Source of the DNA: an uncultured Roseicyclus sp.
Lineage (GTDB): Bacteria > Pseudomonadota > Alphaproteobacteria > Rhodobacterales > Rhodobacteraceae
Assembly (NCBI GenBank): GCA_947500415.1
Contig: CANMRT010000003.1
Coordinates: forward strand, 186,001 to 250,000
Reading direction: 5' to 3'
DNA length: 64,000 nt
Below are positions 1 to 64,000 of the stretch, in pieces (the first letter of the stretch is position 1; each line of letters begins with the position of its first letter). The translations under genes were made by a program, and so were the position numbers. Below the pieces are notes generated by a model. That model made no database searches and was not told the DNA's origin. It worked only from the letters and a program-made list of their open reading frames with translations.

Positions 1-237
1 AGTCAGCACATCACCGTTCAGCACACCGGTGCCTGAATAATCCGTCCCGACGCTCCAGGCCACGGTAACGGTCCCGTTGCCATTTCCGGAGATCGCAACC
101 GTTCCTTCATAGGCGGAGCCGTCGGCATTGCGGCCATAGGCGTAGTAGTCGCCGAGGATATGCTGCTGCGCCTGCGCAATGGGCGCTGTTGCAAACAAAG
201 CTGCGGCAGCAAGCGGTACAAAGGAAAAACGGATCAT
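1..237 (-). CDS. Secreted hypothetical protein, 3' part missing
   Basis: Minus-strand frame open from an ATG at 237 to the window edge, giving the first 79 residues only. Residues 1 to about 23 form a clear Sec signal peptide (basic start, Leu/Ala core, APIAQA before QQ). The visible mature part is rich in Gly, Thr and Val (GTVAISGNGNGTVTVAW), which suggests short beta strands of a small periplasmic or surface protein. Family not recognised; secretion is well supported, function is not. Confidence 0.6.
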   Translation of the reverse strand, partial: MIRFSFVPLAAAALFATAPIAQAQQHILGDYYAYGRNADGSAYEGTVAISGNGNGTVTVAWSVGTDYSGTGVLNGDVLT

Positions 238-329
238 ATAGGCTCTCCATCCGGCAAGGGGTCGCCCCAGCCTGCCACAAAACCGTTAACCAGCGCGACT
301 GTGGTTTTCCGCTTTCTTGGGCGAGAGTT

Positions 330-1043
330 TCAACACCGTTGTGCTGCGACCTGCCGAACGATCCTTACCCTTTCCCGGTTGGGTGGGTGGGTACCAAGCA
401 GGTTTTCACCGGGATCAGGCAATTGGCTGAAGAATTCCGCCCCCTGCACCGGATCAAAGCCCGCACGGCAAGTGATGATCGTGCCAAGCGCGTCCGCCTC
501 TAGCTCGGCACTTTGGCTGAATTGGCGTGACCCGACCAGCGCACCCAGATTCGCCGCCTCAATCGCTTCCTCTCGGCTGGCTCCGTTCTGGATGGCGGTA
601 TTGCCAAAAATCCGCGCACCCCGCTCGGCCGCTGATTGCTGTTGCGCGATGTGCTGTGCAATGTGGTGGGCCGCTTCGTGCCCGATCACGAATGCCAGCT
701 CATTGTCGCTGCGCACTTCGAAGATCAGCCCAACGGTCAGAATAATCGCAGGTTGACCTGTATCGGGATTGATCGTCTGGAACGCGTTAATCCCAGCGCG
801 CGGGTCCCGCAGCACCACGATATCAAAGTCGCAATTTTGGCGTGGTGTTTCAGCCCGGCAGACGGCCTCGGCCACAGGCTCCATCCGTTGCGTCACCTCA
901 ATGGCGCGTGCAACGGACACCGGTACACCACGCTGCGCCGCTGGCGCTTCAGGTATCTCCGCCTCAGACGGCAAAACTGTGGTCGTCGTGGTAACACAGG
1001 CCCCAAGGGAAAGAGAGGCGAGTAGGATCAAGATCAGGCGCAT
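330..1043 (-). CDS. M48-family zinc metalloprotease, lipoprotein
   Basis: A 237-residue protein with a lipoprotein signal (LSLGAC, lipidated Cys16) and the M48 zinc motif HEAAH at residues 122-126; the third ligand is expected in the SAELEADALG segment near residue 182. Relatives (BepA/LoiP type) are periplasmic proteases that clear misassembled outer-membrane proteins. A GTHPPNRERV segment near the C-terminus is also typical of the family. An in-frame start 10 codons upstream (1073) is possible, but the start at 1043 puts the signal peptide at the N-terminus. It is transcribed away from the DCC-family gene at 1154. Confidence 0.92.
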   Translation of the reverse strand: MRLILILLASLSLGACVTTTTTVLPSEAEIPEAPAAQRGVPVSVARAIEVTQRMEPVAEAVCRAETPRQNCDFDIVVLRDPRAGINAFQTINPDTGQPAIILTVGLIFEVRSDNELAFVIGHEAAHHIAQHIAQQQSAAERGARIFGNTAIQNGASREEAIEAANLGALVGSRQFSQSAELEADALGTIITCRAGFDPVQGAEFFSQLPDPGENLLGTHPPNRERVRIVRQVAAQRC

Positions 1044-1153
1044 GGGGTCTCCGGTCGAAAAGCGTGACAACAACCGTAACCCGACCGTGCGTGGCGTCCA
1101 GCCCGGATCACTGGTTTGTGGCCACCCGCCGCGGATGTCCTATGTCGCCCCCC

Positions 1154-1540
1154 ATGAAACCAACCGTCATCCTCTTCAACGGGCGCTGCCCAATCTGTGC
1201 CGCTGAGATCGGCCATTACCGAGCAAAGGCCGATGCCCTTGGCGCGCCTCTACGGTTTGAGGATCTGCACAAAACGAACCTGATCCTATGGCACCTGACT
1301 GCGGATCAGGCCAAACGTCGCCTTCATGCACGTCTACCCGATGGCACCCAGATCTCCGGCATCGCAGCTTTTGCAGCCATCTGGGAGCACTTGCCAAGGA
1401 TGCGCTGGCTGTCGCGCGCGGTGCGCCGCCCCATCCTCCGCCCGCTTGCAACCTTCGCCTACGATTGGATAGCCGCCCCCGCGCTTTATCATCTGCATCG
1501 GCGGCGCGAGAGGCTTGGCAAGGCGCCGCCACCTGCCTAG
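1154..1540 (+). CDS. DCC-family (DUF393) thiol-disulfide oxidoreductase-like protein
   Basis: A protein of about 128 residues starting MKPTVILFNGRCPIC. The N-terminal beta strand followed by a CPIC pair (CxxC) and then a short thioredoxin-like stretch are characteristic of the DCC/DUF393 family, presumed redox proteins with no settled substrate. An in-frame ATG at 1142 would add four residues; neither start has a strong ribosome site. The C-terminus is very basic (HLHRRRERLGK). It is followed after 9 bp by a small acidic gene, probably co-transcribed. Confidence 0.8.
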   Translation: MKPTVILFNGRCPICAAEIGHYRAKADALGAPLRFEDLHKTNLILWHLTADQAKRRLHARLPDGTQISGIAAFAAIWEHLPRMRWLSRAVRRPILRPLATFAYDWIAAPALYHLHRRRERLGKAPPPA

Positions 1541-1549
1541 CCTACCCCC

Positions 1550-1786
1550 ATGTTTACCATTGAACACGAATTCGACGCTACAATCGTCACCCTTGTCGAC
1601 GAAGGCGAAGTGCCCCTGCAAGAAGATGTCATCATTTCCACGTTTGAAGAATGCGTGACCCTACAGCAGGCCGATCCCCGCACCGATCAGATGCGCACGA
1701 TCACCTTGTCGCTGGCACAGGTCCGCGATCTCGCGGCAGCCCTCGACCTTCCGGAAGGCGCCTATCAACTTCAGGGGCCCGACTAG
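1550..1786 (+). CDS. Small acidic conserved hypothetical protein
   Basis: A 78-residue acidic protein beginning MFTIEHEFDATIVTLVDEG. No signal peptide, membrane segment or metal motif is visible. It starts 9 bp after the DCC-family gene, so the two are likely one transcript, and its stop meets the end of the convergent DksA-like gene (4-bp overlap at 1783-1786). Function unknown. Confidence 0.7.
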   Translation: MFTIEHEFDATIVTLVDEGEVPLQEDVIISTFEECVTLQQADPRTDQMRTITLSLAQVRDLAAALDLPEGAYQLQGPD

Positions 1787-2130
1787 CCCGCGCAAGACAC
1801 GCAGCGCGTCACGCATGGGTCTACGCCCAGCCGACCGTGGCCAATGAAATCGCCGCAATCCTCGCAGAAGCCAAACTCTCCCTCGGCCATCCGCGCCAAT
1901 GCCGCCGCAATCGCCCGGTGACGCGCAGCGCGCCGTGCCTCCAACCCTTTCTGCATCGCCTGGCCCTGTAATGCATCCATCCGGCTTAGTCGCCCGACGG
2001 CCTGTTGATCCAACTCCACGATCTGCCGCGCACCCGCTGATTGCGCCGTCTGGTTACTCAGCGCCGCCTGTTCCGCCTCCAAATCTGGGCGGTAACGTTC
2101 AGCCAATTCCTGATCGCTCGGCTCATCCAT
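1783..2130 (-). CDS. DksA/TraR-type C4 zinc-finger protein
   Basis: A 115-residue protein starting MDEPSDQELAERY. The N-terminal two thirds is an Ala/Gln/Glu-rich helical region. Near the C-terminus the four cysteines FCEDCGDFIG ... CVTRCVSCAG form the DksA/TraR zinc finger. Family members bind the RNA polymerase secondary channel and adjust initiation with ppGpp; short forms like this one are often of unknown target. The longer in-frame start at 2271 would overlap the opposite-strand amidohydrolase gene and is rejected. Confidence 0.85.
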   Translation of the reverse strand: MDEPSDQELAERYRPDLEAEQAALSNQTAQSAGARQIVELDQQAVGRLSRMDALQGQAMQKGLEARRAARHRAIAAALARMAEGEFGFCEDCGDFIGHGRLGVDPCVTRCVSCAG

Positions 2131-2229
2131 ACACCACCCTTCCACCGCAGCTGCGGGGAGCGCAAGCGAGGAGGGGCTGGCCATGCGCGCCGCAAAACCC
2201 CAATGTTCGTCGAAACGGAGGGGACCTTG

Positions 2230-3330
2230 ATGCAAACCGGCTTTTTCTGGGATGAGCGTTGTTTCTGGCACGGCGGCGGCAACTACGCGGGCCTTTTACA
2301 AGTCGGCGGCCTAATCCAACCCGGTGGCGGCCTGCCAGAAAATCCGGAAACCAAACGCCGCCTCGTGAACCTCCTGCGTGTCACGGGCCTATGGGACGAC
2401 CTCGCCACACAATCCTCCGATCCGGCCACCGAAGAAGACCTCCTCCGCGTCCACCCGGCCTCCTACCTTAGCCAGTTCAAACGCATGTCGGATGCCGGCG
2501 GTGGCGAACTAGGGCTGCGCACCCCATTCGGCCCCGGCGGTTATGAGATCGCGGCGCTCTCCGCCGGCCTCTCAAAATCCGCGCTCATCAACGTACTCAA
2601 CGGCACCCACCCAAACGCCTACGCCCTCTCCCGCCCGCCCGGCCACCACTGCCTGCCGGACTTCCCCAACGGATTCTGTCTGCTGGCCAACATCGCCATC
2701 GCCGTGGAGGCCGCCCGCGCCGACGCCCTGACCGAGCGCGTGGCGATCATCGATTGGGACGTGCACCACGGCAACGGGACCGAGGCGATTTTCTACGACC
2801 GCCCCGACACGCTCACCATTTCCCTCCACCAGGAACGAAACTACCCGCTCGACACGGGCGATTTTGCGGATCGCGGGTCTGGCCCGGGCGAAGGCTTCAA
2901 CCTCAACATCCCCCTACCGCCGGGCACCGGCCACATCGGCTACATCGAGGCCTTCGAACGCCTCGTCTTGCCTGCTCTGCAAGACTTCCAGCCCGACGCC
3001 ATCGTCATCGCTTGCGGTTTCGACGCGGGCCTCGTCGATCCGCTGAGCCGTATGATCACCGGTTGCGACACCTTCGGAGCCCTGTCCGATATGGCCATGG
3101 AAGCCGCAAGTGATCTCTGCGATGGCCGCCTGATGATGTCGCACGAAGGTGGCTACTCCGAGGTCCACGTTCCCTTCCTCGCCCATTCGGTGCTGGAGGC
3201 AATGGCGGGCTCCGACATTCGCGCCCCCGACCCGTTCCAGCAAAAATTCGAAGGCCAGCAACCCACCAACCGGTTCAACCGGTACGTCAGCCAGTTGATC
3301 GCCGAAATGGAGGAGGCGTTGGGGTATTGA
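2230..3330 (+). CDS. Class II histone deacetylase-like amidohydrolase
   Basis: A 366-residue protein of the arginase/deacetylase fold. Visible signatures are RPPGHH (general base histidines), DWDVHHGNGT (zinc-binding Asp and His), CGFDAG (zinc-binding Asp) and HEGGYS. Bacterial members are acetylpolyamine or acetylated small-molecule amidohydrolases; the substrate here cannot be told. The ATG at 2230 is chosen because it follows a good GGAGGGG ribosome site and matches the family N-terminus (FFWDERCFWH); the open frame extends further upstream without similarity. Confidence 0.93.
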   Translation: MQTGFFWDERCFWHGGGNYAGLLQVGGLIQPGGGLPENPETKRRLVNLLRVTGLWDDLATQSSDPATEEDLLRVHPASYLSQFKRMSDAGGGELGLRTPFGPGGYEIAALSAGLSKSALINVLNGTHPNAYALSRPPGHHCLPDFPNGFCLLANIAIAVEAARADALTERVAIIDWDVHHGNGTEAIFYDRPDTLTISLHQERNYPLDTGDFADRGSGPGEGFNLNIPLPPGTGHIGYIEAFERLVLPALQDFQPDAIVIACGFDAGLVDPLSRMITGCDTFGALSDMAMEAASDLCDGRLMMSHEGGYSEVHVPFLAHSVLEAMAGSDIRAPDPFQQKFEGQQPTNRFNRYVSQLIAEMEEALGY

Positions 3331-3405
3331 CCCCCAAGCCGCGTTGACACCACCCGCCCCTTTCGCCACTTTGCGCCGCAACGCAGCACTTCAGGGGATG
3401 AAGCG

Positions 3406-4101
3406 ATGAAAAAGGTCTATGGCTCAGCGGAAGAAGCCCTCGACGGGGTCCTCTTCGACGGCATGTTGATCGCAGCAGGCGGCTTTGGCCTCTGCGGCAT
3501 CCCCGAGCTTCTGATCGACGGCATCGTCGCAGCGGGCACCAAGGACATCACTATCGCCTCCAACAACGCAGGCGTGGACGGCTTCGGCCTCGGCAAACTG
3601 CTTGAGACACGCCAGGTCAAGAAGATGATGTCGTCCTATGTCGGTGAGAACGCCGAATTCATGCGGCAATACCTGTCGGGCGAGTTGGAGCTTGAGTTCA
3701 ACCCCCAAGGCACCCTGGCCGAACGGATGCGCGCAGGCGGCGCAGGCATCCCCGGTTTCTACACCAAAACCGGCGTGGGCACCGTGATCGCCGACGGCAA
3801 GGAAGTGAAGGAATTCGACGGTCAGGACTACATCCTCGAACGCGGCATCTTTGCCGACCTGGCAATCGTCAAGGCGTGGAAGGCGGACGCCACCGGCAAC
3901 GCCGTCTTCCGCAAGACCGCGCGCAACTTCAATCCGCCCGCCGCCATGTGCGGCAAGATCTGCATTCTCGAGGTCGAAGAAATCGTTCCAACCGGTTCGC
4001 TCGACGGCGACGCGATCCACTTGCCCGGCATCTACGTCCACCGCATGATCCAGGGCGAGCACGAAAAGCGGATCGAACAGCGGACAACACGCGCGGCATA
4101 G
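3406..4101 (+). CDS. scoA: 3-oxoacid CoA-transferase, subunit A
   Basis: A 231-residue class I CoA-transferase alpha subunit starting [20 protein letters not shown], with the family segments [15 protein letters not shown] and [14 protein letters not shown] near the N-terminus. With the beta subunit it moves CoA from succinyl-CoA to a 3-oxoacid such as acetoacetate. AGGGG ribosome site precedes the ATG. Unusually, the partner subunit lies 1.9 kb downstream behind two unrelated genes of the same tight operon; the next gene starts after 10 bp. The substrate assignment (acetoacetate versus another 3-oxoacid) is from family resemblance only. Confidence 0.93.
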
Positions 4102-4111
4102 GGCGGGCCGC

Positions 4112-5173
4112 GTGAGCCCCCGCTCCCCCTATTCCGGCCTGCCCCAGCGCGCCTTCTGGCGCGGCGGCGTCGCAGGCGCCCCCGCCTTCCCGCCCGACCT
4201 CTACCGCCCAAAATTTCCCGTGACGCAGGATACACGCGTCTTCACCGCAGGCTCCTGCTTCGCTCAACATGTCGGCGCGGCCATGAAAGCCGCGGGCATT
4301 CAGGTGATCGACGCAGAGCCCGCCCGCCGCGGTTTGCCGCCCGAGACCGCCAAGCGCTTCGGCTACGGCGTCTATTCCGCACGTTTCGGAAACCTCTACA
4401 CCGTCAAACAATTCCGCCAACTGGTTGATGAGTTGAACGGCGCAAAGCCCGCCCTGCCCGTCTGGGAACGGGATGGCCGCTTCTGGGATGCCCAACGCCC
4501 CGGTGTGGAACCCGACGGCCTCGCCTCCCCCGATATCGTCGCCGAAATGCGCACACAACACCTCGCCGCCGTGACCGAAGCCTTCGCGCAGGCCGACATG
4601 ATCGTCTTCACTCTCGGCCTGACCGAAGCCTGGGAGCATACGGAATCCGGCACCGTCTACCCCACCGCCCCCGGCACCATCGCGGGCACCTTTGACGCGG
4701 ACGTCTTCCACTTCGCCAATTACGGCGTCGCCGACATCCTCGAAGATTTCACCGCCCTTGAAGAGTCGCTGAGCGATCTGAACCCCGACCTAAAATGGCT
4801 CCTTACTGTCAGCCCCGTGCCGCTCGCCGCCACTGCCTCCGGCCAACACGTCCTACCCGCGACGGTTCGTTCCAAATCCGTCCTGCGCACCGTCTGCGAT
4901 ATGCTGTGCGACAGCTCGGACCGGATCGATTATTTCCCCTCCTACGAACTCGCCACCTCACCGGCGCACACCACAAGCCCCTTCGCTGGCGACCTCCGCT
5001 CTGTCCGGCCTGAGATCGTGGCGCAAATCATGCAGTGCTTCCTGCAAGCCCATGACCTCTGCGAGGAGGGCGCGGAGCAGCCCGAGGAGTGCGCGACAAA
5101 TGCCGACCCCTCGGATGAGGCGATCTGCGAAGACATCCTCCTCGACGCCTTCGCTCCGGACGCACCGAAATGA
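4112..5173 (+). CDS. GSCFA-domain protein
   Basis: A 353-residue protein with a GTG start 10 bp after scoA. The name-giving motif AGSCFAQHV is at residues 46-54, followed by family segments (FGNLYTVKQF; FTLGLTEAWE; FAGDLRSVRPEIV near the C-terminus). GSCFA is an SGNH-hydrolase-like domain found in proteins linked to polysaccharide modification; enzymatic activity is largely unproven. The last 30 residues are acidic. It overlaps the next gene by 4 bp (ATGA), so translation is coupled. Confidence 0.85.
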   Translation: MSPRSPYSGLPQRAFWRGGVAGAPAFPPDLYRPKFPVTQDTRVFTAGSCFAQHVGAAMKAAGIQVIDAEPARRGLPPETAKRFGYGVYSARFGNLYTVKQFRQLVDELNGAKPALPVWERDGRFWDAQRPGVEPDGLASPDIVAEMRTQHLAAVTEAFAQADMIVFTLGLTEAWEHTESGTVYPTAPGTIAGTFDADVFHFANYGVADILEDFTALEESLSDLNPDLKWLLTVSPVPLAATASGQHVLPATVRSKSVLRTVCDMLCDSSDRIDYFPSYELATSPAHTTSPFAGDLRSVRPEIVAQIMQCFLQAHDLCEEGAEQPEECATNADPSDEAICEDILLDAFAPDAPK

Positions 5174-5985
5174 AAATAGCGGTCGACCCAGAGCGGCGCA
5201 AAGTGGCAGTCGTCGGAACCTCCAACATCGGCGCAATCAAATACGCCGAGGCGCAAATCGCCGCCGAACACCCAAGCCTCAAAGTCACCTGTTTTGGCCT
5301 GCCGGGCGGGAAATTCGACGGCGCGCATACCATGGACAGCCAATTCGGCCCCGACCGCGCCGACCACGGTGCCATGAAACTCGCCCGACGCGTGAACGGT
5401 GCGCCCACCATCGACCTGATGGCCTTCGACCACATCCTCGTCATCGGCGACACCCTCGGTATGCCCCACACGCTTTGGACAGCAGCCAGCTACGACATTG
5501 CAGATTGGCCCTCCCGCACCGGCAGACAGCTCCTGTCTGAGCCCGCCTTCCGCGCCGCGGTCACAGAAGCCATTGCAACTCGTGCCGATCACCTGCGCAG
5601 CCAATTCGCTGATCGACCCATCCACGTGGCCCTCGCCCCCTATCCGACCACTGCCGTCGTGCCAAAAGGAGAGCATCACCAGATGCCCTACGCCGCCATG
5701 GCCACCCACCCTGAGGCCGCGCGCATCCAAACCCTTTTCAACGATGCCCTAACCCGCATCCTGTCTGATCGTCACATGACCTTCGTGCCGCAACCGTCCG
5801 AGACCATCGCCTCCCCGTTCCTCACGAAGGAACCCTACGGCCACGGCTCCATGGACTTCCGCAACGAAGGGCGGTTGCTCGACGACCACCGCCATATGAA
5901 CGCCGATTTCGGCGCTTCGCTTTTCCGCGCCTTTGCGCTAGCACTCACCCAAGACACCGCTGCACCGCAGAACCAGGAGGGATAG
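5170..5985 (+). CDS. SGNH-hydrolase-like hypothetical protein
   Basis: A 271-residue protein. The start [14 protein letters not shown] (Ser18) resembles block I of SGNH hydrolases with GTSN in place of GDS, and the C-terminal [10 protein letters not shown] could supply the Asp-His pair. I infer an SGNH-type esterase, possibly a partner of the preceding GSCFA protein, with which it overlaps by 4 bp. There is no signal peptide, so both act in the cytoplasm or at its membrane. The end of this gene carries the strong ribosome site (AGGAGGG) of the CoA-transferase beta subunit. Confidence 0.7.
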
Positions 5986-5989
5986 ACCC

Positions 5990-6613
5990 ATGTGGGACCG
6001 CAACCAGATGGCCGCTCGCGCCGCGCAAGAACTCGAAGACGGCTGGTATGTGAACCTCGGCATCGGCATCCCGACACTCGTGTCGAACTACATCCCCGAA
6101 GGCATCGAGGTGACGTTGCAATCGGAAAACGGAATGCTCGGTATGGGCCCCTTCCCGATTGAAGGCGATGAGGACGCTGACCTAATCAATGCAGGCAAGC
6201 AGACGATCACCGAATTGCCCCACACCTCATACTTCGACAGCAGCCAATCCTTTGGCATGATCCGGGGCGGCAAGATCGCCATGGCGATCCTCGGCGCCAT
6301 GGAAGTGGCCGAAAACGGCGACCTCGCGAACTGGATGATCCCGGGCAAGCTCGTGAAAGGCATGGGCGGCGCGATGGATCTGGTCGCAGGCGTTGGCCGC
6401 GTGGTCGTCGTGATGGATCACACCAACAAGCACGGCGACAGCAAAGTGCTCAAGGAATGCACCCTGCCGCTCACGGGCAAGGGCGTTGTGGATCGCATCA
6501 TCACGAACCTGGGTGTGCTCGATGTGGTCGAGGGTGGCCTGAAGATCGTCGAAACCGCCGACGGCGTGTCAGAAGATGAGCTTCGCACTGCCACGCAGGC
6601 GACGCTGGTCTAG
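5990..6613 (+). CDS. scoB: 3-oxoacid CoA-transferase, subunit B
   Basis: A 207-residue class I CoA-transferase beta subunit. The catalytic Glu is expected at residue 46 in the SENGMLGMG segment, which forms the glutamyl-CoA intermediate. Length and motifs are complete. It starts 4 bp after the SGNH-like gene, with AGGAGGG upstream, so it belongs to the same operon as scoA even though two genes intervene. Confidence 0.94.
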
Positions 6614-6619
6614 GCGGAC

Positions 6620-7462
6620 CTAGTTCATCACCTGAAACACACAGCCATCCGAAACCAGATCGGGCGGCGTGTTGCAGAGTGTCCGCGCCATAGCCCAGGC
6701 GGCCAGCACGCGCGGCACATAGGTGCGCGTCTCACTATAGTTGGGAACGCCGCCCGCGCGCGACACGGCCCCTTCGCCCGCGTTATAGGCGGCGAGAACC
6801 AGAATAGGGTCGCGGTCGAATTCCCCCATCAACCAATCGAGGTATGCGACGCCCCCAGCAATATTCTGGGCCGGGTCCATGGCATCGTCCACGCCAAAGC
6901 GTTCTGCCGTGGCCGGGATAAGCTGCATCAATCCCTGCGCGCCCGCCCCACTTTCCGCGTCTGCCCGTCCGGCACTTTCAGCGGCGATCACCGCGAGCGC
7001 AAAGGCAGGCGAGACTTGCGTGCCAATGCTGGCCGCCAAAATCTCGCGCCCATGTTCGCGCGCAATGCGGCTGACGGTATCCAGCCGCGGTGCGCCCAGG
7101 CCTGAGGCTTCATCGGCCGAAGCCAGGTGCTCCTGCGCAGCCCAAAATCGTGCAGGGTCTGCGGGCATCGAGGCAGGGATTGTTGCCCAGAACCAGTCCG
7201 ACGCTCCGCCGCCCTCCGCGATAGGCCCCAAAGGCTCAGCCGCATCGGCTTCTGCTACCGCATCCTCTGGGTCCGCATTGTTCACAGCCGCGGCAATCGC
7301 TGCCTGGCGTGCCATGTCTTCTTCTGTAACCTGAATGTTGATGCGCGGCCCTGAATGGTTGGCATCCGGGGCGCTCAGAAACCGAATACCGCTTTCTTGT
7401 GCGGTGCCCGTGGTGGGCAAAAAGCCCGCAACAAAGACCCAAGCCAATGCTCGTCTATACAT
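6620..7462 (-). CDS. Lytic transglycosylase (SLT domain), periplasmic
   Basis: A 280-residue protein with an N-terminal signal peptide (ending near TGTAQ). The SLT domain fills the second half: catalytic Glu162 in VIAAESAGR, GLMQLIPATA at 177-186 and AYNAG at 225-229. It cleaves peptidoglycan to anhydromuropeptides. It is transcribed away from the pilin genes of the Tad locus; opening the murein for the pilus is a plausible but unproven role. Its stop lies 6 bp from the convergent scoB stop. Confidence 0.92.
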   Translation of the reverse strand: MYRRALAWVFVAGFLPTTGTAQESGIRFLSAPDANHSGPRINIQVTEEDMARQAAIAAAVNNADPEDAVAEADAAEPLGPIAEGGGASDWFWATIPASMPADPARFWAAQEHLASADEASGLGAPRLDTVSRIAREHGREILAASIGTQVSPAFALAVIAAESAGRADAESGAGAQGLMQLIPATAERFGVDDAMDPAQNIAGGVAYLDWLMGEFDRDPILVLAAYNAGEGAVSRAGGVPNYSETRTYVPRVLAAWAMARTLCNTPPDLVSDGCVFQVMN

Positions 7463-7600
7463 GAAACACCTGTATTCACTGCTCTTTTCCGATCTGCGGG
7501 TGGGTCTGCGCCCCCTCGTCTGCCGAAATCCCGGTCACAATGCCCCCCGGCCCGACACGAAACAACCCTTTTGAATTCGCAAAGATTTCGCTGCATCGCC

Positions 7601-7719
7601 CCATTCGCGCCCCGATTGGCCGCGATACCTTTGTTTGTCACAGGGACACCCGGGGCTTCATCCCCCGCCCCGGACACCTGAAACCGAATAGAAAACTTGT
7701 CTCACTGGAGAACCTGACA
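7601..7719 (+). promoter_or_regulatory. Conserved pilin leader, copy 1
   Basis: A 119-bp block directly before pilin gene 1 that recurs before pilin genes 2-4 at almost the same length. Shared parts are CCATTCGCGCCCCGATTGGC, TCACAGGGA, a potential hairpin CGGGG-CTTCATC-CCCCG, CACCTGAAACCGAATAGAAA, and the ribosome site CTGGAGAACCTGACA. Its position suggests a transcribed 5' untranslated region. Confidence 0.7.
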
Positions 7720-7947
7720 ATGACAAACATGATCAAAAACTTCGCATCCAACGAATCCGGCGCCGTGACGGTTGACTGGGTTGTTCTGACCGCTGCCCTC
7801 GTGGGCCTGGGCCTGGCCGTTATGGCCGTTGTGTCCGGCGGTGTGGAAGACCTCTCGGGCGAAATCCAGGCGTCCCTGGTTACCGCCAACCCTGCCGACA
7901 ACCCGTTCGCTGGCGATAACGCCGACCTGAACGACTCGATCGACTAA
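7720..7947 (+). CDS. Flp-like type IVb pilin, tandem copy 1
   Basis: A 75-residue protein: short basic leader (MTNMIKNFASNESG), predicted prepilin-peptidase cut after Gly14, then one hydrophobic helix (AVTVDWVVLTAALVGLGLAVM) and a polar acidic tail ending NDSID. This is the type IVb prepilin layout, but positions 5-6 after the cut are Asp-Trp where classical Flp pilins have Glu-Tyr. The ATG follows GGAGAACCTGACA. Copies 1, 3 and 4 are nearly identical. Tad-locus context downstream supports a pilin or minor pilin. Confidence 0.85.
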   Translation: MTNMIKNFASNESGAVTVDWVVLTAALVGLGLAVMAVVSGGVEDLSGEIQASLVTANPADNPFAGDNADLNDSID

Positions 7948-7995
7948 GGGTCTCGCGGATCGGTTGGGCTCTCTCAACCACCGCACTTGATCTAG

Positions 7996-8027
7996 ACGGC
8001 CTCCTGCATCGCGGGGGGCCGTTTTTC
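7996..8027 (+). terminator. Rho-independent terminator after pilin 1
   Basis: ACGGCC...GGCCGT stem with GC-rich core followed by TTTTT. The same sequence follows pilins 3 and 4 almost unchanged, so each pilin gene is a self-contained transcription cassette. Confidence 0.85.
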
Positions 8028-8176
8028 TTTGTGACGTCAAAGATCCATCTGCTCCTTTTTGGAGCATTCGGACAATCGCAAAAACCGTGCGTCACGAAAA
8101 GCGCCACTCACGGGTCAGGTTCTTTCCGCATCGCGAAAGCACCACAGCGATAACCTACAAAGAGCGTGTCAGGGTC

Positions 8177-8296
8177 CCATTCAGGCCCAGTTTGTCCGCA
8201 ATATTCTCTTTAGTAACAGGGAAGTACGGGCCTTCACCTATCGCCTCGAGCACCTGAAACGGGATAGAAATAGATACCTCACAGGAGATCCTGACA
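8177..8296 (+). promoter_or_regulatory. Conserved pilin leader, copy 2 (diverged)
   Basis: The same 120-bp block before pilin gene 2, clearly related (CCATTC, AACAGGGA, CACCTGAAACGGGATAGAAA, CAGGAGATCCTGACA) but the most diverged of the four; the hairpin core is eroded. The rest of the 7948-8296 gap holds only the terminator of pilin 1. Confidence 0.6.
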
Positions 8297-8524
8297 ATGA
8301 CCGATGTGATCAAAAACTTTGCTTCCAACGAATCCGGGGGCGTGACGGTTGACTGGGTTTTTCTCATCGCAGGCCTCGTCGGCTTGGCCTTTGGCGTGAT
8401 GATTGTTGTCTCGGGTGGCGTCGAAGACCACTCCGGCGAACTGCAGGCGTCCCTGGTTACCGCCACACCCAACGATAATCCGTTCGTCGGCGACAACACG
8501 GACCTGAACGACTCGATCGACTAA
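8297..8524 (+). CDS. Flp-like type IVb pilin, tandem copy 2 (diverged)
   Basis: A 75-residue protein with the same plan as copy 1: leader MTDVIKNFASNESG, cut predicted after Gly14, helix GVTVDWVFLIAGLVGLAFGVM, tail ending NDSID. It is the most diverged copy (position 1 after the cut is Gly rather than Ala; the helix carries Phe and Ile changes; GVEDHSGEL for GVEDLSGEI), yet the Asp-Trp pair is kept. This may be a functionally distinct minor subunit. Confidence 0.82.
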   Translation: MTDVIKNFASNESGGVTVDWVFLIAGLVGLAFGVMIVVSGGVEDHSGELQASLVTATPNDNPFVGDNTDLNDSID

Positions 8525-8567
8525 AGGTCTTGCGGCTCGCTCCCGCGACCAAGGTAATCAACCTATT

Positions 8568-8596
8568 CGGCCTTCCGTGTCCACGGGGGGCCGTTT
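8568..8596 (+). terminator. Rho-independent terminator after pilin 2
   Basis: CGGCC...GGCCG stem with loop around TCCGTGTCCA, then TTT. Related to but shorter than the terminators of the other pilin cassettes. Confidence 0.65.
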
Positions 8597-8718
8597 GCGT
8601 ATTTCAAACCACTCGATCCGCGCTCAATCTTTGGCGAAACGAAGGGCACACTGGCCGAATTGGGCCATCACCGTCCTCAAACGGCCCCGGTAGTTTCCCA
8701 CAAACAACTGGCCCGCGC

Positions 8719-8837
8719 CCAATTCGTGCCTCCTTTGGCCACGATACCTGTTCTTGTCACAGGGATACTCGGGGCTTCATCCCTCGTCCCGCGGACCTGA
8801 AACCAAATTTTGGCATGCACATATGGAGAACCTGACA
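8719..8837 (+). promoter_or_regulatory. Conserved pilin leader, copy 3
   Basis: A 119-bp leader with the shared GGCCACGATACC, TCACAGGGA, CGGGGCTTCATCCCTCG and GACCTGAAACC elements. The segment just before the ribosome site differs from copies 1 and 4 (TTTTGGCATGCACATA). The remaining 8525-8718 stretch shows the terminator of pilin 2 and no gene. Confidence 0.65.
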
Positions 8838-9065
8838 ATGACAAACATGATCAAAAACTTCGCTTCCAACGAATCCGGCGCCGTGACGGTTGACTGGGTT
8901 GTTCTGACCGCTGCCCTCGTGGGCTTGGGCCTGGCCGTCATGACGGTTGTGTCCGGCGGTGTGGAAGACCTCTCGGGCGAAATCCAGGCGTCCCTGGTTA
9001 CCGCCAACCCCAACGACAACCCGTTCGCTGGCGACAACACCAACCTGAACGACTCGATCGACTAA
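8838..9065 (+). CDS. Flp-like type IVb pilin, tandem copy 3
   Basis: A 75-residue protein differing from copy 1 at only a few residues (MTVVSGG for MAVVSGG; NPNDNPFAGDNTNLNDSID tail). Same leader peptide, predicted cut after Gly14 and Asp-Trp pair. Preceded by GGAGAACCTGACA. Confidence 0.85.
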   Translation: MTNMIKNFASNESGAVTVDWVVLTAALVGLGLAVMTVVSGGVEDLSGEIQASLVTANPNDNPFAGDNTNLNDSID

Positions 9066-9113
9066 GGGTTTCGCGGTTGGATCGGCCTCGGTCGATCTGC
9101 GCACTTGATCTAG

Positions 9114-9147
9114 ACGGCCTCCTGCATCGCGGGGGGCCGTTTTCTTT
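9114..9147 (+). terminator. Rho-independent terminator after pilin 3
   Basis: The same ACGGCC...GGCCGT hairpin with following TTTT as after pilins 1 and 4. Confidence 0.85.
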
Positions 9148-9294
9148 TGGGCGGAGCCGCGTCAGCAGAAATCGCCGAATCTGTAAATAGGAAAGCCCGA
9201 AGCAATGATTTTCCAAGGCGCAGACACGCGGCGTCCGGCGTCACGATGATCGCGGAACGACCTCAAGAAAATCCTACAAAGATCTCTTCTGTGC

Positions 9295-9414
9295 CCTATT
9301 CGCGCCCCGATTGACCGCGACAACCGGCGCGTCACAGGGACGCCCGGGGCTTCATCCCCCGCCCCGGACACCTGAAACCGAATAGAAAAACTTGTCTCAC
9401 TGGAGAACCTGACA
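9295..9414 (+). promoter_or_regulatory. Conserved pilin leader, copy 4
   Basis: A 120-bp leader almost identical to copy 1 over its second half (TCACAGGGACGCCCGGGG, hairpin CGGGG-CTTCATC-CCCCG, ACACCTGAAACCGAATAG, CTGGAGAACCTGACA). The remaining 9066-9294 stretch holds the pilin 3 terminator and no gene that I can support. Confidence 0.7.
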
Positions 9415-9642
9415 ATGACAAACATGATCAAAAACTTCGCATCCAACGAATCCGGCGCCGTGACGGTTGACTGGGTTGTTCTGACCGCAGCCCTCGTGGG
9501 CCTGGGCCTGGCCGTTATGGCTGTTGTGTCCGGCGGTGTGGAAGACCTCTCGGGCGAAATCCAGGCGTCGCTGGTTACCGCGAACCCTGCCGACAACCCG
9601 TTCGCTGGCGACAACACCAACCTGAACGACTCGATCGACTAA
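9415..9642 (+). CDS. Flp-like type IVb pilin, tandem copy 4
   Basis: A 75-residue protein identical to copy 1 except in the tail (DNTNLNDSID for DNADLNDSID). The leader peptide, predicted cut after Gly14 and Asp-Trp pair are conserved. Very high similarity to copy 1, including at DNA level in leader and terminator, points to recent duplication or gene conversion. Confidence 0.85.
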   Translation: MTNMIKNFASNESGAVTVDWVVLTAALVGLGLAVMAVVSGGVEDLSGEIQASLVTANPADNPFAGDNTNLNDSID

Positions 9643-9690
9643 GGGTTTCGCGGATCGGTTAGGCTCTCTCAACCACCGCACTTGATCTAG

Positions 9691-9720
9691 ACGGCCTCCT
9701 GCATCGCGGGGGGCCGTTTT
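9691..9720 (+). terminator. Rho-independent terminator after pilin 4
   Basis: ACGGCC...GGCCGT hairpin then TTTT, matching those after pilins 1 and 3. It separates the pilin array from cpaB. Confidence 0.85.
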
Positions 9721-9909
9721 ACGTTCCACAGTCCACTGCGCAAAACCCTGCAAACATGAGCCGATTTGGCACAACCCCGGACTATAAAGCCGCGGGTTAG
9801 ACGCCAGATCATCATGTTTTTGCCCGATTTGCCGGAAATAAAGAGCCTGTAGTTCCCGCATTGTCTCCAACCAGAGGCAGCGCAACAGTCAAATTCGAAG
9901 GTGGGTAAG

Positions 9910-10737
9910 ATGCGTATCGTTTTTATTTTGGTTCTGGCCGTTGGGGTCGGACTCGCCGGGTTCGCGGTTTCGATCGCGAAAGACCGCTTTGACCAATACC
10001 AGGCCGCACTGGATGAACAGCAAGGCGCTATTCTTCCAACGACCGAAATCGTCGTGGTCAGCCGACAGCTCGCTTATGGCGAGCAATTGACCCGCGATGA
10101 TGTCCAGGTCATCCGCTGGCCTGCTGAATTCGTGCCCTTTGGCTCGTTCAGCTCAATCGAGGATCTGTTCCCTGAAGATGGCGAAGAAGGTGTCCGCACC
10201 GTCATTCGCACCATGGAACAGCACGAACCGATCCTGCTGACAAAGGTGACCGCCCCCGGCGAAGATGCTGGCGTGGCCTCTCGTCTTGCCGAAGGCATGC
10301 GCGCTCTGTCGCTCAGCGTGAACGTAAACTCCGGCGTTTCGGGCTTCCTGCGCCCCGGTGACCGCGTTGACGTCTATTGGACCGGCCGAGGCCGCGACGG
10401 CGAAGGCGTCACACGCCTGATCCGTGCAAACGTCCAGATCATCGCCATCGACCAAATCGCCGATGAACAACGCAACAGCCCCACGATCGCACGTACCATT
10501 ACAGTGACGGCACGGCCCGAAGATGTGGCCGCCCTGACCCAGGCGCAATCGACGGGTTCCCTGACCCTTGCCCTAGTGGGTGTTGGCGATGACAGCGAAA
10601 GCGGCACCGTTGAAGTCTCCACATCTTCCCTGCTGGGTGAGATTGAGGAAGTCGCCGCCGAAGGCCCTGAGGTCTGCACCGTGCGTCGCCGCGTTGGCAA
10701 CGAGGTTCTGATCGAACAGGTCACCTGCGTGAACTGA
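9910..10737 (+). CDS. cpaB: Tad pilus assembly protein CpaB/RcpC
   Basis: A 275-residue protein with an N-terminal membrane anchor (MRIVFILVLAVGVGLAGFAV), then a SAF domain (about residues 45-110: VVVSRQLAYGEQLTRDDVQVIRWP) and the RcpC/CpaB domain (ALSLSVNVNSGVSGFLRPGDRVDVYW). CpaB is a periplasmic component that works with the secretin and is needed for pilus assembly. A GTG at 9901 would add three residues. The stop overlaps a near-match DnaA box, and a strong terminator follows, so cpaC has its own promoter. Confidence 0.93.
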   Translation: MRIVFILVLAVGVGLAGFAVSIAKDRFDQYQAALDEQQGAILPTTEIVVVSRQLAYGEQLTRDDVQVIRWPAEFVPFGSFSSIEDLFPEDGEEGVRTVIRTMEQHEPILLTKVTAPGEDAGVASRLAEGMRALSLSVNVNSGVSGFLRPGDRVDVYWTGRGRDGEGVTRLIRANVQIIAIDQIADEQRNSPTIARTITVTARPEDVAALTQAQSTGSLTLALVGVGDDSESGTVEVSTSSLLGEIEEVAAEGPEVCTVRRRVGNEVLIEQVTCVN

Positions 10738-10828
10738 TCCACAGACTTATCCACACTCTATTTCGAAAGCGCCCGCGTCCTTCGCGGGCGCTTTTCGTTG
10801 TGGATAAATTAGAAACCGTTGTGGATAT
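10735..10828. promoter_or_regulatory. Cluster of DnaA-box-like sequences around the cpaB terminator
   Basis: Two perfect DnaA-box matches in opposite orientation, TTATCCACA at 10747-10755 and TGTGGATAA at 10799-10807, flank the cpaB terminator. Near-matches with one difference lie outside them: TGATCCACA at 10735-10743 and TGTGGATAT at 10820-10828. DnaA binding is an inference from the consensus TTATNCACA. Confidence 0.45.
10766..10795 (+). terminator. Strong hairpin terminator after cpaB
   Basis: A perfect 12-bp stem AAAGCGCCCGCG / CGCGGGCGCTTT with a 5-base loop and a TTTT end. It separates cpaB from cpaC. Confidence 0.85.
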
Positions 10829-10951
10829 GGCACATGAACTCCACCCCCCAATCGCATGATTCTTGCGTGAAAAACTGATTTGAGGCATGGTGCCCCAAAG
10901 GGCGAATAAAAAATCGTTGCCCACAACCGTGACATAGAGGCAGGTCACATC

Positions 10952-12340
10952 ATGAGCATGACAGTTTTTCTGCGTGCATGCCTTCTGGGCTGCGCAACAC
11001 TACTTTTCCAACCGGCAATGACAGTCGAGGCGCAAGGTTTGCGCGTCGTCGAAGGTGAGAGCACCGGAACATTGCGCGTTCCTATGAACCGTGCCGTGGT
11101 CGTCGAAAGCGATATGCTTTTCGCCGAACTCTCGGTCGCCAACCCGGCAATTGCTGATATCGCAACCCTGTCGGAAAGGTCCATTTACGTTCTTGGCCGT
11201 GCCCCCGGGCGCACCACGATGACACTTCTGGGTCCTGATGGCTCGTTGATTGCGAACGTTGAGGTGCAAGTTGTGCCCGACGTTGCGGAATTGCGCGAGC
11301 GTCTGCGTGAAATCCTTCCCGGCGAACCCGTTGAGGTACGGACAGCCAACGACGGAATTGTCTTGTCGGGCACCGTCAGCTCGTCCTTCGCCGTGGACCG
11401 TGCAGTTGAACTGGCTGGCCGTTACGGCGCCGTGTCGAACCTGATGATGGTCGGTGGCACTCAGCAGGTGATGCTTCAGGTCCGCTTTGCCGAAATGCAG
11501 CGCACCGTGCGGCAGGAATTGTCCACATCGCTTGGTATAGGCGCAACTTCGGGCAACTTCGGGGCCAGCTTTGGTTCAGGCACCAATGGTGCCGGAGCCT
11601 TTGGCGGCGATATTCCTTCGGGTCTCGCCGGACGAAATGGCGGACTTGGCGTTAGCTTCGCGGCCGGTGGCCTTCAGCTTTCGGTTCTGCTTGAAGCCCT
11701 TGAAAGCAACGGTATGGTGCGCACGCTTGCGGAACCCAACCTGACAGCTCTCAGCGGCCAGACAGCAGAATTCCTTGCAGGTGGCGAATTCCCGATCCCA
11801 ACCGAATCCGAATCCGGTGGTACCACCATCGAATTCAAACCCTTCGGTGTGCAGCTCGAATTCACCCCCACGGTTGTTGATGGCGACATCATCAACCTGG
11901 AACTGGCAGCAGAGATCTCGTCCATCGGCGAAGTGATTGCAGGCACCAACACCCCGGCGCTCAGCACGCGATCCGCTTCAACTGTGGTTGAAATGCGCGA
12001 TGGCGACAGCTTCGCAATCGCAGGTCTTTTGCAGGATGACTTCCGCAACTCGGTGGGTCAGGTACCCTGGCTCGGCGATCTGCCGATCCTCGGATCTCTG
12101 TTCCGCTCGGCCAGCTACCAACGCTCGCAATCCGAGTTGGTGATCATCGTGACCGCCCACCTGGTCAGCCCGGTTCGCGGTGATGCGTTGGCTCTGCCAA
12201 CCGACCGCGTGCGGATCCCAACCGAGCAGGAGTTGTTCTTCTTGGGTCAGGTCACGGGAAATGCGCCAGCTGCCGGAACCGGCGCGGGCGAAGTAGCGCA
12301 GCAGGATTTCTCGGGATCCTACGGCTACGTTCTGGATTGA
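10952..12340 (+). CDS. cpaC: Tad pilus outer-membrane secretin CpaC/RcpA
   Basis: A 462-residue protein with a signal peptide (cut near TVEAQ), N-terminal pilus/BON-like domains (about 28-170; VPDVAELRERLREIL and VRTANDGIVLSGTV) and the secretin domain (about 230-420), with the hallmark VPWLGDLPILGSLFRS. It forms the outer-membrane gate for the pilus. A Gly/Ser/Ala-rich linker lies at about 185-225. Followed after 10 bp by the OmpA-like lipoprotein gene. Confidence 0.96.
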   Translation: MSMTVFLRACLLGCATLLFQPAMTVEAQGLRVVEGESTGTLRVPMNRAVVVESDMLFAELSVANPAIADIATLSERSIYVLGRAPGRTTMTLLGPDGSLIANVEVQVVPDVAELRERLREILPGEPVEVRTANDGIVLSGTVSSSFAVDRAVELAGRYGAVSNLMMVGGTQQVMLQVRFAEMQRTVRQELSTSLGIGATSGNFGASFGSGTNGAGAFGGDIPSGLAGRNGGLGVSFAAGGLQLSVLLEALESNGMVRTLAEPNLTALSGQTAEFLAGGEFPIPTESESGGTTIEFKPFGVQLEFTPTVVDGDIINLELAAEISSIGEVIAGTNTPALSTRSASTVVEMRDGDSFAIAGLLQDDFRNSVGQVPWLGDLPILGSLFRSASYQRSQSELVIIVTAHLVSPVRGDALALPTDRVRIPTEQELFFLGQVTGNAPAAGTGAGEVAQQDFSGSYGYVLD

Positions 12341-12350
12341 GGAGGCGAAA

Positions 12351-12986
12351 ATGACAAAAACACTCCCTTCACGCCGCACCATGCTGATGACGATGGGGTC
12401 CACCCTCGCCCTCTCGGCCTGTGGCGGATACACCATCGAAACCGGACGTCCCCTTGGCTCGGACCTCGACGAAGGCAACTTCGGTGAACCGACGCGCCAG
12501 AACATCGGTGTGCAGAACGGCGACATCAACTACGCCGCCATTCTAGGCGAACGTTTCGCCGCTGAGGTGCCGACGACTATCAACTTTGCCTTCAATTCGG
12601 CTGAGTTGGACGCCACCGCGCGGAATGTGCTGACACAACAGGCACATTTCATCCGCCACTTCCCAGAAGCCCGTTTCTCGGTCTTTGGTCACACCGACGC
12701 TGTGGGTAGCCGTGGCTACAACCACCGTCTCGGCCTGCGCCGTGCACGCGCGGCGGTGAATTTCCTGGTCAGCCAGGGCGTCAATCGGCACCGTTTGCAG
12801 GCGCTTGTTTCGCTTGGGGAAACCCAGCCGATCGTCGCCACTGAGATGGAAGAACGCAGGAATCGCCGGACCGTGACCGAAGTGACGGGTTTTGTCGAAA
12901 CCAGCGACCTGCTTCTCGATGGCCGCTATGCCGAGGTCGTCTATCGGACCTACCGCACACCCAGCGGCGGTGGCGGCGGCGCTTAA
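12351..12986 (+). CDS. OmpA-family lipoprotein of the Tad locus
   Basis: A 211-residue protein with a twin-arginine-like leader (SRRTMLMT) running into a lipobox (LSAC, Cys at about 24), followed by an OmpA-like peptidoglycan-binding domain (about 80-180: NFAFNSAELDATA; VFGHTDAVGSRGYNHRLGLRRARAAVNFLV). Such proteins often accompany the secretin in rhodobacterial Tad loci and may anchor it to murein. The C-terminus ends in a Gly repeat. Ribosome site GAGGAGGCGAAA. Confidence 0.9.
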   Translation: MTKTLPSRRTMLMTMGSTLALSACGGYTIETGRPLGSDLDEGNFGEPTRQNIGVQNGDINYAAILGERFAAEVPTTINFAFNSAELDATARNVLTQQAHFIRHFPEARFSVFGHTDAVGSRGYNHRLGLRRARAAVNFLVSQGVNRHRLQALVSLGETQPIVATEMEERRNRRTVTEVTGFVETSDLLLDGRYAEVVYRTYRTPSGGGGGA

Positions 12987-13019
12987 CGCCAAAAAATCCA
13001 ACAAACACAAAATCTTGAA

Positions 13020-13049
13020 CCGCGCCGGAGCCTCTCCGGCGCGGTTTTT
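13020..13049 (+). terminator. Rho-independent terminator after the OmpA-like gene
   Basis: An 11-bp perfect stem CCGCGCCGGAG / CTCCGGCGCGG with CCT loop, followed by TTTTT. The 12987-13276 gap otherwise shows no gene, only a presumed promoter region for tadZ. Confidence 0.9.
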
Positions 13050-13276
13050 CTTTTGGCGACAAAACCCACCGATGTCCACGAATTGTAAACGTAATCCCTT
13101 TTTTGTGTCCCATTGTCGCCGCTTTTCGCGAGCAACTTCATCTTTGGGAAGGTCTGAGATGGCATGAGTCGTCGCAGCACCGAAATGGGTCCATGGCCGG
13201 CTGGTCGAGCATGAAAGCCACCATGGGTTGTTTAAATGATGATCCGGGATAGCCCGGGCAGATTGGGATTTGAGGA

Positions 13277-14539
13277 ATGAGTAGCGGATTGGCACTGAAA
13301 TCCGAACCGGCCCCCATCGTCGCTTGCACGGTGTCGAGCATGGTTCACCACTTCGGTCTTTTGATCGAGGATATGGAAACTGAATTGGGCGAGGCCTGGG
13401 GTGATCTGGGCTTCGACGAAGCGCGCGATTTCATCAACGCGCTTGAACCCGGTAACCTTGAATTCATCGCACTCGCCGTGCGGGAAGAGGATGAGAACGA
13501 CCTTGGTCGCGTGGGTGAGGTTATTCGTGCCGCCCGTTCCAAGGACATCAAGGTCATCCTGATCCCCGAAAACCTGACGACCGCTGGCCTGCGAGAGCTT
13601 TTGCGCCTGGGTGCGGACGATTTCGTCCCCTACCCGCTCGCCGAAGGCGCTCTGCATGACGCGATCGAAAAGGTCCGCGCCGAGCCTGAACCTGCGCCCG
13701 CCCCGCAAGTCGCGGAGCCCACGACCGCAGCTCCTACAACCGGGCAGCGCTTGGATACACAATCCGCAATCTTCGCCGTGCAGAACCTCGCCGGCGGAAC
13801 CGGTGCCACAACTCTTGCCATCAACATGGCGTGGGAGCTGGCAACAATCGATAAGACCAACCCGCCGTCCGTCTGCATCGTCGACCTTGATCTGCAGCAA
13901 GGCTCCGTCGCGACCTATCTGGACCTGCCACGCCGCGAGATCATGCTTGAGATGTTGCAAGACGCCACATCGATGGACACCGACGGCTTCAAGCAGGCGC
14001 TTGTCGGGTTCGAAGACAAAATGTCGGTCTTCACCACCCCGTCCGAGATTGTGCCGCTGGACATCATCGGCCCCGATGAGGTGAACGCCGTCGTCGATCT
14101 TGCTGCGCAATGTTTCGACATCGTCATCATCGACATGCCGCGCACCATGGTGATGTGGACCGAAACGGTTCTGAACCGCGCCGACATGTACTTCGCGACG
14201 CTGGAACTTGATCTGCGCTCCGCCCAAAACGCGATGCGCTTCATCAAAGCCCTCCAGTCCGAGGATCTGCCCCTGGATAAGGTGCAATACGTCCTTAACC
14301 GCGCACCGGGCATGACCGATCTGAACGGCAAGACCCGGATGAAAAAGATGGCCGAAAGCCTGGGCGTCAAATTCTCGACCATGCTGCCCGAAGGCGGCAA
14401 GGCCGTGTCTCAGGCCTGCGACAATGGCGAACCTCTGGCCGAAGCGGCCAAGAAAAACCCGCTTCGTAAAGAAATCACCAAGCTTGCCGACGACCTGTTC
14501 AAAGCCATGGTCGGCGACGCGAAAGCGAAGGGTAAGTAA
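13277..14539 (+). CDS. tadZ: Tad pilus localisation ATPase TadZ/CpaE
   Basis: A 420-residue protein with an N-terminal receiver-like domain (about 15-130) and a ParA/MinD-like domain from about 165. The nucleotide loop reads LAGGTGATTLA, so the usual Walker-A lysines are missing; switch-like segments CIVDLDLQQGS and VIIDMPRTM remain. TadZ proteins mark the cell pole and recruit the Tad machine, and atypical ATPase motifs are known in the family. The stop codon ends directly before the tadA ATG. Confidence 0.93.
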   Translation: MSSGLALKSEPAPIVACTVSSMVHHFGLLIEDMETELGEAWGDLGFDEARDFINALEPGNLEFIALAVREEDENDLGRVGEVIRAARSKDIKVILIPENLTTAGLRELLRLGADDFVPYPLAEGALHDAIEKVRAEPEPAPAPQVAEPTTAAPTTGQRLDTQSAIFAVQNLAGGTGATTLAINMAWELATIDKTNPPSVCIVDLDLQQGSVATYLDLPRREIMLEMLQDATSMDTDGFKQALVGFEDKMSVFTTPSEIVPLDIIGPDEVNAVVDLAAQCFDIVIIDMPRTMVMWTETVLNRADMYFATLELDLRSAQNAMRFIKALQSEDLPLDKVQYVLNRAPGMTDLNGKTRMKKMAESLGVKFSTMLPEGGKAVSQACDNGEPLAEAAKKNPLRKEITKLADDLFKAMVGDAKAKGK

Positions 14540-16012
14540 ATGTTTTCGAAGTATAAAAAGACCGGCGCTTCCGTCGCCCCCCTGACGGAAGTTGCCAAAT
14601 CGCCCAAGGTTGCAGAAGTGGCCCCGGCCGCGAAGTCCGAACGCGAAGCCCCTCCGGCCCCTAAGGTTGCCCGGCAACCTGGGCCCGTGGCCGCGGTTCC
14701 CAAACAATCGCCCGAGGCCGACGACAAAGATCGCAAGCGGCGTCTGCGTCTTGATGAGATCAAGACAGAGATGCACCACCGCCTGCTCGACAACCTGAAC
14801 CTGTCGGCCCTCGAAGGCGCAAAAGACACCGAACTGCGCGCAGAAATCACCGCCATCACCAGCGAACAGCTGGGGGAAATGGGCGTCGTTCTCAACCGCG
14901 AAGATCGCCAGACGCTCAACACTGAGCTCTTCGATGAAGTCACGGGCCTCGGCCCGCTTGAGCCGCTTTTGCAGGACGAAACCGTCAACGATATTCTCGT
15001 CAACGGCCCCAACCGGGTCTTCGTGGAACGCGCCGGTAAGCTGGAACTCAGCGAGGTGCGCTTCAAAGATGAACGCCACCTTCTGCGCATCATCGACAAA
15101 ATCGTTTCGGCGGTGGGTCGTCGCGTCGACGAATCCAACCCCTACGTCGACGCCCGTCTGAAAGACGGCTCGCGTTTCAACGCAATGGTTCCGCCGGTGG
15201 CCGTGGACGGCAGCCTCGTTTCCATTCGTAAGTTCAAGAAAGAAAAGCTGGGGATCGACGACCTGGTGAAGTTCGGCGCATTTTCGGAAGAAATGGCCGC
15301 CTACCTCCAAGCCGCCGTCGCCTGCCGCCTGAATGTTATCGTCTCCGGCGGTACAGGCTCGGGCAAAACCACGACGCTCAACGCGCTGTCGTCCTTCATC
15401 GACAACAAGGAACGCGTGCTGACGATTGAGGATACGGCAGAACTTCAGCTGCAACAGATCCACGTGGGCCGGATGGAAAGCCGCCCGCCCAACGTTGAAG
15501 GCAAAGGCGCTGTGACCCAGCGTGACTGTCTTCGGAACGCCCTGCGTATGCGTCCTGACCGCATCATCGTGGGTGAGACGCGTGGCGAAGAAGTCATCGA
15601 CATGCTCCAGGCCATGAACACGGGCCATGACGGGTCCATGACCACGATTCACGCCAACAACGCGCGTGACGCCTGTTCGCGCCTTGAAAACATGGTCGCA
15701 ATGGCCGGTATCGAAATGCCGCTGAAGGCCGTCCGCGCCCAGATCGCGGCGGCTGTGCACCTGATTGTGCAGGCCTCGCGTCTGCAAGACGGCTCGCGTC
15801 GCATGGTCTCCATCACCGAAGTGACCGGGATGGAAGGCGAAGTGATCTCAATGCAGGAAGTCTTCCGCTACCAGCGCACCGGCCTGCAGCCTGACGGCAA
15901 GATCATTGGCCATTTCACCGCTTGCGGTGTGCGCTCGCATTATTCCGAACGGTTCCGGCAGTGGGGCTACGATTTGCCCAACGCCATCTACGAACCCATC
16001 GCAGCCCAGTAA
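14540..16012 (+). CDS. tadA: Tad pilus motor ATPase TadA/CpaF
   Basis: A 490-residue secretion ATPase. Residues 1-75 are a Lys/Pro/Ala-rich variable region, followed by the N-terminal domain ([22 protein letters not shown]) and the ATPase core: Walker [15 protein letters not shown] near residue 270, Asp-box [11 protein letters not shown], Walker B and His-box [38 protein letters not shown]. It powers both extension and retraction in Tad systems. It starts immediately after tadZ, and tadB follows after 12 bp. Confidence 0.97.
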
Positions 16013-16024
16013 GGGACGAAGCCT

Positions 16025-16993
16025 ATGCAACTGTCCATCGAACCGCTCATCTATATCGGCATCTTTGTCGGTGTGATCATGCTGGTAAACGGCATCTACC
16101 TGCTGGTCTTCGGCAAGTCGATCAGCCTCAATGCCCGTGTGAACCGTCGCCTGACGATGCTGGAATCCGGCACCAGCCGCGAAGATGTTCTGGCCAAGCT
16201 CCGCAAGGAACTCGATCAGCACAAAGGCGGCGTCAGCCTACCCTTCTACCAGATGATCGCCGACAAGGCGCAGCGCGGCAACATCGCCTTCTCACCCAAT
16301 CAGCTGATGCTGATGATGGTTGTGGGCATGGTCGTGGCGTTCCTTCTGCTTACAATCCTGACCTCCACCTCCTTCCCGATCCGCCTTCTGGTGTCGGTCG
16401 CGATGGGTGTGGGCGGCATCTATTTCTGGGTCAATTCCAAGGCCAAGAAGCGCATCGCGATGTTCGAAGAACAGCTTCCCGATGCCGTGGAACTGATGGT
16501 CCGCTCCCTGCGTGTGGGTCACCCGTTTGTTTCTGCGATCAACACGGTCAGCCGTGAAATGGCCGACCCGATCGCGTCCGAGCTTGGCATTATCGCCGAT
16601 GAAGCCGCCTATGGCCGCGACGTGTCCGAGGCTATTCAATCCATGGCCGAACGCCTTGGCATCCAGGATTTGCGCTTTTTGGCAGTGGCTGTGGGCATTC
16701 AGCAAACCTCGGGCGGTAACCTGGCCGAAATCTTGCAGGGCCTCGCCAACGTGATCCGCGCCCGCTTCAAACTGTTCCGTAAGGTCAAAGCCATCACGGC
16801 TGAGGCAAAGTGGTCCGGCAACTTCCTGTCAATCTTCCCGATCCTCGCGCTGATTGGCATCAACGTGATGCAGCCCGACTATTACTCCGAGGTCATGGGG
16901 ACCCCGGTCTTCATTCCAGCCTGTGCCGCCGTGGCCGTGATGCTGGCCCTGAATATGATCATCATGCGCATGCTGGTGAACATCAAAGTCTAA
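16025..16993 (+). CDS. tadB: Tad pilus inner-membrane platform protein TadB
   Basis: A 322-residue GspF/TadC-type membrane protein. Hydrophobic segments occur at about 5-25, 95-120 and 120-140, with two more at the C-terminus (NFLSIFPILALIGINVM; PACAAVAVMLALNMIIMRMLV). The cytoplasmic T2SSF domain contains LPDAVELMVRSLRVGHPFVSAI. It forms the inner-membrane platform with TadC. Confidence 0.95.
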   Translation: MQLSIEPLIYIGIFVGVIMLVNGIYLLVFGKSISLNARVNRRLTMLESGTSREDVLAKLRKELDQHKGGVSLPFYQMIADKAQRGNIAFSPNQLMLMMVVGMVVAFLLLTILTSTSFPIRLLVSVAMGVGGIYFWVNSKAKKRIAMFEEQLPDAVELMVRSLRVGHPFVSAINTVSREMADPIASELGIIADEAAYGRDVSEAIQSMAERLGIQDLRFLAVAVGIQQTSGGNLAEILQGLANVIRARFKLFRKVKAITAEAKWSGNFLSIFPILALIGINVMQPDYYSEVMGTPVFIPACAAVAVMLALNMIIMRMLVNIKV

Positions 16994-17035
16994 GTAACAG
17001 GGGCGCTTAATGCCCCGGTAGGAAAGAGCAGTCCG

Positions 17036-18019
17036 ATGGAATTTATTTCTGGTCTCTTCAACAGCGTGAACGAGTTTCTCGTCGCTCAGCTGGGTGAGCT
17101 TGGGCCCCTGATCGCCGTCGGCGGTCTGGGTGTCCTGCTGGTCCTTGCAGTCCTGCCTTCGCTTTTGAAAAAGCAGAAGGATCCGTTCAAGTCCGTGCGC
17201 GAAACGCGTGATGGCCACGCCGCCAGCGGTGGCAAGAAGGATCGTCTGCGCCAGGGTGGCAAGAACGAGAAACTCGACCGTTTCGCGCAATATCTTGAGC
17301 CGCAGGACGAGAAAGAGCTTTCCGCCACTCAGCTTGAGATGATCCGCGCGGGCTATCGCTCGAAATCTGCGATCCAGATGTTCAGCTTTGCCAAACTCGC
17401 TTTGGGTATCGGCGGCCTTCTGTTGGGCACGCTCTACGCACTTATTTCCGGTGGTGGCGAGTCCGCCCAAAGCTCCATCCTGATGGTGCTGGTTCCCGGT
17501 GTCGTCGGCTACTACGCTCCGAAATACTGGGTGCAGCGCCGCGTTCAAAGTCGCGAGGAAGAGATCAACGGCGGCTTCCCAGATGCACTCGACCTCATGC
17601 TGGTCTGCGTCGAAGCTGGCCAATCGCTGGACCAGGCCATCATCAAGGTGGCCCGCGAAATCAAACCCTCCTACCCGGCGCTTGCCGAAGAGTTTGAGAT
17701 TGTCAGCTTTGAAATGAAGGCTGGTAAGGACCGCACCAAGGTTCTGCGCGATATGGGCGAACGGGTTGGCATTCAGGACGTGAACTCGTTCATCACCACG
17801 CTGATCCAATCCTCGACCTTTGGTACATCCATCGCCGAAGCGCTCCGCGTTTACGCCGATGAAATGCGCGACAAGCGCGTGCTGCGCGCCGAAGAGAAGG
17901 CCAACAAGCTTCCCACGAAGCTGACGCTTTTCACCATGATGTTCTGTGTGCCCCCGCTTTTGATCATCCTGATCGGGCCCTCGGTCTACGGCATCGCACA
18001 GGATCTCGGCGGCGGCTGA
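17036..18019 (+). CDS. tadC: Tad pilus inner-membrane platform protein TadC
   Basis: A 327-residue T2SSF-domain protein: N-terminal helix (LGPLIAVGGLGVLLVLAVLPSLL), a basic cytoplasmic stretch, two central membrane segments, and the conserved FPDALDLMLVCVEAGQSLDQAI block, ending in a last membrane helix (TLFTMMFCVPPLLIILIGPSV). Partner of TadB. The 42-bp gap from tadB holds an AGGAAAGAG ribosome site. Confidence 0.95.
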   Translation: MEFISGLFNSVNEFLVAQLGELGPLIAVGGLGVLLVLAVLPSLLKKQKDPFKSVRETRDGHAASGGKKDRLRQGGKNEKLDRFAQYLEPQDEKELSATQLEMIRAGYRSKSAIQMFSFAKLALGIGGLLLGTLYALISGGGESAQSSILMVLVPGVVGYYAPKYWVQRRVQSREEEINGGFPDALDLMLVCVEAGQSLDQAIIKVAREIKPSYPALAEEFEIVSFEMKAGKDRTKVLRDMGERVGIQDVNSFITTLIQSSTFGTSIAEALRVYADEMRDKRVLRAEEKANKLPTKLTLFTMMFCVPPLLIILIGPSVYGIAQDLGGG

Positions 18020-18117
18020 TCCGTCCGGGCCGCGAGGCTGTTCAAGAAAAGACATGCACCAGGCGCGCGCATAGACTATGCTCGCGCCTGAGCAGTTTAA
18101 GAACTTGAGGCGCCAAA

Positions 18118-18693
18118 GTGCCCCGCACATTTTTCCTGACCCTCGCGCCTCTGGCGCTGTCTGCCTGTTTGGGCGAACCGCGCCTTGATAGCGGTATTCC
18201 CGATCTCGAAGGCCTCAACGTGCCCTCCACCGTGGATGGCTACGAGGAAGGTATCGACGGCCTCATCGTGGGCGACCGGTTGATGTCGAACGGCGAATAT
18301 GAGCTTGCCCTGCGCGCCTATTACCGGGCCGCGGCGGACGACGGGCTCAACATTGATCTTGTCACGGCAATCGGCGCTGCAAACCTCGCCTTGGGGCGTC
18401 TCGGACAGGCCGAAGACCAATTCCGTCGCGCAATTGCCACACAGCCAGATTTCGTGCCTGCCCTCAACAACTTGGGGGCGACCCTCATAGAGAGGGGCGA
18501 ATATGGTGAGGCCCGGCGCATTCTCGAACAGGCCTTCGCGCTCGATAGTGGCAGTTCGGAAACGATCCGCGACAACCTGCGCCTCGCTATCGCGCGACAG
18601 GAAAATCAGGTATACACTGGCGAAGAAGAGCAAAATCGGCCCGGGCTGATCCGACGTGGCGGGGGGCGCTATACCCTCACGGCAGGCGGCTGA
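18118..18693 (+). CDS. tadD: TadD-like TPR lipoprotein
   Basis: A 191-residue protein starting at GTG, with a lipoprotein signal (LSAC, Cys18) and at least two tetratricopeptide repeats (ALRAYYRAAADDGLNIDLVTAIGAANLALGRL; AEDQFRRAIATQPDFVPALNNLGATLIERG). TadD lipoproteins act as pilotins or assembly factors for the secretin. It lies between tadC and a second TPR lipoprotein. Confidence 0.9.
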   Translation: MPRTFFLTLAPLALSACLGEPRLDSGIPDLEGLNVPSTVDGYEEGIDGLIVGDRLMSNGEYELALRAYYRAAADDGLNIDLVTAIGAANLALGRLGQAEDQFRRAIATQPDFVPALNNLGATLIERGEYGEARRILEQAFALDSGSSETIRDNLRLAIARQENQVYTGEEEQNRPGLIRRGGGRYTLTAGG

Positions 18694-18757
18694 CGTAACC
18701 GGGACGAACACCAACGAAGGCGTGGCGCAAGATCACGCCAAGTAGATGAGGCAGAGC

Positions 18758-19600
18758 ATGACCCGTATCCTCCGGTTTACCCCGGCGGCATTTGCCGTCT
18801 TGGCGCTTGCAGCGTGTAACACCACCGACGCAGACGTTGACCGTGCGCTCGATCCACTCAACGTGATCGACGAATCCAATATGTCCGACATCATGCTGAA
18901 CGCCGCCGCCCCGGCCGAAGCGGTCAGCTACTTCCAGCGCGCCGTTGGCGAAGACCCCACCCGTATCGATCTTCAGCGCGGATTGGCCACCAGCCTTGTT
19001 CGGGCCGGTCGTGCGGCGGAGTCCTTAACGGTTTGGCAAACGGTCATCGACCATGATGCGTCCATGGAACAGGACCGTGTGGATTACGCCGATGCTCTTA
19101 TCCGCAACGGCAATTGGGACGACGCGCAAGCACAGCTTGATGCAACGCCCCCCACGTTCGAGACCTACGAACGCTACCGGCTTGAGGCGATGATCGCCGA
19201 CAGCGAAGAAGATTGGGCCCGCGCCGACAGCTTTTATGAGACGGCCGCAGGCCTCACCACTCGGCCCGCAAATGTCTACAACAACTGGGGCTACTCCCAC
19301 CTGACGCGCGGCGACTACGCCGGCGCGGAAGAGCTGTTCTTGCAGGCAATCTCCTACGATCCCGATCTGTTCACCGCCAAGAACAACCTCGTTCTCGCGC
19401 GTGCGGCTCAGGGCAACTACCAATTGCCCCTCATCAACATGACCCAGACCGAACGCGCGCAACTGCTGCACACCGCAGCACTCGCAGCCGTTCGTCGTGG
19501 TGATGTGTCCGAGGGTCGTGGCCTCTTGAACGAAGCCATCGACACCCATCCGCAGCACTTTGAAGCAGCCGTGACCGCCCTTCGGGCCCTCGACGCCTGA
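18758..19600 (+). CDS. Second TPR lipoprotein of the Tad locus
   Basis: A 280-residue protein with a lipobox (LALAAC) and repeated TPR-like helices, the clearest being VYNNWGYSHLTRGDYAGAEELFLQAISYDPDLFTAKNNL. The ATG at 18758 is preferred over 18746 because GAGGCAG sits just before it. It is probably a partner of TadD in secretin assembly. The repeats are irregular, and the first half (residues 40-130) is only loosely TPR-like. Confidence 0.88.
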   Translation: MTRILRFTPAAFAVLALAACNTTDADVDRALDPLNVIDESNMSDIMLNAAAPAEAVSYFQRAVGEDPTRIDLQRGLATSLVRAGRAAESLTVWQTVIDHDASMEQDRVDYADALIRNGNWDDAQAQLDATPPTFETYERYRLEAMIADSEEDWARADSFYETAAGLTTRPANVYNNWGYSHLTRGDYAGAEELFLQAISYDPDLFTAKNNLVLARAAQGNYQLPLINMTQTERAQLLHTAALAAVRRGDVSEGRGLLNEAIDTHPQHFEAAVTALRALDA

Positions 19601-19712
19601 TAATACCCGCGCGCGAACGGAATATTTACGGAAACAAACCTAATCTTGCCCCTATTCGGCCTGATTTAATCGGCACAAATCGGGGAAACCGTTTCCAAAT
19701 CGGGAAAAGAGA

Positions 19713-20240
19713 ATGAACTTCGACGTAGCCCTCACCGCCAGCCAGGCCTGGATTTTCATGCCGCTGTGTCTGCCCATCGCACTTTGGGCGATCTACACCG
19801 ACCTGACAGAGCTTAAGATTAAGAATGTCGCTGTCGTGGCACTGTTTGCGGGCTTCGTTGTGCTTGGCCTCTTTGCCCTGCCGCTCGATGAATACGCCTG
19901 GCGCTTCAGCCATATGGCCGTGGTTCTGGTTGTAGGCTTCCTTCTATCCGCGATTGGCATTTTGGGCGCAGGCGACGCGAAATTCGCCGCCGCCATGGCG
20001 CCCTTCATTGCCCTTCCCGATGCGATGCTGGTCTTGTTGATCGTCACCATGTCGGCTTTCGCCTTCATGATCGTGCATCAGGTCGCCAAACGCATTCCCG
20101 GCGTCGTCTCGGCGACCCCCGGCTGGAAGTCCTGGCAAACCGGGGGGAAAGGCCTGCGCAAGCAAGCATTCCCTTATGGCGTTGGCATTTCGACCGGTCT
20201 GATCGTCTACATGATTCTTGGCATCTCCGGCACCGCATAA
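19713..20240 (+). CDS. cpaA: Prepilin peptidase TadV/CpaA
   Basis: A 175-residue polytopic membrane aspartyl protease of the A24 family. The catalytic GxGD motif appears as GAGDAKFAAAMAPF at about residues 88-101, and the first catalytic Asp is expected in AIYTDLTELKIKN near residue 30. It cuts the leader of Flp-type pilins, here presumably the four upstream copies. It is a short, methylase-domain-free form, as usual for Tad loci. Confidence 0.93.
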   Translation: MNFDVALTASQAWIFMPLCLPIALWAIYTDLTELKIKNVAVVALFAGFVVLGLFALPLDEYAWRFSHMAVVLVVGFLLSAIGILGAGDAKFAAAMAPFIALPDAMLVLLIVTMSAFAFMIVHQVAKRIPGVVSATPGWKSWQTGGKGLRKQAFPYGVGISTGLIVYMILGISGTA

Positions 20241-20251
20241 GGACTTAGCTC

Positions 20252-21574
20252 ATGAACATGCAGGTCACAGACAACTCCGCAGGCTTCGCCCCGCCGCCTC
20301 TCCGCAAACTTACGGATACCGGCCTGACCGTTGTGATGATGCGCGACATCGTTTTGAAGACGATCTTCCGCAAAAACGTCGAACAGGTCTCTGAAATTGC
20401 GAAGGCGATCTGCCTGCCGATCCCGCTCACGACTGAGCTGATCGATATGCTGCGTGACCAGAACCTTTTGCAGGCGACCGGTACGCTCCACGCGACATCG
20501 TCGTCCGAGATGGGCTTTCAGCTGACCGATGGCGGCAAGGCCCGCGCCTTGGACGCGCTCAGCCAGTCCGAATATTACGGCGCCATGCCGGTGCCGCTCG
20601 AAGAATACAAAGTGCAGGTCAAGCGTCAGTCGATCCGCGACATCAAGCTGACCCGCGACATGCTGGAAGCCTCCATGGGCCACCTTATCCTGCCCGACGG
20701 CCTGATTGATCAGCTTGGGCCCGCCGTGGGCTCTGGCCGCTCGGTCCTGATGTATGGCCCCCCCGGCAACGGTAAGTCCTCCATTGCGGAAGGCATCCGC
20801 GCGGCCATGGGCGACAACATCTACGTCCCCCATGCGCTGTCCTACGCGGGACAAGTCATCACCGTATTCGACCCAATCGTACACACCCCGGTAATGAAGC
20901 AAGAGACCGAAGCGCAAACAAGCCTGCGCCGCAGCTCCTCGAAATTCGACACACGCTATCTGTTGTGCCAACGGCCCACCGTTATGACGGGTGGTGAATT
21001 GAACCTTTCGATGCTCGACCTCAACTACAACGCGGTCAGCCGGACGTATCAGGCCAGCCTACAGCTCAAATCCACCGGCGGCGTCTTCATCGTGGACGAC
21101 CTTGGACGTCAGGAAGAGCCGCCCCAGGCCCTCATCAACCGTTGGATTGTTCCGATGGAGGTCAACTACGACATCCTCGCCCTGCAATCGGGCGAAAAGT
21201 TTGAGGTGCCGTTTGACACGCTTGTGGTCTTCTCGACCAACTTCCACCCGAATGAGATCTTCGACCAAGCGGCCCTGCGTCGTATCTTCTTTAAGGTGAA
21301 GATCGACGGGCCCAATCAGGAACAATTCCTGAAAATCTTCGCCATGGTCGCCAAGAAGAAAGGCGTGCCGCTGGATGAAGCCTCGCTCATCCACATGCTG
21401 AAGAAGAAGTATCCCACGATCGACAACATCTACGCGAACTACCATCCGGTGTTCTTGTGCGATCAGATCAAGGCGATCTGCGAATTCGAAGGCATCCCCT
21501 ACCAGATGCGCCCGGATTTCATCGACCGCGCCTGGGAAAACCTCTACGTCCGTGAAGAAACCATCGTTCACTAG
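20252..21574 (+). CDS. AAA-type ATP-binding protein of the Tad locus
   Basis: A 440-residue cytoplasmic protein. Residues 20-115 look like a winged-helix region (VEQVSEIAKAICLPIPLTTELIDMLRDQNLL; LTDGGKARALDAL), followed by an ATPase core with Walker A MYGPPGNGKSS at about 168-178, Walker B GVFIVDDLGRQ and a sensor-like VVFSTNFHPNE. It starts 11 bp after the prepilin peptidase gene, so it is part of the Tad operon, but it is not one of the named Tad components. The family is conserved in related loci; a regulatory or remodelling role is inferred only from domains and position. Confidence 0.82.
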   Translation: MNMQVTDNSAGFAPPPLRKLTDTGLTVVMMRDIVLKTIFRKNVEQVSEIAKAICLPIPLTTELIDMLRDQNLLQATGTLHATSSSEMGFQLTDGGKARALDALSQSEYYGAMPVPLEEYKVQVKRQSIRDIKLTRDMLEASMGHLILPDGLIDQLGPAVGSGRSVLMYGPPGNGKSSIAEGIRAAMGDNIYVPHALSYAGQVITVFDPIVHTPVMKQETEAQTSLRRSSSKFDTRYLLCQRPTVMTGGELNLSMLDLNYNAVSRTYQASLQLKSTGGVFIVDDLGRQEEPPQALINRWIVPMEVNYDILALQSGEKFEVPFDTLVVFSTNFHPNEIFDQAALRRIFFKVKIDGPNQEQFLKIFAMVAKKKGVPLDEASLIHMLKKKYPTIDNIYANYHPVFLCDQIKAICEFEGIPYQMRPDFIDRAWENLYVREETIVH

Positions 21575-21672
21575 TCGTCGACCGCTCCGTTCTCACTGCT
21601 GAAGTGAACCGCCACCCATGGGACGGCGGGCGGCGCGTCTTTGGCCTTTGGCCAAACAGCGTCGCCCTCCGC

Positions 21673-21686
21673 ACTACAATTGTAGT
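21673..21686. promoter_or_regulatory. Palindrome upstream of the Lhr-like helicase
   Basis: ACTACAATTGTAGT is a perfect 14-bp palindrome 62 bp before the helicase start. Its half-site ACTAC recurs at 21696 and 21707, inside the candidate LexA box region, suggesting a compound operator. The protein that binds it is unknown. Confidence 0.5.
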
Positions 21687-21695
21687 TACAAAAAA

Positions 21696-21717
21696 ACTAC
21701 AGGTTCACTACAGGTTC
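21696..21717 (+). promoter_or_regulatory. Candidate LexA (SOS) box before the helicase
   Basis: An exact tandem repeat of ACTACAGGTTC. It contains GTTC-ACTACAG-GTTC (21703-21717), matching the alphaproteobacterial LexA consensus GTTC-N7-GTTC. It lies 31 bp before the helicase ATG, where LexA would block the promoter. Confidence 0.65.
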
Positions 21718-21748
21718 TTTACACGGCTTTTTGCCCTATCTTCCGGGT

Positions 21749-24175
21749 ATGGACACGCTTGCGCCCCCACCCCTCCCCCCTCAGATCGAAGGCTGGTTTA
21801 CGTCTCGTGGCTGGTCCATCCACCCGCATCAGCGCGACATGCTTGCGCTCGCCGATCAGCCTTGCCAACTCCTCATCGCGCCCACCGGCGGCGGCAAAAC
21901 GATGGCCGGTTTCCTGCCCACATTGGCGGAGCTTGCAGACGAGACGCACAAAGGAATCCACACACTTTATATCAGCCCGCTTAAGGCCTTAGCCGCCGAC
22001 ATCAAGCGCAACCTGACCGCTCCGATCGAGGAAATGGGCCTGCCCATCCGCGTCGAAGATCGCACCGGCGACACGCCCTCCAGCCGCAAGAAACGCCAAC
22101 GCGCCGACCCGCCCCATATTCTTCTGACCACACCCGAAAGCCTCGCCTTGCTCACAAGCTACGAAGATGCAAGCCGCACCTTCGCAGGCCTGCAACGCGT
22201 AATTGTCGATGAAATTCATGCCCTTAGCGAGTCCAAGCGCGGCGATCAACTCATGCTCGCCCTCTCCCGCCTCAGCACCCTCGCCCCCGGCCTGCGCCGT
22301 GTCGGCCTCTCGGCAACCGTCGAAGACCCCGACGCCGTCGCCCGTATCCTCGCCAAGAACCCCGATACCTGCGCGATCCTGAAGGCCGATCCCGGCCCCG
22401 ATCCAGACATCCGAATGCTCACGACTGAGGCCCCGCCTCCATGGTCCGGCGGCGGCGGAAAATATGCCATGCAGGCTGTCCTCGATCAGGTAAAGGCCCA
22501 TAATACAACGCTAATTTTCCACAACACTCGCGCCCAGGCTGAGATCTTTTTCCACAACCTCTGGCTCGCCAACGAGGATCAGATCCCCATCGGCATCCAC
22601 CACGGCGCTCTCGCCCGCGAGCAACGCGAACGTGTGGAACAAGCCATGGTGAACGGTGAGTTAAAGGCGATCGTCTGCACCGGCTCCCTCGATCTTGGCA
22701 TCGACTGGGGTGACGTTGATCTGGTAATCCAGGTCGGCGCGCCGAAGAACGTCAAACGCCTCGTTCAGCGGATTGGCCGCGCCAATCACCGATACAACGC
22801 GCCCTCTAAGGCTTTGATAGTGCCCGCAAATCGCTTCGAGGTCATCGAATGCGTCGCCGCCTTGCAAGCTGTGCGCGACCACACGCTCGACGGTGACATC
22901 GACCATACCGGCCCTCTCGACGTTCTGTGCCAGCACATCCTGATCCGCGCCTGTGCTGGCCCCTTCACCGCAGATGAGCTCTACGCCGAGGTCCGCACAA
23001 CCGGCGCCTACGCAACCCTGGCTCGCGCCACGTTTGACCGTTGCCTCAATTTCGCGGCCACCGGCGGCTATGCCCTGCGCGCCTACGATCAATGGCAACG
23101 CCTGATCGAACTCGATGGCATCTACCGCCTGCGCGACCCCCGCGCGACCGCCCGCATTCGCATGAACATCGGCACCATTGTGGACGCCGACAAAATGGCT
23201 GTCCGCCTGCAAAAAACCCGTGGTGGTAGGCCCTTAGGCGAGGTCGAAGAGTATTTCGCCTCCACCCTGCGCAAGGGCGACACCTTCCTGATCGGTGGCG
23301 AGATTGTCCGCTACGAAGGCATGCGCGAGATGGTGGTTGAGGTCACGCGGACCCCCTACCAAAAGCCCAAGATCGCCACGTTTATGGGCACCAAATTCGC
23401 CACGTCCACGCAGCTCAGCGACCGCATCCTTGGCATGTTTCGGCAAGACGATTGGCCCGAGTTGCCCGAGCACACCCGCGACTGGCTCCGCCTGCAGCGT
23501 GACGTCTCCAAACTGCCCGAACGCGATCGCCTTCTTGTCGAAACTTTCCCCCATGACGGACGTGAGCATCTGGTTGCTTACGGGTTCGCGGGTCGAAACG
23601 CACAGCAAACCCTCGGTTTGCTCCTAACGCAACGGATGGAGGAACAGGGCCTCAACCCGATGGGGTTCGTCTCAACCGACTATGCAACGTTGATCTGGGG
23701 CTTGGATCAAGTCAGTGAGGTTGAGCCACTTTTCAGTCGCGACAATCTGATGGCGACAATGGAGAGCTGGCTGGCCGACAATGCCGTAATGAAACGCACC
23801 TTCAAAGGCAGTGCCATTATTGCAGGCCTCGTCGACCGTTCGATGCCCGGCGGCAAACGCAAATCGGGCCGACAAGCGACCTTCTCCACCGACATCCTCT
23901 ACGACACGTTGCGAAAATATGACCCCGACCATGTGATGCTTGAGATCACGCGGAACGAGGCGATGCGCGGCCTCGTCGATTTTGGGCGAATAGAAGAGAT
24001 GCTCGACCGCATCGGAGATCGCATCGACCACCAAATGCTCACTCGCGTGACGCCATTGGCCGCCCCACTATTCCTGGAGCCAGGTCGCATTCCAATTCAG
24101 GGACTTGCCAATGAACGCCTTTTGGATGAAGAGGCCTCCCGATTGATGAAAACCGCAGGCTTGAAGTACAAGTAA
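21749..24175 (+). CDS. Ligase-associated DNA damage response DEXH helicase (Lhr-like)
   Basis: An 808-residue superfamily 2 helicase. Motifs run in order: Walker A APTGGGKTMAGFLP near residue 45, DEIH (VIVDEIHAL), SATVED (motif III), then the second RecA domain (TLIFHNTRAQAE; CTGSLDLGIDWGDVDLVIQVGAPKNVKRLVQRIGRANHR) and a long winged-helix/Lhr C-terminal region. Family members accompany PdeM, an exonuclease and an ATP-dependent DNA ligase. The ATG at 21749 is used; a TTG 18 bp upstream is possible. A LexA-like box lies directly upstream. Confidence 0.92.
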   Translation: MDTLAPPPLPPQIEGWFTSRGWSIHPHQRDMLALADQPCQLLIAPTGGGKTMAGFLPTLAELADETHKGIHTLYISPLKALAADIKRNLTAPIEEMGLPIRVEDRTGDTPSSRKKRQRADPPHILLTTPESLALLTSYEDASRTFAGLQRVIVDEIHALSESKRGDQLMLALSRLSTLAPGLRRVGLSATVEDPDAVARILAKNPDTCAILKADPGPDPDIRMLTTEAPPPWSGGGGKYAMQAVLDQVKAHNTTLIFHNTRAQAEIFFHNLWLANEDQIPIGIHHGALAREQRERVEQAMVNGELKAIVCTGSLDLGIDWGDVDLVIQVGAPKNVKRLVQRIGRANHRYNAPSKALIVPANRFEVIECVAALQAVRDHTLDGDIDHTGPLDVLCQHILIRACAGPFTADELYAEVRTTGAYATLARATFDRCLNFAATGGYALRAYDQWQRLIELDGIYRLRDPRATARIRMNIGTIVDADKMAVRLQKTRGGRPLGEVEEYFASTLRKGDTFLIGGEIVRYEGMREMVVEVTRTPYQKPKIATFMGTKFATSTQLSDRILGMFRQDDWPELPEHTRDWLRLQRDVSKLPERDRLLVETFPHDGREHLVAYGFAGRNAQQTLGLLLTQRMEEQGLNPMGFVSTDYATLIWGLDQVSEVEPLFSRDNLMATMESWLADNAVMKRTFKGSAIIAGLVDRSMPGGKRKSGRQATFSTDILYDTLRKYDPDHVMLEITRNEAMRGLVDFGRIEEMLDRIGDRIDHQMLTRVTPLAAPLFLEPGRIPIQGLANERLLDEEASRLMKTAGLKYK

Positions 24176-24350
24176 TTCCTCAAAATTGGGCGGAGAACTA
24201 TTTTTGGTTCCATTAATGGGCCGAAATTAGCCTTTACATTACGTTAGGTAAAGATTCGTGAATTCGGGTAGAATTAGCATTCGCCCGAAATGCGTTTCAC
24301 CAAGACTAAACCTTTGGATCATCTTGCTTTTCCAAGCTCTCCCGTCATAT

Positions 24351-24365
24351 GAACGAAACATGAAC
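24351..24365 (-). promoter_or_regulatory. Candidate LexA (SOS) box at the pdeM start
   Basis: GAAC-GAAACAT-GAAC is the reverse complement of GTTC-N7-GTTC and overlaps the pdeM start codon. With the 184-bp gap after the helicase gene it suggests that pdeM has its own LexA-controlled promoter. A single match of this strength is expected by chance once or twice in a window of this size; its position is what makes it credible. Confidence 0.5.
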
Positions 24366-25022
24366 GGATTAGCCTTCACTTTCGATGGTCACGATCTCAT
24401 GGCTTTGCCGAGCGGCGCGCTCTGGTGGCCTGCGGAATCCACACTTGTGGTGAGTGACCTCCATCTGGGCAAGGCCGAACGGATGGCGCGGCGCGGTGGA
24501 CCGATCCTGCCACCTTATGAGGTGCAAGAAACGCTTGACCGTTTGATTACCGATTGCGACGCCACTGGCGCTAAGCGCGTCATCTGCCTGGGCGACAGTT
24601 TCGATGATCTAGCTGCTGCCAAGGCGACTGCGCAGGACGTGTCGGACAGGCTCGCGCCCACCATAGCGGGGCGTGAGTGGGTTTGGATCGAAGGTAACCA
24701 TGATCCAGGACCAGTTGGTATTGGCGGGGACCATCGCAGCGAGTTGCAAATCAACGCCTTGGCCTTCAGGCACATCGCAACCGACACTTCCGAGGCGGAG
24801 GTATCCGGCCATTATCACCCGAAGGCGCGAATAGTGGCGCGTGGACGCGCGATAACACGGCCTTGCTTTCTAATCGACAATAGGCGGCTCATTTTGCCTG
24901 CCTTTGGCACCTACACGGGGGGGTTGTACTGCGACCATCGGGATTTAGCCGGCTTGATGGCGCCCGATGCGACTGCAATCCTGCTTGGACGTCCGCCCGT
25001 TCGGATCCCGATGCCGCGTTAA
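24360..25022 (+). CDS. pdeM: Ligase-associated DNA damage response endonuclease PdeM
   Basis: A 220-residue calcineurin-like metallophosphoesterase. The metal-binding blocks are all present: VVSDLHLGKAE, CLGDSFDD, WIEGNHDPG and GHYHPKAR. PdeM is the nuclease partner of the Lhr-like helicase in the ligase-associated repair cluster. The start at 24360 fits the family (MNGLAFTFDGHDLMALPSGALWW); the longer frame from 24258 has no similarity. A ribosome site is weak. The ligase and exonuclease partners are not in this window. Confidence 0.88.
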   Translation: MNGLAFTFDGHDLMALPSGALWWPAESTLVVSDLHLGKAERMARRGGPILPPYEVQETLDRLITDCDATGAKRVICLGDSFDDLAAAKATAQDVSDRLAPTIAGREWVWIEGNHDPGPVGIGGDHRSELQINALAFRHIATDTSEAEVSGHYHPKARIVARGRAITRPCFLIDNRRLILPAFGTYTGGLYCDHRDLAGLMAPDATAILLGRPPVRIPMPR

Positions 25023-25816
25023 GATGGCTTGAAACCGGCGGCTTCAAGCTCGGGTAATCGCGACGGGCTTACCGGAACCTTCGCACCGCCCCCAAGGATC
25101 GCATTGTAGCGCCGCCCATCCTGCGCAACGGATTCTATGGCGTCGAACGATAGCCAATGTGAACGATGCACCTGCGCGCCCTCGGAACCAGCCAGATGCT
25201 CCAGAGCATCGGCGAAACGCATCCTAACTCGAGTCTCACCCTTCTCGGTGAAGATTATCAATTGGTGCCCATCGGCCGACACTCGCTGGATATTGCCTTG
25301 CAATGCAGGCTCCATATGGCGCGCCAAAGACGTCGGCACGATAGCTTGCGATGGCCTTTCTGCGACTATGTCCTCGGGCACGGAAGGGACCAGCTTATTC
25401 CGGTAATATTGGCGCACAAGTACCGGAACCGCGCAAATAAGCCAAACAATCACAACGTGTTCCACGAAGAACATCCAACTGGCCAATTCAAACCCCAGCA
25501 AGTAGAGGTTGGCGGCCCAGATAGCGGGACCGAGTGTCAAACCAAGGCACACGACAGCGACGATGTCGCGCTTTAGTTCAGTTCCCGAAACGATCCGACG
25601 CACCGTTTTCCGGATCAGGTGCCCGGGTAGTATCGCCCCCCCGATCAACAGGCCCCAGTACAATCCGCGCTCGAGCAGCGGAAATCTGTCGTAAGTGGAA
25701 AATGGGCCGAGCAGCGACACGATAATGACCGCTAGTACGGCGATATACACACGTATTCGCCAGTCACGGCTACTTGTTAACGCACCAATGGATTTCTTTT
25801 TCGCTTGAGTATTCAT
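25019..25816 (-). CDS. Membrane-anchored LytTR-domain regulator
   Basis: A 265-residue protein if started at the ATG at 25816. Residues about 25-165 hold four hydrophobic segments (VYIAVLAVIIVSLLG; GLYWGLLIGGAILPG; IVAVVCLGLTLGPAIWAANLYLLGF; MFFVEHVVIVWLICAVPVLV). The C-terminal 95 residues form a LytTR DNA-binding domain (VRMRFADALEHL ... VHRSHWLSFDAIESV ... NAILGGGAKVPVSPSRLPEL). Such proteins sense at the membrane and regulate nearby or own transcription. A TTG start at 25900 would add 28 residues and overlap the start of the divergent thioesterase gene. It ends 4 bp inside pdeM. Confidence 0.87.
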   Translation of the reverse strand: MNTQAKKKSIGALTSSRDWRIRVYIAVLAVIIVSLLGPFSTYDRFPLLERGLYWGLLIGGAILPGHLIRKTVRRIVSGTELKRDIVAVVCLGLTLGPAIWAANLYLLGFELASWMFFVEHVVIVWLICAVPVLVRQYYRNKLVPSVPEDIVAERPSQAIVPTSLARHMEPALQGNIQRVSADGHQLIIFTEKGETRVRMRFADALEHLAGSEGAQVHRSHWLSFDAIESVAQDGRRYNAILGGGAKVPVSPSRLPELEAAGFKPS

Positions 25817-25899
25817 GAACCATTGGCCTGTTCGCAATTGTTGCGAAGATAAGTGCCGAATTGGATAGTCTTCAAGAGCGAATTGTTTAACATATCCCA

Positions 25900-26334
25900 A
25901 TGGTTGAAATCTCGCCGCACATAGCAGAGCAAATTCGCGACAGCTTCATGCGACAGGGCATGATGCAAACCCTTGAGGCGCAGATTGACGAGATCGGTTT
26001 GGGCCGCGTCGTGCTAAGCATGCGACCCAATCCCAATATGAGCCAACAGCACGGCGTGGTTCATGCAGGCGCGACATTTGCCTTGGGCGACAGTGCGTCA
26101 GGTTATGCGGCATTGACGCAAATACCCGCAGAGCGAGAAGTGATGACGGTGGAAATGAAGATCAACTTGATTGCCCCTGCAACGGGCGAGCGGCTGATCG
26201 CAACCGGGAGTGTCGTGAAACCTGGCAAGCGCCTGCTCATCACGCGTTGCGACATTGAGGCTGAGGCCTTAGACGGCACCCGCAAGACCTTAGCGATCTT
26301 GCAGGGCACGATGATCCCAGTGGATCGGGCTTAG
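25900..26334 (+). CDS. PaaI-family hotdog thioesterase
   Basis: A 144-residue hotdog-fold protein. The segment QQHGVVHAGATFALGDSASGYAA has the PaaI-type catalytic layout (Asp in the helix, HG before it), followed by the beta sheet EVMTVEMKINLIAPATGERLIATG. It hydrolyses an acyl- or aryl-CoA; the substrate is unknown. It is divergent from the LytTR regulator and convergent with folD, with only 5 bp between the stops. Confidence 0.9.
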   Translation: MVEISPHIAEQIRDSFMRQGMMQTLEAQIDEIGLGRVVLSMRPNPNMSQQHGVVHAGATFALGDSASGYAALTQIPAEREVMTVEMKINLIAPATGERLIATGSVVKPGKRLLITRCDIEAEALDGTRKTLAILQGTMIPVDRA

Positions 26335-26339
26335 GCGGT

Positions 26340-27239
26340 TTAGGCCGTCAGTCCCTGCGGTTCTTCCAATCCATTGGCCCGGCAGCAGGCGGTCAGCGTA
26401 TTGGCCAAAAGGCACGCAATCGTCATCGGCCCAACGCCACCCGGAACGGGTGTGATGGCCCCGGCGACTTCTGCGGCAGCCGCGAAGTTCACGTCACCCA
26501 GCAATTTGGTTTTTCCCGGCTTCTCAGGATGCGGGATGCGCGTGATGCCGACGTCGATGATCGTTGCGCCGGGCTTAACCCAATCCGCCTGCACCATCTC
26601 AGCACGCCCTACCGCTGCGACCAAGATGTCCGCGCGGCGGCAGACCTCAGCCAAATCCTTGGTGCGCGAATGCGCGATCGTAACCGTGCAGTTTTCCTGT
26701 AGCAGAAGCTGGCCCATGGGCTTGCCGAACAGGTTCGACCGCCCAATCACTACCGCTTCCATACCCGACATGTTTCCAACCTGATCGCGCAGCAGCATCA
26801 GGCACCCAAGCGGCGTGCAGGACACGAGGCCCTTCTCTCCGCTCGCAAGAAGGCCCGCGTTCACCACGCTGAGCCCGTCCACATCTTTCGACGGATCAAT
26901 CCGCGCCACAACACGGCGTTCATCAAGGTGATCCGGCACCGGAAACTGGCACAGGATGCCGTGGACGGTTGGGTCCGCGTTCAACTGATCGATCAGCGCG
27001 AACAAGTCTGCTTCCGAAACGTCAGCAGGCAGTTTGTGCTCGAACGAGGCCATGCCGACTTCGACCGTCTGCTTGTGCTTTGCCGCAACATAAACTTCGC
27101 TTGCGGGGTCTTCACCTACCAGAACCACCGCCAAACCGGGCGTGATGCCATGATCGGATTTCAGCCGTTCAACGTGCTCGGCCACTTGGGCCCGGACGGT
27201 GCCTGCAAAGGCTTTGCCGTCGATGGTTGTTGCGGTCAT
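26340..27239 (-). CDS. folD: Methylene-THF dehydrogenase / methenyl-THF cyclohydrolase
   Basis: A 299-residue bifunctional FolD. Typical segments are [23 protein letters not shown] (substrate Lys), [41 protein letters not shown] (NADP site) and [16 protein letters not shown]. It interconverts 5,10-methylene- and 10-formyl-tetrahydrofolate. Its ATG directly follows the stop of the OsmC gene (TAAATG), in an operon with fhs. Confidence 0.97.
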
Positions 27240-27692
27240 TTAGGTGTCCTCCAGCAGGTTCACCACAATCTCCGAACGCACGGAGTTTGCGATGAAACAG
27301 GCGTGATGCGCTTTGTCATGCAGCGCTTTATGGGTGTCAGAGTCGGGGCCATTGGCCCATGCGACGCGAATGTTCAAGTCAACTCGGGGGATCCACATAC
27401 GACCATCCTGGCGAACAAGCGCGCCAGTTGCGTGATCCTCGTAGTGGGTTGGCTCGAATCCAGCCTGACGGGAAAAATCCAGGAACCACAGCATGTGACA
27501 GCTGGAAATGGAGGCAAGAAACGCCTCTTCCGGGTCGACGGCGGCGGGGTCGGAATAGGGTTCCGGCACAACGGACGGTGAGGCCGAGGCCGGAACCTCC
27601 GCCCCCCCGTCGAAGCGCCACATGTGCCCGCGCGTGTAGCGGTTCGCGGCGAAGTCGCCGCTCGCCTGCCAGATGACGCGGGCTTCATGCAT
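27240..27692 (-). CDS. OsmC-family protein
   Basis: A 150-residue OsmC/Ohr-fold protein. One cysteine of the redox pair is seen in SISSCHMLWFLDFSRQAG and the second in KAHHACFIANSVRSE. Family members reduce organic peroxides with dithiol reductants. It sits exactly between fhs (2 bp) and folD (1 bp), so it is co-expressed with one-carbon enzymes; a role against formaldehyde or peroxide stress is only inferred. Confidence 0.9.
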   Translation of the reverse strand: MHEARVIWQASGDFAANRYTRGHMWRFDGGAEVPASASPSVVPEPYSDPAAVDPEEAFLASISSCHMLWFLDFSRQAGFEPTHYEDHATGALVRQDGRMWIPRVDLNIRVAWANGPDSDTHKALHDKAHHACFIANSVRSEIVVNLLEDT

Positions 27693-27694
27693 GT

Positions 27695-29371
27695 TTAGAA
27701 CAGCCCTTCGATCTGGCCGTCGTCGTTGAGGTGGATGGCCTCGGCTGACGGCACACGGGGCAGGCCCGGCATCGTCATGATCTCACCGCAGACCGCCACG
27801 ATGAAGCCCGCCCCGGCAGAAAGCCGCACTTCACGGACCGGCACGTTGAAGCCCGTAGGCGCGCCGCGTTGGGTGGGATCGGTGGAGAAGCTGTACTGCG
27901 TTTTCGCCATGCAGACTGGCAGGTTCCCGTAGCCCTGATCCTCCCACAACTTCAGCTGATCGAGGATTTTCTTGTCCATCACCGCCTCATCAGCGCGGTA
28001 GATCTTCTTGCAGACCGTCTGGATTTTCTCAGCCAGCGGCATGTCGTCGGCATAAAGCGTCTCAAATTGCGCTTCGCCCTTTTCGATCACTTCCACAACC
28101 TTCTCGGCCAGCGGCGCGGAGCCCTCAGATCCAAGCTCCCAGTGACGCGACAGAACCGCCTCGGCCCCTTGCTCGGCCACGAAGTCCTTGACGGCCTGCA
28201 CTTCGGCGTCGGTGTCCGTCACGAAGTGGTTAATGGCGACCACAACTGGCACGCCGAAGCCTTTGAGGTTTTCGATGTGACGGCCAAGGTTCGGGCAGCC
28301 GGCCTTCACCGCATCCACATTCTCCGCGCCCAGGTCCGCCTTGGCGACGCCCCCGTTCATCTTCATCGCGCGAACGGTCGCCACGCAGACCACGACGGAG
28401 GGCGCAAGCCCCGCCTTGCGGCACTTGATGTTCATGAACTTCTCAGCGCCCAGATCGGCCCCAAAACCGGCCTCTGTCACCACATAGTCGCACAGCTTGA
28501 GCGCGGTGGAGGTTGCGATGACCGAGTTACAGCCGTGCGCGATATTGGCGAACGGTCCGCCATGTACGAAGGCCGGGTTGTTTTCCAGCGTCTGCACCAG
28601 GTTGGGCTGCATCGCGTCTTTCAACAGCACCGTCATCGCGCCGTCGGCTTTGATGTCGCGCGCGAACACGGGGCTGCGGTCGCGGCGGTAGGCCACGATC
28701 ATCGCACCCAAACGCTCCTGCAGGTCCTTCAGATCCTTCGCCAGGCACAGGATCGCCATAACCTCGGAGGCCACAGTGATGTCAAAGCCCGCCTCGCGCG
28801 GGAAACCGTTGGCCACGCCCCCAAGGGACGCCGTGATTTGGCGCAGGGCACGGTCGTTCATGTCCACGACGCGGCGCCACTGAACCCGACGCACGTCGAT
28901 CTCAAGCTCATTGCCCCAGTAGATGTGGTTGTCGATCATCGCCGACAGAAGGCTGTGTGCCGAGGTGATGGCGTGGAAATCGCCGGTGAAGTGGAGGTTC
29001 ATCTCCTCCATCGGAACGACTTGAGCGTATCCACCGCCCGCAGCGCCGCCCTTCATGCCGAAGTTCGGCCCGAGAGAGGCTTCGCGAATACACACCATCG
29101 CGTTCTTGCCGATGCGGTTCAGACCGTCGCCCAAACCCACTGTGGTTGTGGTTTTACCCTCACCCGCGGGCGTAGGGTTAATCGCTGTCACAAGGATCAG
29201 CTTGCCGTTCTCCCGATCCTGCACGCCGTTGATGAACGATTGGCTCACCTTCGCCTTGTCATGGCCGTAGGGCAGCAGATCATCCGAGCCGATGCCGATC
29301 TTGGCGCCGATCTCTTGAATAGGCCGCTTCGACGCTTCGCGCGCGATTTCAATGTCGGATTTGTAGGCCAT
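27695..29371 (-). CDS. fhs: Formate--tetrahydrofolate ligase
   Basis: A 558-residue enzyme starting [18 protein letters not shown]. The ATP loop is in [20 protein letters not shown]; further family segments are [37 protein letters not shown] and [14 protein letters not shown]. It makes 10-formyl-THF from formate, or runs in reverse. The start at 29371 is chosen over the open frame to 29467 because it matches the family N-terminus. First gene of fhs-osmC-folD. Confidence 0.97.
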
Positions 29372-29600
29372 GGTGCAGTGACTCCCCGGGAAATTGGTCT
29401 TGTTAACTCGCCTATAACGGGCAAGCGGATCGCCGATAGGGCCAATTCCGACATTTTCGCAGGGCATCCCGTCACGGGTCGCTCCGGTGTTTCCGAAAGG
29501 AAAACTTCACATTGCCGGGGAACTAACCAGGTAAATGCACCGTTTCTTAACCAATACGATGTCTATTTTCAGTGTTGTCTGCACTTAAGGGGAAGATTTG

Positions 29601-29687
29601 ATGCAACTTCATGCGATCAGCCTAATCATCTACACCGGCCTTGCCATGGGCATGACAGCGGGCGTCGCCCTGCTTTCAGTCGTCTAA
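29601..29687 (+). CDS. 28-residue predicted membrane protein
   Basis: A short frame, ATG at 29601 to TAA, encoding MQLHAISLIIYTGLAMGMTA followed by GVALLSVV. An AAGGGGAAG ribosome site lies 7 bases before the ATG. Nearly all residues after 6 are hydrophobic or small, so it would be one transmembrane helix. It stands alone between fhs (divergent) and the coiled-coil gene. Support is the ribosome site plus composition; expression is unproven. Confidence 0.5.
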   Translation: MQLHAISLIIYTGLAMGMTAGVALLSVV

Positions 29688-29764
29688 GGCGCCCGCGCGG
29701 TTCTGCCCCGCGTGAAACACAAAAGAATGTGTTATCCTTCGGCAACTTAGTCGGAGGATCGAAG

Positions 29765-30055
29765 ATGAAAGACCCACAAGAATTCATGGCGCAGGCCAAG
29801 GCCCAGATGGACAACTGGACCGCCGAGATGGGCAAAATGCAGGCCAAAATGATGGAGGCCGGCGCGAAGGGTCAGGCCGAAATGGCCAAACAAATGGACT
29901 CGCTCAACGAGCAGCGCAAACATGCGGAGGCTCAGATGGAAGAGCTTGGCAAAGCCAACATGGACGCCGCGAAAGAGGTTCAGGCCTCGATGCAGAAAGC
30001 CTGGGCTGACATGGAAGCCCAGATGAAAGACATGCAGAAGAAATTCATGGGCTGA
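29765..30055 (+). CDS. Small coiled-coil protein, phasin-like composition
   Basis: A 96-residue protein, almost entirely helical and rich in Met, Lys, Glu, Gln and Ala (KAQMDNWTAEMGKMQAKMME). Heptad-like spacing suggests a coiled coil. No Cys, Trp only twice, no membrane segment. The composition resembles phasins or envelope spacer proteins, but no family motif is visible. The ribosome site TCGGAGG is strong. Confidence 0.75.
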   Translation: MKDPQEFMAQAKAQMDNWTAEMGKMQAKMMEAGAKGQAEMAKQMDSLNEQRKHAEAQMEELGKANMDAAKEVQASMQKAWADMEAQMKDMQKKFMG

Positions 30056-30153
30056 GTTGGCCTGCGGATTTCCTGACCTGCGCGAGCGCGGCTGCGAAGG
30101 TATGACGGGAACGGCCCATGTTGGCCGTTCCTTTCATTTTCCCAAGAGCCATT

Positions 30154-30555
30154 ATGTTACGCTACATTCCCTGGTACCGCCTGAGCGTTATTCATGCGCT
30201 CTTCCTCCTTTCCGGCGTTCTTGCCGCGCAATTCTTGCCCGGTCGGAACGAAGTGGAGGACATCACCGCCGCCTGTTACTGGACGATCGAGATCTTGCCG
30301 TATGTTGAATGCGGACATCACTCTGCGTTCCCGATCCTTGCTGAAATCTTTTACAATGCGTGGCTCTTGCCACTCTATGGCGTGGCCTTTGCTGCCTCGA
30401 TCCTCGGCGCGTTGTTCAGTGGGGGATGGTCGGAAGCTATTCGCCAGGTGCCCGGCCTTGCGCTGATTTCATTGCAGATGGCCCTCATTGTTGTCTCTAT
30501 CTCGGGATCGTTCAAGCGCCTCATCCGCAGCGTTGCCCACAACCCCACCACATAG
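30154..30555 (+). CDS. Small integral membrane protein, unknown function
   Basis: A 133-residue protein with about three to four hydrophobic segments (VIHALFLLSGVLAAQFLPG; FPILAEIFYNAWLLPLYGVAFAASILGALF; VPGLALISLQMALIVVSISGSF). An ATG at 30118 would add 12 residues. Family not recognised. It converges with ftsH, with a bidirectional hairpin between them. Confidence 0.65.
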   Translation: MLRYIPWYRLSVIHALFLLSGVLAAQFLPGRNEVEDITAACYWTIEILPYVECGHHSAFPILAEIFYNAWLLPLYGVAFAASILGALFSGGWSEAIRQVPGLALISLQMALIVVSISGSFKRLIRSVAHNPTT

Positions 30556-30559
30556 AAAA

Positions 30560-30584
30560 GACCCCCGAACATGGTCCGGGGGTC
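30560..30584. terminator. Bidirectional hairpin between convergent genes
   Basis: GACCCCCG / CGGGGGTC stem with a 9-base loop, flanked by A-rich sequence on the left (a T run on the opposite strand). It can terminate ftsH and probably the membrane protein gene. Confidence 0.75.
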
Positions 30585-30609
30585 CAATCAATTACGCCAG
30601 TGTTTCAGA

Positions 30610-32523
30610 TCACGCGGTCGGCTCAGGCTCCATATCACCTGAAGGCTTCGACTTCGGCGGCAGCTTTGGAATCGCCGTGACCGACGGTGTCCCGCCCGAG
30701 GTAGGGGCTTCATCATCGTCGTCGCCACGGTTGAGCGGCTCACCTGCAATGACCTTGCCGATCTCTTTGCCGGTCAGCGTCTCATATTCCAGAAGGCCTT
30801 GGGCAAGCCGTTCCAGATCATCACGCTTTTCGGTCAGGACGCGCTTCGCCGTCTCGTAGCCTTCGTCGACGAGCTCTTTAACTTTGTCGTCGATGATTTT
30901 CTGCGTCGCGGCCGAGTGGGTTGTGCCGCCACCGTAGGCCCCAAGATGGGACTGCTGTTCATTGGCGTAGTCCACGAAACCAAGCTCTTCAGCATAGCCA
31001 AACTGCGTGACCATCGCGCGGGCGATCCGTGTCACCTGTTGGATATCCGACGCGGCACCTGAGGTGATGTTCTCTTTCCCGAACACCAGCTCTTCTGCCA
31101 CACGCCCACCCATCGCCATGGCGATTTTGGAGGTGTATTTGCGGTACGACACGCTCAACTGATCCCGCTCCGGAAGCGACAGGACCAGACCCAGCGCACG
31201 ACCGCGCGGAATGATCGTAGCCTTATGGATCGGATCGTGATCCGGCACGTTCAAGCCCACAACCGCGTGGCCCGCTTCGTGATATGCGGTCAGCTTCTTC
31301 TCGTCCTCGGTCATGACCATCGACCGGCGCTCAGCACCCATCATGACCTTGTCCTTGGCGTTTTCGAAGTCTTCCATCGTCACGAACCGGCGGCTGATGC
31401 GTGCGGCCATCAGCGCCGCCTCGTTCACCAGGTTCGCCAGATCAGCACCGGAGAAGCCCGGCGTACCCCGTGCGATGATGCGGAGATCCACATCGGGACC
31501 AAGCGGCACCTTCCGGGCGTGAACGCCAAGGATCCGCTCGCGTCCCTTGATGTCGGGGTTAGGCACCTGAACCTGACGGTCGAAACGACCCGGGCGCAGA
31601 AGCGCCGGGTCCAGAACATCAGGACGGTTGGTGGCAGCGATGATGATGATGCCTTCATTGGCCTCAAAACCGTCCATCTCAACCAGCAACTGGTTCAACG
31701 TCTGCTCACGCTCATCGTTGCCGCCGCCGTAACCAACACCACGGGAGCGGCCCACAGCATCAATTTCGTCGATGAAAACGATGCAAGGCGCGTTTTTCTT
31801 CGCCTGCTCGAACATGTCCCGGACACGGCTCGCACCCACACCGACGAACATCTCAACAAAGTCGGAACCGGAGATGGTGAAGAACGGCACGCCCGCCTCA
31901 CCCGCGATCGCGCGGGCGAGAAGCGTCTTACCTGTACCCGGAGGGCCCACCAAAAGCGCACCTTTGGGGATCTTGCCGCCAAGCCGTGAGAACTTCTGCG
32001 GGTTTCGCAGGAATTCGACGATCTCTTCCAGCTCGTCCTTGGCTTCATCAATGCCCGCCACGTCGTCAAACGTCACGCGACCGTGCTTTTCGGTCAGCAG
32101 CTTCGCCTTGGATTTGCCAAAGCCCATCGCGCCGCCTTTGCCGCCTCCCTGCATCCGATTCATGAAGAAAATCCAGATGCCGATCAGGACAAGCACCGGC
32201 AACCACAGCGACAGAACGCTCAGGAAGCCCGATTGCTGTTGCGGCTGCGCCTCGATGCGAACGTCATTGGACAGCAGGGTCTGCGTGGTCTCGGCGTCGC
32301 TGGGGGCAATGGTGGAATAGGTGCCGTCGCTGGTGGTGAACTGCACGTTCTCTCCATCCAGCGTAGCCGTCAAAACGCCACCGTTTTCAACCTGTTGTAT
32401 GAAGTCAGAATAGGCCACGGTGCGGCTGTTCACTTGGCTTTGACCACCTGAAAACAGGTTGAAAAGCGCCAGGATCAGCAGGAACAGAATGACCCAGAAT
32501 GCGATATTTCTCGCGTTACCCAA
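30610..32523 (-). CDS. ftsH: ATP-dependent zinc metalloprotease FtsH
   Basis: A 637-residue membrane AAA protease: helices at about 8-24 and 104-121 around a periplasmic domain, Walker A GPPGTGKT at 193-200, Walker [15 protein letters not shown] region [19 protein letters not shown], and zinc site HEAGH in the C-terminal half. It degrades membrane and short-lived cytoplasmic proteins. The start codon is TTG (32523), preceded by GAGGAG; no ATG gives the correct N-terminus. It lies downstream of tilS in the tol-pal gene string. Confidence 0.96.
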
Positions 32524-32598
32524 GGGAGGTCTCCTCGAAACGAGTAAGGGCGGGCCGATGCCCGCGTTGTCTGTAAGATAAGCGTTGGGGGGCCAAGT

Positions 32599-33876
32599 TC
32601 AACGCGATTCAAGGAATGTGATGAATTGTCCCGCCGGAGGGGCGAAACGGACCTGGAAATCGGGTGACGTATCTGCGGGGTGCCACGCGACCAACTGGTC
32701 GCCGCGGAACACCGCAGGCAACGTTATTGCGGCGTCGTGGGGGGGCAGGCCATCGGGCTTGGTTCGCGCCTGCTGCCAGCCGTCCGGACCAAGCGCACGC
32801 AGGGTCAAACCCTTGGGCTCCGTTGAGCAGACATGCCACCGCCCGTCCCAGGTGACTTCCTCTTCCGCTAGTTGGGCAGAAAGGTCCTGCACCGCCACAA
32901 ACTCGCGCGTTACCCTTAGTTGTGCACCGGATACGATAACGCGCACGCCGTGAAGCGTGCCGCCACCGCCAGACAAAGCCCGTTCGAGCAAGTCTTCCAA
33001 AGCGGATGCCCTCGGGCGGTAAGGCGCGCTGGATACCCATTGCAATGCAGCGGCAAGCAACCGTCGTTGCGTGTCATCTTCAACGTCAGCAAAGCGATCT
33101 CGGTCGATCAAAAGATCACCCGTGGGCATCCAGCAACATTTGTCTTCGCTGACGCAATCACGCGCGACATCAACAGCGCGGTGGGTCAAAGCCTTTGACG
33201 CGCTGCGCAAACGGCCTGCCGTAGCCGCCAAGGTTCCGCTATCGATCCCCAGAGAGGCCAAAGCATTGCGCGCTTTAACGCGGTCAAAACGCGGATCCTT
33301 GTTGGACGGGTCATCAACGCAGGGAACCTTCAACGTCTTGATATGATGCCGAAGATATGCGCGCGTCTCATTAAGCAACGGGCGGATCACTTCGAAAGTG
33401 CCGCTCGCGCCGACAATCCTCCGGCGCTCTTCCATCGCCGAAAGCCCTTCCACGCCCGAACCCCGAGCCAATCGCATCAGGAAGGTCTCGGCCACATCAT
33501 CCTGCGTATGGGCCATCAAGACATGGTAAATCTCGCCACGCCATGCGTCGATCAACTCCAACCGCGCCCGCCGCGCCGCGTCTTGCAGGTTGCCCTGCCC
33601 GTCCCACTGCCATCGCAGCGTCGCGTGCGGATGGCCGAGCAATGCGCATTCCTTGGCCACCATCATGGCCTCATCCGCGCTTTCCTGCCGCAACCCGTGA
33701 TCCACCGTCACAACCCGCAGCTTCACGCCAAAGACCCGCGCCCAATCATGGGTCAAGGCCAGCATCGCCATGCTGTCGCCACCGCCAGAGACGGCCAATG
33801 CGATGTCGGTGGGGAAGTCAGGCCCGAGCAGCTGACCCATTCGGGCCGCAAACCGCTCGGGCAGAGTTTCGCTCAC
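32599..33876 (-). CDS. tilS: tRNA(Ile)-lysidine synthase
   Basis: A 425-residue PP-loop ATPase with the SGGGDS loop at about residues 30-35 and the following HTQDDVAETFLMRLARGSG segment. It converts C34 of the tRNA-Ile CAU anticodon to lysidine so that it reads AUA. The C-terminal third is less conserved. It overlaps the end of cpoB by 4 bp; the order cpoB-tilS-ftsH is common in alphaproteobacteria. Confidence 0.95.
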   Translation of the reverse strand: MSETLPERFAARMGQLLGPDFPTDIALAVSGGGDSMAMLALTHDWARVFGVKLRVVTVDHGLRQESADEAMMVAKECALLGHPHATLRWQWDGQGNLQDAARRARLELIDAWRGEIYHVLMAHTQDDVAETFLMRLARGSGVEGLSAMEERRRIVGASGTFEVIRPLLNETRAYLRHHIKTLKVPCVDDPSNKDPRFDRVKARNALASLGIDSGTLAATAGRLRSASKALTHRAVDVARDCVSEDKCCWMPTGDLLIDRDRFADVEDDTQRRLLAAALQWVSSAPYRPRASALEDLLERALSGGGGTLHGVRVIVSGAQLRVTREFVAVQDLSAQLAEEEVTWDGRWHVCSTEPKGLTLRALGPDGWQQARTKPDGLPPHDAAITLPAVFRGDQLVAWHPADTSPDFQVRFAPPAGQFITFLESR

Positions 33877-34724
33877 TGGCAGCCCAAACGCCCGCGCTCA
33901 GCCTCGGCCTCAGCCACTGAAGCGGTGCCGGGATAGCGCACGCTCACCTCAGCCAAGGTCAGGCAGGCCTCTTCCGTCTGCCCTAGCTGCGCCAGCGAGA
34001 CGCCCAGAGACGTCAGGGCCGAAGGTGCACGCTGTCCGTCGGGGGAAGCCGTGAAGCTATCAAGGAAAGCACGCGCCGCCGGGCTCCACCGACCCAGATT
34101 GGCCTCAGACTGGCCGCGCAGATAATGCGCCTCAGCCGACAATGGCCCGCCTGGATAAGTCTCGGTGAAGCCTTGGAACAGCACGGCTGCATCAGCGAAT
34201 TCACCTGCGTCGTATGCCGCCTGCGCGCGGTTGAAGTCATCTTCTTCCGCCACCGCCAGGTTTGCGCCGCTGGTTGCCGGCAAAGCGGACGACGCGACCT
34301 CGCCCCCAGTTTCGGCAGGCACAGGTGCGGCACCCGCGGACTCAGGCGTCACACCACCCAGCGAGGGCGTATCCCCAAGCGTGCCGATATCGCACTCCGC
34401 CTCAAGCTCACACAGACGAAACTCCAGATCACCGATGCGGTTGGTGCCGTCACGCACTACGGAGTCCAGATTGATCTGGATGCGCTCGGTCAGGGCCGTC
34501 AAACGCTGCACCTCAGCCTCGATGGCGTTCACACGATCAATGGTGCCACCGGTGGCCCCAGACCCGCTTGCGCCGCCCGTAGTGTTCAATTCACCCCGCA
34601 AACGCTGGATTTCCACGAACAGCACGGACAGTTCCTGCCGAATATCAGCCAGCGTTTGCGCCCGGTCCTGCGCCATGGCGGGACCAGCGATCAGCAACGC
34701 GCAAATGGCAACAACCAGCCGCAT
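33873..34724 (-). CDS. cpoB: Tol-Pal system coordinator CpoB (YbgF)
   Basis: A 283-residue periplasmic protein with a signal peptide (ending AMAQD), an N-terminal coiled coil (residues about 25-85: TLADIRQELSVLFVEIQRLRGELN) and TPR repeats at the C-terminus (AAYDAGEFADAAVLFQGFTETYPGGPLSAEAHYLRGQSEANLGRW). CpoB links Tol-Pal to murein synthesis at the division site. A GTG at 34733 is an alternative start. A Ser/Thr/Gly/Ala linker separates the two parts. Confidence 0.93.
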   Translation of the reverse strand: MRLVVAICALLIAGPAMAQDRAQTLADIRQELSVLFVEIQRLRGELNTTGGASGSGATGGTIDRVNAIEAEVQRLTALTERIQINLDSVVRDGTNRIGDLEFRLCELEAECDIGTLGDTPSLGGVTPESAGAAPVPAETGGEVASSALPATSGANLAVAEEDDFNRAQAAYDAGEFADAAVLFQGFTETYPGGPLSAEAHYLRGQSEANLGRWSPAARAFLDSFTASPDGQRAPSALTSLGVSLAQLGQTEEACLTLAEVSVRYPGTASVAEAEAERGRLGCQ

Positions 34725-34725
34725 G

Positions 34726-35259
34726 TTACGCACCCAACCCTGCGGAAATCACGGTTACCGCACGGCGGTTCTGGCTATAGCAGGCCTCGGTCGAGCAAAT
34801 CTCAAGCGGACGCTCCTTACCGTAGGAGATCGTGCGCAACCGGCTGCCCGGGACACCTTGCGAAATCAGGTATTCCTGCACCGCCGCCGCGCGCCGCGCG
34901 CCAAGGGCAAGGTTGTATTCCCGCGTGCCCTGCTCATCCGCGTGACCTTCGATCAAGGCGGTGAACTCAGGGTTCGACAAAAGCCACTGCGCTTGTCCCG
35001 CCAGTACCGCCTGTGCGTCCCCCGAAAGGGTCGATTGGTCCACTGCGAACAACACACGATCGCCAACCACCTGATTGAAGTAAGCCGGGCTTGTCGGATC
35101 GCCCACACCACCCGCACCGGCGCCTGCAGCGCCCGCACCGGTCCCGCCAGCGCCCGCCTCATCATCACCACGGAAGCCGCCTTGCGAACAGGCCGCCAAC
35201 GCCAGGGTGCCGACCAAAAGCACGACAGGTGCTTTGCGAAAGATAGATGTCAGTTTCAT
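34726..35259 (-). CDS. pal: Peptidoglycan-associated lipoprotein Pal
   Basis: A 177-residue lipoprotein (LAAC lipobox, Cys24) with a Gly/Ala-rich linker and an OmpA-like domain (VLFAVDQSTLSGDAQAVLAGQ; IEGHADEQGTREYNLALGARRA). It holds the outer membrane to the murein and binds TolB. The signal and domain are complete. Confidence 0.97.
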   Translation of the reverse strand: MKLTSIFRKAPVVLLVGTLALAACSQGGFRGDDEAGAGGTGAGAAGAGAGGVGDPTSPAYFNQVVGDRVLFAVDQSTLSGDAQAVLAGQAQWLLSNPEFTALIEGHADEQGTREYNLALGARRAAAVQEYLISQGVPGSRLRTISYGKERPLEICSTEACYSQNRRAVTVISAGLGA

Positions 35260-35325
35260 TGCTCTGATCCTCGGATCTTGTTTTTCTTACTCATACCATG
35301 CGGGATACGCCCGCGCCAATCACGC

Positions 35326-36654
35326 TTAACTTTGCAGCGGTCCCCATGCCGGATCCGATGCCATGCCGGGTGTTGCCACCCGTTGCAGGTTCCGGCCCGA
35401 GATATCGACGGAATAGACCGCAGGCGCCCCATCATCGCCCGGTGTCTCGCGGGTGAACATGATGACACGCCCGTTCGGGGCCCAAGTCGGGCCCTCGTCT
35501 AGGAAAGACGACGTCAGCAGCCGCTCTTCCGAGCCATCCGTGCGCATCACGCCAATATGGAACCGTCCGTCCGCCTGATAGGTGAACGCGATATAGTCGC
35601 CGCGCGGCGACCAAACTGGCGTGCCATACCGACCCGCGCCTGTGGAAATGCGTCGGCCTTCGCCACCATTCGCAGGCATCACGTAAATCTGCTGCTGGCC
35701 GGTCCGGTCACTCTCGAACACAATCTGGCTGCCATCGGGGCTGAACGACGGGGCCGTCTCAATCGACGGCGAAGAGGTCAGTTGTGAGCGTGCTCCCGAC
35801 GCAATATCGATGCTGTAAATGTCCGAATTACCGCCTTGTTCAAGGCTCAGCACCACCGTCCCACCATCGGGTGAGAAGCGTGGTGAGAACGTCATGTTGC
35901 CCCCGGCAATCGCCTCCAAGGGGCGGCGCTGCACAGTGGCCACATCCATGACGTAGACCTGCGGGAAGCCCGACTCGTAGCTGGTGTAGAGGATCTGATT
36001 GCCTTGCGGCGAGAAGCGCGGCGCCAGAACCAGGGCGCGTGAATCTGTCAGATACTGAACATTCGCACCGTCATAATCCATGATCGCCAGCCGCTTGAGG
36101 CGCGCGTTCTTCGGCCCTTCTTCATGGATGAAGGCGACACGCGTGTCGAAATATCCGCTCTCCCCCGTGATCCGGCTATAAACTTGGTCAGCCACGTTGT
36201 GTGCCATCCGCCGCCAGCTATTGGCAGGACCCACAAATTGCAGCCCTTCTCCAAGTGGCGCCTCACTGAACACATCGAACAGGCGGAAACGCACGACGAT
36301 ATTGCCGTCACCGCGTTCCTCAACTTCACCGGTGATCAGCGCCTGCGCGTTGATTGCCTGCCAATCGGGGTAGCTGATGTTCGCGTTAAAGCTGGTGACT
36401 TGGCTGATATAGGCATCCGGCGGGATCTGCCGGAACAGGCCCGTGCCGCGCAAATCCGCCGCAATCACACGGCTAATGTCCGAGGCCACGTCGCCAGAGC
36501 CCACAAATGTGGGCAAGGCAAACGGCAAAGGCTCAATCACACCTTCGGTGATTTCCAGCCGCAGCGGGCCGTCTTGGGCAAAGCCAATGTTCGGCAAAGC
36601 CGTGGAGGCCAAAAGCAGGCTAGAAGAGCCGATAAAATTCCGGCGTGTCAGCAT
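35326..36654 (-). CDS. tolB: Tol-Pal translocation protein TolB, with Tat-type signal
   Basis: A 442-residue protein with an N-terminal domain (about 35-165) and a beta-propeller built of repeats such as [23 protein letters not shown] and [24 protein letters not shown]. The export signal [20 protein letters not shown] carries the twin-arginine motif TRRNFIG, unlike the Sec signal of enterobacterial TolB. The start at 36654 follows AAGAGGTGG; the frame extends further upstream without similarity. Confidence 0.95.
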
Positions 36655-36721
36655 AACGCCACCTCTTTCTTCAATGGGTGCGGACAGAGCCGCGCATAAT
36701 TGGGGTTGAGCCGTGGCATAT

Positions 36722-37231
36722 TCAATTGCCTCCGGCGTCGGTCGGATCAAAGTTGATCTGTACCCGCTCCCAATAGGGGAAAGCGGCGGCGGGCAGATCA
36801 TAACCGTCTTCTCCGCACCGGATCACGGCGCGGCGGGCGGCCAAAAACGCGAGGTCAGCGCGATCTGGGTCGGTGTCCGTGGCTTCGATCATTTCAAACG
36901 TGTTCGGGATCGGCTCCGCGTCCGAAGTCATGGAGAATCCGACCAACACGCCGACGTCCTGCGCTTCTTCTGGCAGGGCGGCGGTGTTCCAGCACGCCCG
37001 AACCTGAACCATGAAGCTGGCAATCTCGTCCTGTGTCAGGGGTCGCGACTCTTCGACCTCAGCTGCAGCAGCGACAGCTTCTTCCTCGGCCAAAGCCGCC
37101 GCTGCCGCCCGTTCTTCGGCCGCAACAGCCCGTTCCTCAGCCGTTGGGCGCGGGACAGGCACGATTGTCTGGGCCGCAAGGGGGCTTGAGGCTACGATTA
37201 GCAGGGTCATTAGGCGCAAAGAGGCGATCAT
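36722..37231 (-). CDS. Secreted TolA C-terminal-domain-like protein
   Basis: A 169-residue protein with a signal peptide (ending PLAAQ), a Glu/Ala-rich stretch (residues about 30-65, a likely helix) and a C-terminal domain matching TolA of this locus: [14 protein letters not shown] ... [27 protein letters not shown] against SACWNVGSLSTEAQ ... AARRAILRCGTNGYDLPEESYGRW. It has no membrane anchor, so it would be free in the periplasm. Its ATG overlaps the preceding stop by 4 bp. Confidence 0.82.
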
Positions 37232-38838
37232 CGCAGGCGCACTCCATTTCGATCAAAGGTCAAAGTCGCAGCCGCCGTCGCTGGTTCCGCCGATGTTGCT
37301 TCCGCGCAGGCCGTCAGCGCACCGCGCGCAGCGTGAAACGCTTCTTCGGCCGCAGACGACATCACGCGGCCAAATCCCGTCAGGCGAATACTCTGCGTCG
37401 TGGGCATGTTTGTTTCATCCAAAGCCACCTCAACCGAAAGGCTGGCCCAACTGGCCTCAGCGCTCAGATCCGCAAAACGCCAACAAATCTCGGCATCCGA
37501 AATCATGCGCGCCAAGGCAGCATAATCCGGCATTGGAAGTTCGGGGGCGGCATCCGGGTCAAGCGGTGGCGTCCCAACTGACGGAAGGTCTGGCATCTGT
37601 AAGGGGCTCAACGGCGCTGGCGCCGGGCGTGGATCGGTCAAAAGAACTGCAGCCATCGCCTCAGGCGCAGGGATTGGCGGCTGAATCGCACGGCCCTGAC
37701 TATCCGGCCCACCTGGCAAAATCTCAGGCGGCAGCGCGGAATAGGGGAACATATCCGGCATCGGTTGCGACGCGAACCTTAGTCGACCGGCGCGATCCGG
37801 CATGCCCGCGACACTTGGCACGAGAACAGCCGACAAGCCGATTGGCTGATGCGCCAGCGGTGCGTGGATAGCAACCTGCGGTTCAGGCCCCTCGGGCAGC
37901 GGACGCGACAGAACCGGGGCTGCATCTTCATGCGGCATCACAAAAATCGCAGGCTGTACTGTCGGGCGGGAACTTGACGGGACCGAAGGCAGAAGCACCG
38001 CTGACAAGGCGGCTGGTTGATTGCGGGAAGACATCGCGGCAACGGTAAGGAACGCTGTCGGGGTCGGAGCCAATCGCGGTGTAGGCGCGGGCTCCTCGAC
38101 GGTTGGCGCAGATGCTACCGCAATTTCGGTTGCAGCCACGTCCTCATCGTCCGCCGGTGTGAGCGGAGCAGTTGCCATGATCTCCCGCGCGTCCCCGGCC
38201 AAAAGGGCAGCAAGCTCTGCCGCAAGCGCAGCTGCATCTGCGACGTGGCTGCCTTCAGCAATGGGCAACGGTGTAGGCGCTTCAACGGGTTCCAACAGTG
38301 CGACCTGTTCATCTTCAGGCTCAAGCTCCGGCAACGCGGGCGCGTCCGCCGCGTCCAAGGCTGCCAGAATCGTCTCGTTCAACTCGGTCTCGGTGGCTTC
38401 GACCATCTCACGCGGCCTGCGAACCGGGCGCGGATCTGTGGCGGATGCAACGATGACAACAGTCAATTCCGGCTCGGGGATCACATCTGGCACCACCGGT
38501 GCTTCGACATCCTCGGCAATCGCCACCGGCGCGCGCAATTCAGACGGCCTTGGCCTTGGTCGCGTACTTGGGGCCTCCGGTGACAGCGGATTAGGGCTGG
38601 CGATCGAAGGATGCTCCAGCAACACGCCCTGCCCGCCCGACGGTGCTGCGATAATCAACGGTGCAGCCTCTGGTGCGGCCAATATCTGTGGCGCTGTGTC
38701 CGCTGCCGGGGCCACGTCCGACGCCGCTGGCTCTACGGAAATCCACATCCCTGGCCTGTCGGACAGAAGCGTCTGTGCAGCCAGGGGTGAGGTCGAGGCC
38801 AAGAGTGAAAGCAATGCTGCGGATCTGAGCTTGGTCAT
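37228..38838 (-). CDS. Large secreted protein with diverged TolA-C-like end
   Basis: A 536-residue protein with a signal peptide (MTKLRSAALLSLLASTSPLA), a very long Ala/Pro/Glu/Val-rich low-complexity region (about 30-430), and a C-terminal ~100 residues resembling the TolA C-domain (ISDAEICWRFADLSAEASWASLSVEVALDE ... AAEEAFHAARGALTAC). It lacks a membrane anchor. Start at 38838 has an AAGGAGGTGGG ribosome site; the upstream open frame is rejected. Probably a periplasmic spacer or decoy of TolA, by inference. Confidence 0.75.
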   Translation of the reverse strand: MTKLRSAALLSLLASTSPLAAQTLLSDRPGMWISVEPAASDVAPAADTAPQILAAPEAAPLIIAAPSGGQGVLLEHPSIASPNPLSPEAPSTRPRPRPSELRAPVAIAEDVEAPVVPDVIPEPELTVVIVASATDPRPVRRPREMVEATETELNETILAALDAADAPALPELEPEDEQVALLEPVEAPTPLPIAEGSHVADAAALAAELAALLAGDAREIMATAPLTPADDEDVAATEIAVASAPTVEEPAPTPRLAPTPTAFLTVAAMSSRNQPAALSAVLLPSVPSSSRPTVQPAIFVMPHEDAAPVLSRPLPEGPEPQVAIHAPLAHQPIGLSAVLVPSVAGMPDRAGRLRFASQPMPDMFPYSALPPEILPGGPDSQGRAIQPPIPAPEAMAAVLLTDPRPAPAPLSPLQMPDLPSVGTPPLDPDAAPELPMPDYAALARMISDAEICWRFADLSAEASWASLSVEVALDETNMPTTQSIRLTGFGRVMSSAAEEAFHAARGALTACAEATSAEPATAAATLTFDRNGVRLR

Positions 38839-38899
38839 AAGCCCACCTCCTTCTTTTCCGATGTCGGGAAAGGCAGCTTTCGGGGAAGGGAAAATCGGG

Positions 38900-40072
38900 T
38901 CATCGCAGGCGCATCCCTTCCGGGTTGAACACCAGTTCAACCAGACGCCAACGACCATAGCTTTCCTCGGGCAGGTCATAGCCGTTCGTGCCACAACGCA
39001 GGATCGCGCGGCGCGCGGCTTCATAGGCCTGCCGTGCGGCCGTCTCGGACCCACCGGAAAACTCAATCATGCGCAATGTGCCCTCAATCGGGCGTGCCTC
39101 GCGGCTCAACTCAAAGGCAACGGCAACCGTGGTCCCTTGCGCCTCCGTCGACAGCGAGCCGACATTCCAACAAGCACTGACCGCCACCCGGAAGCCTTCG
39201 GCAACGCCTTGGCTCAGTGGCGGACCGGCTGGAGTCGAATCCGCTGCCGGTTCCTCTGCCTCGACAGCATCGGCCACCGCCCCTGCAATCGCCGCTGCCA
39301 GCGGGTCTTCTTCCGGCTCGGTGCTGGCGGTGTCTTCTACGGGGGCTTCGACTGCGGGCTCTTCAGCGGGTGTTTCAACCTCGGCCACAGCCTCTTCGAC
39401 CGGCTCTTCCACCGGCGCGGGGCGATTGGGACGCGCTGTAGGGCGCACAGATGCAGTAGGCGCAAGCGCCGCTGCGGGTTCCTCCGCCTCAGTCACGATC
39501 TCGGTCGTGGCCTCTTCCGGCGCGGTCTCCGGCACCTCCTCCACGGGCGTTTCTTCGGCCACAGCCTCCTCGGTCTGTTGCTCCAACACCTCTGGTGCGG
39601 TTTCCACATCCGGTTCCGGCAACGGTGCTGCGACTGGCGCGATGCGCGGCGCTTCTTCGGGTGTCGGCGTGTCCGATGGCTCGGCATCCGTGACATCGGG
39701 TTGCGGGGCGAGTGCTATCAGATCATCGCTGACCTGAGTGTCAGGGATGGGGTCGACCGGCACCGGATCGCTTTCCGGCGCGGGCGCGGCCGTTTCCGCC
39801 GGTTGTTCCGTAGACGGCGGCGGGGCCTCCTGCGTTGGCACCTCTGGCGCTCCCGTCACCTCAGGCAAGGCGGGCGCTTCCGGCGCTTCGATCACTGCAG
39901 GCGCGTCAGCCGTGCCACTGGTCAGCGCGTCGAACTCCTCTGCCGTGATCAACGCCACACCCGTCACCTCAAACTCCACCTCCGGGCTGCGATCAAACAG
40001 CAACCCACCAAAGGCGACCCAGGCCAGAAGGCCCACATGGATCGCGGAAGAGGCATAGAGGGACCGACGCAT
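38900..40072 (-). CDS. tolA: TolA, inner-membrane Tol-Pal component
   Basis: A 390-residue protein: one N-terminal membrane helix (SAIHVGLLAWVAFGGLLF), a long Glu/Ala/Pro-rich periplasmic rod (about 45-280), and a C-terminal domain of about 100 residues with SACWNVGSLSTEAQ and RCGTNGYDLPEESYGRWRLVEL. It couples TolQR energy to Pal. Start at 40072 (MRRSLYASS), 7 bp after tolR. Confidence 0.9.
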   Translation of the reverse strand: MRRSLYASSAIHVGLLAWVAFGGLLFDRSPEVEFEVTGVALITAEEFDALTSGTADAPAVIEAPEAPALPEVTGAPEVPTQEAPPPSTEQPAETAAPAPESDPVPVDPIPDTQVSDDLIALAPQPDVTDAEPSDTPTPEEAPRIAPVAAPLPEPDVETAPEVLEQQTEEAVAEETPVEEVPETAPEEATTEIVTEAEEPAAALAPTASVRPTARPNRPAPVEEPVEEAVAEVETPAEEPAVEAPVEDTASTEPEEDPLAAAIAGAVADAVEAEEPAADSTPAGPPLSQGVAEGFRVAVSACWNVGSLSTEAQGTTVAVAFELSREARPIEGTLRMIEFSGGSETAARQAYEAARRAILRCGTNGYDLPEESYGRWRLVELVFNPEGMRLR

Positions 40073-40079
40073 GGGCTCA

Positions 40080-40553
40080 TTACTCCCTTTCGCCGTCCAG
40101 GGTCGGACCACCGGCATCGGTCACAAGTCCGATCTCGCGGAAACCCGCTGCATTCAACGCGCCCATCACCTGCATCACCTGCTCATAGGGTATGCCGCCA
40201 TCGGCGCGCACAAAGATGCGCGGGCTGTCGCGTTCGGCTGCAATCGCCTGCAAACGCGGAATAATCTCTTCGCGCGCCACTTCCGTGGTCTGCAACATGA
40301 TCCGCCCGTCTGACGACAAGGTCACCGTCAGCGGTTCTTCCTGCTCAGACGGCAACGCCTCCGCCGAGGTATCTGGCAAGTCAATGGGAACGCCAACCGT
40401 CATCAGCGGCGCGGCGACCATGAAGATGATCAAAAGGCATAACATCACGTCCACGAATGGCGTGACGTTGATTTCGGACATCGGGCGTGAGGCGCGGCGC
40501 CCCCTGCCCCTGCGGCGACGTTGACCGCCGCCCGTTTGGACGGAGGCGCCCAT
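40080..40553 (-). CDS. tolR: TolR (ExbD family)
   Basis: A 157-residue protein: basic N-terminus (RRRRGRGRR), the conserved SEINVTPFVDVMLCLLIIFMVAAPLM membrane helix with the proton-path Asp, and a periplasmic domain ending in a Gly-rich tail. Overlaps the tolQ stop by one base (TAATG). Confidence 0.96.
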   Translation of the reverse strand: MGASVQTGGGQRRRRGRGRRASRPMSEINVTPFVDVMLCLLIIFMVAAPLMTVGVPIDLPDTSAEALPSEQEEPLTVTLSSDGRIMLQTTEVAREEIIPRLQAIAAERDSPRIFVRADGGIPYEQVMQVMGALNAAGFREIGLVTDAGGPTLDGERE

Positions 40554-41245
40554 TAGTCCAACTGCCTGCTGAGAAGCGTTGAGAATTCGTCGGCAAAGCT
40601 CTCGAACGTGCCAACAATCTCATCAGCGTCGCTGCTCAGCTTGTTGTAAAGGATCACCGCTGGGATCGCCGCCAAAAGGCCAAGGCCCGTCGCCAGAAGC
40701 GCCTCGGCGATACCTGGGGCCACAACGGCCAATGAAGTCTGCCCGGAAATCGCGATTTCCTGGAACGACCGCATGATGCCCCAAACAGTGCCGAACAGGC
40801 CAACAAACGGCGCTGTCGCACCTGTTGTCGCCAGAAAGTTCAACCCGTTGGTCATGCGCTGGCTTTCCCGCGCAATCGCCACATCCATCGACCGGTCAAC
40901 GCGCTGCTGAACGCCGGGGATCAGTGCCCCGTCATCGCGTAAGCTGCGTCGCCATTCAGTCATGCCCGCCACGAAGACCCGCTCTGACGCGGATCGCGGG
41001 TTGTCGGCCACTTGATCGTAAAGCTCGTCCAGCGGCTCACCCGACCAGAAGGCCGAGTCAAACGCCGACGCGTTCCCGCGTGAACGGCGGAACATTGCGA
41101 ATTTCGTGAAGGCGATCGTCCAAACCCAGACGGAGGCGACAATCAGCGCCACCATCACGAGTTGAACGATGAAACTTGCACGGAAAAATAAGGCGACGAG
41201 GGTGAAATCCGCCTCGGTCGCCAAAGCGAGCGTCTGTTGTTCCAT
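40553..41245 (-). CDS. tolQ: TolQ (MotA/ExbB family proton channel)
   Basis: A 230-residue protein with three membrane segments (ASFIVQLVMVALIVASVWVW; NGLNFLATTGATAPFVGLFGTVWGIM; SLAVVAPGIAEALLATGLGLLAAIPAVILYN). It is the energising channel of the Tol-Pal system with TolR. First gene after ybgC across a 112-bp gap that probably carries a promoter. Confidence 0.96.
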   Translation of the reverse strand: MEQQTLALATEADFTLVALFFRASFIVQLVMVALIVASVWVWTIAFTKFAMFRRSRGNASAFDSAFWSGEPLDELYDQVADNPRSASERVFVAGMTEWRRSLRDDGALIPGVQQRVDRSMDVAIARESQRMTNGLNFLATTGATAPFVGLFGTVWGIMRSFQEIAISGQTSLAVVAPGIAEALLATGLGLLAAIPAVILYNKLSSDADEIVGTFESFADEFSTLLSRQLD

Positions 41246-41357
41246 AACTGGTTTGCTGTCCTCTGCCCGGCCTCAAACGTAAAGGGCGCGATTTTTGATG
41301 CGCCTCATTTGAGCGACAGTTTATCAGCAATAAAGGGTTAAGGCGAACACTTCTGCG

Positions 41358-41768
41358 TCACGGGCCATCACTTGCCGCGATTGCTGTGACTTTTGCGCGA
41401 ATATCCGCCGGAAGACGGGCTGCACGCTCCTGTTCGTTGAGGATCACAACCTTGATCCGCGCCTCCATCAGCACCTCATCTCCGCGCAAGATGCGTTGTG
41501 GCATGTCGAACGAGGCGCCTTTTAGGGTATCGAGGCGGGTCTCAACCACCAATTCATCGTCATATCGGGCCGGTTTCAGGTAGTCAGCCTCTACACGGCG
41601 CACGGCGAATACGAGGCCCGCTGCCTTCATATCAAGTTGGCTGATGCCTGCCGCGCGCACCATCTCTGACCGGCCACGCTCCAGGTATTTAAGGTAGTTC
41701 GCGTAGTAGACAATCGCCGCCAGATCGACGTCTTCATAATACACACGGAGCGGCCAATGGTGGATCAT
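41358..41768 (-). CDS. ybgC: Tol-Pal-associated acyl-CoA thioesterase YbgC
   Basis: A 136-residue hotdog thioesterase with the 4HBT-type signature VYYEDVDLAAIVYYANYLKYLERGRSEM (catalytic Asp in the first part). It is the usual first gene of the tol-pal cluster. It overlaps the upstream hypothetical gene by 4 bp. Confidence 0.95.
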   Translation of the reverse strand: MIHHWPLRVYYEDVDLAAIVYYANYLKYLERGRSEMVRAAGISQLDMKAAGLVFAVRRVEADYLKPARYDDELVVETRLDTLKGASFDMPQRILRGDEVLMEARIKVVILNEQERAARLPADIRAKVTAIAASDGP

Positions 41769-42394
41769 TGCAGTGCTCCCATCCTTGCGGCCAATCGCAG
41801 GGAGGTCGCGGGTTCGGTTGAGGCAACTGGCAGCACCGGATCGTATCCCGCCCGGATCACATCGGCGATCTCGGGTCGCAATACCGCAGCGCTATTTTCC
41901 AAAACGGCCAGTGGCGAGGTTCCCAGAAAGGCCGTATCCGACCACAGCAAAATCGTTTGAACAACTTGGCTCAGCGCAATCGTCTCCGCCGGGGCCGCCG
42001 CCATTGCGTCATCCATCCGCACAAACACAAATGAGGCCTTGATCCCGCCGTCCGCATCAAAGCGGAAACTTCGGTATTGGTTCGCATCTGCGCGTTTTAG
42101 CCACTCGACCGTCGCAGCCAAATCGGGGAGCAATCGGTCGAGGTTCGGTGTCTCCACCAACTCGTCCCACTCCCGTATAAAGAACACCATCAGGTTCGCG
42201 CCCAACTCCGGGTCCGTCTCAGCCATTTTGTGGCCTGCCAAAGCCACCACAGCCTCAATCGCGCCTTTCAGGAGGCCAACCGTTGCGTCTTCCACACCGA
42301 AGACCACCGGCACAATCGGCCGCCCCCACCGTGCGAACAGAAACGTGCCGTCAGCGCGGGTAAACAGCGCTTCAATTCCCCCAGCATCGATCAT
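41765..42394 (-). CDS. Conserved hypothetical protein between ruvB and ybgC (a)
   Basis: A 209-residue soluble protein (MIDAGGIEALFTRADGTFLFARWGRPIVPVVFGV ...). No signal, membrane segment or known motif is visible. It overlaps the neighbouring genes at both ends (23 bp with the upstream gene, 4 bp with ybgC), so it is translationally linked to tol-pal. Confidence 0.8.
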   Translation of the reverse strand: MIDAGGIEALFTRADGTFLFARWGRPIVPVVFGVEDATVGLLKGAIEAVVALAGHKMAETDPELGANLMVFFIREWDELVETPNLDRLLPDLAATVEWLKRADANQYRSFRFDADGGIKASFVFVRMDDAMAAAPAETIALSQVVQTILLWSDTAFLGTSPLAVLENSAAVLRPEIADVIRAGYDPVLPVASTEPATSLRLAARMGALQ

Positions 42395-43217
42395 TCAAAC
42401 CAATCCGCAACCGCCGCACGGAAAATGCGGCATCTTCACCCAGGCCAAAAACCCGATCCGGGTCGCCCGAAGACCTTATGATCGCGGCCACAGCTCCGTC
42501 GTTGACCCGCAACCCAATTGCGCCCATTTCCAGACCACAGGCATGGGGCTGGCATCCCGTCGCAATGACCCAATCACCCACCTGCATAACTTCACCCCCA
42601 ACCAGTAGACGCGTCCACAATTCCTGCATCTCCCAGATCTGCATAGCGCCGGCAAAACGCGCCCGTTCGCTGCCATCCTCCAAAATGTCCGAGCCAAGCG
42701 CACCAACCCAGCGCGTGACGTCCGCGCCCGATCCTGCAGCTTCTTCGGGCGGTGCGTAGTGGAAGGTCTCGGAATATGCGTCGCCCTGCCAGCGCAACGT
42801 CACGAGCGGCACAAGGATATTCGTATCCGTCCGGTCCAACTCAATCACATCACCTTCGGTACGGATCTCCACGAACCATCCGTCACAATCGCTAATCGGT
42901 TGTGATTGCGCGACGCCATCCGCCCCGACGCGCAAAACATAGGATGCACCGCCACCGCAGGAATTTCCGCCGTGATGATGGCTCACCAAAACCCAATCAA
43001 ACCCTGCTTCCGATTGTGCGTACCATTGCACAAACCAACGCGCATCTTCCGGCAATGGCAGCGGCTCTTGATTGTGCCAAAGCGTGAATTGAAAATCTGA
43101 GCCTACTGCGTGAATTTCCCCAAATCGCGTGTCCAGTCGTTCGGCGTAATCGAATTCGATTTGAGCCATGGCCGGCGCCGCGCAAAGAAACGCAATGAGC
43201 GCGGCAACCAAGCGCAT
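42372..43217 (-). CDS. Conserved periplasmic hypothetical protein between ruvB and ybgC (b)
   Basis: A 281-residue protein with a signal peptide ([18 protein letters not shown]) and scattered cysteines that could form disulfides (NSCGGGAS, DCDGWF, TGCQPHACG). Family not recognised. The start at 43217 overlaps the ruvB stop (TGATG); the longer frame would lie inside ruvB. Confidence 0.8.
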   Translation of the reverse strand: MRLVAALIAFLCAAPAMAQIEFDYAERLDTRFGEIHAVGSDFQFTLWHNQEPLPLPEDARWFVQWYAQSEAGFDWVLVSHHHGGNSCGGGASYVLRVGADGVAQSQPISDCDGWFVEIRTEGDVIELDRTDTNILVPLVTLRWQGDAYSETFHYAPPEEAAGSGADVTRWVGALGSDILEDGSERARFAGAMQIWEMQELWTRLLVGGEVMQVGDWVIATGCQPHACGLEMGAIGLRVNDGAVAAIIRSSGDPDRVFGLGEDAAFSVRRLRIGLNDRCWGN

Positions 43218-44242
43218 CAAATCAATCCCCCCTGCTCGGGCGTTTGCGGCGCGCTCAAACCCAGGTGGCCCCACCCCTTGTGCGCCAGCATCCGTCCGCG
43301 CGGTGTCCGCGCAATCAGTCCCTGTTGCAGCAAGAACGGCTCGATCACCTCTTCCAACGCGTCACGCGGCTCGGCCAATGCAGCGGCAATCGTCTCAATC
43401 CCCACTGGCCCGCCATGGTAATTCTCGGCGATCAACGACAGATACCGCCGGTCCGCCCCATCCAGACCCAGCGCATCGACGCCCAGTCGCGTCAGCGCAG
43501 AATCCGCAATCGCGCGCGACAGCCGTCCATCGCCCTCAACGACCGCAAAATCAATCACGCGCCTGAGCAAACGCCCGGCAATCCGTGGCGTCCCACGGGC
43601 CCGCTTGGCAATCTCTCGCGTGCCATCCGGATCGGCATCAATCCCGGCCAGACGCGCACCGCGCGCCACGATCAGGTCCAACTCCGCCTCTGTGTAGAAA
43701 TTCAGACGTGTCGGAATGCCAAAGCGGTCCCGCAGCGGCGTTGTCAGCAGGCCTAACCGCGTCGTCGCCCCCACCAGCGTAAAGGGCTGCAACTCAATCC
43801 GCACTGTGCGCGCCGCAGGTCCCTCGCCAATCACCAGATCCAGCTCAAAATCCTCAAGCGCCGGGTACAGCACTTCCTCCACCGCTGGATTCAGCCGGTG
43901 GATCTCATCAATGAACAGAACGTCCCGCGCCTCAAGGTTCGTCAGGATCGCCGCCAGATCGCCCGCCTTGGCCAGAACGGGGCCAGAGGTCATGCGGAAC
44001 CCAACACCCAGCTCCTTCGCCATGATCTGCGCCAGTGTGGTCTTGCCCAAACCGGGCGGGCCATGGAACAGCACGTGATCCATCGCCTCGCCGCGCCGCT
44101 TCGCGCTTTCGATGAAGACGCGCAGATTGGCGCGTGCCTCTTCCTGCCCCGTGAAATCGTCCAGCGATTGCGGGCGCAGGGCGCGGTCGTCCTCGGGCAT
44201 ACGGTCCGGGCGCAGGGTGGGATCGGGGTCTGTCATATCCAT
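43217..44242 (-). CDS. ruvB: Holliday junction branch migration ATPase RuvB
   Basis: A 341-residue protein: [44 protein letters not shown] (Walker A), [43 protein letters not shown], arginine finger and C-terminal winged helix ([17 protein letters not shown]). Motor of the RuvABC complex. Confidence 0.98.
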
Positions 44243-44270
44243 CGCTTATGTCCCGTCGAAACCGGCACCG

Positions 44271-44927
44271 CTAGTCCTTCGGCGCCAACAGACGAAGCGC
44301 CGCTCGGATCAAGCCTGACGTGTCGCTTTCGCCATCCGCCGCCTCCGCCACGGCGCGCGCTGCATCGGCAGGCGCGTAGCCCAGGTTCTGCAACGCCGAC
44401 AAAGCCTCTGCCTGCGCACTCGACGCCACCACCTGTGGTTTTGGCGCTGGTGCGTCATCAACCACCAACGGCTCCGCCGCCTCATTACCCATCGCAGACC
44501 CCAAAGATCCGCCCTGCGCCATCGCTGCAGGCGCCTTGTCTTTCAACTCATTCACAACGCGTTGCGCCAGTTTCGGTCCAACGCCCTGCGCGGCCTTCAC
44601 TGCCGCAGCATCGCCCAGCGCAATCGCCCGGGCAACGCCATCGGCCCCAAGCGTGCCGAGTATCGCCATCGACGCCTTCGCACCCACGCCTTGCACGGAA
44701 ATCAGCAGCCGGTGCCATTCCCGCTCGTATGGCGTCGTGAAGCCGAACAATTGCAGCAAATCCTCTCGCACCAACAGTTCGGTATAAAGTGACACCGCCT
44801 CGCCCGCCCCAGGCAAACTGGCCAATGTCCGGTCCGAGCAATGCACGACATATCCAACCCCACCCACATCGATCAGCGCATGATCATTGGCGCGGTAATC
44901 GAGCCGTCCGGTCAACTTGCCGATCAT
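44271..44927 (-). CDS. ruvA: Holliday junction-binding protein RuvA
   Basis: A 218-residue protein with the OB-fold start ([31 protein letters not shown]), helix-hairpin-helix motifs ([32 protein letters not shown]) and a C-terminal UBA-like domain. The start at 44927 gives the family N-terminus; the upstream frame overlaps ruvC. Confidence 0.98.
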
Positions 44928-45427
44928 GAGGCCGCTCCAATCGCTGCCGCCAGGCGACCTGAAGTTGCCGCGTGGAAGGAATGGCAAATCGCAATCGCAA
45001 GTGCATCCGCCGCATCTGCATTCTCTGGCTCACATCCCGGCAATTGCAGCCGCACCATGTGATCCACCTGCCGCTTGTCAGCATGGCCGACGCCAACGAC
45101 CGCCTTTTTCACGGCGTTCGGGGCGTATTCGGCAACAGCCAACCCCGCCTGTGCAGGCACCAGCATCGCGATCCCACGGGCCTGCCCCAGCTTCAGCGTG
45201 CCAGCGCCATCGCGGTTTACAAAGGTCTGTTCAACCGCCGCCGTTTCAGGAGAATATCGGGCCAAAACCGCCGAAAGCTGGACATGCAACGACAACAACC
45301 GCTCCGCCAAATCTGTGCCCGTGCTTTTGCACGTGCCGTTTGCCACATGCGCCAACCGCCCGTTCGCAGCGTCCACAACACCCCAACCCAGACATCTCAG
45401 CCCAGGGTCAATCCCAATGATCCGCAT
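44924..45427 (-). CDS. ruvC: Holliday junction resolvase RuvC
   Basis: A 167-residue nuclease of the RNase H fold: first catalytic Asp in [16 protein letters not shown], others in VEQTFVN and near [12 protein letters not shown]. It overlaps ruvA by 4 bp. The start at 45427 matches the family. Confidence 0.98.
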
Positions 45428-45777
45428 ATGCTGCTCTTCCCGCCTGTTTCCGGCCTTTGATTGACGGTTAGCACGAAACGCGAACATCGCCAAGCTCGGC
45501 CTGTACGGTGGCGATTTTCAACACACCGGAGTCGCTTTCAGAATGCGCCCGCTGATCGCGACATTTTTAGGTCAAATTGCGACAGGGCGATCACGAATTA
45601 TTGTAATAAAAATGGTAGGTTGCGCCGATTTAGAGCTATGCAAGAATTGCATGTGACCCATGCAGAAAATCGTCTTGTGGGGTCAGATATTCGGGCCTAG
45701 ATGCCGTCCATCGCGACACGGCAAATCAACTGCCATCGCAGCTGACTAGAAACACAAATACGGAAAGGATGAGACCA
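45428..45777. other. 350-bp intergenic region between ruvC and the DUF1127 gene
   Basis: No gene that I can support, apart from a 20-codon frame at 45638-45700 (MQELHVTHAENRLVGSDIRA) without a ribosome site. The region contains the 13-bp CAAATTGCGACAG (45573-45585), repeated at 46572-46584, an AT-rich stretch with a TAATAA element, and the inverted repeat ATGCAA-GAA-TTGCAT (45638-45652). It presumably carries divergent promoters. Confidence 0.55.
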
Positions 45778-45981
45778 ATGGCCTCCATCACCAATCGCCC
45801 GCTCGGTGCGGGATTCAGCGCCACCCGGATCTTGTCCGATCTGGTTGCAATGATCGCTGGCTGGAACGACGCCCGCATCACGCGCAAGGCACTTTCAGCG
45901 CTCACCAACCGAGAGCTTGACGACCTGGGTCTGAGCCGCGGCGACATCGAAGATATCGTAGCTGGCCGCCACGTCCGCTGA
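45778..45981 (+). CDS. DUF1127 (YjiS-like) small protein
   Basis: A 67-residue protein ending in the DUF1127 signature ALSALTNRELDDLGLSRGDIEDIV. Small DUF1127 proteins have been linked to RNA turnover or phosphate/carbon metabolism in alphaproteobacteria; the role here is unknown. AAAGGATGAG precedes the ATG at 45778. Confidence 0.88.
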   Translation: MASITNRPLGAGFSATRILSDLVAMIAGWNDARITRKALSALTNRELDDLGLSRGDIEDIVAGRHVR

Positions 45982-46033
45982 AGGCGCAAAAGCTGAGCGA
46001 CTGCGCGGCGCGCGCAGCGAGCTATACATAGCA

Positions 46034-46066
46034 AAGGGCGATCGGAATTCATCCGGTCGCCCTTTT
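46034..46066 (+). terminator. Terminator after the DUF1127 gene
   Basis: AAGGGCGATCGG / CCGGTCGCCCTT stem (one wobble pair), loop AATTCAT, then TTTTT. Confidence 0.88.
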
Positions 46067-46124
46067 TCTTTGCCCAATGTCAGAACAAGCACGGCAGCTC
46101 CGGGCAACCGTGAAGATACTTGCG

Positions 46125-46511
46125 TTAGCCTGCCTGCGCGGCAATGCCGCCACGCACGAAGACATCAATGTCCGCGAAACGTTCAACCAGCCAGCCGGTC
46201 ACGGCGTCAGGCATAAGGATCAGGCCAGCGACCTGCTCAAATGCGGATCCGCTCAGCAGGCTTTGGATCTCAAGAGTGTAGATGTCTACACCGAGGAACC
46301 AGATCAGATAGGCTTTCACGGTCGCAGCAACCATAAGGGCCAGGACAAGGCCTTTGAGCGGGAATGCAAAGCGGAGGCGGGAAGAGGGACGTCCGATTGC
46401 CGTAACCACGCCATCGGGGTGGACGACGAAGCCCATACCATTACGGCGCTTGGCACGACCGCGCTGGATGCGGTGCAACCGGGATTGGAATTGTTCAGTT
46501 TCGTTTACCAT
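46125..46511 (-). CDS. Hypothetical protein with a membrane helix
   Basis: A 128-residue protein: basic N-terminal 40 residues (RLHRIQRGRAKRRNG), a hydrophobic segment at about 53-75 (LKGLVLALMVAATVKAYLIWFLG), then a polar C-terminus. Family not recognised. The 46512-46621 gap upstream contains the shared 13-bp element CAAATTGCGACAG. Confidence 0.65.
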   Translation of the reverse strand: MVNETEQFQSRLHRIQRGRAKRRNGMGFVVHPDGVVTAIGRPSSRLRFAFPLKGLVLALMVAATVKAYLIWFLGVDIYTLEIQSLLSGSAFEQVAGLILMPDAVTGWLVERFADIDVFVRGGIAAQAG

Positions 46512-46621
46512 TGGGCAGCTCTAACACAACATTACTGCCCCCACCGGGCATTTACTTAGCAATTCTCTGACCAAATTGCGACAGCTTTTAGGCAAGTTGG
46601 CCGGAACCGCGTGACGTAAGG

Positions 46622-47494
46622 TTAATCTGACTTGTGCAACGTCAGTGTCGTCCACTCCCCGATTTCATCCCTGGCTCGCAGACCAAATCCGACGCTCTCA
46701 TAGGCTTCCACAACCTCATCAGCTTGCGGATTGAGGATACCCGATAGAATGACGTGGCCAGACGCGCTGGTATTGGTCGCAACACTTGGTGCAAGCTCCA
46801 CCAACGGACCTTTGAGAATATTAGCAAAAACAAGGTCATACGGGCCGTTTTCGCCTAGGGCTTTGTGCTCGAAACCAGCCGCCTCGACGCAATTGACCTG
46901 CGCCTCCACCCCGTTCGCACGCGCATTGGCCTCGGCCACTTCCACCGCCTGCGGGTCAATGTCGGACGCCATGACGGATTGGTTAAGAACCTTCGCCGCA
47001 GCGATCGCCAAAACGGCGGTCCCGCAGCCGATATCAGCGACCGTTTTCGGTAAAATCCCATCCGTAAACAGTTTGTCCACGGCTTCGAGACACCCTTTTG
47101 TCGTCCCGTGGTGCCCCGTTCCGAAGGCCATAGCCGCCTCGATCAACAGCGGCACCGACTCGGGCGGCACTTTGTCGGCGTCATGATCGCCATAGACAAA
47201 GAATCTTCCGGCCTCCACAGGATGCAATTCGCGGCGCACATGTGCCACCCAATCGGTCTCGGGCAACTCGGACACCGCAAAGTCCTTCGCGCCAAAAGCC
47301 GCCGCCAGGATCGCCAAGGCCACATCGTCCGGCGCTTCGATGAAATAGGCCCCGATCTCCCACAGACCGGAACCATCTTCCATCTCGAACACCCCCACAC
47401 CCGTAGGCGTCGGCTCAACCTCCTCTAGCGCGGCGCCAAGCGCCTCGGCTTTGGATTTGTCGGACAGGGTCGTCAGGGCAGTCCAGGTCGTCAT
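46622..47494 (-). CDS. prmA: Ribosomal protein L11 methyltransferase
   Basis: A 290-residue SAM methyltransferase. The SAM site is VADIGCGTAVLAIAAAKVL followed by ASDIDPQAVEVAEANARANGV, and the NILKGPLVELAP segment is the catalytic-site region. It trimethylates L11 at several positions. A conserved GTGHHGTTKGCLE segment precedes the SAM loop. Confidence 0.96.
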   Translation of the reverse strand: MTTWTALTTLSDKSKAEALGAALEEVEPTPTGVGVFEMEDGSGLWEIGAYFIEAPDDVALAILAAAFGAKDFAVSELPETDWVAHVRRELHPVEAGRFFVYGDHDADKVPPESVPLLIEAAMAFGTGHHGTTKGCLEAVDKLFTDGILPKTVADIGCGTAVLAIAAAKVLNQSVMASDIDPQAVEVAEANARANGVEAQVNCVEAAGFEHKALGENGPYDLVFANILKGPLVELAPSVATNTSASGHVILSGILNPQADEVVEAYESVGFGLRARDEIGEWTTLTLHKSD

Positions 47495-47631
47495 CGGCTA
47501 TCTCCGCAAGCGCTCGCAGTCCGGTAGCGCCTTGCGCGTGGAATGGCAAACCACAGGTCCGGAAATCCGGACTACTGATGTGCGGCTAAAAGCGGTTACT
47601 CTATCAACGCTATTACAAGGAGCCCCCCTTC

Positions 47632-48051
47632 ATGCTTCGTGGACCCCGTGGCCTGATCGCCACCCTACTCGTCGCCGCAGCCGTCATTGCCTTTGCCATC
47701 ATCTTTGGATTCCGAGGCCAAAAGGAAGATGCCGAAACTGCGCGTGCATTCCTCAACCACCTCGCTGCCTCGGAAATCTCAGAGGCACATGGCCTGCTGC
47801 ATTCCTCAATAACCGAGCGCATGTCAGAGGCCGATCTTCGCGCCTCCGTTCTGGGCTTGCACGCCTATGAAGCGATCAATTTCCCCTCGTTCAGCTTTTC
47901 AACCACCAACGGCAACCGCACCTCGGAATTAAGCGGTACTGGCACAGCAGTGGATGGCTGCGTCAGCGACCTGGAGTTCGAACTCCTGAACGGCGTTATC
48001 ACCTACTTCAGTATCGAGCCGCTCTGCCTCGGCGCGGCCACCGACACATGA
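47632..48051 (+). CDS. Membrane-anchored small protein, tandem family member 1
   Basis: A 139-residue protein with one N-terminal membrane helix (LIATLLVAAAVIAFAIIFG) and an extracytoplasmic domain of about 105 residues. It shares with the next two genes an early F-x-x-H ... A-x-x-L helix (ARAFLNHLAASEISEAHGLL) and a C-terminal block (GTGTAVDGCVSDLEFELLNGVITYFSIEPLC). The fold may be NTF2/cystatin-like, by inference. AAGGAG ribosome site. It overlaps the next gene by 4 bp. Confidence 0.78.
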   Translation: MLRGPRGLIATLLVAAAVIAFAIIFGFRGQKEDAETARAFLNHLAASEISEAHGLLHSSITERMSEADLRASVLGLHAYEAINFPSFSFSTTNGNRTSELSGTGTAVDGCVSDLEFELLNGVITYFSIEPLCLGAATDT

Positions 48052-48464
48052 GGAAGGCGATCCTCCCGATCACTCTGGGGCTTGCAGGCCTTGGGGTGAC
48101 AGCGTGGTTCTTTTGGTGGGCGTTTGAAAGCCAACGCGCGGATGTTGCCGTCGCGCGTAGCTTCCTGAACCACGTCGCGGCTGAGGAATTCACGCAGGCT
48201 CAAACCCTGCTTTCGCCCCTGCTCGCCTCCCAAATGCCCCGCACCGCGTTGGGCCAGCAATTCGGGCGGATCGAACCGTGGAACAGTCTGAGCTTCCGGA
48301 ACCGCTCCTCCAATTCCTCAAGCGACGGGCGACAAACTGAGCTTTGGGGCACTGGTACGGCCGTCTCCGGTTGCGAGAGTGAGCTCTACATTCGCCTGCG
48401 AGACGGCCTGATCGACGAATACAACATTACCCCCCTCTGCCCCATGATTGGACAAGACGCATGA
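48048..48464 (+). CDS. Membrane-anchored small protein, tandem family member 2
   Basis: A 138-residue paralog of the preceding gene: N-terminal helix (ILPITLGLAGLGVTAWFFWWAF), then VARSFLNHVAAEEFTQAQTLL and GTGTAVSGCESELYIRLRDGLIDEYNITPLC. The two Cys are in the same places as in member 1 and may pair. Overlaps the next gene by 4 bp. Confidence 0.78.
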   Translation: MRKAILPITLGLAGLGVTAWFFWWAFESQRADVAVARSFLNHVAAEEFTQAQTLLSPLLASQMPRTALGQQFGRIEPWNSLSFRNRSSNSSSDGRQTELWGTGTAVSGCESELYIRLRDGLIDEYNITPLCPMIGQDA

Positions 48465-48880
48465 CCGAAGACACGAAAACCGGAATGAATGGCGGCCGCA
48501 TCGTCCTGATCGTGTTGGGCGTAGTCGCCCTTACCATCGGCTATTGCACGTTCTCCACCAACCGCGACTCTACGACGATGGAGGCTTTCATCGGCCACAT
48601 CGAAACCGACGATTTTGAAACTGCCGGCACCCTCTGGGCACCATCATTGGCCGAGGCGTTTACCGGGGCCGTTACTCCGCAGATCCGTTCCGATATCGCA
48701 TCCCATGCCCCTTACGACATCCAATGGACGGGCTCCGGCGTGAATGGCGCGGACTCCTACAGCACCTATACCGCGACCGGCACGACACCGGATGGCGCAG
48801 GTTGCGCGCTGGAGATGACTGTAGATTTTTCAAACGGTTCAATCGTCGCGCTGGCATCCGAAGACAGCTGCGCTGAGTGA
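48461..48880 (+). CDS. Membrane-anchored small protein, tandem family member 3 (diverged)
   Basis: A 139-residue member of the same set: N-terminal helix (IVLIVLGVVALTIGYCTF), then MEAFIGHIETDDFETAGTLW and ATGTTPDGAGCALEMTVDFSNGSIVALASEDSC. The Cys-containing C-terminal block is preserved but the rest has diverged. It ends just before the convergent MFS gene stop. Confidence 0.75.
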   Translation: MTEDTKTGMNGGRIVLIVLGVVALTIGYCTFSTNRDSTTMEAFIGHIETDDFETAGTLWAPSLAEAFTGAVTPQIRSDIASHAPYDIQWTGSGVNGADSYSTYTATGTTPDGAGCALEMTVDFSNGSIVALASEDSCAE

Positions 48881-50128
48881 TCACTCCGCCGGTTGCGCCG
48901 CGCGGTTGGCCAGAATCGTCTCATGTCCGGCTTTAGGATGGCGCGGCACCAGGAACGATAGCGCCAGTGAGATGCAGGCCATACCCGCCGCGGCGACAAA
49001 AACGGCCGTGGGTGACGTCAGCCACAAATAGCCAAGCCCGGCCGGCAGGAAGACTGCCGCGATATGATTAATTGTGAAGGCCACTGCAGCGGTCGGCGCG
49101 ATATCCGAAGGGTCCGCAATCTTCTGAAAATAGGTTTTGATCGCCAAAGCCAGCGCAAAGAAGATGTGGTTCACCACATAAAGCACAGCTGCGAACTGGA
49201 ACCCCCAGTCAAAGACGTAAAGCCCCGCATACATCACAAACACCAGCGCCAGACCGGTGTATTCAACGATCAAAGCCAGACGTTCGCCGAACCGGGCCAC
49301 AACCTGCCCTAGCACCGGCGCGATGAACATGTTGATAAGCAGCGTCACCATATAAAGCGACGTTATGTGGTGCACCTCGAACCCGTAGCGCTCCACCATC
49401 ATGAAGCCCGCGAACACCACGAAGATCTGCCGCCGCGCGCCCGACATGAATTGCAGCGCGTAGTAGAGCCAGTACCGTTTGCGCAGGATCATCTTCTTGT
49501 GCTGCGGATCGGGGCTTTCAAATTGCGGGTAGATCAGGAAACAGGCCAGCGCCAAAACCGCCGTCGCTCCACCGGAAATCCAATAAACGAAATCATAGCT
49601 CAGATCATAGGCGCGCCACGTCAGCACGATCAGCAGATAAGCCAACAGCGTCGCACCCGATCCAACGCTCATCAGCCAACCAAGCACCTGCGGCGCACGG
49701 TCCTTTTCGATCCACTGCAACTGCAGGCTTTGGTTCACCGTCTCGTAGTAATGGAACCCGATTGAGCTCAGCAGCGTGACAAACAAAAGCCCACCCAGCG
49801 ACGGGAACTGCGCCGTCATGGCCGTCGCCACCCCAAGCAGGATCAACGATACGAGGCCCAAAACCTGCTCGCGGATAAAGATTATCAGGAAGATCACCCC
49901 AATCGCGAAAAAGCCCGGAATTTCGCGCACGGTGTGAAGCCAGCCGATGTCAGACCCATCGAAACGCGCGACTTCGATGACAAAGTTGTTCAGCAAAGCG
50001 GACCATGTGGCAAATGCCACCGGCATCGCGAAGGCCATAACCGCCAGCAACGCAATGGGGCTGCGCCAGAAGGGCAGCTTTCGCCCCTCTGCGAGGGGCG
50101 TGATCCTGAGTGTATCACCGATGGCCAT
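48881..50128 (-). CDS. MFS transporter
   Basis: A 415-residue polytopic protein with about 12 hydrophobic segments in two halves, N-half starting IALLAVMAFAMPVAFATWSALLN and C-half starting YALQFMSGARRQIFVVFAGFM. It belongs to the major facilitator type by overall plan; no substrate signature could be identified. Transcribed away from the methyltransferase gene. Confidence 0.85.
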   Translation of the reverse strand: MAIGDTLRITPLAEGRKLPFWRSPIALLAVMAFAMPVAFATWSALLNNFVIEVARFDGSDIGWLHTVREIPGFFAIGVIFLIIFIREQVLGLVSLILLGVATAMTAQFPSLGGLLFVTLLSSIGFHYYETVNQSLQLQWIEKDRAPQVLGWLMSVGSGATLLAYLLIVLTWRAYDLSYDFVYWISGGATAVLALACFLIYPQFESPDPQHKKMILRKRYWLYYALQFMSGARRQIFVVFAGFMMVERYGFEVHHITSLYMVTLLINMFIAPVLGQVVARFGERLALIVEYTGLALVFVMYAGLYVFDWGFQFAAVLYVVNHIFFALALAIKTYFQKIADPSDIAPTAAVAFTINHIAAVFLPAGLGYLWLTSPTAVFVAAAGMACISLALSFLVPRHPKAGHETILANRAAQPAE

Positions 50129-50205
50129 GACGCTGGCTTACGCCCGTTTGTCGGCAATGGCGAGGGCTGGGATTGCACGACACCACGTGCGATAATGCAC
50201 AGGTC

Positions 50206-50826
50206 ATGACGGATACCGTTTCACTCACCCAACGATATGACCGCGCCGCAGACCGGTGGGGTGATAAAATGCGCTTGTTGGGTTACGCGGATGGCTACCT
50301 CGGGTTCCTGACCGGCGCGGGCGCGCGCGCCCAAACATCAGACAAAGTTTGCGACGTCGGTTGCGGAACCGGCGCCTTTGCCGAGGCCTGGAGCGCGATT
50401 TACGGCCCCGACGCCGACATCACGCTCGTTGAACCGTCGGCCCCCATGCTTGACCGCGCCGAAGCGGCTTTGGTTAGGCGCGAAGGCACTGCGCACAAGG
50501 TTCAAGCGGGCATCGAAGACTTCCGCCCGGATACACCCCCGGACCATTTGCTCATGGCCCATGTGATCGAACATGTTCCCGATCCCGGTGCGGCTCTGGC
50601 GATCCTGCGCGGCTGGGTTCAACCCGGCGCGAAGCTTTGGTTGGTGCTCTCAAAACCTCACTGGTGCAACGCAATCATTTGGCTGCAATGGCGACATCGC
50701 ACCTTTGAAATGTCCGAGGCCGAGAGGCTTTTGCAGGGCGCCGAATGGCGGCTGGATGAAACCTATACATTCCCGTCCGGTCCACCCTCCCGCACCAGCC
50801 GTGGGTTTCTCGCGACTGCGATCTGA
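50206..50826 (+). CDS. SAM-dependent class I methyltransferase
   Basis: A 206-residue protein with SAM motif I VCDVGCGTGAFAEAW, motif II LVEPSAPMLDRAEAAL and LMAHVIEHVPDP. The small-molecule substrate is unknown. An upstream TTG frame exists, but the ATG at 50206 is preferred. It converges with homospermidine synthase over an AT-rich gap of about 100 bp without a clear terminator. Confidence 0.88.
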   Translation: MTDTVSLTQRYDRAADRWGDKMRLLGYADGYLGFLTGAGARAQTSDKVCDVGCGTGAFAEAWSAIYGPDADITLVEPSAPMLDRAEAALVRREGTAHKVQAGIEDFRPDTPPDHLLMAHVIEHVPDPGAALAILRGWVQPGAKLWLVLSKPHWCNAIIWLQWRHRTFEMSEAERLLQGAEWRLDETYTFPSGPPSRTSRGFLATAI

Positions 50827-50923
50827 GCGGCTCAGCGGCCAACATCCATTCTTATGCTATAATATGTTTCTATATTTCTTTCAGATATTTAACCCATCTA
50901 ATCACGCGTGATAAGCGGCCCAT

Positions 50924-52345
50924 TCAGCTCGCCAATACGTTCCGAAACGCCCAAGGCTCATCCGGATCAAGGTTTTCCGGGAACATTTCCCACCGGTTCT
51001 CCAGCGGCGTCCAATCCGTGTAATGGGCTTCCACCGGTCCAAGGTATGGCCGCTGCACTTCAAGGCACCGCGCGTGGTCCATCTCATCGGCCTCCACGAT
51101 CCCCGAATTCGGATTCTCCAGCGCCCAGACCATCCCCGCCAGAACAGCCGACGTAACCTGCAATCCCGTGGCATTCTGATACGGCGCCAGCGCCCGCGTC
51201 TCTTCATTCGAAAGGCGCGAGCCGTACCACATCGCGTTCTTCTCGTGCCCATAAAGAAGCACGCCAAGTTCATCGATGCCCTCAATAATCTCATCCTCGT
51301 TCAGGATGTGATGTTCGGTCTGCGTCACGCCGGATCCAAACATCTCATGCAGGCTCAGCACTGCATCGTCGCAAGGGTGGTAGGCGTAGTGACACGTCGG
51401 GCGATACTCCGGCTCATGCCCCTCGCCAACGGTGTAGTAGTCGCTGATCGAAACCGCCTCGTTGTGCGTCACAAGAAACCCGAACTGCGGCCCCGGCGTC
51501 GGACACCAGGTATGGACCCGCGTGATCGCCCCGGGTTGCTCCATCCAGATCGCCGCCTTGCAGCCTCTCTCCTGCCGATGCGCGTTCGGCGGAAACCACG
51601 GCTCGTGCGTACCCCACCCAAGCTCTGCCGGTTGAAACCCTTCCGAGATGAAACCCTCGACCGACCAGGTATTCACAAAGACATCCCGCGGACGCGGTTC
51701 GGCGCGCGCTTGCGTGTCACGTTCCGCGATGTGGACCCCTTTCACACCGAGATCGCGCATAAGCGCAGCCCACCCGGCACGATCCGTTGGCGCGGTCGCA
51801 TCCCGGCCAAGGTCGCGGGCCAGCGTCAGTAGGCCCTCTTTCACGAACCATGAAACCATGCCCGGATTGGCCCCGCAGCAAGACACCGCTGTCGCCCCAC
51901 CCGGATGCGCCGCTTTCTCGTCGCGCACCCTCTGTCGCAAAGCATAATTCGTCCGCGCCGCATTATCCTCGGTCCCGAAATAGTAGCCCGCCCAAGGCTC
52001 AACGACCGTATCGATATACGGCACCCCGATCTCGCGGCAAAAGCGCATCAACTCCAACGAGTCCGTGTCGACGGACAGGTTCACGCAAAAGCCTTTGCCT
52101 GGCTCCAGCAGTCCACCCAGAACCTCCCGGAAATTCTCAGGCGTCAGCGCCGTTTCGACGAACGCTAACTGATTGTCGCGCAGGAACGCATGCTGGCGGG
52201 CATCAGGTTCAATCACCGTGAACCGCGCGCGATCATACTCGAAATGTCGCTCGATCAAGGGCCAAGTGCCTTTGCCAATAGACCCAAAGCCAATCATCAC
52301 AATGGGGCCGTCGATCTCGGCGTAAACGGGATGGGTGTCGGTCAT
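50924..52345 (-). CDS. hss: Homospermidine synthase
   Basis: A 473-residue protein of the NAD-dependent homospermidine synthase family: N-terminal Rossmann motif PIVMIGFGSIGKGTWPLIERHF, then PYIDTVVEPWAGYYF and VSCCGANPGMVSWFVKEGLL. It makes homospermidine from putrescine (or putrescine plus spermidine). Homospermidine is a polyamine typical of alphaproteobacteria. Confidence 0.95.
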   Translation of the reverse strand: MTDTHPVYAEIDGPIVMIGFGSIGKGTWPLIERHFEYDRARFTVIEPDARQHAFLRDNQLAFVETALTPENFREVLGGLLEPGKGFCVNLSVDTDSLELMRFCREIGVPYIDTVVEPWAGYYFGTEDNAARTNYALRQRVRDEKAAHPGGATAVSCCGANPGMVSWFVKEGLLTLARDLGRDATAPTDRAGWAALMRDLGVKGVHIAERDTQARAEPRPRDVFVNTWSVEGFISEGFQPAELGWGTHEPWFPPNAHRQERGCKAAIWMEQPGAITRVHTWCPTPGPQFGFLVTHNEAVSISDYYTVGEGHEPEYRPTCHYAYHPCDDAVLSLHEMFGSGVTQTEHHILNEDEIIEGIDELGVLLYGHEKNAMWYGSRLSNEETRALAPYQNATGLQVTSAVLAGMVWALENPNSGIVEADEMDHARCLEVQRPYLGPVEAHYTDWTPLENRWEMFPENLDPDEPWAFRNVLAS

Positions 52346-52406
52346 GGCGGGCCTCCTTCTGCGATGCGCCCTGATACGGAACAGCGGCGCGATTGCAAGA
52401 GGATCA

Positions 52407-53114
52407 TCAGAGGCGAGCCGCGATCCTTGCGCTCAAGGCTTCGGTGTCCGTCGCGGCGTCTGGTGCGATGACAAGGATTTGCAACGAATCGTTGTTGAGG
52501 GTCGTCGTTGCCAGCCCATGGCGTTCAACCGATGACATGGCGAGGCCGACAGGCCCCACGTCAAATGCCATAACGCAGACGGCCACAGGTCGCCCAGATG
52601 CATCGAGATAGGCGAATTGGATCAATGCTTGATCGTTCCACCCAAGGATCTGGGCGCGGCGAAAATCCAGCCCTTCCACGTCAGCCAGCGCCGATAGGTC
52701 CTGACCAATCGCCTCAGATACCAGCGCAACTCCGCCATCGCCTTGAACAGGAGCCGCCAGCGTTTCGGGCTGGTAGAGCAGATGATAGGCCGCCGCGAAG
52801 TCGCGCCAGTCCTCGGCCCATCCACTTCGGGAACCCAATAGAACTCCACCCAAAACGAGCGCCAAGGCAACCGACGCAGCTATGGCCAGCTGCACCACGG
52901 AGCCGCGCGGGGCGACGGCATTTGGCAACGGCGGGGCGCTTGCCAACAGGTCGGTCCCCGCCTGCGACAGGCCGGAAAGGTCCACATCCAGCGCGTCGAG
53001 GCGCGCCTGCTTCGCTGGATCAGAAGCGATATCCGCCCGCAAAGCTTCTGTTTCTGCGGCTGACAAAGCGCCGTCCAGCAGCGCGACCCACCGTGCGTCC
53101 AGATTGTCTGTCAT
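52407..53114 (-). CDS. Anti-sigma factor, membrane-anchored
   Basis: A 235-residue protein with a cytoplasmic N-terminal part (about 1-80, MTDNLDARWVALLDGALSAAETEALRADI), one membrane helix (VVQLAIAASVALALVLGGVLLG) and a periplasmic domain. It overlaps the sigma factor gene by 4 bp (ATGA), the usual arrangement for a sigma/anti-sigma pair. No zinc HxxxCxxC motif is visible, so it is a non-ZAS type. Confidence 0.88.
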   Translation of the reverse strand: MTDNLDARWVALLDGALSAAETEALRADIASDPAKQARLDALDVDLSGLSQAGTDLLASAPPLPNAVAPRGSVVQLAIAASVALALVLGGVLLGSRSGWAEDWRDFAAAYHLLYQPETLAAPVQGDGGVALVSEAIGQDLSALADVEGLDFRRAQILGWNDQALIQFAYLDASGRPVAVCVMAFDVGPVGLAMSSVERHGLATTTLNNDSLQILVIAPDAATDTEALSARIAARL

Positions 53115-53713
53115 TCCCGGTCTCCCAACCGTTCCTTCAGCTTCTCACGCGCCGCGGCCAAGCGGCTCATCACTGTACCTATTGGCACATCCAAAATCTC
53201 GGCGGCTTCGGCATAGGCGTATCCTTCGACATAGACCAGCAAAACCGCGCCGCGTTGCGCGTCAGACAGCGCCATCACTTCAGATAACACCTCAGAGCTG
53301 AAAAAAGTCTGTTCCGGATTATCGAGAGAAATCAGCCCGGCCTCGTCCGCATCCACCACCCCCGCACCGCAGCGCACTTTGGCGGCACGCAGGCGATTGA
53401 GCCAAAGGTTGTGCAGGATGCGCATGAGCCAACGATCGACCCGCGTACCAGGAGCGAATTGCGCCGCTTTCGAAAGCCCTTGAAGAACCGCCTCCTGCGC
53501 CAAATCCTCAGCCTCGGCCCGGTCGCGGGTCAGCGTCAGACCATAGCGCCAAAGGCGCGGCCAGACCTCGGGCAAAGCTGCGCGGATTTCACGTTCCGCC
53601 TGCGATGGAAAAAGGCGCCGAATAATAATGGTGTCTCGCGTGTTGTCTTCCCAAGGACGGGCCGAGGCCGGTCCACATTCGACTGTAAGGAGGACACTAT
53701 GTCGTTGAAACAT
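53111..53713 (-). CDS. ECF RNA polymerase sigma factor, start uncertain
   Basis: Sigma region 2 (LTLTRDRAEAEDLAQEAVLQGL) and region 4 (YAEAAEILDVPIGTVMSRLAAAREKLKERLG) are clear. The start is not: the only ATG close to region 2 in this frame is at 53713, which overlaps the divergent DUF4399 gene by 15 bp, and there is no GTG or TTG between it and the TTG of AALPEVW. The segment between the two looks too long. A rare codon, such as one of three consecutive ATT codons near 53640, is possible. It is co-transcribed with the anti-sigma gene. Confidence 0.8.
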   Translation of the reverse strand: MFQRHSVLLTVECGPASARPWEDNTRDTIIIRRLFPSQAEREIRAALPEVWPRLWRYGLTLTRDRAEAEDLAQEAVLQGLSKAAQFAPGTRVDRWLMRILHNLWLNRLRAAKVRCGAGVVDADEAGLISLDNPEQTFFSSEVLSEVMALSDAQRGAVLLVYVEGYAYAEAAEILDVPIGTVMSRLAAAREKLKERLGDRE

Positions 53714-54139
53714 CTTATCGCTGCCGCATTGATCACGTTGCCGGGTGCAGCCCATGCCCAGGACACACCAGCGCCGGAAGGGGCCGCAGTCTACTTCGTG
53801 AACCTCGAAGACGGCGCGACCGTTTCCGGACCCGTGACTGTAATCTTCGGACTTGAAGGCATGGGCGTGGCCCCCGCCGGCACCGAGCGTGAAATGACCG
53901 GCCACCACCACGTCTTCCTGGATCGTGCACCATTGGGCGAAGGCGAAGAAGGCGCGGAAGAGCTGCTTTATGGTATTCCGGCCGATGACAACCATATTCA
54001 CTTTGGCGGTGGCCAGACACAGGTGACGCTGGAACTAGGGCCGGGCGAGCACACGCTGCAATTGGTTTTGGGCGATTTGAACCACATCCCCCATGTGCCG
54101 CCAGTAGCCTCCGAGCAAATAACGATCACAGTGGAATAA
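53699..54139 (+). CDS. DUF4399 periplasmic protein
   Basis: A 146-residue protein with a signal peptide (cut near AHAQD) and a His-rich domain: MTGHHHVFLDRAPLG, DDNHIHFGGGQTQ and LNHIPHVPP, matching DUF4399. Possible metal binding is an inference from the His clusters. It starts divergently from the ECF sigma gene; an AAGGAGG ribosome site lies just upstream. A target of that sigma factor is plausible. Confidence 0.9.
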   Translation: MSLKHLIAAALITLPGAAHAQDTPAPEGAAVYFVNLEDGATVSGPVTVIFGLEGMGVAPAGTEREMTGHHHVFLDRAPLGEGEEGAEELLYGIPADDNHIHFGGGQTQVTLELGPGEHTLQLVLGDLNHIPHVPPVASEQITITVE

Positions 54140-54324
54140 CGCTGGCTGTCGCCCGCGAAAGCCAGCGTTGCGGGCGGCCACTAGTGCCGCCCGCTCCAAG
54201 CACGATCAACACAAACGTGAGCGCGTATTGCCCGTTTGCTAAGGTTTTCCATAAGGCCGAAAGGCTTGCCAGAAAGGGGTTCGCTACCCCACTGTTGTCC
54301 AATTCAAACAAAAATGAGTTGCCC

Positions 54325-55533
54325 ATGCGCCCCCTTTTGATGTCCGCAGCCACCCTTCTTTTTACCACAGGTCTTGCCAGCGCTCAGACCAACGCCGTCG
54401 AGACTTGCCTCTTCGAGGAAGAGGATTGGGCGGCCACCCTTGAAGCCTGCTCAATTGCGCTCGCTGGCAGTGATCATCCTGTCGAGCAAGGACGTTACAT
54501 CCTACACCGCGGCATCGCGCGCGAGAGTTTGGGTGATATGGAAGGTGCACGTCTGGACTATATCCTATCGGGCGATTACCGGCCCGATTGGTTTCGAGGC
54601 TATGCCAATGCGGCAATCGTGAGCGACCTGTTGGATGAGCCAGAGGCGCAGCTCCGTTGGGCGCAGGCCGCCATCGACGCCGAGCCTGACAATCCGCGCG
54701 CCTATATTCAGATGCTGGTGATCGCGACCAACGGCGACGATACGGCCGCTTGCGACCCCGTCGTTGAGGCGGTTGTTGCAGCACTCCCCGATCCCGTCGA
54801 TTGGCCCTTTCAAGCTGCGCCGGACGAATACCTCATGGGCACCCTTGCCTTGTGCCTAGCCGACTTGGAGCGCAATGATGAAGCATTGCAGGCCTTCCAA
54901 TCGGCTGATTTCATGGGACTGGATGATCATTGGTTCCTCACCAACTACTCCTACTACGCACAATATGTCTTCGATCGCCCTGATATTGGCGCGGAACATG
55001 CGATACGAGCTTTGGAAACCGGTGAGCGGAATTTGTACGACGCCGACACTCTGATTTATGCGCTTGTAGATCTGAACGACATCGATGGGGCGTTGGAGAT
55101 TGCCACCGAATTTGCCGATCTGCTGGACGAACAGGAAGAGGAATGGGGCACACGGAACATCGTCGGTTGGGAACTGTTTTTGGACGGTCGCCTGGATGAA
55201 GCTGCAACCGTGATGGAGGCCTGGGTTGGCTGGGCTGAGGGCGAGCTGGCCGCCGGCAGGCCCGTCGAGGGTTACGTTTGGGATACCGTCGCTCACATTC
55301 GTGCGGCCCTTGGCGATACCGAAGGTGCAACAGAGGCGTTCAGATTGGCGTTTGAGCACTACGGTGACGCAGAAGCCGCTCACGAGCTTTATAGCTATGA
55401 GTTGACCGAACTTGGGTTCGACATCGGAGAGGGTGATGCGGGGCTTCTTGCAGCACTAGACGCCTGCGCGGCAACGGGTCCCAGCTGCCGATTAATCCCG
55501 GATGAAGAAGAAGCCGCGGCCGCCGCTGAATAA
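54325..55533 (+). CDS. Periplasmic TPR-rich protein
   Basis: A 402-residue protein with a signal peptide (ending GLASAQ) and repeated helical units of TPR/SEL1 character (YILHRGIARESLGDMEGARLDYILSGDYRPDWFRGYANAAI; AHIRAALGDTEGATEAFRLAFEHYGDAEAAHEL). Ends in a Glu/Ala tail. No enzyme domain is visible. Start at 54325 gives the signal peptide at the N-terminus; the upstream frame is rejected. Confidence 0.85.
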   Translation: MRPLLMSAATLLFTTGLASAQTNAVETCLFEEEDWAATLEACSIALAGSDHPVEQGRYILHRGIARESLGDMEGARLDYILSGDYRPDWFRGYANAAIVSDLLDEPEAQLRWAQAAIDAEPDNPRAYIQMLVIATNGDDTAACDPVVEAVVAALPDPVDWPFQAAPDEYLMGTLALCLADLERNDEALQAFQSADFMGLDDHWFLTNYSYYAQYVFDRPDIGAEHAIRALETGERNLYDADTLIYALVDLNDIDGALEIATEFADLLDEQEEEWGTRNIVGWELFLDGRLDEAATVMEAWVGWAEGELAAGRPVEGYVWDTVAHIRAALGDTEGATEAFRLAFEHYGDAEAAHELYSYELTELGFDIGEGDAGLLAALDACAATGPSCRLIPDEEEAAAAAE

Positions 55534-55545
55534 TGCCCGAAAAGA

Positions 55546-55572
55546 AAAGGCCGCCCGATTGGGGCGGCCTTT
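55546..55572. terminator. Bidirectional terminator between the TPR gene and rpsD
   Basis: AAAGGCCGCCC / GGGCGGCCTTT perfect stem with GATTG loop, A run before and T run after, suited to both convergent genes. Confidence 0.9.
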
Positions 55573-55595
55573 GAACACGCTGCTCGCAAAGAACC

Positions 55596-56216
55596 TTAGT
55601 TCTTCGCGTAGAATTCCACGACGAGGTTCGGCTCCATCACGACCGGGTAAGGCACATCGCCCAGGCCCGGGGTGCGCACGAATGTGGCGGTCATTTTGGA
55701 GTGGTCGACGTCCAGGTAATCCGGCACGTCACGCTCGGCCAATTGAGCGGCCTCAAGAACGATGGCCAGCTGCTTGGAGCGATCACGCACTTCGATCACG
55801 TCACCTTCCTGCACACGGTAGGACGGGATGTTGACCTTCTTGCCGTTCACTTTTACGTGGCCGTGGTTCACGAACTGACGTGCTGCGAAGACCGTCGGTA
55901 CAAACTTGGCGCGGTAGACCAGCGCGTCCAGGCGACGCTCCAGCAAACCGATGAGAAGTTCGCCCGTGTCACCGCGCAGACGCTCGGCTTCGGCGTAAAT
56001 GCGGCGGAATTGTTTTTCCGTCAAGTCGCCGTAGTAGCCCTTGAGCTTCTGCTTTGCGCGCAGCTGCAGGCCGAAGTCGGACATCTTGCCCTTGCGGCGC
56101 TGACCGTGCTGGCCGGGGCCGTATTCGCGGCGGTTGACGGGGGATTTCGGACGCCCCCAGATGTTTTCGCCCATCCGGCGGTCGATCTTGTACTTGGCAG
56201 ACGTGCGTTTGGTCAC
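55596..56216 (-). CDS. rpsD: 30S ribosomal protein S4
   Basis: A 206-residue S4 protein with a GTG start at 56216: [26 protein letters not shown], then the S4 domain ([31 protein letters not shown]). Length is standard. GGAG ribosome site. It binds 16S rRNA early in 30S assembly. It stands alone, as is common in alphaproteobacteria. Confidence 0.97.
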
Positions 56217-56315
56217 GGCTGTTCTCCTTCGTTCAGGTTTCGAAGGGCGTTGTCCTCTTCCCGGATTTGGCCGGGATGACAGGGATCCCCTCGCGGGGGC
56301 CACCAACACCAAATG

Positions 56316-56344
56316 AAAACCCCGGGCCTTGCGGTCCGGGATTG
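56316..56344 (-). terminator. Possible terminator after the Hint-domain gene
   Basis: On the minus strand TCCCGG-ACCGCAAGG-CCGGGG, followed by TTTT, can form a short GC-rich hairpin in the gap upstream of rpsD. The same gap probably also holds the rpsD promoter. Confidence 0.5.
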
Positions 56345-56418
56345 CCGGGCTTTTAGGCTCGGATCAGTGGGGTGTAAACCTTAAAGTGCAGCCTCTCTGA
56401 GGGTGACAGGCTTTCAGG

Positions 56419-57501
56419 TCAATGCACCCGGGCGGCGATGGGTTTGGTCGGCGCACCATGGATCAGGATCGCTGCCTCGGCACGGGTCAACATACGTCGC
56501 ACTGGGGCACCGTAGGCGTGCGGGTTATGACCCAGCTCGGGGCGCATCTCTAGCAGGCTGTTGCGTTGCAGGTTCGACAGATGCTCAAGCCCCATGAAGC
56601 CGGGATGGAAGCTTTCGACCTCAAGCCCATTGGCCCAAACCACTTCATGCCGATCAAGCATCAAGTGAATGTAGAACGTCTCCCGCAACGAATGGTCAAC
56701 GGTCACACGGCTGTCGCCCACCAAATCGGCAGCGCGAACCAGCACTTCGTCCTCACCCCAAAGATCCATTGCAGCGCGGCCAGTGATCAACACGCGATGT
56801 TCGGGGCTGACGATCAGATCGGCATCGGGGCGCTCTACTCCAAGGGCGCCGGCCCGCATGCGGATCGGGCGTTGATCAGGCATTGCAAAGAGGCGCGCGC
56901 CAGACATGCGGCGGTGGCCGGACCACAAAACTTCTTGCGGGCCGTCGTCACGGGTTAGAACGCGGTCGCCGGTCCCAAGCTCTTCAATCGCTACGTCACC
57001 GTCTTCGGTGCGGATGCGGGTGCCGGGGGTGAAACAGATCACTGCTGGCTCGTCACTGGGCGTGGGCTTCAGTGTTTCTTCGTTGCGATGCACGATGGTC
57101 AACTCGCGACCAGAGGGCGGCGGATCACCGGCCAACAGCAACAGCGGCGGCGTGCCGTCTTCCAGCAAGATCGGAACAATGGTGTAAAACTTTGCTCCAT
57201 CTGACACGACAAACGCACCGCGATAGAGGGGGTCGGCATCGGTGGCGGCAAATTCGGCGGGGCTCGGCCCGGGGTTCTGCAACAGTTTGCGAACCACCCG
57301 TGCCGCACGGCTGCGGAGTTCATCCTGGTCCCGGCTGGCGGTCAGAAGAAGCGCCGCGGGATCTCCATCCAGCGGTTGGAGCCTCCCATGCCAGCTCCAG
57401 TTCATTCCTTCGGCCAGTTCTTGTTGTGGTTCTGCCGGAAACCCTTCGATGCAGGTCTGCGCCCATGCGATCACGAACGCGCCCTGAAAGCCCGTAGCCA
57501 T
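56419..57501 (-). CDS. Hint-domain (Hedgehog/intein) protein
   Basis: A 360-residue protein. Residues 1-150 are unrelated to known families; the Hint domain follows, starting at Cys156 (ICFTPGTRIRTEDGDVAIEELGTGDRVLTRDDGPQEVLWSGHRR) with the later block LIVSPEHRVLITGRAAM. Such domains occur in many rhodobacterial secreted proteins. Autoproteolysis would need Cys156 and a His; SPEHRV supplies one candidate. The rest of the protein has no signal peptide. Start at 57501 chosen for MATGFQGAF. Confidence 0.85.
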   Translation of the reverse strand: MATGFQGAFVIAWAQTCIEGFPAEPQQELAEGMNWSWHGRLQPLDGDPAALLLTASRDQDELRSRAARVVRKLLQNPGPSPAEFAATDADPLYRGAFVVSDGAKFYTIVPILLEDGTPPLLLLAGDPPPSGRELTIVHRNEETLKPTPSDEPAVICFTPGTRIRTEDGDVAIEELGTGDRVLTRDDGPQEVLWSGHRRMSGARLFAMPDQRPIRMRAGALGVERPDADLIVSPEHRVLITGRAAMDLWGEDEVLVRAADLVGDSRVTVDHSLRETFYIHLMLDRHEVVWANGLEVESFHPGFMGLEHLSNLQRNSLLEMRPELGHNPHAYGAPVRRMLTRAEAAILIHGAPTKPIAARVH

Positions 57502-57638
57502 GTTGATATGCCCCGCCTCGGAGTTTTTGACGTGTTTGGCCGGTGGTTGTTCCCCGACCTTTGGCAGGACGCTAGCAGAGGTGATTCGTTTGGGGCAAGC
57601 CTCCGATTCGCTTTTTCGAATCGGGTGAGTCGTTTTTG

Positions 57639-58565
57639 TCAAAACCGCAGCAGCATCGACAAAGATCCGACCAGTTGGCCTTCCTCTTGCCCAACGAATT
57701 CTTCGGAAAGGTATGTCACGCCATAGGAGAAATCGACCGGCCCAAATCCGTAGTGCGCGGCACCTCGCAGGCGGAAGCGGATGTCTTCCGGCGCAGGTCC
57801 ATTGTCAGGCAACAGGACACTTTCATGCACGTAGGCCACGTCTCCCCCGGCTGAGAAACTCCATCCGCCGGTCGTGTCACCGGCGATTGCGACGACACGC
57901 TGTCCGGTCACGGGATCACGCAGCAGGAAGGATTCGTTGTCGAAATTTCCAAGCCGAATGTCCGCCCCGACGCGCGCGAGCGTCTCAACCCCGATCTGCG
58001 CCTCAACGAACGGACGCAATTCGGATGTGCCAACCTCAAAGCTGCGTGCAGCCTCACCCGTTACATTCAAATAGACACCATCTTCGATCATGAAATTCGA
58101 CAGATCCACATCCGAACCACCAAAGGTTCGGTGGATACTGTCGTGTAGATCCATCAGGCCAGTCTGGTCGCCGGTAAGGGCAATGTCCGCCCCTGCAGAA
58201 ATCTCAAACCCGCGATAATCGAAGTGGGTGGACGCCCCAAGATAAAGCGCGGGCGCATAGCGGCGATCACCAGCAGCAGGTGCTGCCAGATTGTCGGGCG
58301 CAATGATCTCGCCTCGAAAACGTACTTCGATCAGTTCGAACGGCGCGTATGGCAACGCCCCATCCCAATCGGAAGCCCACAGCGTGCTGACCTGATAGCC
58401 ACCGGTGCGCCAACGATCAAACCGGTCACCAATTGGCATGCCGAACCAGTCGTTCGTGAAGATCTGCGTCACGCCCTGAAACTGGTAGGCGCTGTCTTGG
58501 GCCAAGGCCGGTGTTGCCGCAAAAGCCGCAATAAGGGCCGCGGCCCGGAAGGATTTTGGTGTCAT
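57639..58565 (-). CDS. LpxR-like lipid A deacylase (DUF2219 family)
   Basis: A 308-residue protein with a signal peptide (ending PALAQ) and beta-barrel-like segments. The N-terminal TNDWFGMPIGDRFDRWRTGGYQVS resembles the LpxR active-site region (Asn-Asp and following Arg/Thr-Gly) and the DUF2219 family. LpxR removes the 3'-acyloxyacyl chain of lipid A in the outer membrane. The C-terminal Phe (SLSMLLRF) fits an outer-membrane barrel. Activity here is inferred. Confidence 0.85.
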   Translation of the reverse strand: MTPKSFRAAALIAAFAATPALAQDSAYQFQGVTQIFTNDWFGMPIGDRFDRWRTGGYQVSTLWASDWDGALPYAPFELIEVRFRGEIIAPDNLAAPAAGDRRYAPALYLGASTHFDYRGFEISAGADIALTGDQTGLMDLHDSIHRTFGGSDVDLSNFMIEDGVYLNVTGEAARSFEVGTSELRPFVEAQIGVETLARVGADIRLGNFDNESFLLRDPVTGQRVVAIAGDTTGGWSFSAGGDVAYVHESVLLPDNGPAPEDIRFRLRGAAHYGFGPVDFSYGVTYLSEEFVGQEEGQLVGSLSMLLRF

Positions 58566-58746
58566 TGTACCTGCTCAATGCTCTGTGTTTCGGCATTTGT
58601 TGCCGATGATTTGTGGCGAAATTAACGCATAGACGGGATTTGAGGCAGAATTTCTTCGAATACGCACGATCCGGTACAAGGTTGCGGCATCTGCGTGACA
58701 CCTATTGTCCGTTGACATGCCGCGCAGCTGTGCAATCCATTGCCAC

Positions 58747-58998
58747 ATGGGATTGCCCCGCCGCCATATCCGGATCGGAGCCACTTTATGCGTTGCTATG
58801 GGGTTGTTCTTCGGAACAGCCGCCTATTTCGGTGCGGACTTCAATTTGCGACCCCATGGGGAGCGCTATGCCATCGCAAGCTTTCTTGAGTGGCTAACCG
58901 ACCTTTTGGGACCAATCGGTGCGGCTTTGGTCTGTGTCGGAGCGGGGATCGCCGGTGCTGTGGCCGTATTGCGGTTTCTGAAACCGTCAGACGAGTAA
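58747..58998 (+). CDS. Small membrane protein, unknown function
   Basis: About 83 residues with two hydrophobic segments (IGATLCVAMGLFFGTAAYFG; GPIGAALVCVGAGIAGAVAVL). An ATG at 58717 would extend it by 10 residues; no strong ribosome site decides. Convergent with nrdJ. Family not recognised. Confidence 0.55.
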   Translation: MGLPRRHIRIGATLCVAMGLFFGTAAYFGADFNLRPHGERYAIASFLEWLTDLLGPIGAALVCVGAGIAGAVAVLRFLKPSDE

Positions 58999-59008
58999 AT
59001 CGCCCAAC

Positions 59009-61285
59009 CTAACCGCACTTCGAATGGCCGCAGTTGCCACATGTCAGGCAGCCTTCAACCATCCGCAAATCATACTGCCCACACGATGGGCACGCCGGGC
59101 CGGGGCGATTGCCGATATTGACCACCTGCGCCTGCGGGTCGGATTTCAGGCCCATGCCTTCCCCCGCCAAGAAACCCGTAGCGATCATGTGCTTCTCAAT
59201 CACGCCTCCAATCGCTGCGAGGATTGAAGGCACGTATTTGCCCTGCATCCAGGCGCCACCGCGCGGGTCAAAGACGGCCTTGAGCTCTTCTACTACGAAA
59301 CTCACATCACCGCCGCGCCGGAACACGGCTGAGATCATGCGCGTCAGTGCCACAGTCCAGGCGAAATGCTCCATGTTCTTGGAGTTGATAAAGACCTCGA
59401 ACGGACGCCGGTGGCCGTTCAGCACGATGTCATTGATGGTGATATAAAGTGCGTGCTCGCTATCAGGCCATTTGACTTTGTAAGTATTGCCCTCAAGCTC
59501 CGAGGGTCGATCAAGCGGCTCGGACATATAGACTATCTCGCCGCCCGCAGCTTCTACGGCTTCCACCGCCTGCGGTTTATCCTCGGTCTCCGACACGGAC
59601 AGGACGGAGCCGGTCACGTCGTTAGGGCGATATGTCGTGCAACCCTTGCAGCCGGTGGCATAGGCCTCGGTATAGACATCCTTGAACGCCTCAAAACTGA
59701 TGTCGGCAGGCACGTTGATTGTCTTGGAAATCGACGAATCCACCCAAGGCTGCGCTGCGGCCTGCATCCGGACATGGTCCATCGGTGCGAGGGTTTGCGC
59801 GGTGACGAAGTAATCCGGCAGGGGTGTGTCGCCACGAAGCTCCCGCCATTGGGCGACAGCGTAGTCCACCACTTCTTCCTCGGTCCGAGTGCCGTCGGGC
59901 TGCAGCACCTTGCGGGTATAGGAATTGGCAAAGATCGGCTCGATCCCTGAGGAAACATTACCCGCATAAAGGGAAATCGTGCCCGTTGGCGCGATGGAGG
60001 TGAGAAGCGCGTTACGCAATCCATGCTCGGCAATCAGCGCCTGCACGTCGGCGTTCAGTCGCTGGATCATCGGCGCTTTCGCGTAAGCCTCAGCATCGAA
60101 CAGCGGGAACGCGCCCTTCTCTTTCGCGAGCATTGCCGACGCCCGATAGGATGCATTCGCGATCCGCGCCATCCATTGCCCGGTCAGGTCCACAGCCTCT
60201 TCCGAGCCGTAGGTCACGCCACTCATCGCCAGTGCATCGGCCAAGCCGGTGACACCAAGCCCAATCCGGCGTTTCGCCTGCGCTTCCTGCCGCTGCGCCT
60301 CCAACGGGAAGCGCGAGGCGTCGACCACATTGTCCATCATGCGGATGGCAGTCGCTACGAGATCGTCGAGCGCGGCGTCAGGGATTGTGCCGCCCGCAAA
60401 CGGGTTTTCCACCAGCCGCGCAAGGTTGATCGACCCGAGCAAACAAGCGCCATAGGGGGGCAAAGGTTGCTCGCCGCAAGGGTTCGTCGCGGCGATGGTC
60501 TCAGCGTAATTCAGGTTGTTCTCGGCATTGATTCGGTCGATGAAGATCACGCCCGGCTCAGCATAGTCGTAGGTCGCGCGCATCATCTTGTCCCATAGCT
60601 CACGAGCCTGGACCGTGCGGTAGACTTTTCCATCAAAAACCAGCTCCCAGGGGCCATCGGCTTTGACCGCCTCCATGAACGGATCGGTCGCCAGGACGGA
60701 AACGTTGAACATCCGCAAACGTGCGGGGTCCTGTTTCGCCTCAATAAACGCCTCGATATCGGGGTGATCACAGCGCAACGTCGCCATCATCGCACCACGA
60801 CGGGAGCCTGCCGACATGATCGTGCGGCACATCGCGTCCCATACATCCATGAAAGACAATGGGCCGGATGCATCGGCGGCTACGCCTTTCACATCGGCGC
60901 CCTTGGGCCGGATGGTAGAGAAATCGTATCCGATCCCGCCGCCCTGCTGCATCGTCAACGCAGCTTCCTTTAGCATGTCGAAAATGCCGCCCATGCTGTC
61001 AGGCACGGTGCCCATGACGAAGCAATTGAACAGCGTCACAGAACGGCCTGTGCCCGCACCTGCCACGATCCGGCCCGCAGGCAGGTATTTGAAATCCGAA
61101 AGAGCTTCATAGAATTGGTCAGAGAACGACGTCTTGTCCCCTTCCACCTCAGCCAAAGCATCCGCGATCCGGCGCCAAGTGGCTTCGACATCCGCGTCCA
61201 AGGGCCTACCGTCCGCCTCTTTCAAGCGATACTTCATGTCCCAGATCTGCTCGGCAATTGGGGCGGCAAAGCGGGTCACAGGCAC
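59009..61285 (-). CDS. nrdJ: Adenosylcobalamin-dependent (class II) ribonucleotide reductase
   Basis: A 758-residue reductase of the NrdJ type: PAGRIVAGAGTGRSVTLFNCFV, catalytic centre NPCGEQPLPPYGACLLGSINL, SGIEPIFANSYTRKV, and a C-terminal zinc ribbon with the pairs CPSCGQYD ... CLTCGNCGHSKCG. It makes deoxyribonucleotides without oxygen, using coenzyme B12. The upstream gap of about 120 bp is too short for a cobalamin riboswitch. Confidence 0.96.
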   Translation of the reverse strand: MPVTRFAAPIAEQIWDMKYRLKEADGRPLDADVEATWRRIADALAEVEGDKTSFSDQFYEALSDFKYLPAGRIVAGAGTGRSVTLFNCFVMGTVPDSMGGIFDMLKEAALTMQQGGGIGYDFSTIRPKGADVKGVAADASGPLSFMDVWDAMCRTIMSAGSRRGAMMATLRCDHPDIEAFIEAKQDPARLRMFNVSVLATDPFMEAVKADGPWELVFDGKVYRTVQARELWDKMMRATYDYAEPGVIFIDRINAENNLNYAETIAATNPCGEQPLPPYGACLLGSINLARLVENPFAGGTIPDAALDDLVATAIRMMDNVVDASRFPLEAQRQEAQAKRRIGLGVTGLADALAMSGVTYGSEEAVDLTGQWMARIANASYRASAMLAKEKGAFPLFDAEAYAKAPMIQRLNADVQALIAEHGLRNALLTSIAPTGTISLYAGNVSSGIEPIFANSYTRKVLQPDGTRTEEEVVDYAVAQWRELRGDTPLPDYFVTAQTLAPMDHVRMQAAAQPWVDSSISKTINVPADISFEAFKDVYTEAYATGCKGCTTYRPNDVTGSVLSVSETEDKPQAVEAVEAAGGEIVYMSEPLDRPSELEGNTYKVKWPDSEHALYITINDIVLNGHRRPFEVFINSKNMEHFAWTVALTRMISAVFRRGGDVSFVVEELKAVFDPRGGAWMQGKYVPSILAAIGGVIEKHMIATGFLAGEGMGLKSDPQAQVVNIGNRPGPACPSCGQYDLRMVEGCLTCGNCGHSKCG

Positions 61286-61406
61286 TACTCCTTGGTGGGT
61301 GATGGCGAGATTCTACCAGATAGGTTGTATGACACAAATGTCGCGCCCAGACCAGCATTTGCGCTCGAATCGAGGCCGAATGCAGTGGCACGGGAGGAGT
61401 TTCACG

Positions 61407-62099
61407 ATGACCAGCCACGCCGACTTTCTCTGTCAGGGCTACGCGGTTCTGGCAGAACGTATCAACGACGCCGACCTTGAGGCCTTGCGACACGCCGCCG
61501 ACGCGCTGATAGCAGAGCCCGCTGCAGCGGACGGCGGAAACCATGAAATCAATCGCGGCGCAGATCGTCAATTCCTGCACAAACGGCACATGGACTTCCC
61601 AGATGTGGAGCGTTTTCTGTTCTCTGACCAAATGCGCTCAGTGACGAGCATCGCGCTGAAAGATCCGCATCTCTTCAACGAGCAATTCGTGGTTAAAGGC
61701 CCGCGCACCGGGGCCAGCTTTGCTTGGCACCAGGATGGCGCCTACGTACCGTTCAATCACAAGCCCTACCTCTCGGTCTGGATCGCGCTGGATGACACGA
61801 CGCTTGAAAACGGCGCGCTCAGCTGCCTGCCGCGCGACCTGACTACACAAGCCCATATCGACCCGCATCGATGGGACGATGTCGGGAAGGAGAAGGTCGG
61901 ATATGAAGGGGCAGAAGAGGGGGAAGCCTTGCCTTGCCTCGCCGGGACAATGGTTATCTTTTCGTCGCTCACACTGCATCGTTCCGGCGCAAACACCACC
62001 GCACGACCGCGTCGCGCCTATCTTGCGCAGTACTCCGACGGCCCGATCCTTGATCCATCCACAGGAAATCCGCGCAATTTCGCCAAACCTCTGGCCTAA
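61407..62099 (+). CDS. Phytanoyl-CoA dioxygenase-family protein
   Basis: A 230-residue Fe(II)/2-oxoglutarate oxygenase-like protein. The iron site is seen as WHQDGAYV (His and Asp) and a distal His/Arg pair in LTLHRSGANTTARPRRAY. Substrate unknown. Start at 61407 with GGAGGAG ribosome site; the longer frame overlaps nrdJ antisense. Confidence 0.92.
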   Translation: MTSHADFLCQGYAVLAERINDADLEALRHAADALIAEPAAADGGNHEINRGADRQFLHKRHMDFPDVERFLFSDQMRSVTSIALKDPHLFNEQFVVKGPRTGASFAWHQDGAYVPFNHKPYLSVWIALDDTTLENGALSCLPRDLTTQAHIDPHRWDDVGKEKVGYEGAEEGEALPCLAGTMVIFSSLTLHRSGANTTARPRRAYLAQYSDGPILDPSTGNPRNFAKPLA

Positions 62100-62158
62100 G
62101 GGTTGCCCCGGGCGGCTAGGCTGCTAGCCTCTCTCCCCACATCATCGGGGGATGAAGC

Positions 62159-62590
62159 GTGGCTGACACCATACATCTTGTGAAGCTCTGCGTCGGTGCA
62201 GAGAAGGTTGAAGACCTGCTGGATTGGCAGGAAAGCCCCCGCGCGAAAGGGCCAGACGGCCTGCCGCGCCATGTCACACGCATGTGGCCCAAGCGCGCTG
62301 ATCAAATCCTGAACGGCGGGTCGCTTTTTTGGGTGTTCAAAGGCTTGGTGCTGTGCCGCCAACCCATCGTCCGGCTCGACTCTGTGGATCGGGGCGACGG
62401 CATTAACCGTTGTGGCATTGTGCTCGATCCTAACGTTGTGCGTGTGGCCGCAACGCCAAAACGTCCGTTTCAGGGCTGGCGTTACCTTCAGCCCGGCGAC
62501 GCGCCCCGCGATTTGCCGAAAGGCCGCGCCTCGCAGGAGCCGCTGCCACAGCAACTGGAAAACGCGCTTGCTGAGATTGGGGTGCTCTAA
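62159..62590 (+). CDS. DUF1489-family protein
   Basis: A 143-residue protein with a GTG start. The N-terminus (MADTIHLVKLCVGAEKVEDLLDWQ) and RDLPKGRASQEPLPQQL end are typical of DUF1489, an alphaproteobacterial family of unknown function. Confidence 0.9.
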   Translation: MADTIHLVKLCVGAEKVEDLLDWQESPRAKGPDGLPRHVTRMWPKRADQILNGGSLFWVFKGLVLCRQPIVRLDSVDRGDGINRCGIVLDPNVVRVAATPKRPFQGWRYLQPGDAPRDLPKGRASQEPLPQQLENALAEIGVL

Positions 62591-62600
62591 CGCACAAAAA

Positions 62601-62625
62601 AACCGGGCACCCAAAGGCACCCGGT
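62601..62625. terminator. Hairpin between convergent DUF1489 and OMP genes
   Basis: AACCGGG / CCCGGTT stem, preceded by an A run and followed by a T-rich stretch. Confidence 0.75.
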
Positions 62626-62648
62626 TCATTTTCAGATACTGACCAGGA

Positions 62649-63632
62649 TCAGAACGAGTTCAGAACCGATTCCAGCGCCGAACGATACTCACCGCGCGCA
62701 GTGCGGGTGTTGGAGTTCAGCGGAGTAGTGGAGCCGTTTCCAATCGGAATAGTCACGCCAAGCGCGAAACGATCGATCTCAGGCGATAGGCCAGGGACCA
62801 GGACGTCCAGGTCCAGGTTTGTGCGCGAATATTCTGCGCTCAGGACAACTGGCAAGGAGCCAGAGGCGGAAAGGTCATACGATCCACCCAGCGTCAGACC
62901 AACGGCCGTGATGTCAGACGGCGCACCCAGATCACTCAGATCCAGATTTGCGCCACCAACAGCACCGTAGATGTCGAACCCGTTGCCGAGGTCATATTCT
63001 GCGCCAACCGAGTAGGTCGTTGCCGAAATGGTAATCGGGGTGATGTCGATGTTTGTGCGCATGACAGAGCCGAAGACTTCAAGGTTCGGCATAACTTCAT
63101 AGGCACCGGAGATACCGAAATCGGTGACGTCCAGAGTTGTCAGAACACCGTTCGGATCGTCCAGATCGGTCATGCCGTAGAAGACCTCCACATGGCCTTG
63201 ACCGAAGTCATAGCCACCGAACACACCGTAGCTGGTCGTGTCGATGCCGATGTTGATCGGGCCAAGAAGGCCAAGATCAAGATCGTTCATCCGCAAGTAA
63301 GCACCGGCATAACCGCCGTTGCCGAAGTTGTACTGCGGCTCAAGGTAGAAGCTCATCAAATCGACATTGAGGTCACCACCGATGCCGGTGATCTCGAGGT
63401 TGCCGGTGTTCATGTTGGCGCCAACACCAACCGAGAACGACTCGTTGAAGTGAACATCACCGTCGAAGTCGAACGAGTAGCCGTTAAGCGTAACGCTTGT
63501 TCCGAGGATGTCAGTTGAGTTGAAGTTTGCGCCAACGGTGACGGAGCCATCGAATTCGAGACCTTGGGCAGAAGCGAGGGCAGGCATAACCATAATGGTA
63601 GTGGCCAGCAAAACTGGGCGGATCATATCCAT
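62649..63632 (-). CDS. Beta-barrel outer-membrane protein
   Basis: A 327-residue protein with a signal peptide (cut near ALASAQ) and alternating beta-strand pattern throughout (GYAGAYLRMNDLDLGLL; FGVFGGYDFGQGHVEVFYG), low in Lys, rich in Gly, Asp and Asn, as in porin-like barrels. It ends in Phe. It does not match the classical rhodobacterial trimeric porin. Downstream in its message lies the convergent hairpin. Confidence 0.85.
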   Translation of the reverse strand: MDMIRPVLLATTIMVMPALASAQGLEFDGSVTVGANFNSTDILGTSVTLNGYSFDFDGDVHFNESFSVGVGANMNTGNLEITGIGGDLNVDLMSFYLEPQYNFGNGGYAGAYLRMNDLDLGLLGPINIGIDTTSYGVFGGYDFGQGHVEVFYGMTDLDDPNGVLTTLDVTDFGISGAYEVMPNLEVFGSVMRTNIDITPITISATTYSVGAEYDLGNGFDIYGAVGGANLDLSDLGAPSDITAVGLTLGGSYDLSASGSLPVVLSAEYSRTNLDLDVLVPGLSPEIDRFALGVTIPIGNGSTTPLNSNTRTARGEYRSALESVLNSF

Positions 63633-63650
63633 GTTCCTTGTGTCAAATTT

Positions 63651-63765
63651 TGAAGGGCGTCGTCAGGGGCAGAGTTTGGAAATTCCCCGGCGACTATCGT
63701 CCATTTAGATTTTGAAAGTGTCGTCGGGGGCAGAGTTTGAAATTCCCGACAGCAGTCGTCTATGC
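63651..63765. repeat. Two direct repeats upstream of the OMP gene
   Basis: Two related copies of about 53 bp, at 63651-63703 and 63713-63765, each with TGAA, GTCGTC(A/G)GGGGCAGAGTTTG, AAATTCCC and a closing TCGTC-AT. In the minus-strand message each can form a hairpin; in the second it is GTCGGG / CCCGAC. They lie in the 5' untranslated region of the OMP gene. Confidence 0.7.
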
Positions 63766-63767
63766 GG

Positions 63768-63782
63768 TTAACAATACGTTAA
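63768..63782. promoter_or_regulatory. Candidate CtrA site
   Basis: TTAA-CAATACG-TTAA is an exact match to the CtrA consensus TTAA-N7-TTAA, about 140 bp upstream of the OMP gene start, just beyond the direct repeats. Confidence 0.5.
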
Positions 63783-63874
63783 CGGGCATGTGATGGGCAA
63801 CGTGCGGGAAACCTAACCCACGGATTCGAGTGGTTTGTACTTGGGTGTTGCAGAATGGTCACGAAAGCCCGGGC

Positions 63875-64000
63875 CTAACCCGCATTTCGAAGCTGTTCCT
63901 CAAATTTGTGTAGCGCTGCGCGGGTCGACTCATTCCACTGCGCGGCCCGCGAACGGAACAGGGTCGCTTCCGACCGGTGAATCATTCCATCTTCCAGAAT
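63875..64000 (-). CDS. C-terminal fragment of a gene cut by the window edge
   Basis: A minus-strand frame open from the right edge to TAG at 63875, encoding 41 residues (ILEDGMIHRSEATLFRSRAA ... FEEQLRNAG). Charged and helical; family not recognised. No start is visible. Confidence 0.6.
   Translation of the reverse strand: MLEDGMIHRSEATLFRSRAAQWNESTRAALHKFEEQLRNAG

Follow-up and report, generated by a model that had tools for sequence, protein, structure and literature searches.

Satellite copies of the TolA C-terminal domain lie between tolA and tolB in Roseicyclus and recur beside tolA in other Alphaproteobacteria

TolA is a motor-driven arm that draws the outer membrane inward at division. 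Why would a tol-pal locus carry additional copies of the TolA tip? We addressed this question in a 64,000-nucleotide stretch of DNA from an uncultured Roseicyclus sp. (the window), in which the original prediction had placed two extra genes with ends resembling the TolA C-terminal domain (TolA-C) between tolA and tolB. Both open reading frames are present at this place; the order on the minus strand is tolA, LONG, SMALL, tolB, and the ATG of SMALL overlaps the stop codon of LONG (ATGA). Promoter- or terminator-like sites were looked for in the tolA-tolB interval and none was found. The features of the locus are as follows.

40553..41245, minus strand: tolQ (Pfam MotA_ExbB, E 2e-36; 88-96% identity in the genus)
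40080..40553, minus strand: tolR (Pfam ExbD, E 2e-29)
38900..40072, minus strand: tolA, 390 aa (placed after tolR)
38903..39220, minus strand: C-terminal domain of TolA, the reference copy (alignment and profile against PDB)
37228..38838, minus strand: LONG satellite gene, 536 aa (open reading frame; kept in 13/13 genus genomes)
38740..38775, minus strand: conserved box of LONG, Q-T-x3-[DE]-R-P-G-[RM]-W-[IV] (13/13 aligned LONG proteins)
37231..37551, minus strand: TolA-C-like domain of LONG (hhalign, structure model, Foldseek, omega)
36722..37231, minus strand: SMALL satellite gene, 169 aa (open reading frame; similarity to TolA; structure model)
36725..37045, minus strand: TolA-C domain of SMALL (43% identity to TolA-C; hhalign; structure model)
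35326..36654, minus strand: tolB (Pfam TolB_N, E 2e-30; PD40)
36529..36570, minus strand: candidate TolA box of TolB, 14 residues (visual comparison with the TolA box known from P. aeruginosa, PMC7066135)
34726..35259, minus strand: pal (Pfam OmpA, E 1e-19)
33873..34733, minus strand: cpoB (ybgF; Pfam TPR families, with TolA_bind_tri under its cut-off)

TolA of the window has a single transmembrane (TM) segment with a histidine (SAIHVGLL), which is present in 13/13 TolA proteins of the genus, followed by a Pro/Ala/Glu-rich middle and the C-domain. The TolA-C family profile matched domain III of P. aeruginosa TolA (1lr0, E 0.0033; 6s3w, E 0.0039). Both satellites lie, like TolA, between tolR and tolB, and this was likewise checked in other genera. 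TolA, LONG and SMALL had zero Pfam matches up to E 1, and the sole NCBIfam match was GltG for SMALL (E 0.45; 9 bits, where the cut-off is 650). SMALL, composed of a signal-like N-terminus, a short helical linker and a TolA-C domain, had been called a clear homolog of TolA-C, and the comparison bears this out: 43/100 residues are identical to TolA of the window by BLASTP (E 3e-25), and hhalign against TolA-C family profiles gave E 8e-35. It holds on average 65% of TolA's conserved positions, and a good part of the TolA-C core is retained, the last strand with it. LONG has a signal-like N-terminus, a Pro/Ala-rich middle of about 400 residues with conserved short motifs, and a TolA-C-like domain that is, as suggested, more distant. 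BLASTP found nothing significant between LONG and TolA and gave E 0.035 between LONG and SMALL. The LONG C-domain matched TolA-C family profiles by hhalign with a probability of 97, E 7e-11 and a score of 63.2, compared with a maximum of 20.5 among 200 column-permuted profiles and 12.0 for the reversed profile. The LONG-C profile matches 126/394 family genomes, chiefly in ordinary TolA-length frames. LONG is without the LP..Y..W segment that precedes the last strand in TolA-C and retains, on average, 38% of the positions conserved in TolA. The structure models of both C-domains (pLDDT 84 each) have the TolA/TonB C-domain layout with the last strand present, and their best Foldseek match in the PDB is TolA-C (2x9a_B; E 0.0017 for SMALL and a weak E 0.056 for LONG, with nothing reaching E 0.001); the predicted structures thus do not depart from TolA-C. 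Collectively, these data establish that LONG and SMALL are TolA-C paralogues with the fold of C-terminal domain III of TolA.

The two proteins had also been assigned signal peptides and no membrane anchor. By eye, the N-terminal segment of LONG runs into a cleavage-site-like AQT in 13/13 proteins and that of SMALL into a cleavage-site-like A[QD] in 8/8, and both are without TolA's SxxH-like motor-binding TM motif; LONG of one genome, G004, carries an N-terminal histidine, but it adjoins the supposed cleavage site. The conserved box of LONG sits directly after this site in the 13 aligned proteins, one of which (G012) had its start chosen by hand. In hydropathy the signal segments peak much as the TolA TM does, and this measure by itself cannot tell a cleaved signal and an anchor apart. 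Secretion-like N-termini lacking the TolA motif are what stands of the assignment, the signal peptides and the absence of an anchor having been judged by eye, and we infer that LONG and SMALL are exported and their signals cleaved.

Neighboring genomes do not consistently lack these genes. In a search of named genome contigs the SMALL sequence alone had zero matches, and the LONG C-domain alignment had five, corresponding to G003, G005, G007, G009 and G010. LONG is found in 13/13 genus genomes and SMALL in 8/13, so that the "threefold" TolA-C originally proposed is true of eight genomes and fails in the five where SMALL is missing. Within the genus, the median omega of the C-domain, with dS near saturation, was 0.156 for LONG, 0.303 for SMALL and 0.134 for TolA, and both satellites are under purifying selection. 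For tolQ, tolR, tolB and pal the frames were taken stop-to-stop, and for LONG of G012 the frame began at an upstream start; whole-gene values and that for the rest of LONG consequently include slight upstream sequence, and C-domain values are unaffected. Both cysteines are present in 13/13 LONG proteins, 8/8 SMALL proteins and 15/15 other aligned family satellites, an alignment that left out G156 and G016; TolA of G016, too, is without these two cysteines.

More telling than the threefold arrangement in the genus is the distribution outside it, where other genera and families have one satellite. At the depth scored, a further TolA-C copy lies between tolA and tolB in at least 19/392 other family genomes, two of these copies being short remnants (G219 and G248), and in at least six genomes from four other alphaproteobacterial families; both counts are lower bounds, because scoring covered a part of each genome's first-look candidates. 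Two or more TolA-C matches occur in 29 other family genomes, and in 19 of them a copy adjoins tolA; in 361/392, at the depth scored, a second match is absent or unclear. The N-terminal parts of these satellites vary, from an EF-hand-like part in G587 to lipobox-like signals in others. Enforcing one clade on the family satellites gave an AU p of 0.041 (lnL difference 61, 113 columns) for a group picked after the first tree had been seen, so that a single origin is only weakly rejected. This tree had 75 rows with 20 satellites, including four LONG and three SMALL of the genus; it left out nine of the 13 genomes of the genus, two fast rows (G014_sat1 and G382_sat1), and any rows of G013, G016, G156 or other families. 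It set SMALL of G004 apart from SMALL of G000 and G008. A tree of 122 of 126 rows, in which the bootstrap had not settled, put all eight SMALL rows together (support 99/90); G219_sat1, G248_sat1, the unlinked copy of G425 and G016_sat2, each short, partial or very divergent, were left out. Because the G587 satellite nearly equals its own TolA tip and the one-clade p was 0.041, the satellites probably arose more than once. They have long branches and seem to be gained and lost repeatedly. That a TolA-C beside tolA was repeatedly kept or remade points to a function in Tol-Pal.

What could such a tip bind? TolB, colicin N and phage g3p all bind TolA-C via its beta3 strand (PMC4339652), and the N-terminus of TolB does so by strand augmentation (PMC7066135). 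In E. coli, TolB binds to the last strand, the one that SMALL keeps. TolB of the window begins with a twin-arginine type signal (MLTRRNF...) and has a hydrophobic N-terminal candidate TolA box, a 13-residue stretch found in 13/13 TolB proteins of the genus; the residue before it is P in G007 and G in the other 12. We considered whether satellites go together with a Tat-type TolB and dropped the idea: a sister genome (G023) has a Tat-type TolB without a satellite, and by the motif used the other satellite genomes compared are without a Tat-type TolB. The RR pair of G587 TolB lies outside this motif.

We favor, at a probability of roughly 0.4, the explanation that LONG and SMALL are unmotorized, passive TolA tips in the periplasm that bind partners of TolA, SMALL braking or buffering and LONG tethering. 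SMALL would most likely present the edge of its last strand, in the manner of TolA, to the TolA box at the TolB N-terminus, and by holding TolB without pulling would buffer or brake the force-driven release of Pal. LONG would carry its diverged TolA-type tip on an extended, flexible arm that has conserved docking motifs of its own, and would most likely tether a second partner, either at the septum or close to TolB/Pal. The partner of SMALL is thus probably the TolA box of TolB, and that of LONG another or additional one; LONG may bind something else because it has lost LP..Y..W and holds 38% of the conserved positions against 65% in SMALL. Both the partners and the braking effect are what we infer from these features. 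The original proposal, free periplasmic copies that would rival TolA for Pal, TolB or porins, is supported in part: paralogy, secretion-like N-termini and conservation in the genus hold, whereas the freedom of the proteins and their competition are presumed. TolA-TolB-type affinity is weak (Kd 40-250 uM; PMC7066135), and a soluble competitor would therefore have to be abundant. For R. sphaeroides and further alphaproteobacteria, essentiality of the Tol-Pal genes is either known or predicted (PMC10470753). The effect of the satellites cannot be essential, since SMALL is missing in 5/13 genus genomes and 361/392 other family genomes are, at the depth scored, without a clear second copy.

It is doubtful, though conceivable, that the tips, LONG above all, have given up TolB for another partner in the envelope, for example CpoB, a porin or a peptidoglycan enzyme, which they connect to the division site. 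The missing LP..Y..W segment beside fixed short motifs along the arm of LONG would suit such a tether, as would the EF-hand-like and lipobox-like N-terminal parts elsewhere, but the copies adjoining tolA (19/29) favor a Tol-Pal role, and a tether of this kind has no known partner.

Decoy receptors are an unlikely explanation. Free tips could absorb phage adhesins or bacteriocins for which TolA-C is a co-receptor and so shield TolA; phage g3p and colicins A and N do target TolA-C (PMC4339652), and the long branches and apparent repeated gain and loss would fit. However, LONG is kept in 13/13 genomes with a conserved C-domain (omega 0.156), the genes are placed within the tol run, and a search of plasmid and phage records with SMALL gave zero matches. 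The same search led us to set aside an origin from mobile elements. Nor are we aware of a phage or bacteriocin of Rhodobacterales that depends on TolA.

That the N-terminal segments stay uncleaved, making the satellites extra TolA-like arms anchored in the inner membrane, appears quite improbable: the hydropathy peaks and the TM-like N-terminus of the copy next after tolA in G156 and G016 speak for it, and the AQT and A[QD] sites and the missing SxxH-like motif in the genus against it. Functionless decay, suggested by the remnants in G219 and G248 and the five genomes missing SMALL, is hardly credible given median omega well below 1 for both genes in the genus and the cysteines retained in every aligned satellite.

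Passive periplasmic tips remain our preferred reading, and the repeated occurrence of loose tips points to an undescribed way to tune the Tol-Pal machine. More tentatively, Alphaproteobacteria may repeatedly have built a motor-free Tol-Pal antagonist from the TolA tip, secreted or lipidated, beside tolA, and the Roseicyclus pair, one with a 400-residue docking arm, might be a regulatory layer setting the strength and place of outer-membrane pull-in and vesicle shedding. Pal and TolB are abundant in vesicles of Dinoroseobacter shibae, a marine relative (PMC7901474), and such a tip could connect envelope constriction to vesicle release. A 2025 survey reports highly conserved tol-pal gene order, without mention of extra TolA tips in the first part of its operon section (PMC12204202). 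Our literature search found no description of satellite TolA tips in tol-pal, in keeping with the earlier statement that no described example was known, although VreA, discussed below, is a looser precedent; new here is that tolA-tolB satellites recur beyond the genus, in the family and four others.

Among known systems, TolA domain III (E. coli 1tol and 3qdr; P. aeruginosa 1lr0 and 6s3w) has its fold, homologous sequence, last strand and tol-pal location in common with the satellites. Unlike TolA, these are without the motor-coupled TM motif and are apparently exported as separate proteins, and LONG is without LP..Y..W. The TonB paralogues HasB and FusB belong to the same C-domain fold superfamily; the HasB C-terminal domain is among the Foldseek matches of both models and that of FusB among those of SMALL. 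TonBs, partners of ExbBD, stay anchored in the inner membrane and work with TonB-dependent transporters of the outer membrane; the satellites are tol-linked and without the TolA-like TM motif. VreA (PA0674) of the P. aeruginosa PUMA3 cell-surface signaling system is periplasmic, as the satellites would be, and shares with them a TolA/TonB-like C-terminal domain, but it has an N-terminal signaling domain, belongs to a sigma-factor system and lies outside the tol locus (PMC2729926). LONG and SMALL are without its secretin/TonB short N-terminal domain (Pfam) and are sited in tol-pal. Finally, phage g3p and colicin N demonstrate that a competitor can block the contact between TolA and TolB (PMC4339652). 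They replace TolB whereas the satellites would replace TolA. As a tip that recurs and is apparently secreted, a satellite would offer a probe of this contact that evolved naturally.

Two genes between tolA and tolB, here called LONG (536 residues) and SMALL (169 residues), each encode a signal-like N-terminus followed by a TolA C-terminal (TolA-C) domain; we refer to such extra genes as satellites. The locus, in window positions, is laid out as follows:

41245-40553, minus strand: tolQ
40553-40080, minus strand: tolR
40072-38900, minus strand: tolA
38838-37228, minus strand: LONG
37231-36722, minus strand: SMALL
36654-35326, minus strand: tolB
35259-34726, minus strand: pal
34733-33873, minus strand: cpoB

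LONG starts 61 bases beyond the end of tolA, an ATGA overlap joins it to SMALL, and 67 bases separate SMALL from tolB. Because a consensus scan of 34600-42500, in which the terminator count did not exceed that of shuffled sequences, revealed no sigma-70-like promoter or terminator-like site between tolA and tolB, a single transcript across this stretch is likely.

The original prediction had called SMALL a clear homologue of TolA-C and LONG a distant one, and both descriptions held. SMALL aligned with TolA over 100 residues at 43% identity (E 3e-25). LONG had no significant BLASTP alignment with TolA and a marginal one with SMALL (E 0.035). We compared profiles of the C-domains of 13 LONG (A1), 8 SMALL (A2) and 13 TolA proteins (A3) from the genus, represented by 13 Roseicyclus-like genomes. 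With hhalign, A1 matched A3 at a probability of 97.1 (E 7e-11) and A2 at 96.7 (E 4e-10), and A2 matched A3 at 99.9 (E 8e-35). The A1-A3 score was 63.2 compared to a maximum of 20.5 against 200 column-permuted A3 profiles, and the A1-A2 score 59.1 compared to 21.1 against 200 permuted A2 profiles; reversed-profile controls for A1 gave 12.0 (A3) and 9.8 (A2). Among PDB entries, a TolA-C profile (A4) matched domain III of P. aeruginosa TolA (1lr0, E 0.0033; 6s3w, E 0.0039), tying the satellite domains to solved TolA. The LONG/SMALL finding is real, the product of neither chance nor artefact.

Predicted structures agreed with this assignment. AlphaFold2 models built from alignments of 14 (LONG C-domain) and 13 (SMALL) sequences both had a mean pLDDT of 84.0, with pTM values of 0.73 and 0.62, respectively; since TolA rows were present in both alignments, the models depend on TolA. 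The LONG domain was modeled as helix-strand-strand-helix-strand-strand, and SMALL as an N-terminal helix (31-57) followed by helix-strand-strand-helix-helix-strand. In Foldseek searches of the PDB, the three best matches to LONG were TolA-C entries (2x9a_B, E 0.056, probability 0.94; 3qdr_A, E 0.11; 1tol, E 0.18), with HasB next, while SMALL matched 2x9a_B (E 0.0017, probability 1.00) and then TonB and TolA C-domains. No PDB match in either search reached E 0.001.

Neither gene is consistently missing from neighboring genomes. LONG was found in all 13 genus genomes, always between tolA and tolB, and SMALL in 8. SMALL is downstream of LONG in four of these (G000, G001, G005, G008); in the other four (G002, G004, G006, G011) it separates tolA from LONG. 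In a 122-row tree of TolA-C domains the 8 SMALL rows grouped together (99/90), as did the 13 LONG rows (100/98). SMALL probably arose once, with some doubt left by a 75-row tree that placed the G004 copy elsewhere. Median pairwise dN/dS values, which are rough because many dS were near saturation, were 0.134 for the TolA C-domain (78/78 pairs), 0.156 for that of LONG (62/78 pairs with finite dS), 0.374 for the rest of LONG (76/78), 0.283 for whole SMALL (26/28), 0.303 for its C-domain (24/28), 0.071 for tolQ and 0.101 for tolB. The Pro/Ala-rich middle of LONG is variable. Three short motifs of its arm are present in 13/13 genomes: Q-T-x3-[DE]-RPG-[RM]-W-[IV], where the mature protein would begin; P-[VI]-L-[SP]-R-x2-P-x-[GA]-P; and FPxSAL. 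These are likely docking sites.

The satellites differ in how much of TolA-C they keep. In a set of 59 family TolA-C domains (13 from the genus), 35 positions were conserved in at least 75% of the members; of these positions SMALL retained a mean of 65%, LONG 38%, 15 other family satellites 65% and 5 unlinked copies 82%. SMALL lacks the GPP entry and MRLR tail; LONG lacks the LP..Y..W segment and retains a GVRLR-like tail. Both cysteines, which presumably form a disulfide, were kept in 13/13 LONG, 8/8 SMALL and all 15 other family satellites aligned. The pair is absent from the satellites of G016 and the f82 genomes, whose TolA also lacks it.

We next turn to other genomes. The A1 profile matched 126 of 394 family genomes, mostly in TolA-length open frames; the genus is represented there by G000 and G008 only. 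No LONG orthologue was seen outside the genus in this set (A1 also matched five named contigs, four titled Roseicyclus and one Rhodobacterales), since the best match there scored 52 bits (E 3e-13) versus 205-206 for LONG itself. The A4 profile matched 373/394, at least 31 of them two or more times (two from the genus). In at least 19 of the 29 non-genus genomes with multiple matches, rescanning and locus reading placed an extra TolA-C directly between tolA and tolB (G014, G016 with two extra, G061, G068, G099, G156, G169, G180, G219, G248, G320, G347, G348, G356, G382, G397, G402, G417, G420). The G219 and G248 copies are short remnants; among the other 17 genomes, 14 had a signal-like start by eye, and the G156 copy and the first G016 copy had a TM-like N-terminus, with G382, whose start is ambiguous, outside both counts. 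In G016 (L152), the stretch from tolR to tolB encodes three consecutive TolA-C proteins (open frames of 591, 415 and 639 residues), of which the first and second begin with a TM-like segment.

Seven family genomes (G112, G235, G307, G333, G351, G403, G425) carried an unlinked second TolA-C, preceded in the whole copies by other exported-looking N-terminal parts; the G425 copy is cut at a contig end. Those of G112, G333 and G351 (L173, L177, L179) are exported-looking proteins with a common N-terminal part, an MPFS.V-containing stretch, before TolA-C. The remaining three (G019, G237, G416) were weak or at contig ends. A class search matched 248/289 genomes, at least 17 besides G000 two or more times, with an extra copy between tolA and tolB in six (G658; G599 and G485; G663 and G566; G587). 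The G485, G663 and G566 satellites (L188, L189, L190), from two other alphaproteobacterial families, have a lipobox-like signal by eye. The G587 (L191) C-domain is nearly identical to that of its own TolA and follows an exported-looking part, EF-hand-like by eye; judged from sequence, it is a very recent copy (domain capture) of the TolA tip alone.

Explaining the satellites on the 122-row tree takes 18 changes of label, by gain or loss, with at least 8 of them forced by well supported branches, and a test confining 20 family satellites to one clade rejected that grouping weakly (AU p 0.041). Together these results make repeated origin likely. Nor is a satellite regularly nearest to the TolA of its own genome, which ranked first for 3/15 other family satellites; this would be predicted were most of them old and evolving quickly.

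The beta3 strand of E. coli TolAIII is the binding site for TolB, colicin N and g3p (PMC4339652), and in P. aeruginosa TolA-C takes up the TolB N-terminus as an additional parallel strand, complexes of this type having a Kd of 40-250 uM (PMC7066135). All 13 genus TolB proteins retain, near the N-terminus, a hydrophobic segment ([13 protein letters not shown]) that is a candidate TolA box. Since the TolB N-terminus binds TolA-C, SMALL would be expected at this box. The function we infer is that free SMALL would take the TolA box of TolB without pulling, acting as a buffer or brake, and that LONG would be a tether with a different or additional partner. In E. coli, overproduction of periplasmic TolAIII causes tol-like defects. 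Separately, the N-terminus of TolB (window 36577-36654) carries a twin-arginine type signal, ML[TN]RRxF..., in 13/13 genus genomes and sister G023; by a simple motif it occurred in none of the other 59 among 73 TolB N-termini. The genome from which the window comes has TatC, and the genus may export TolB in folded form.

Among the papers listed by literature searches with little subscription coverage, no title or opening of an abstract described tol-linked secreted TolA tips, in line with the original claim. The satellites apparently form an undescribed class around a well-known machine. The TolA-C fold family is already known; as far as known, what is new is the satellite arrangement and its recurrence. 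For a TolA-like C-domain that is free in the periplasm, the nearest precedent is VreA (PMC2729926).
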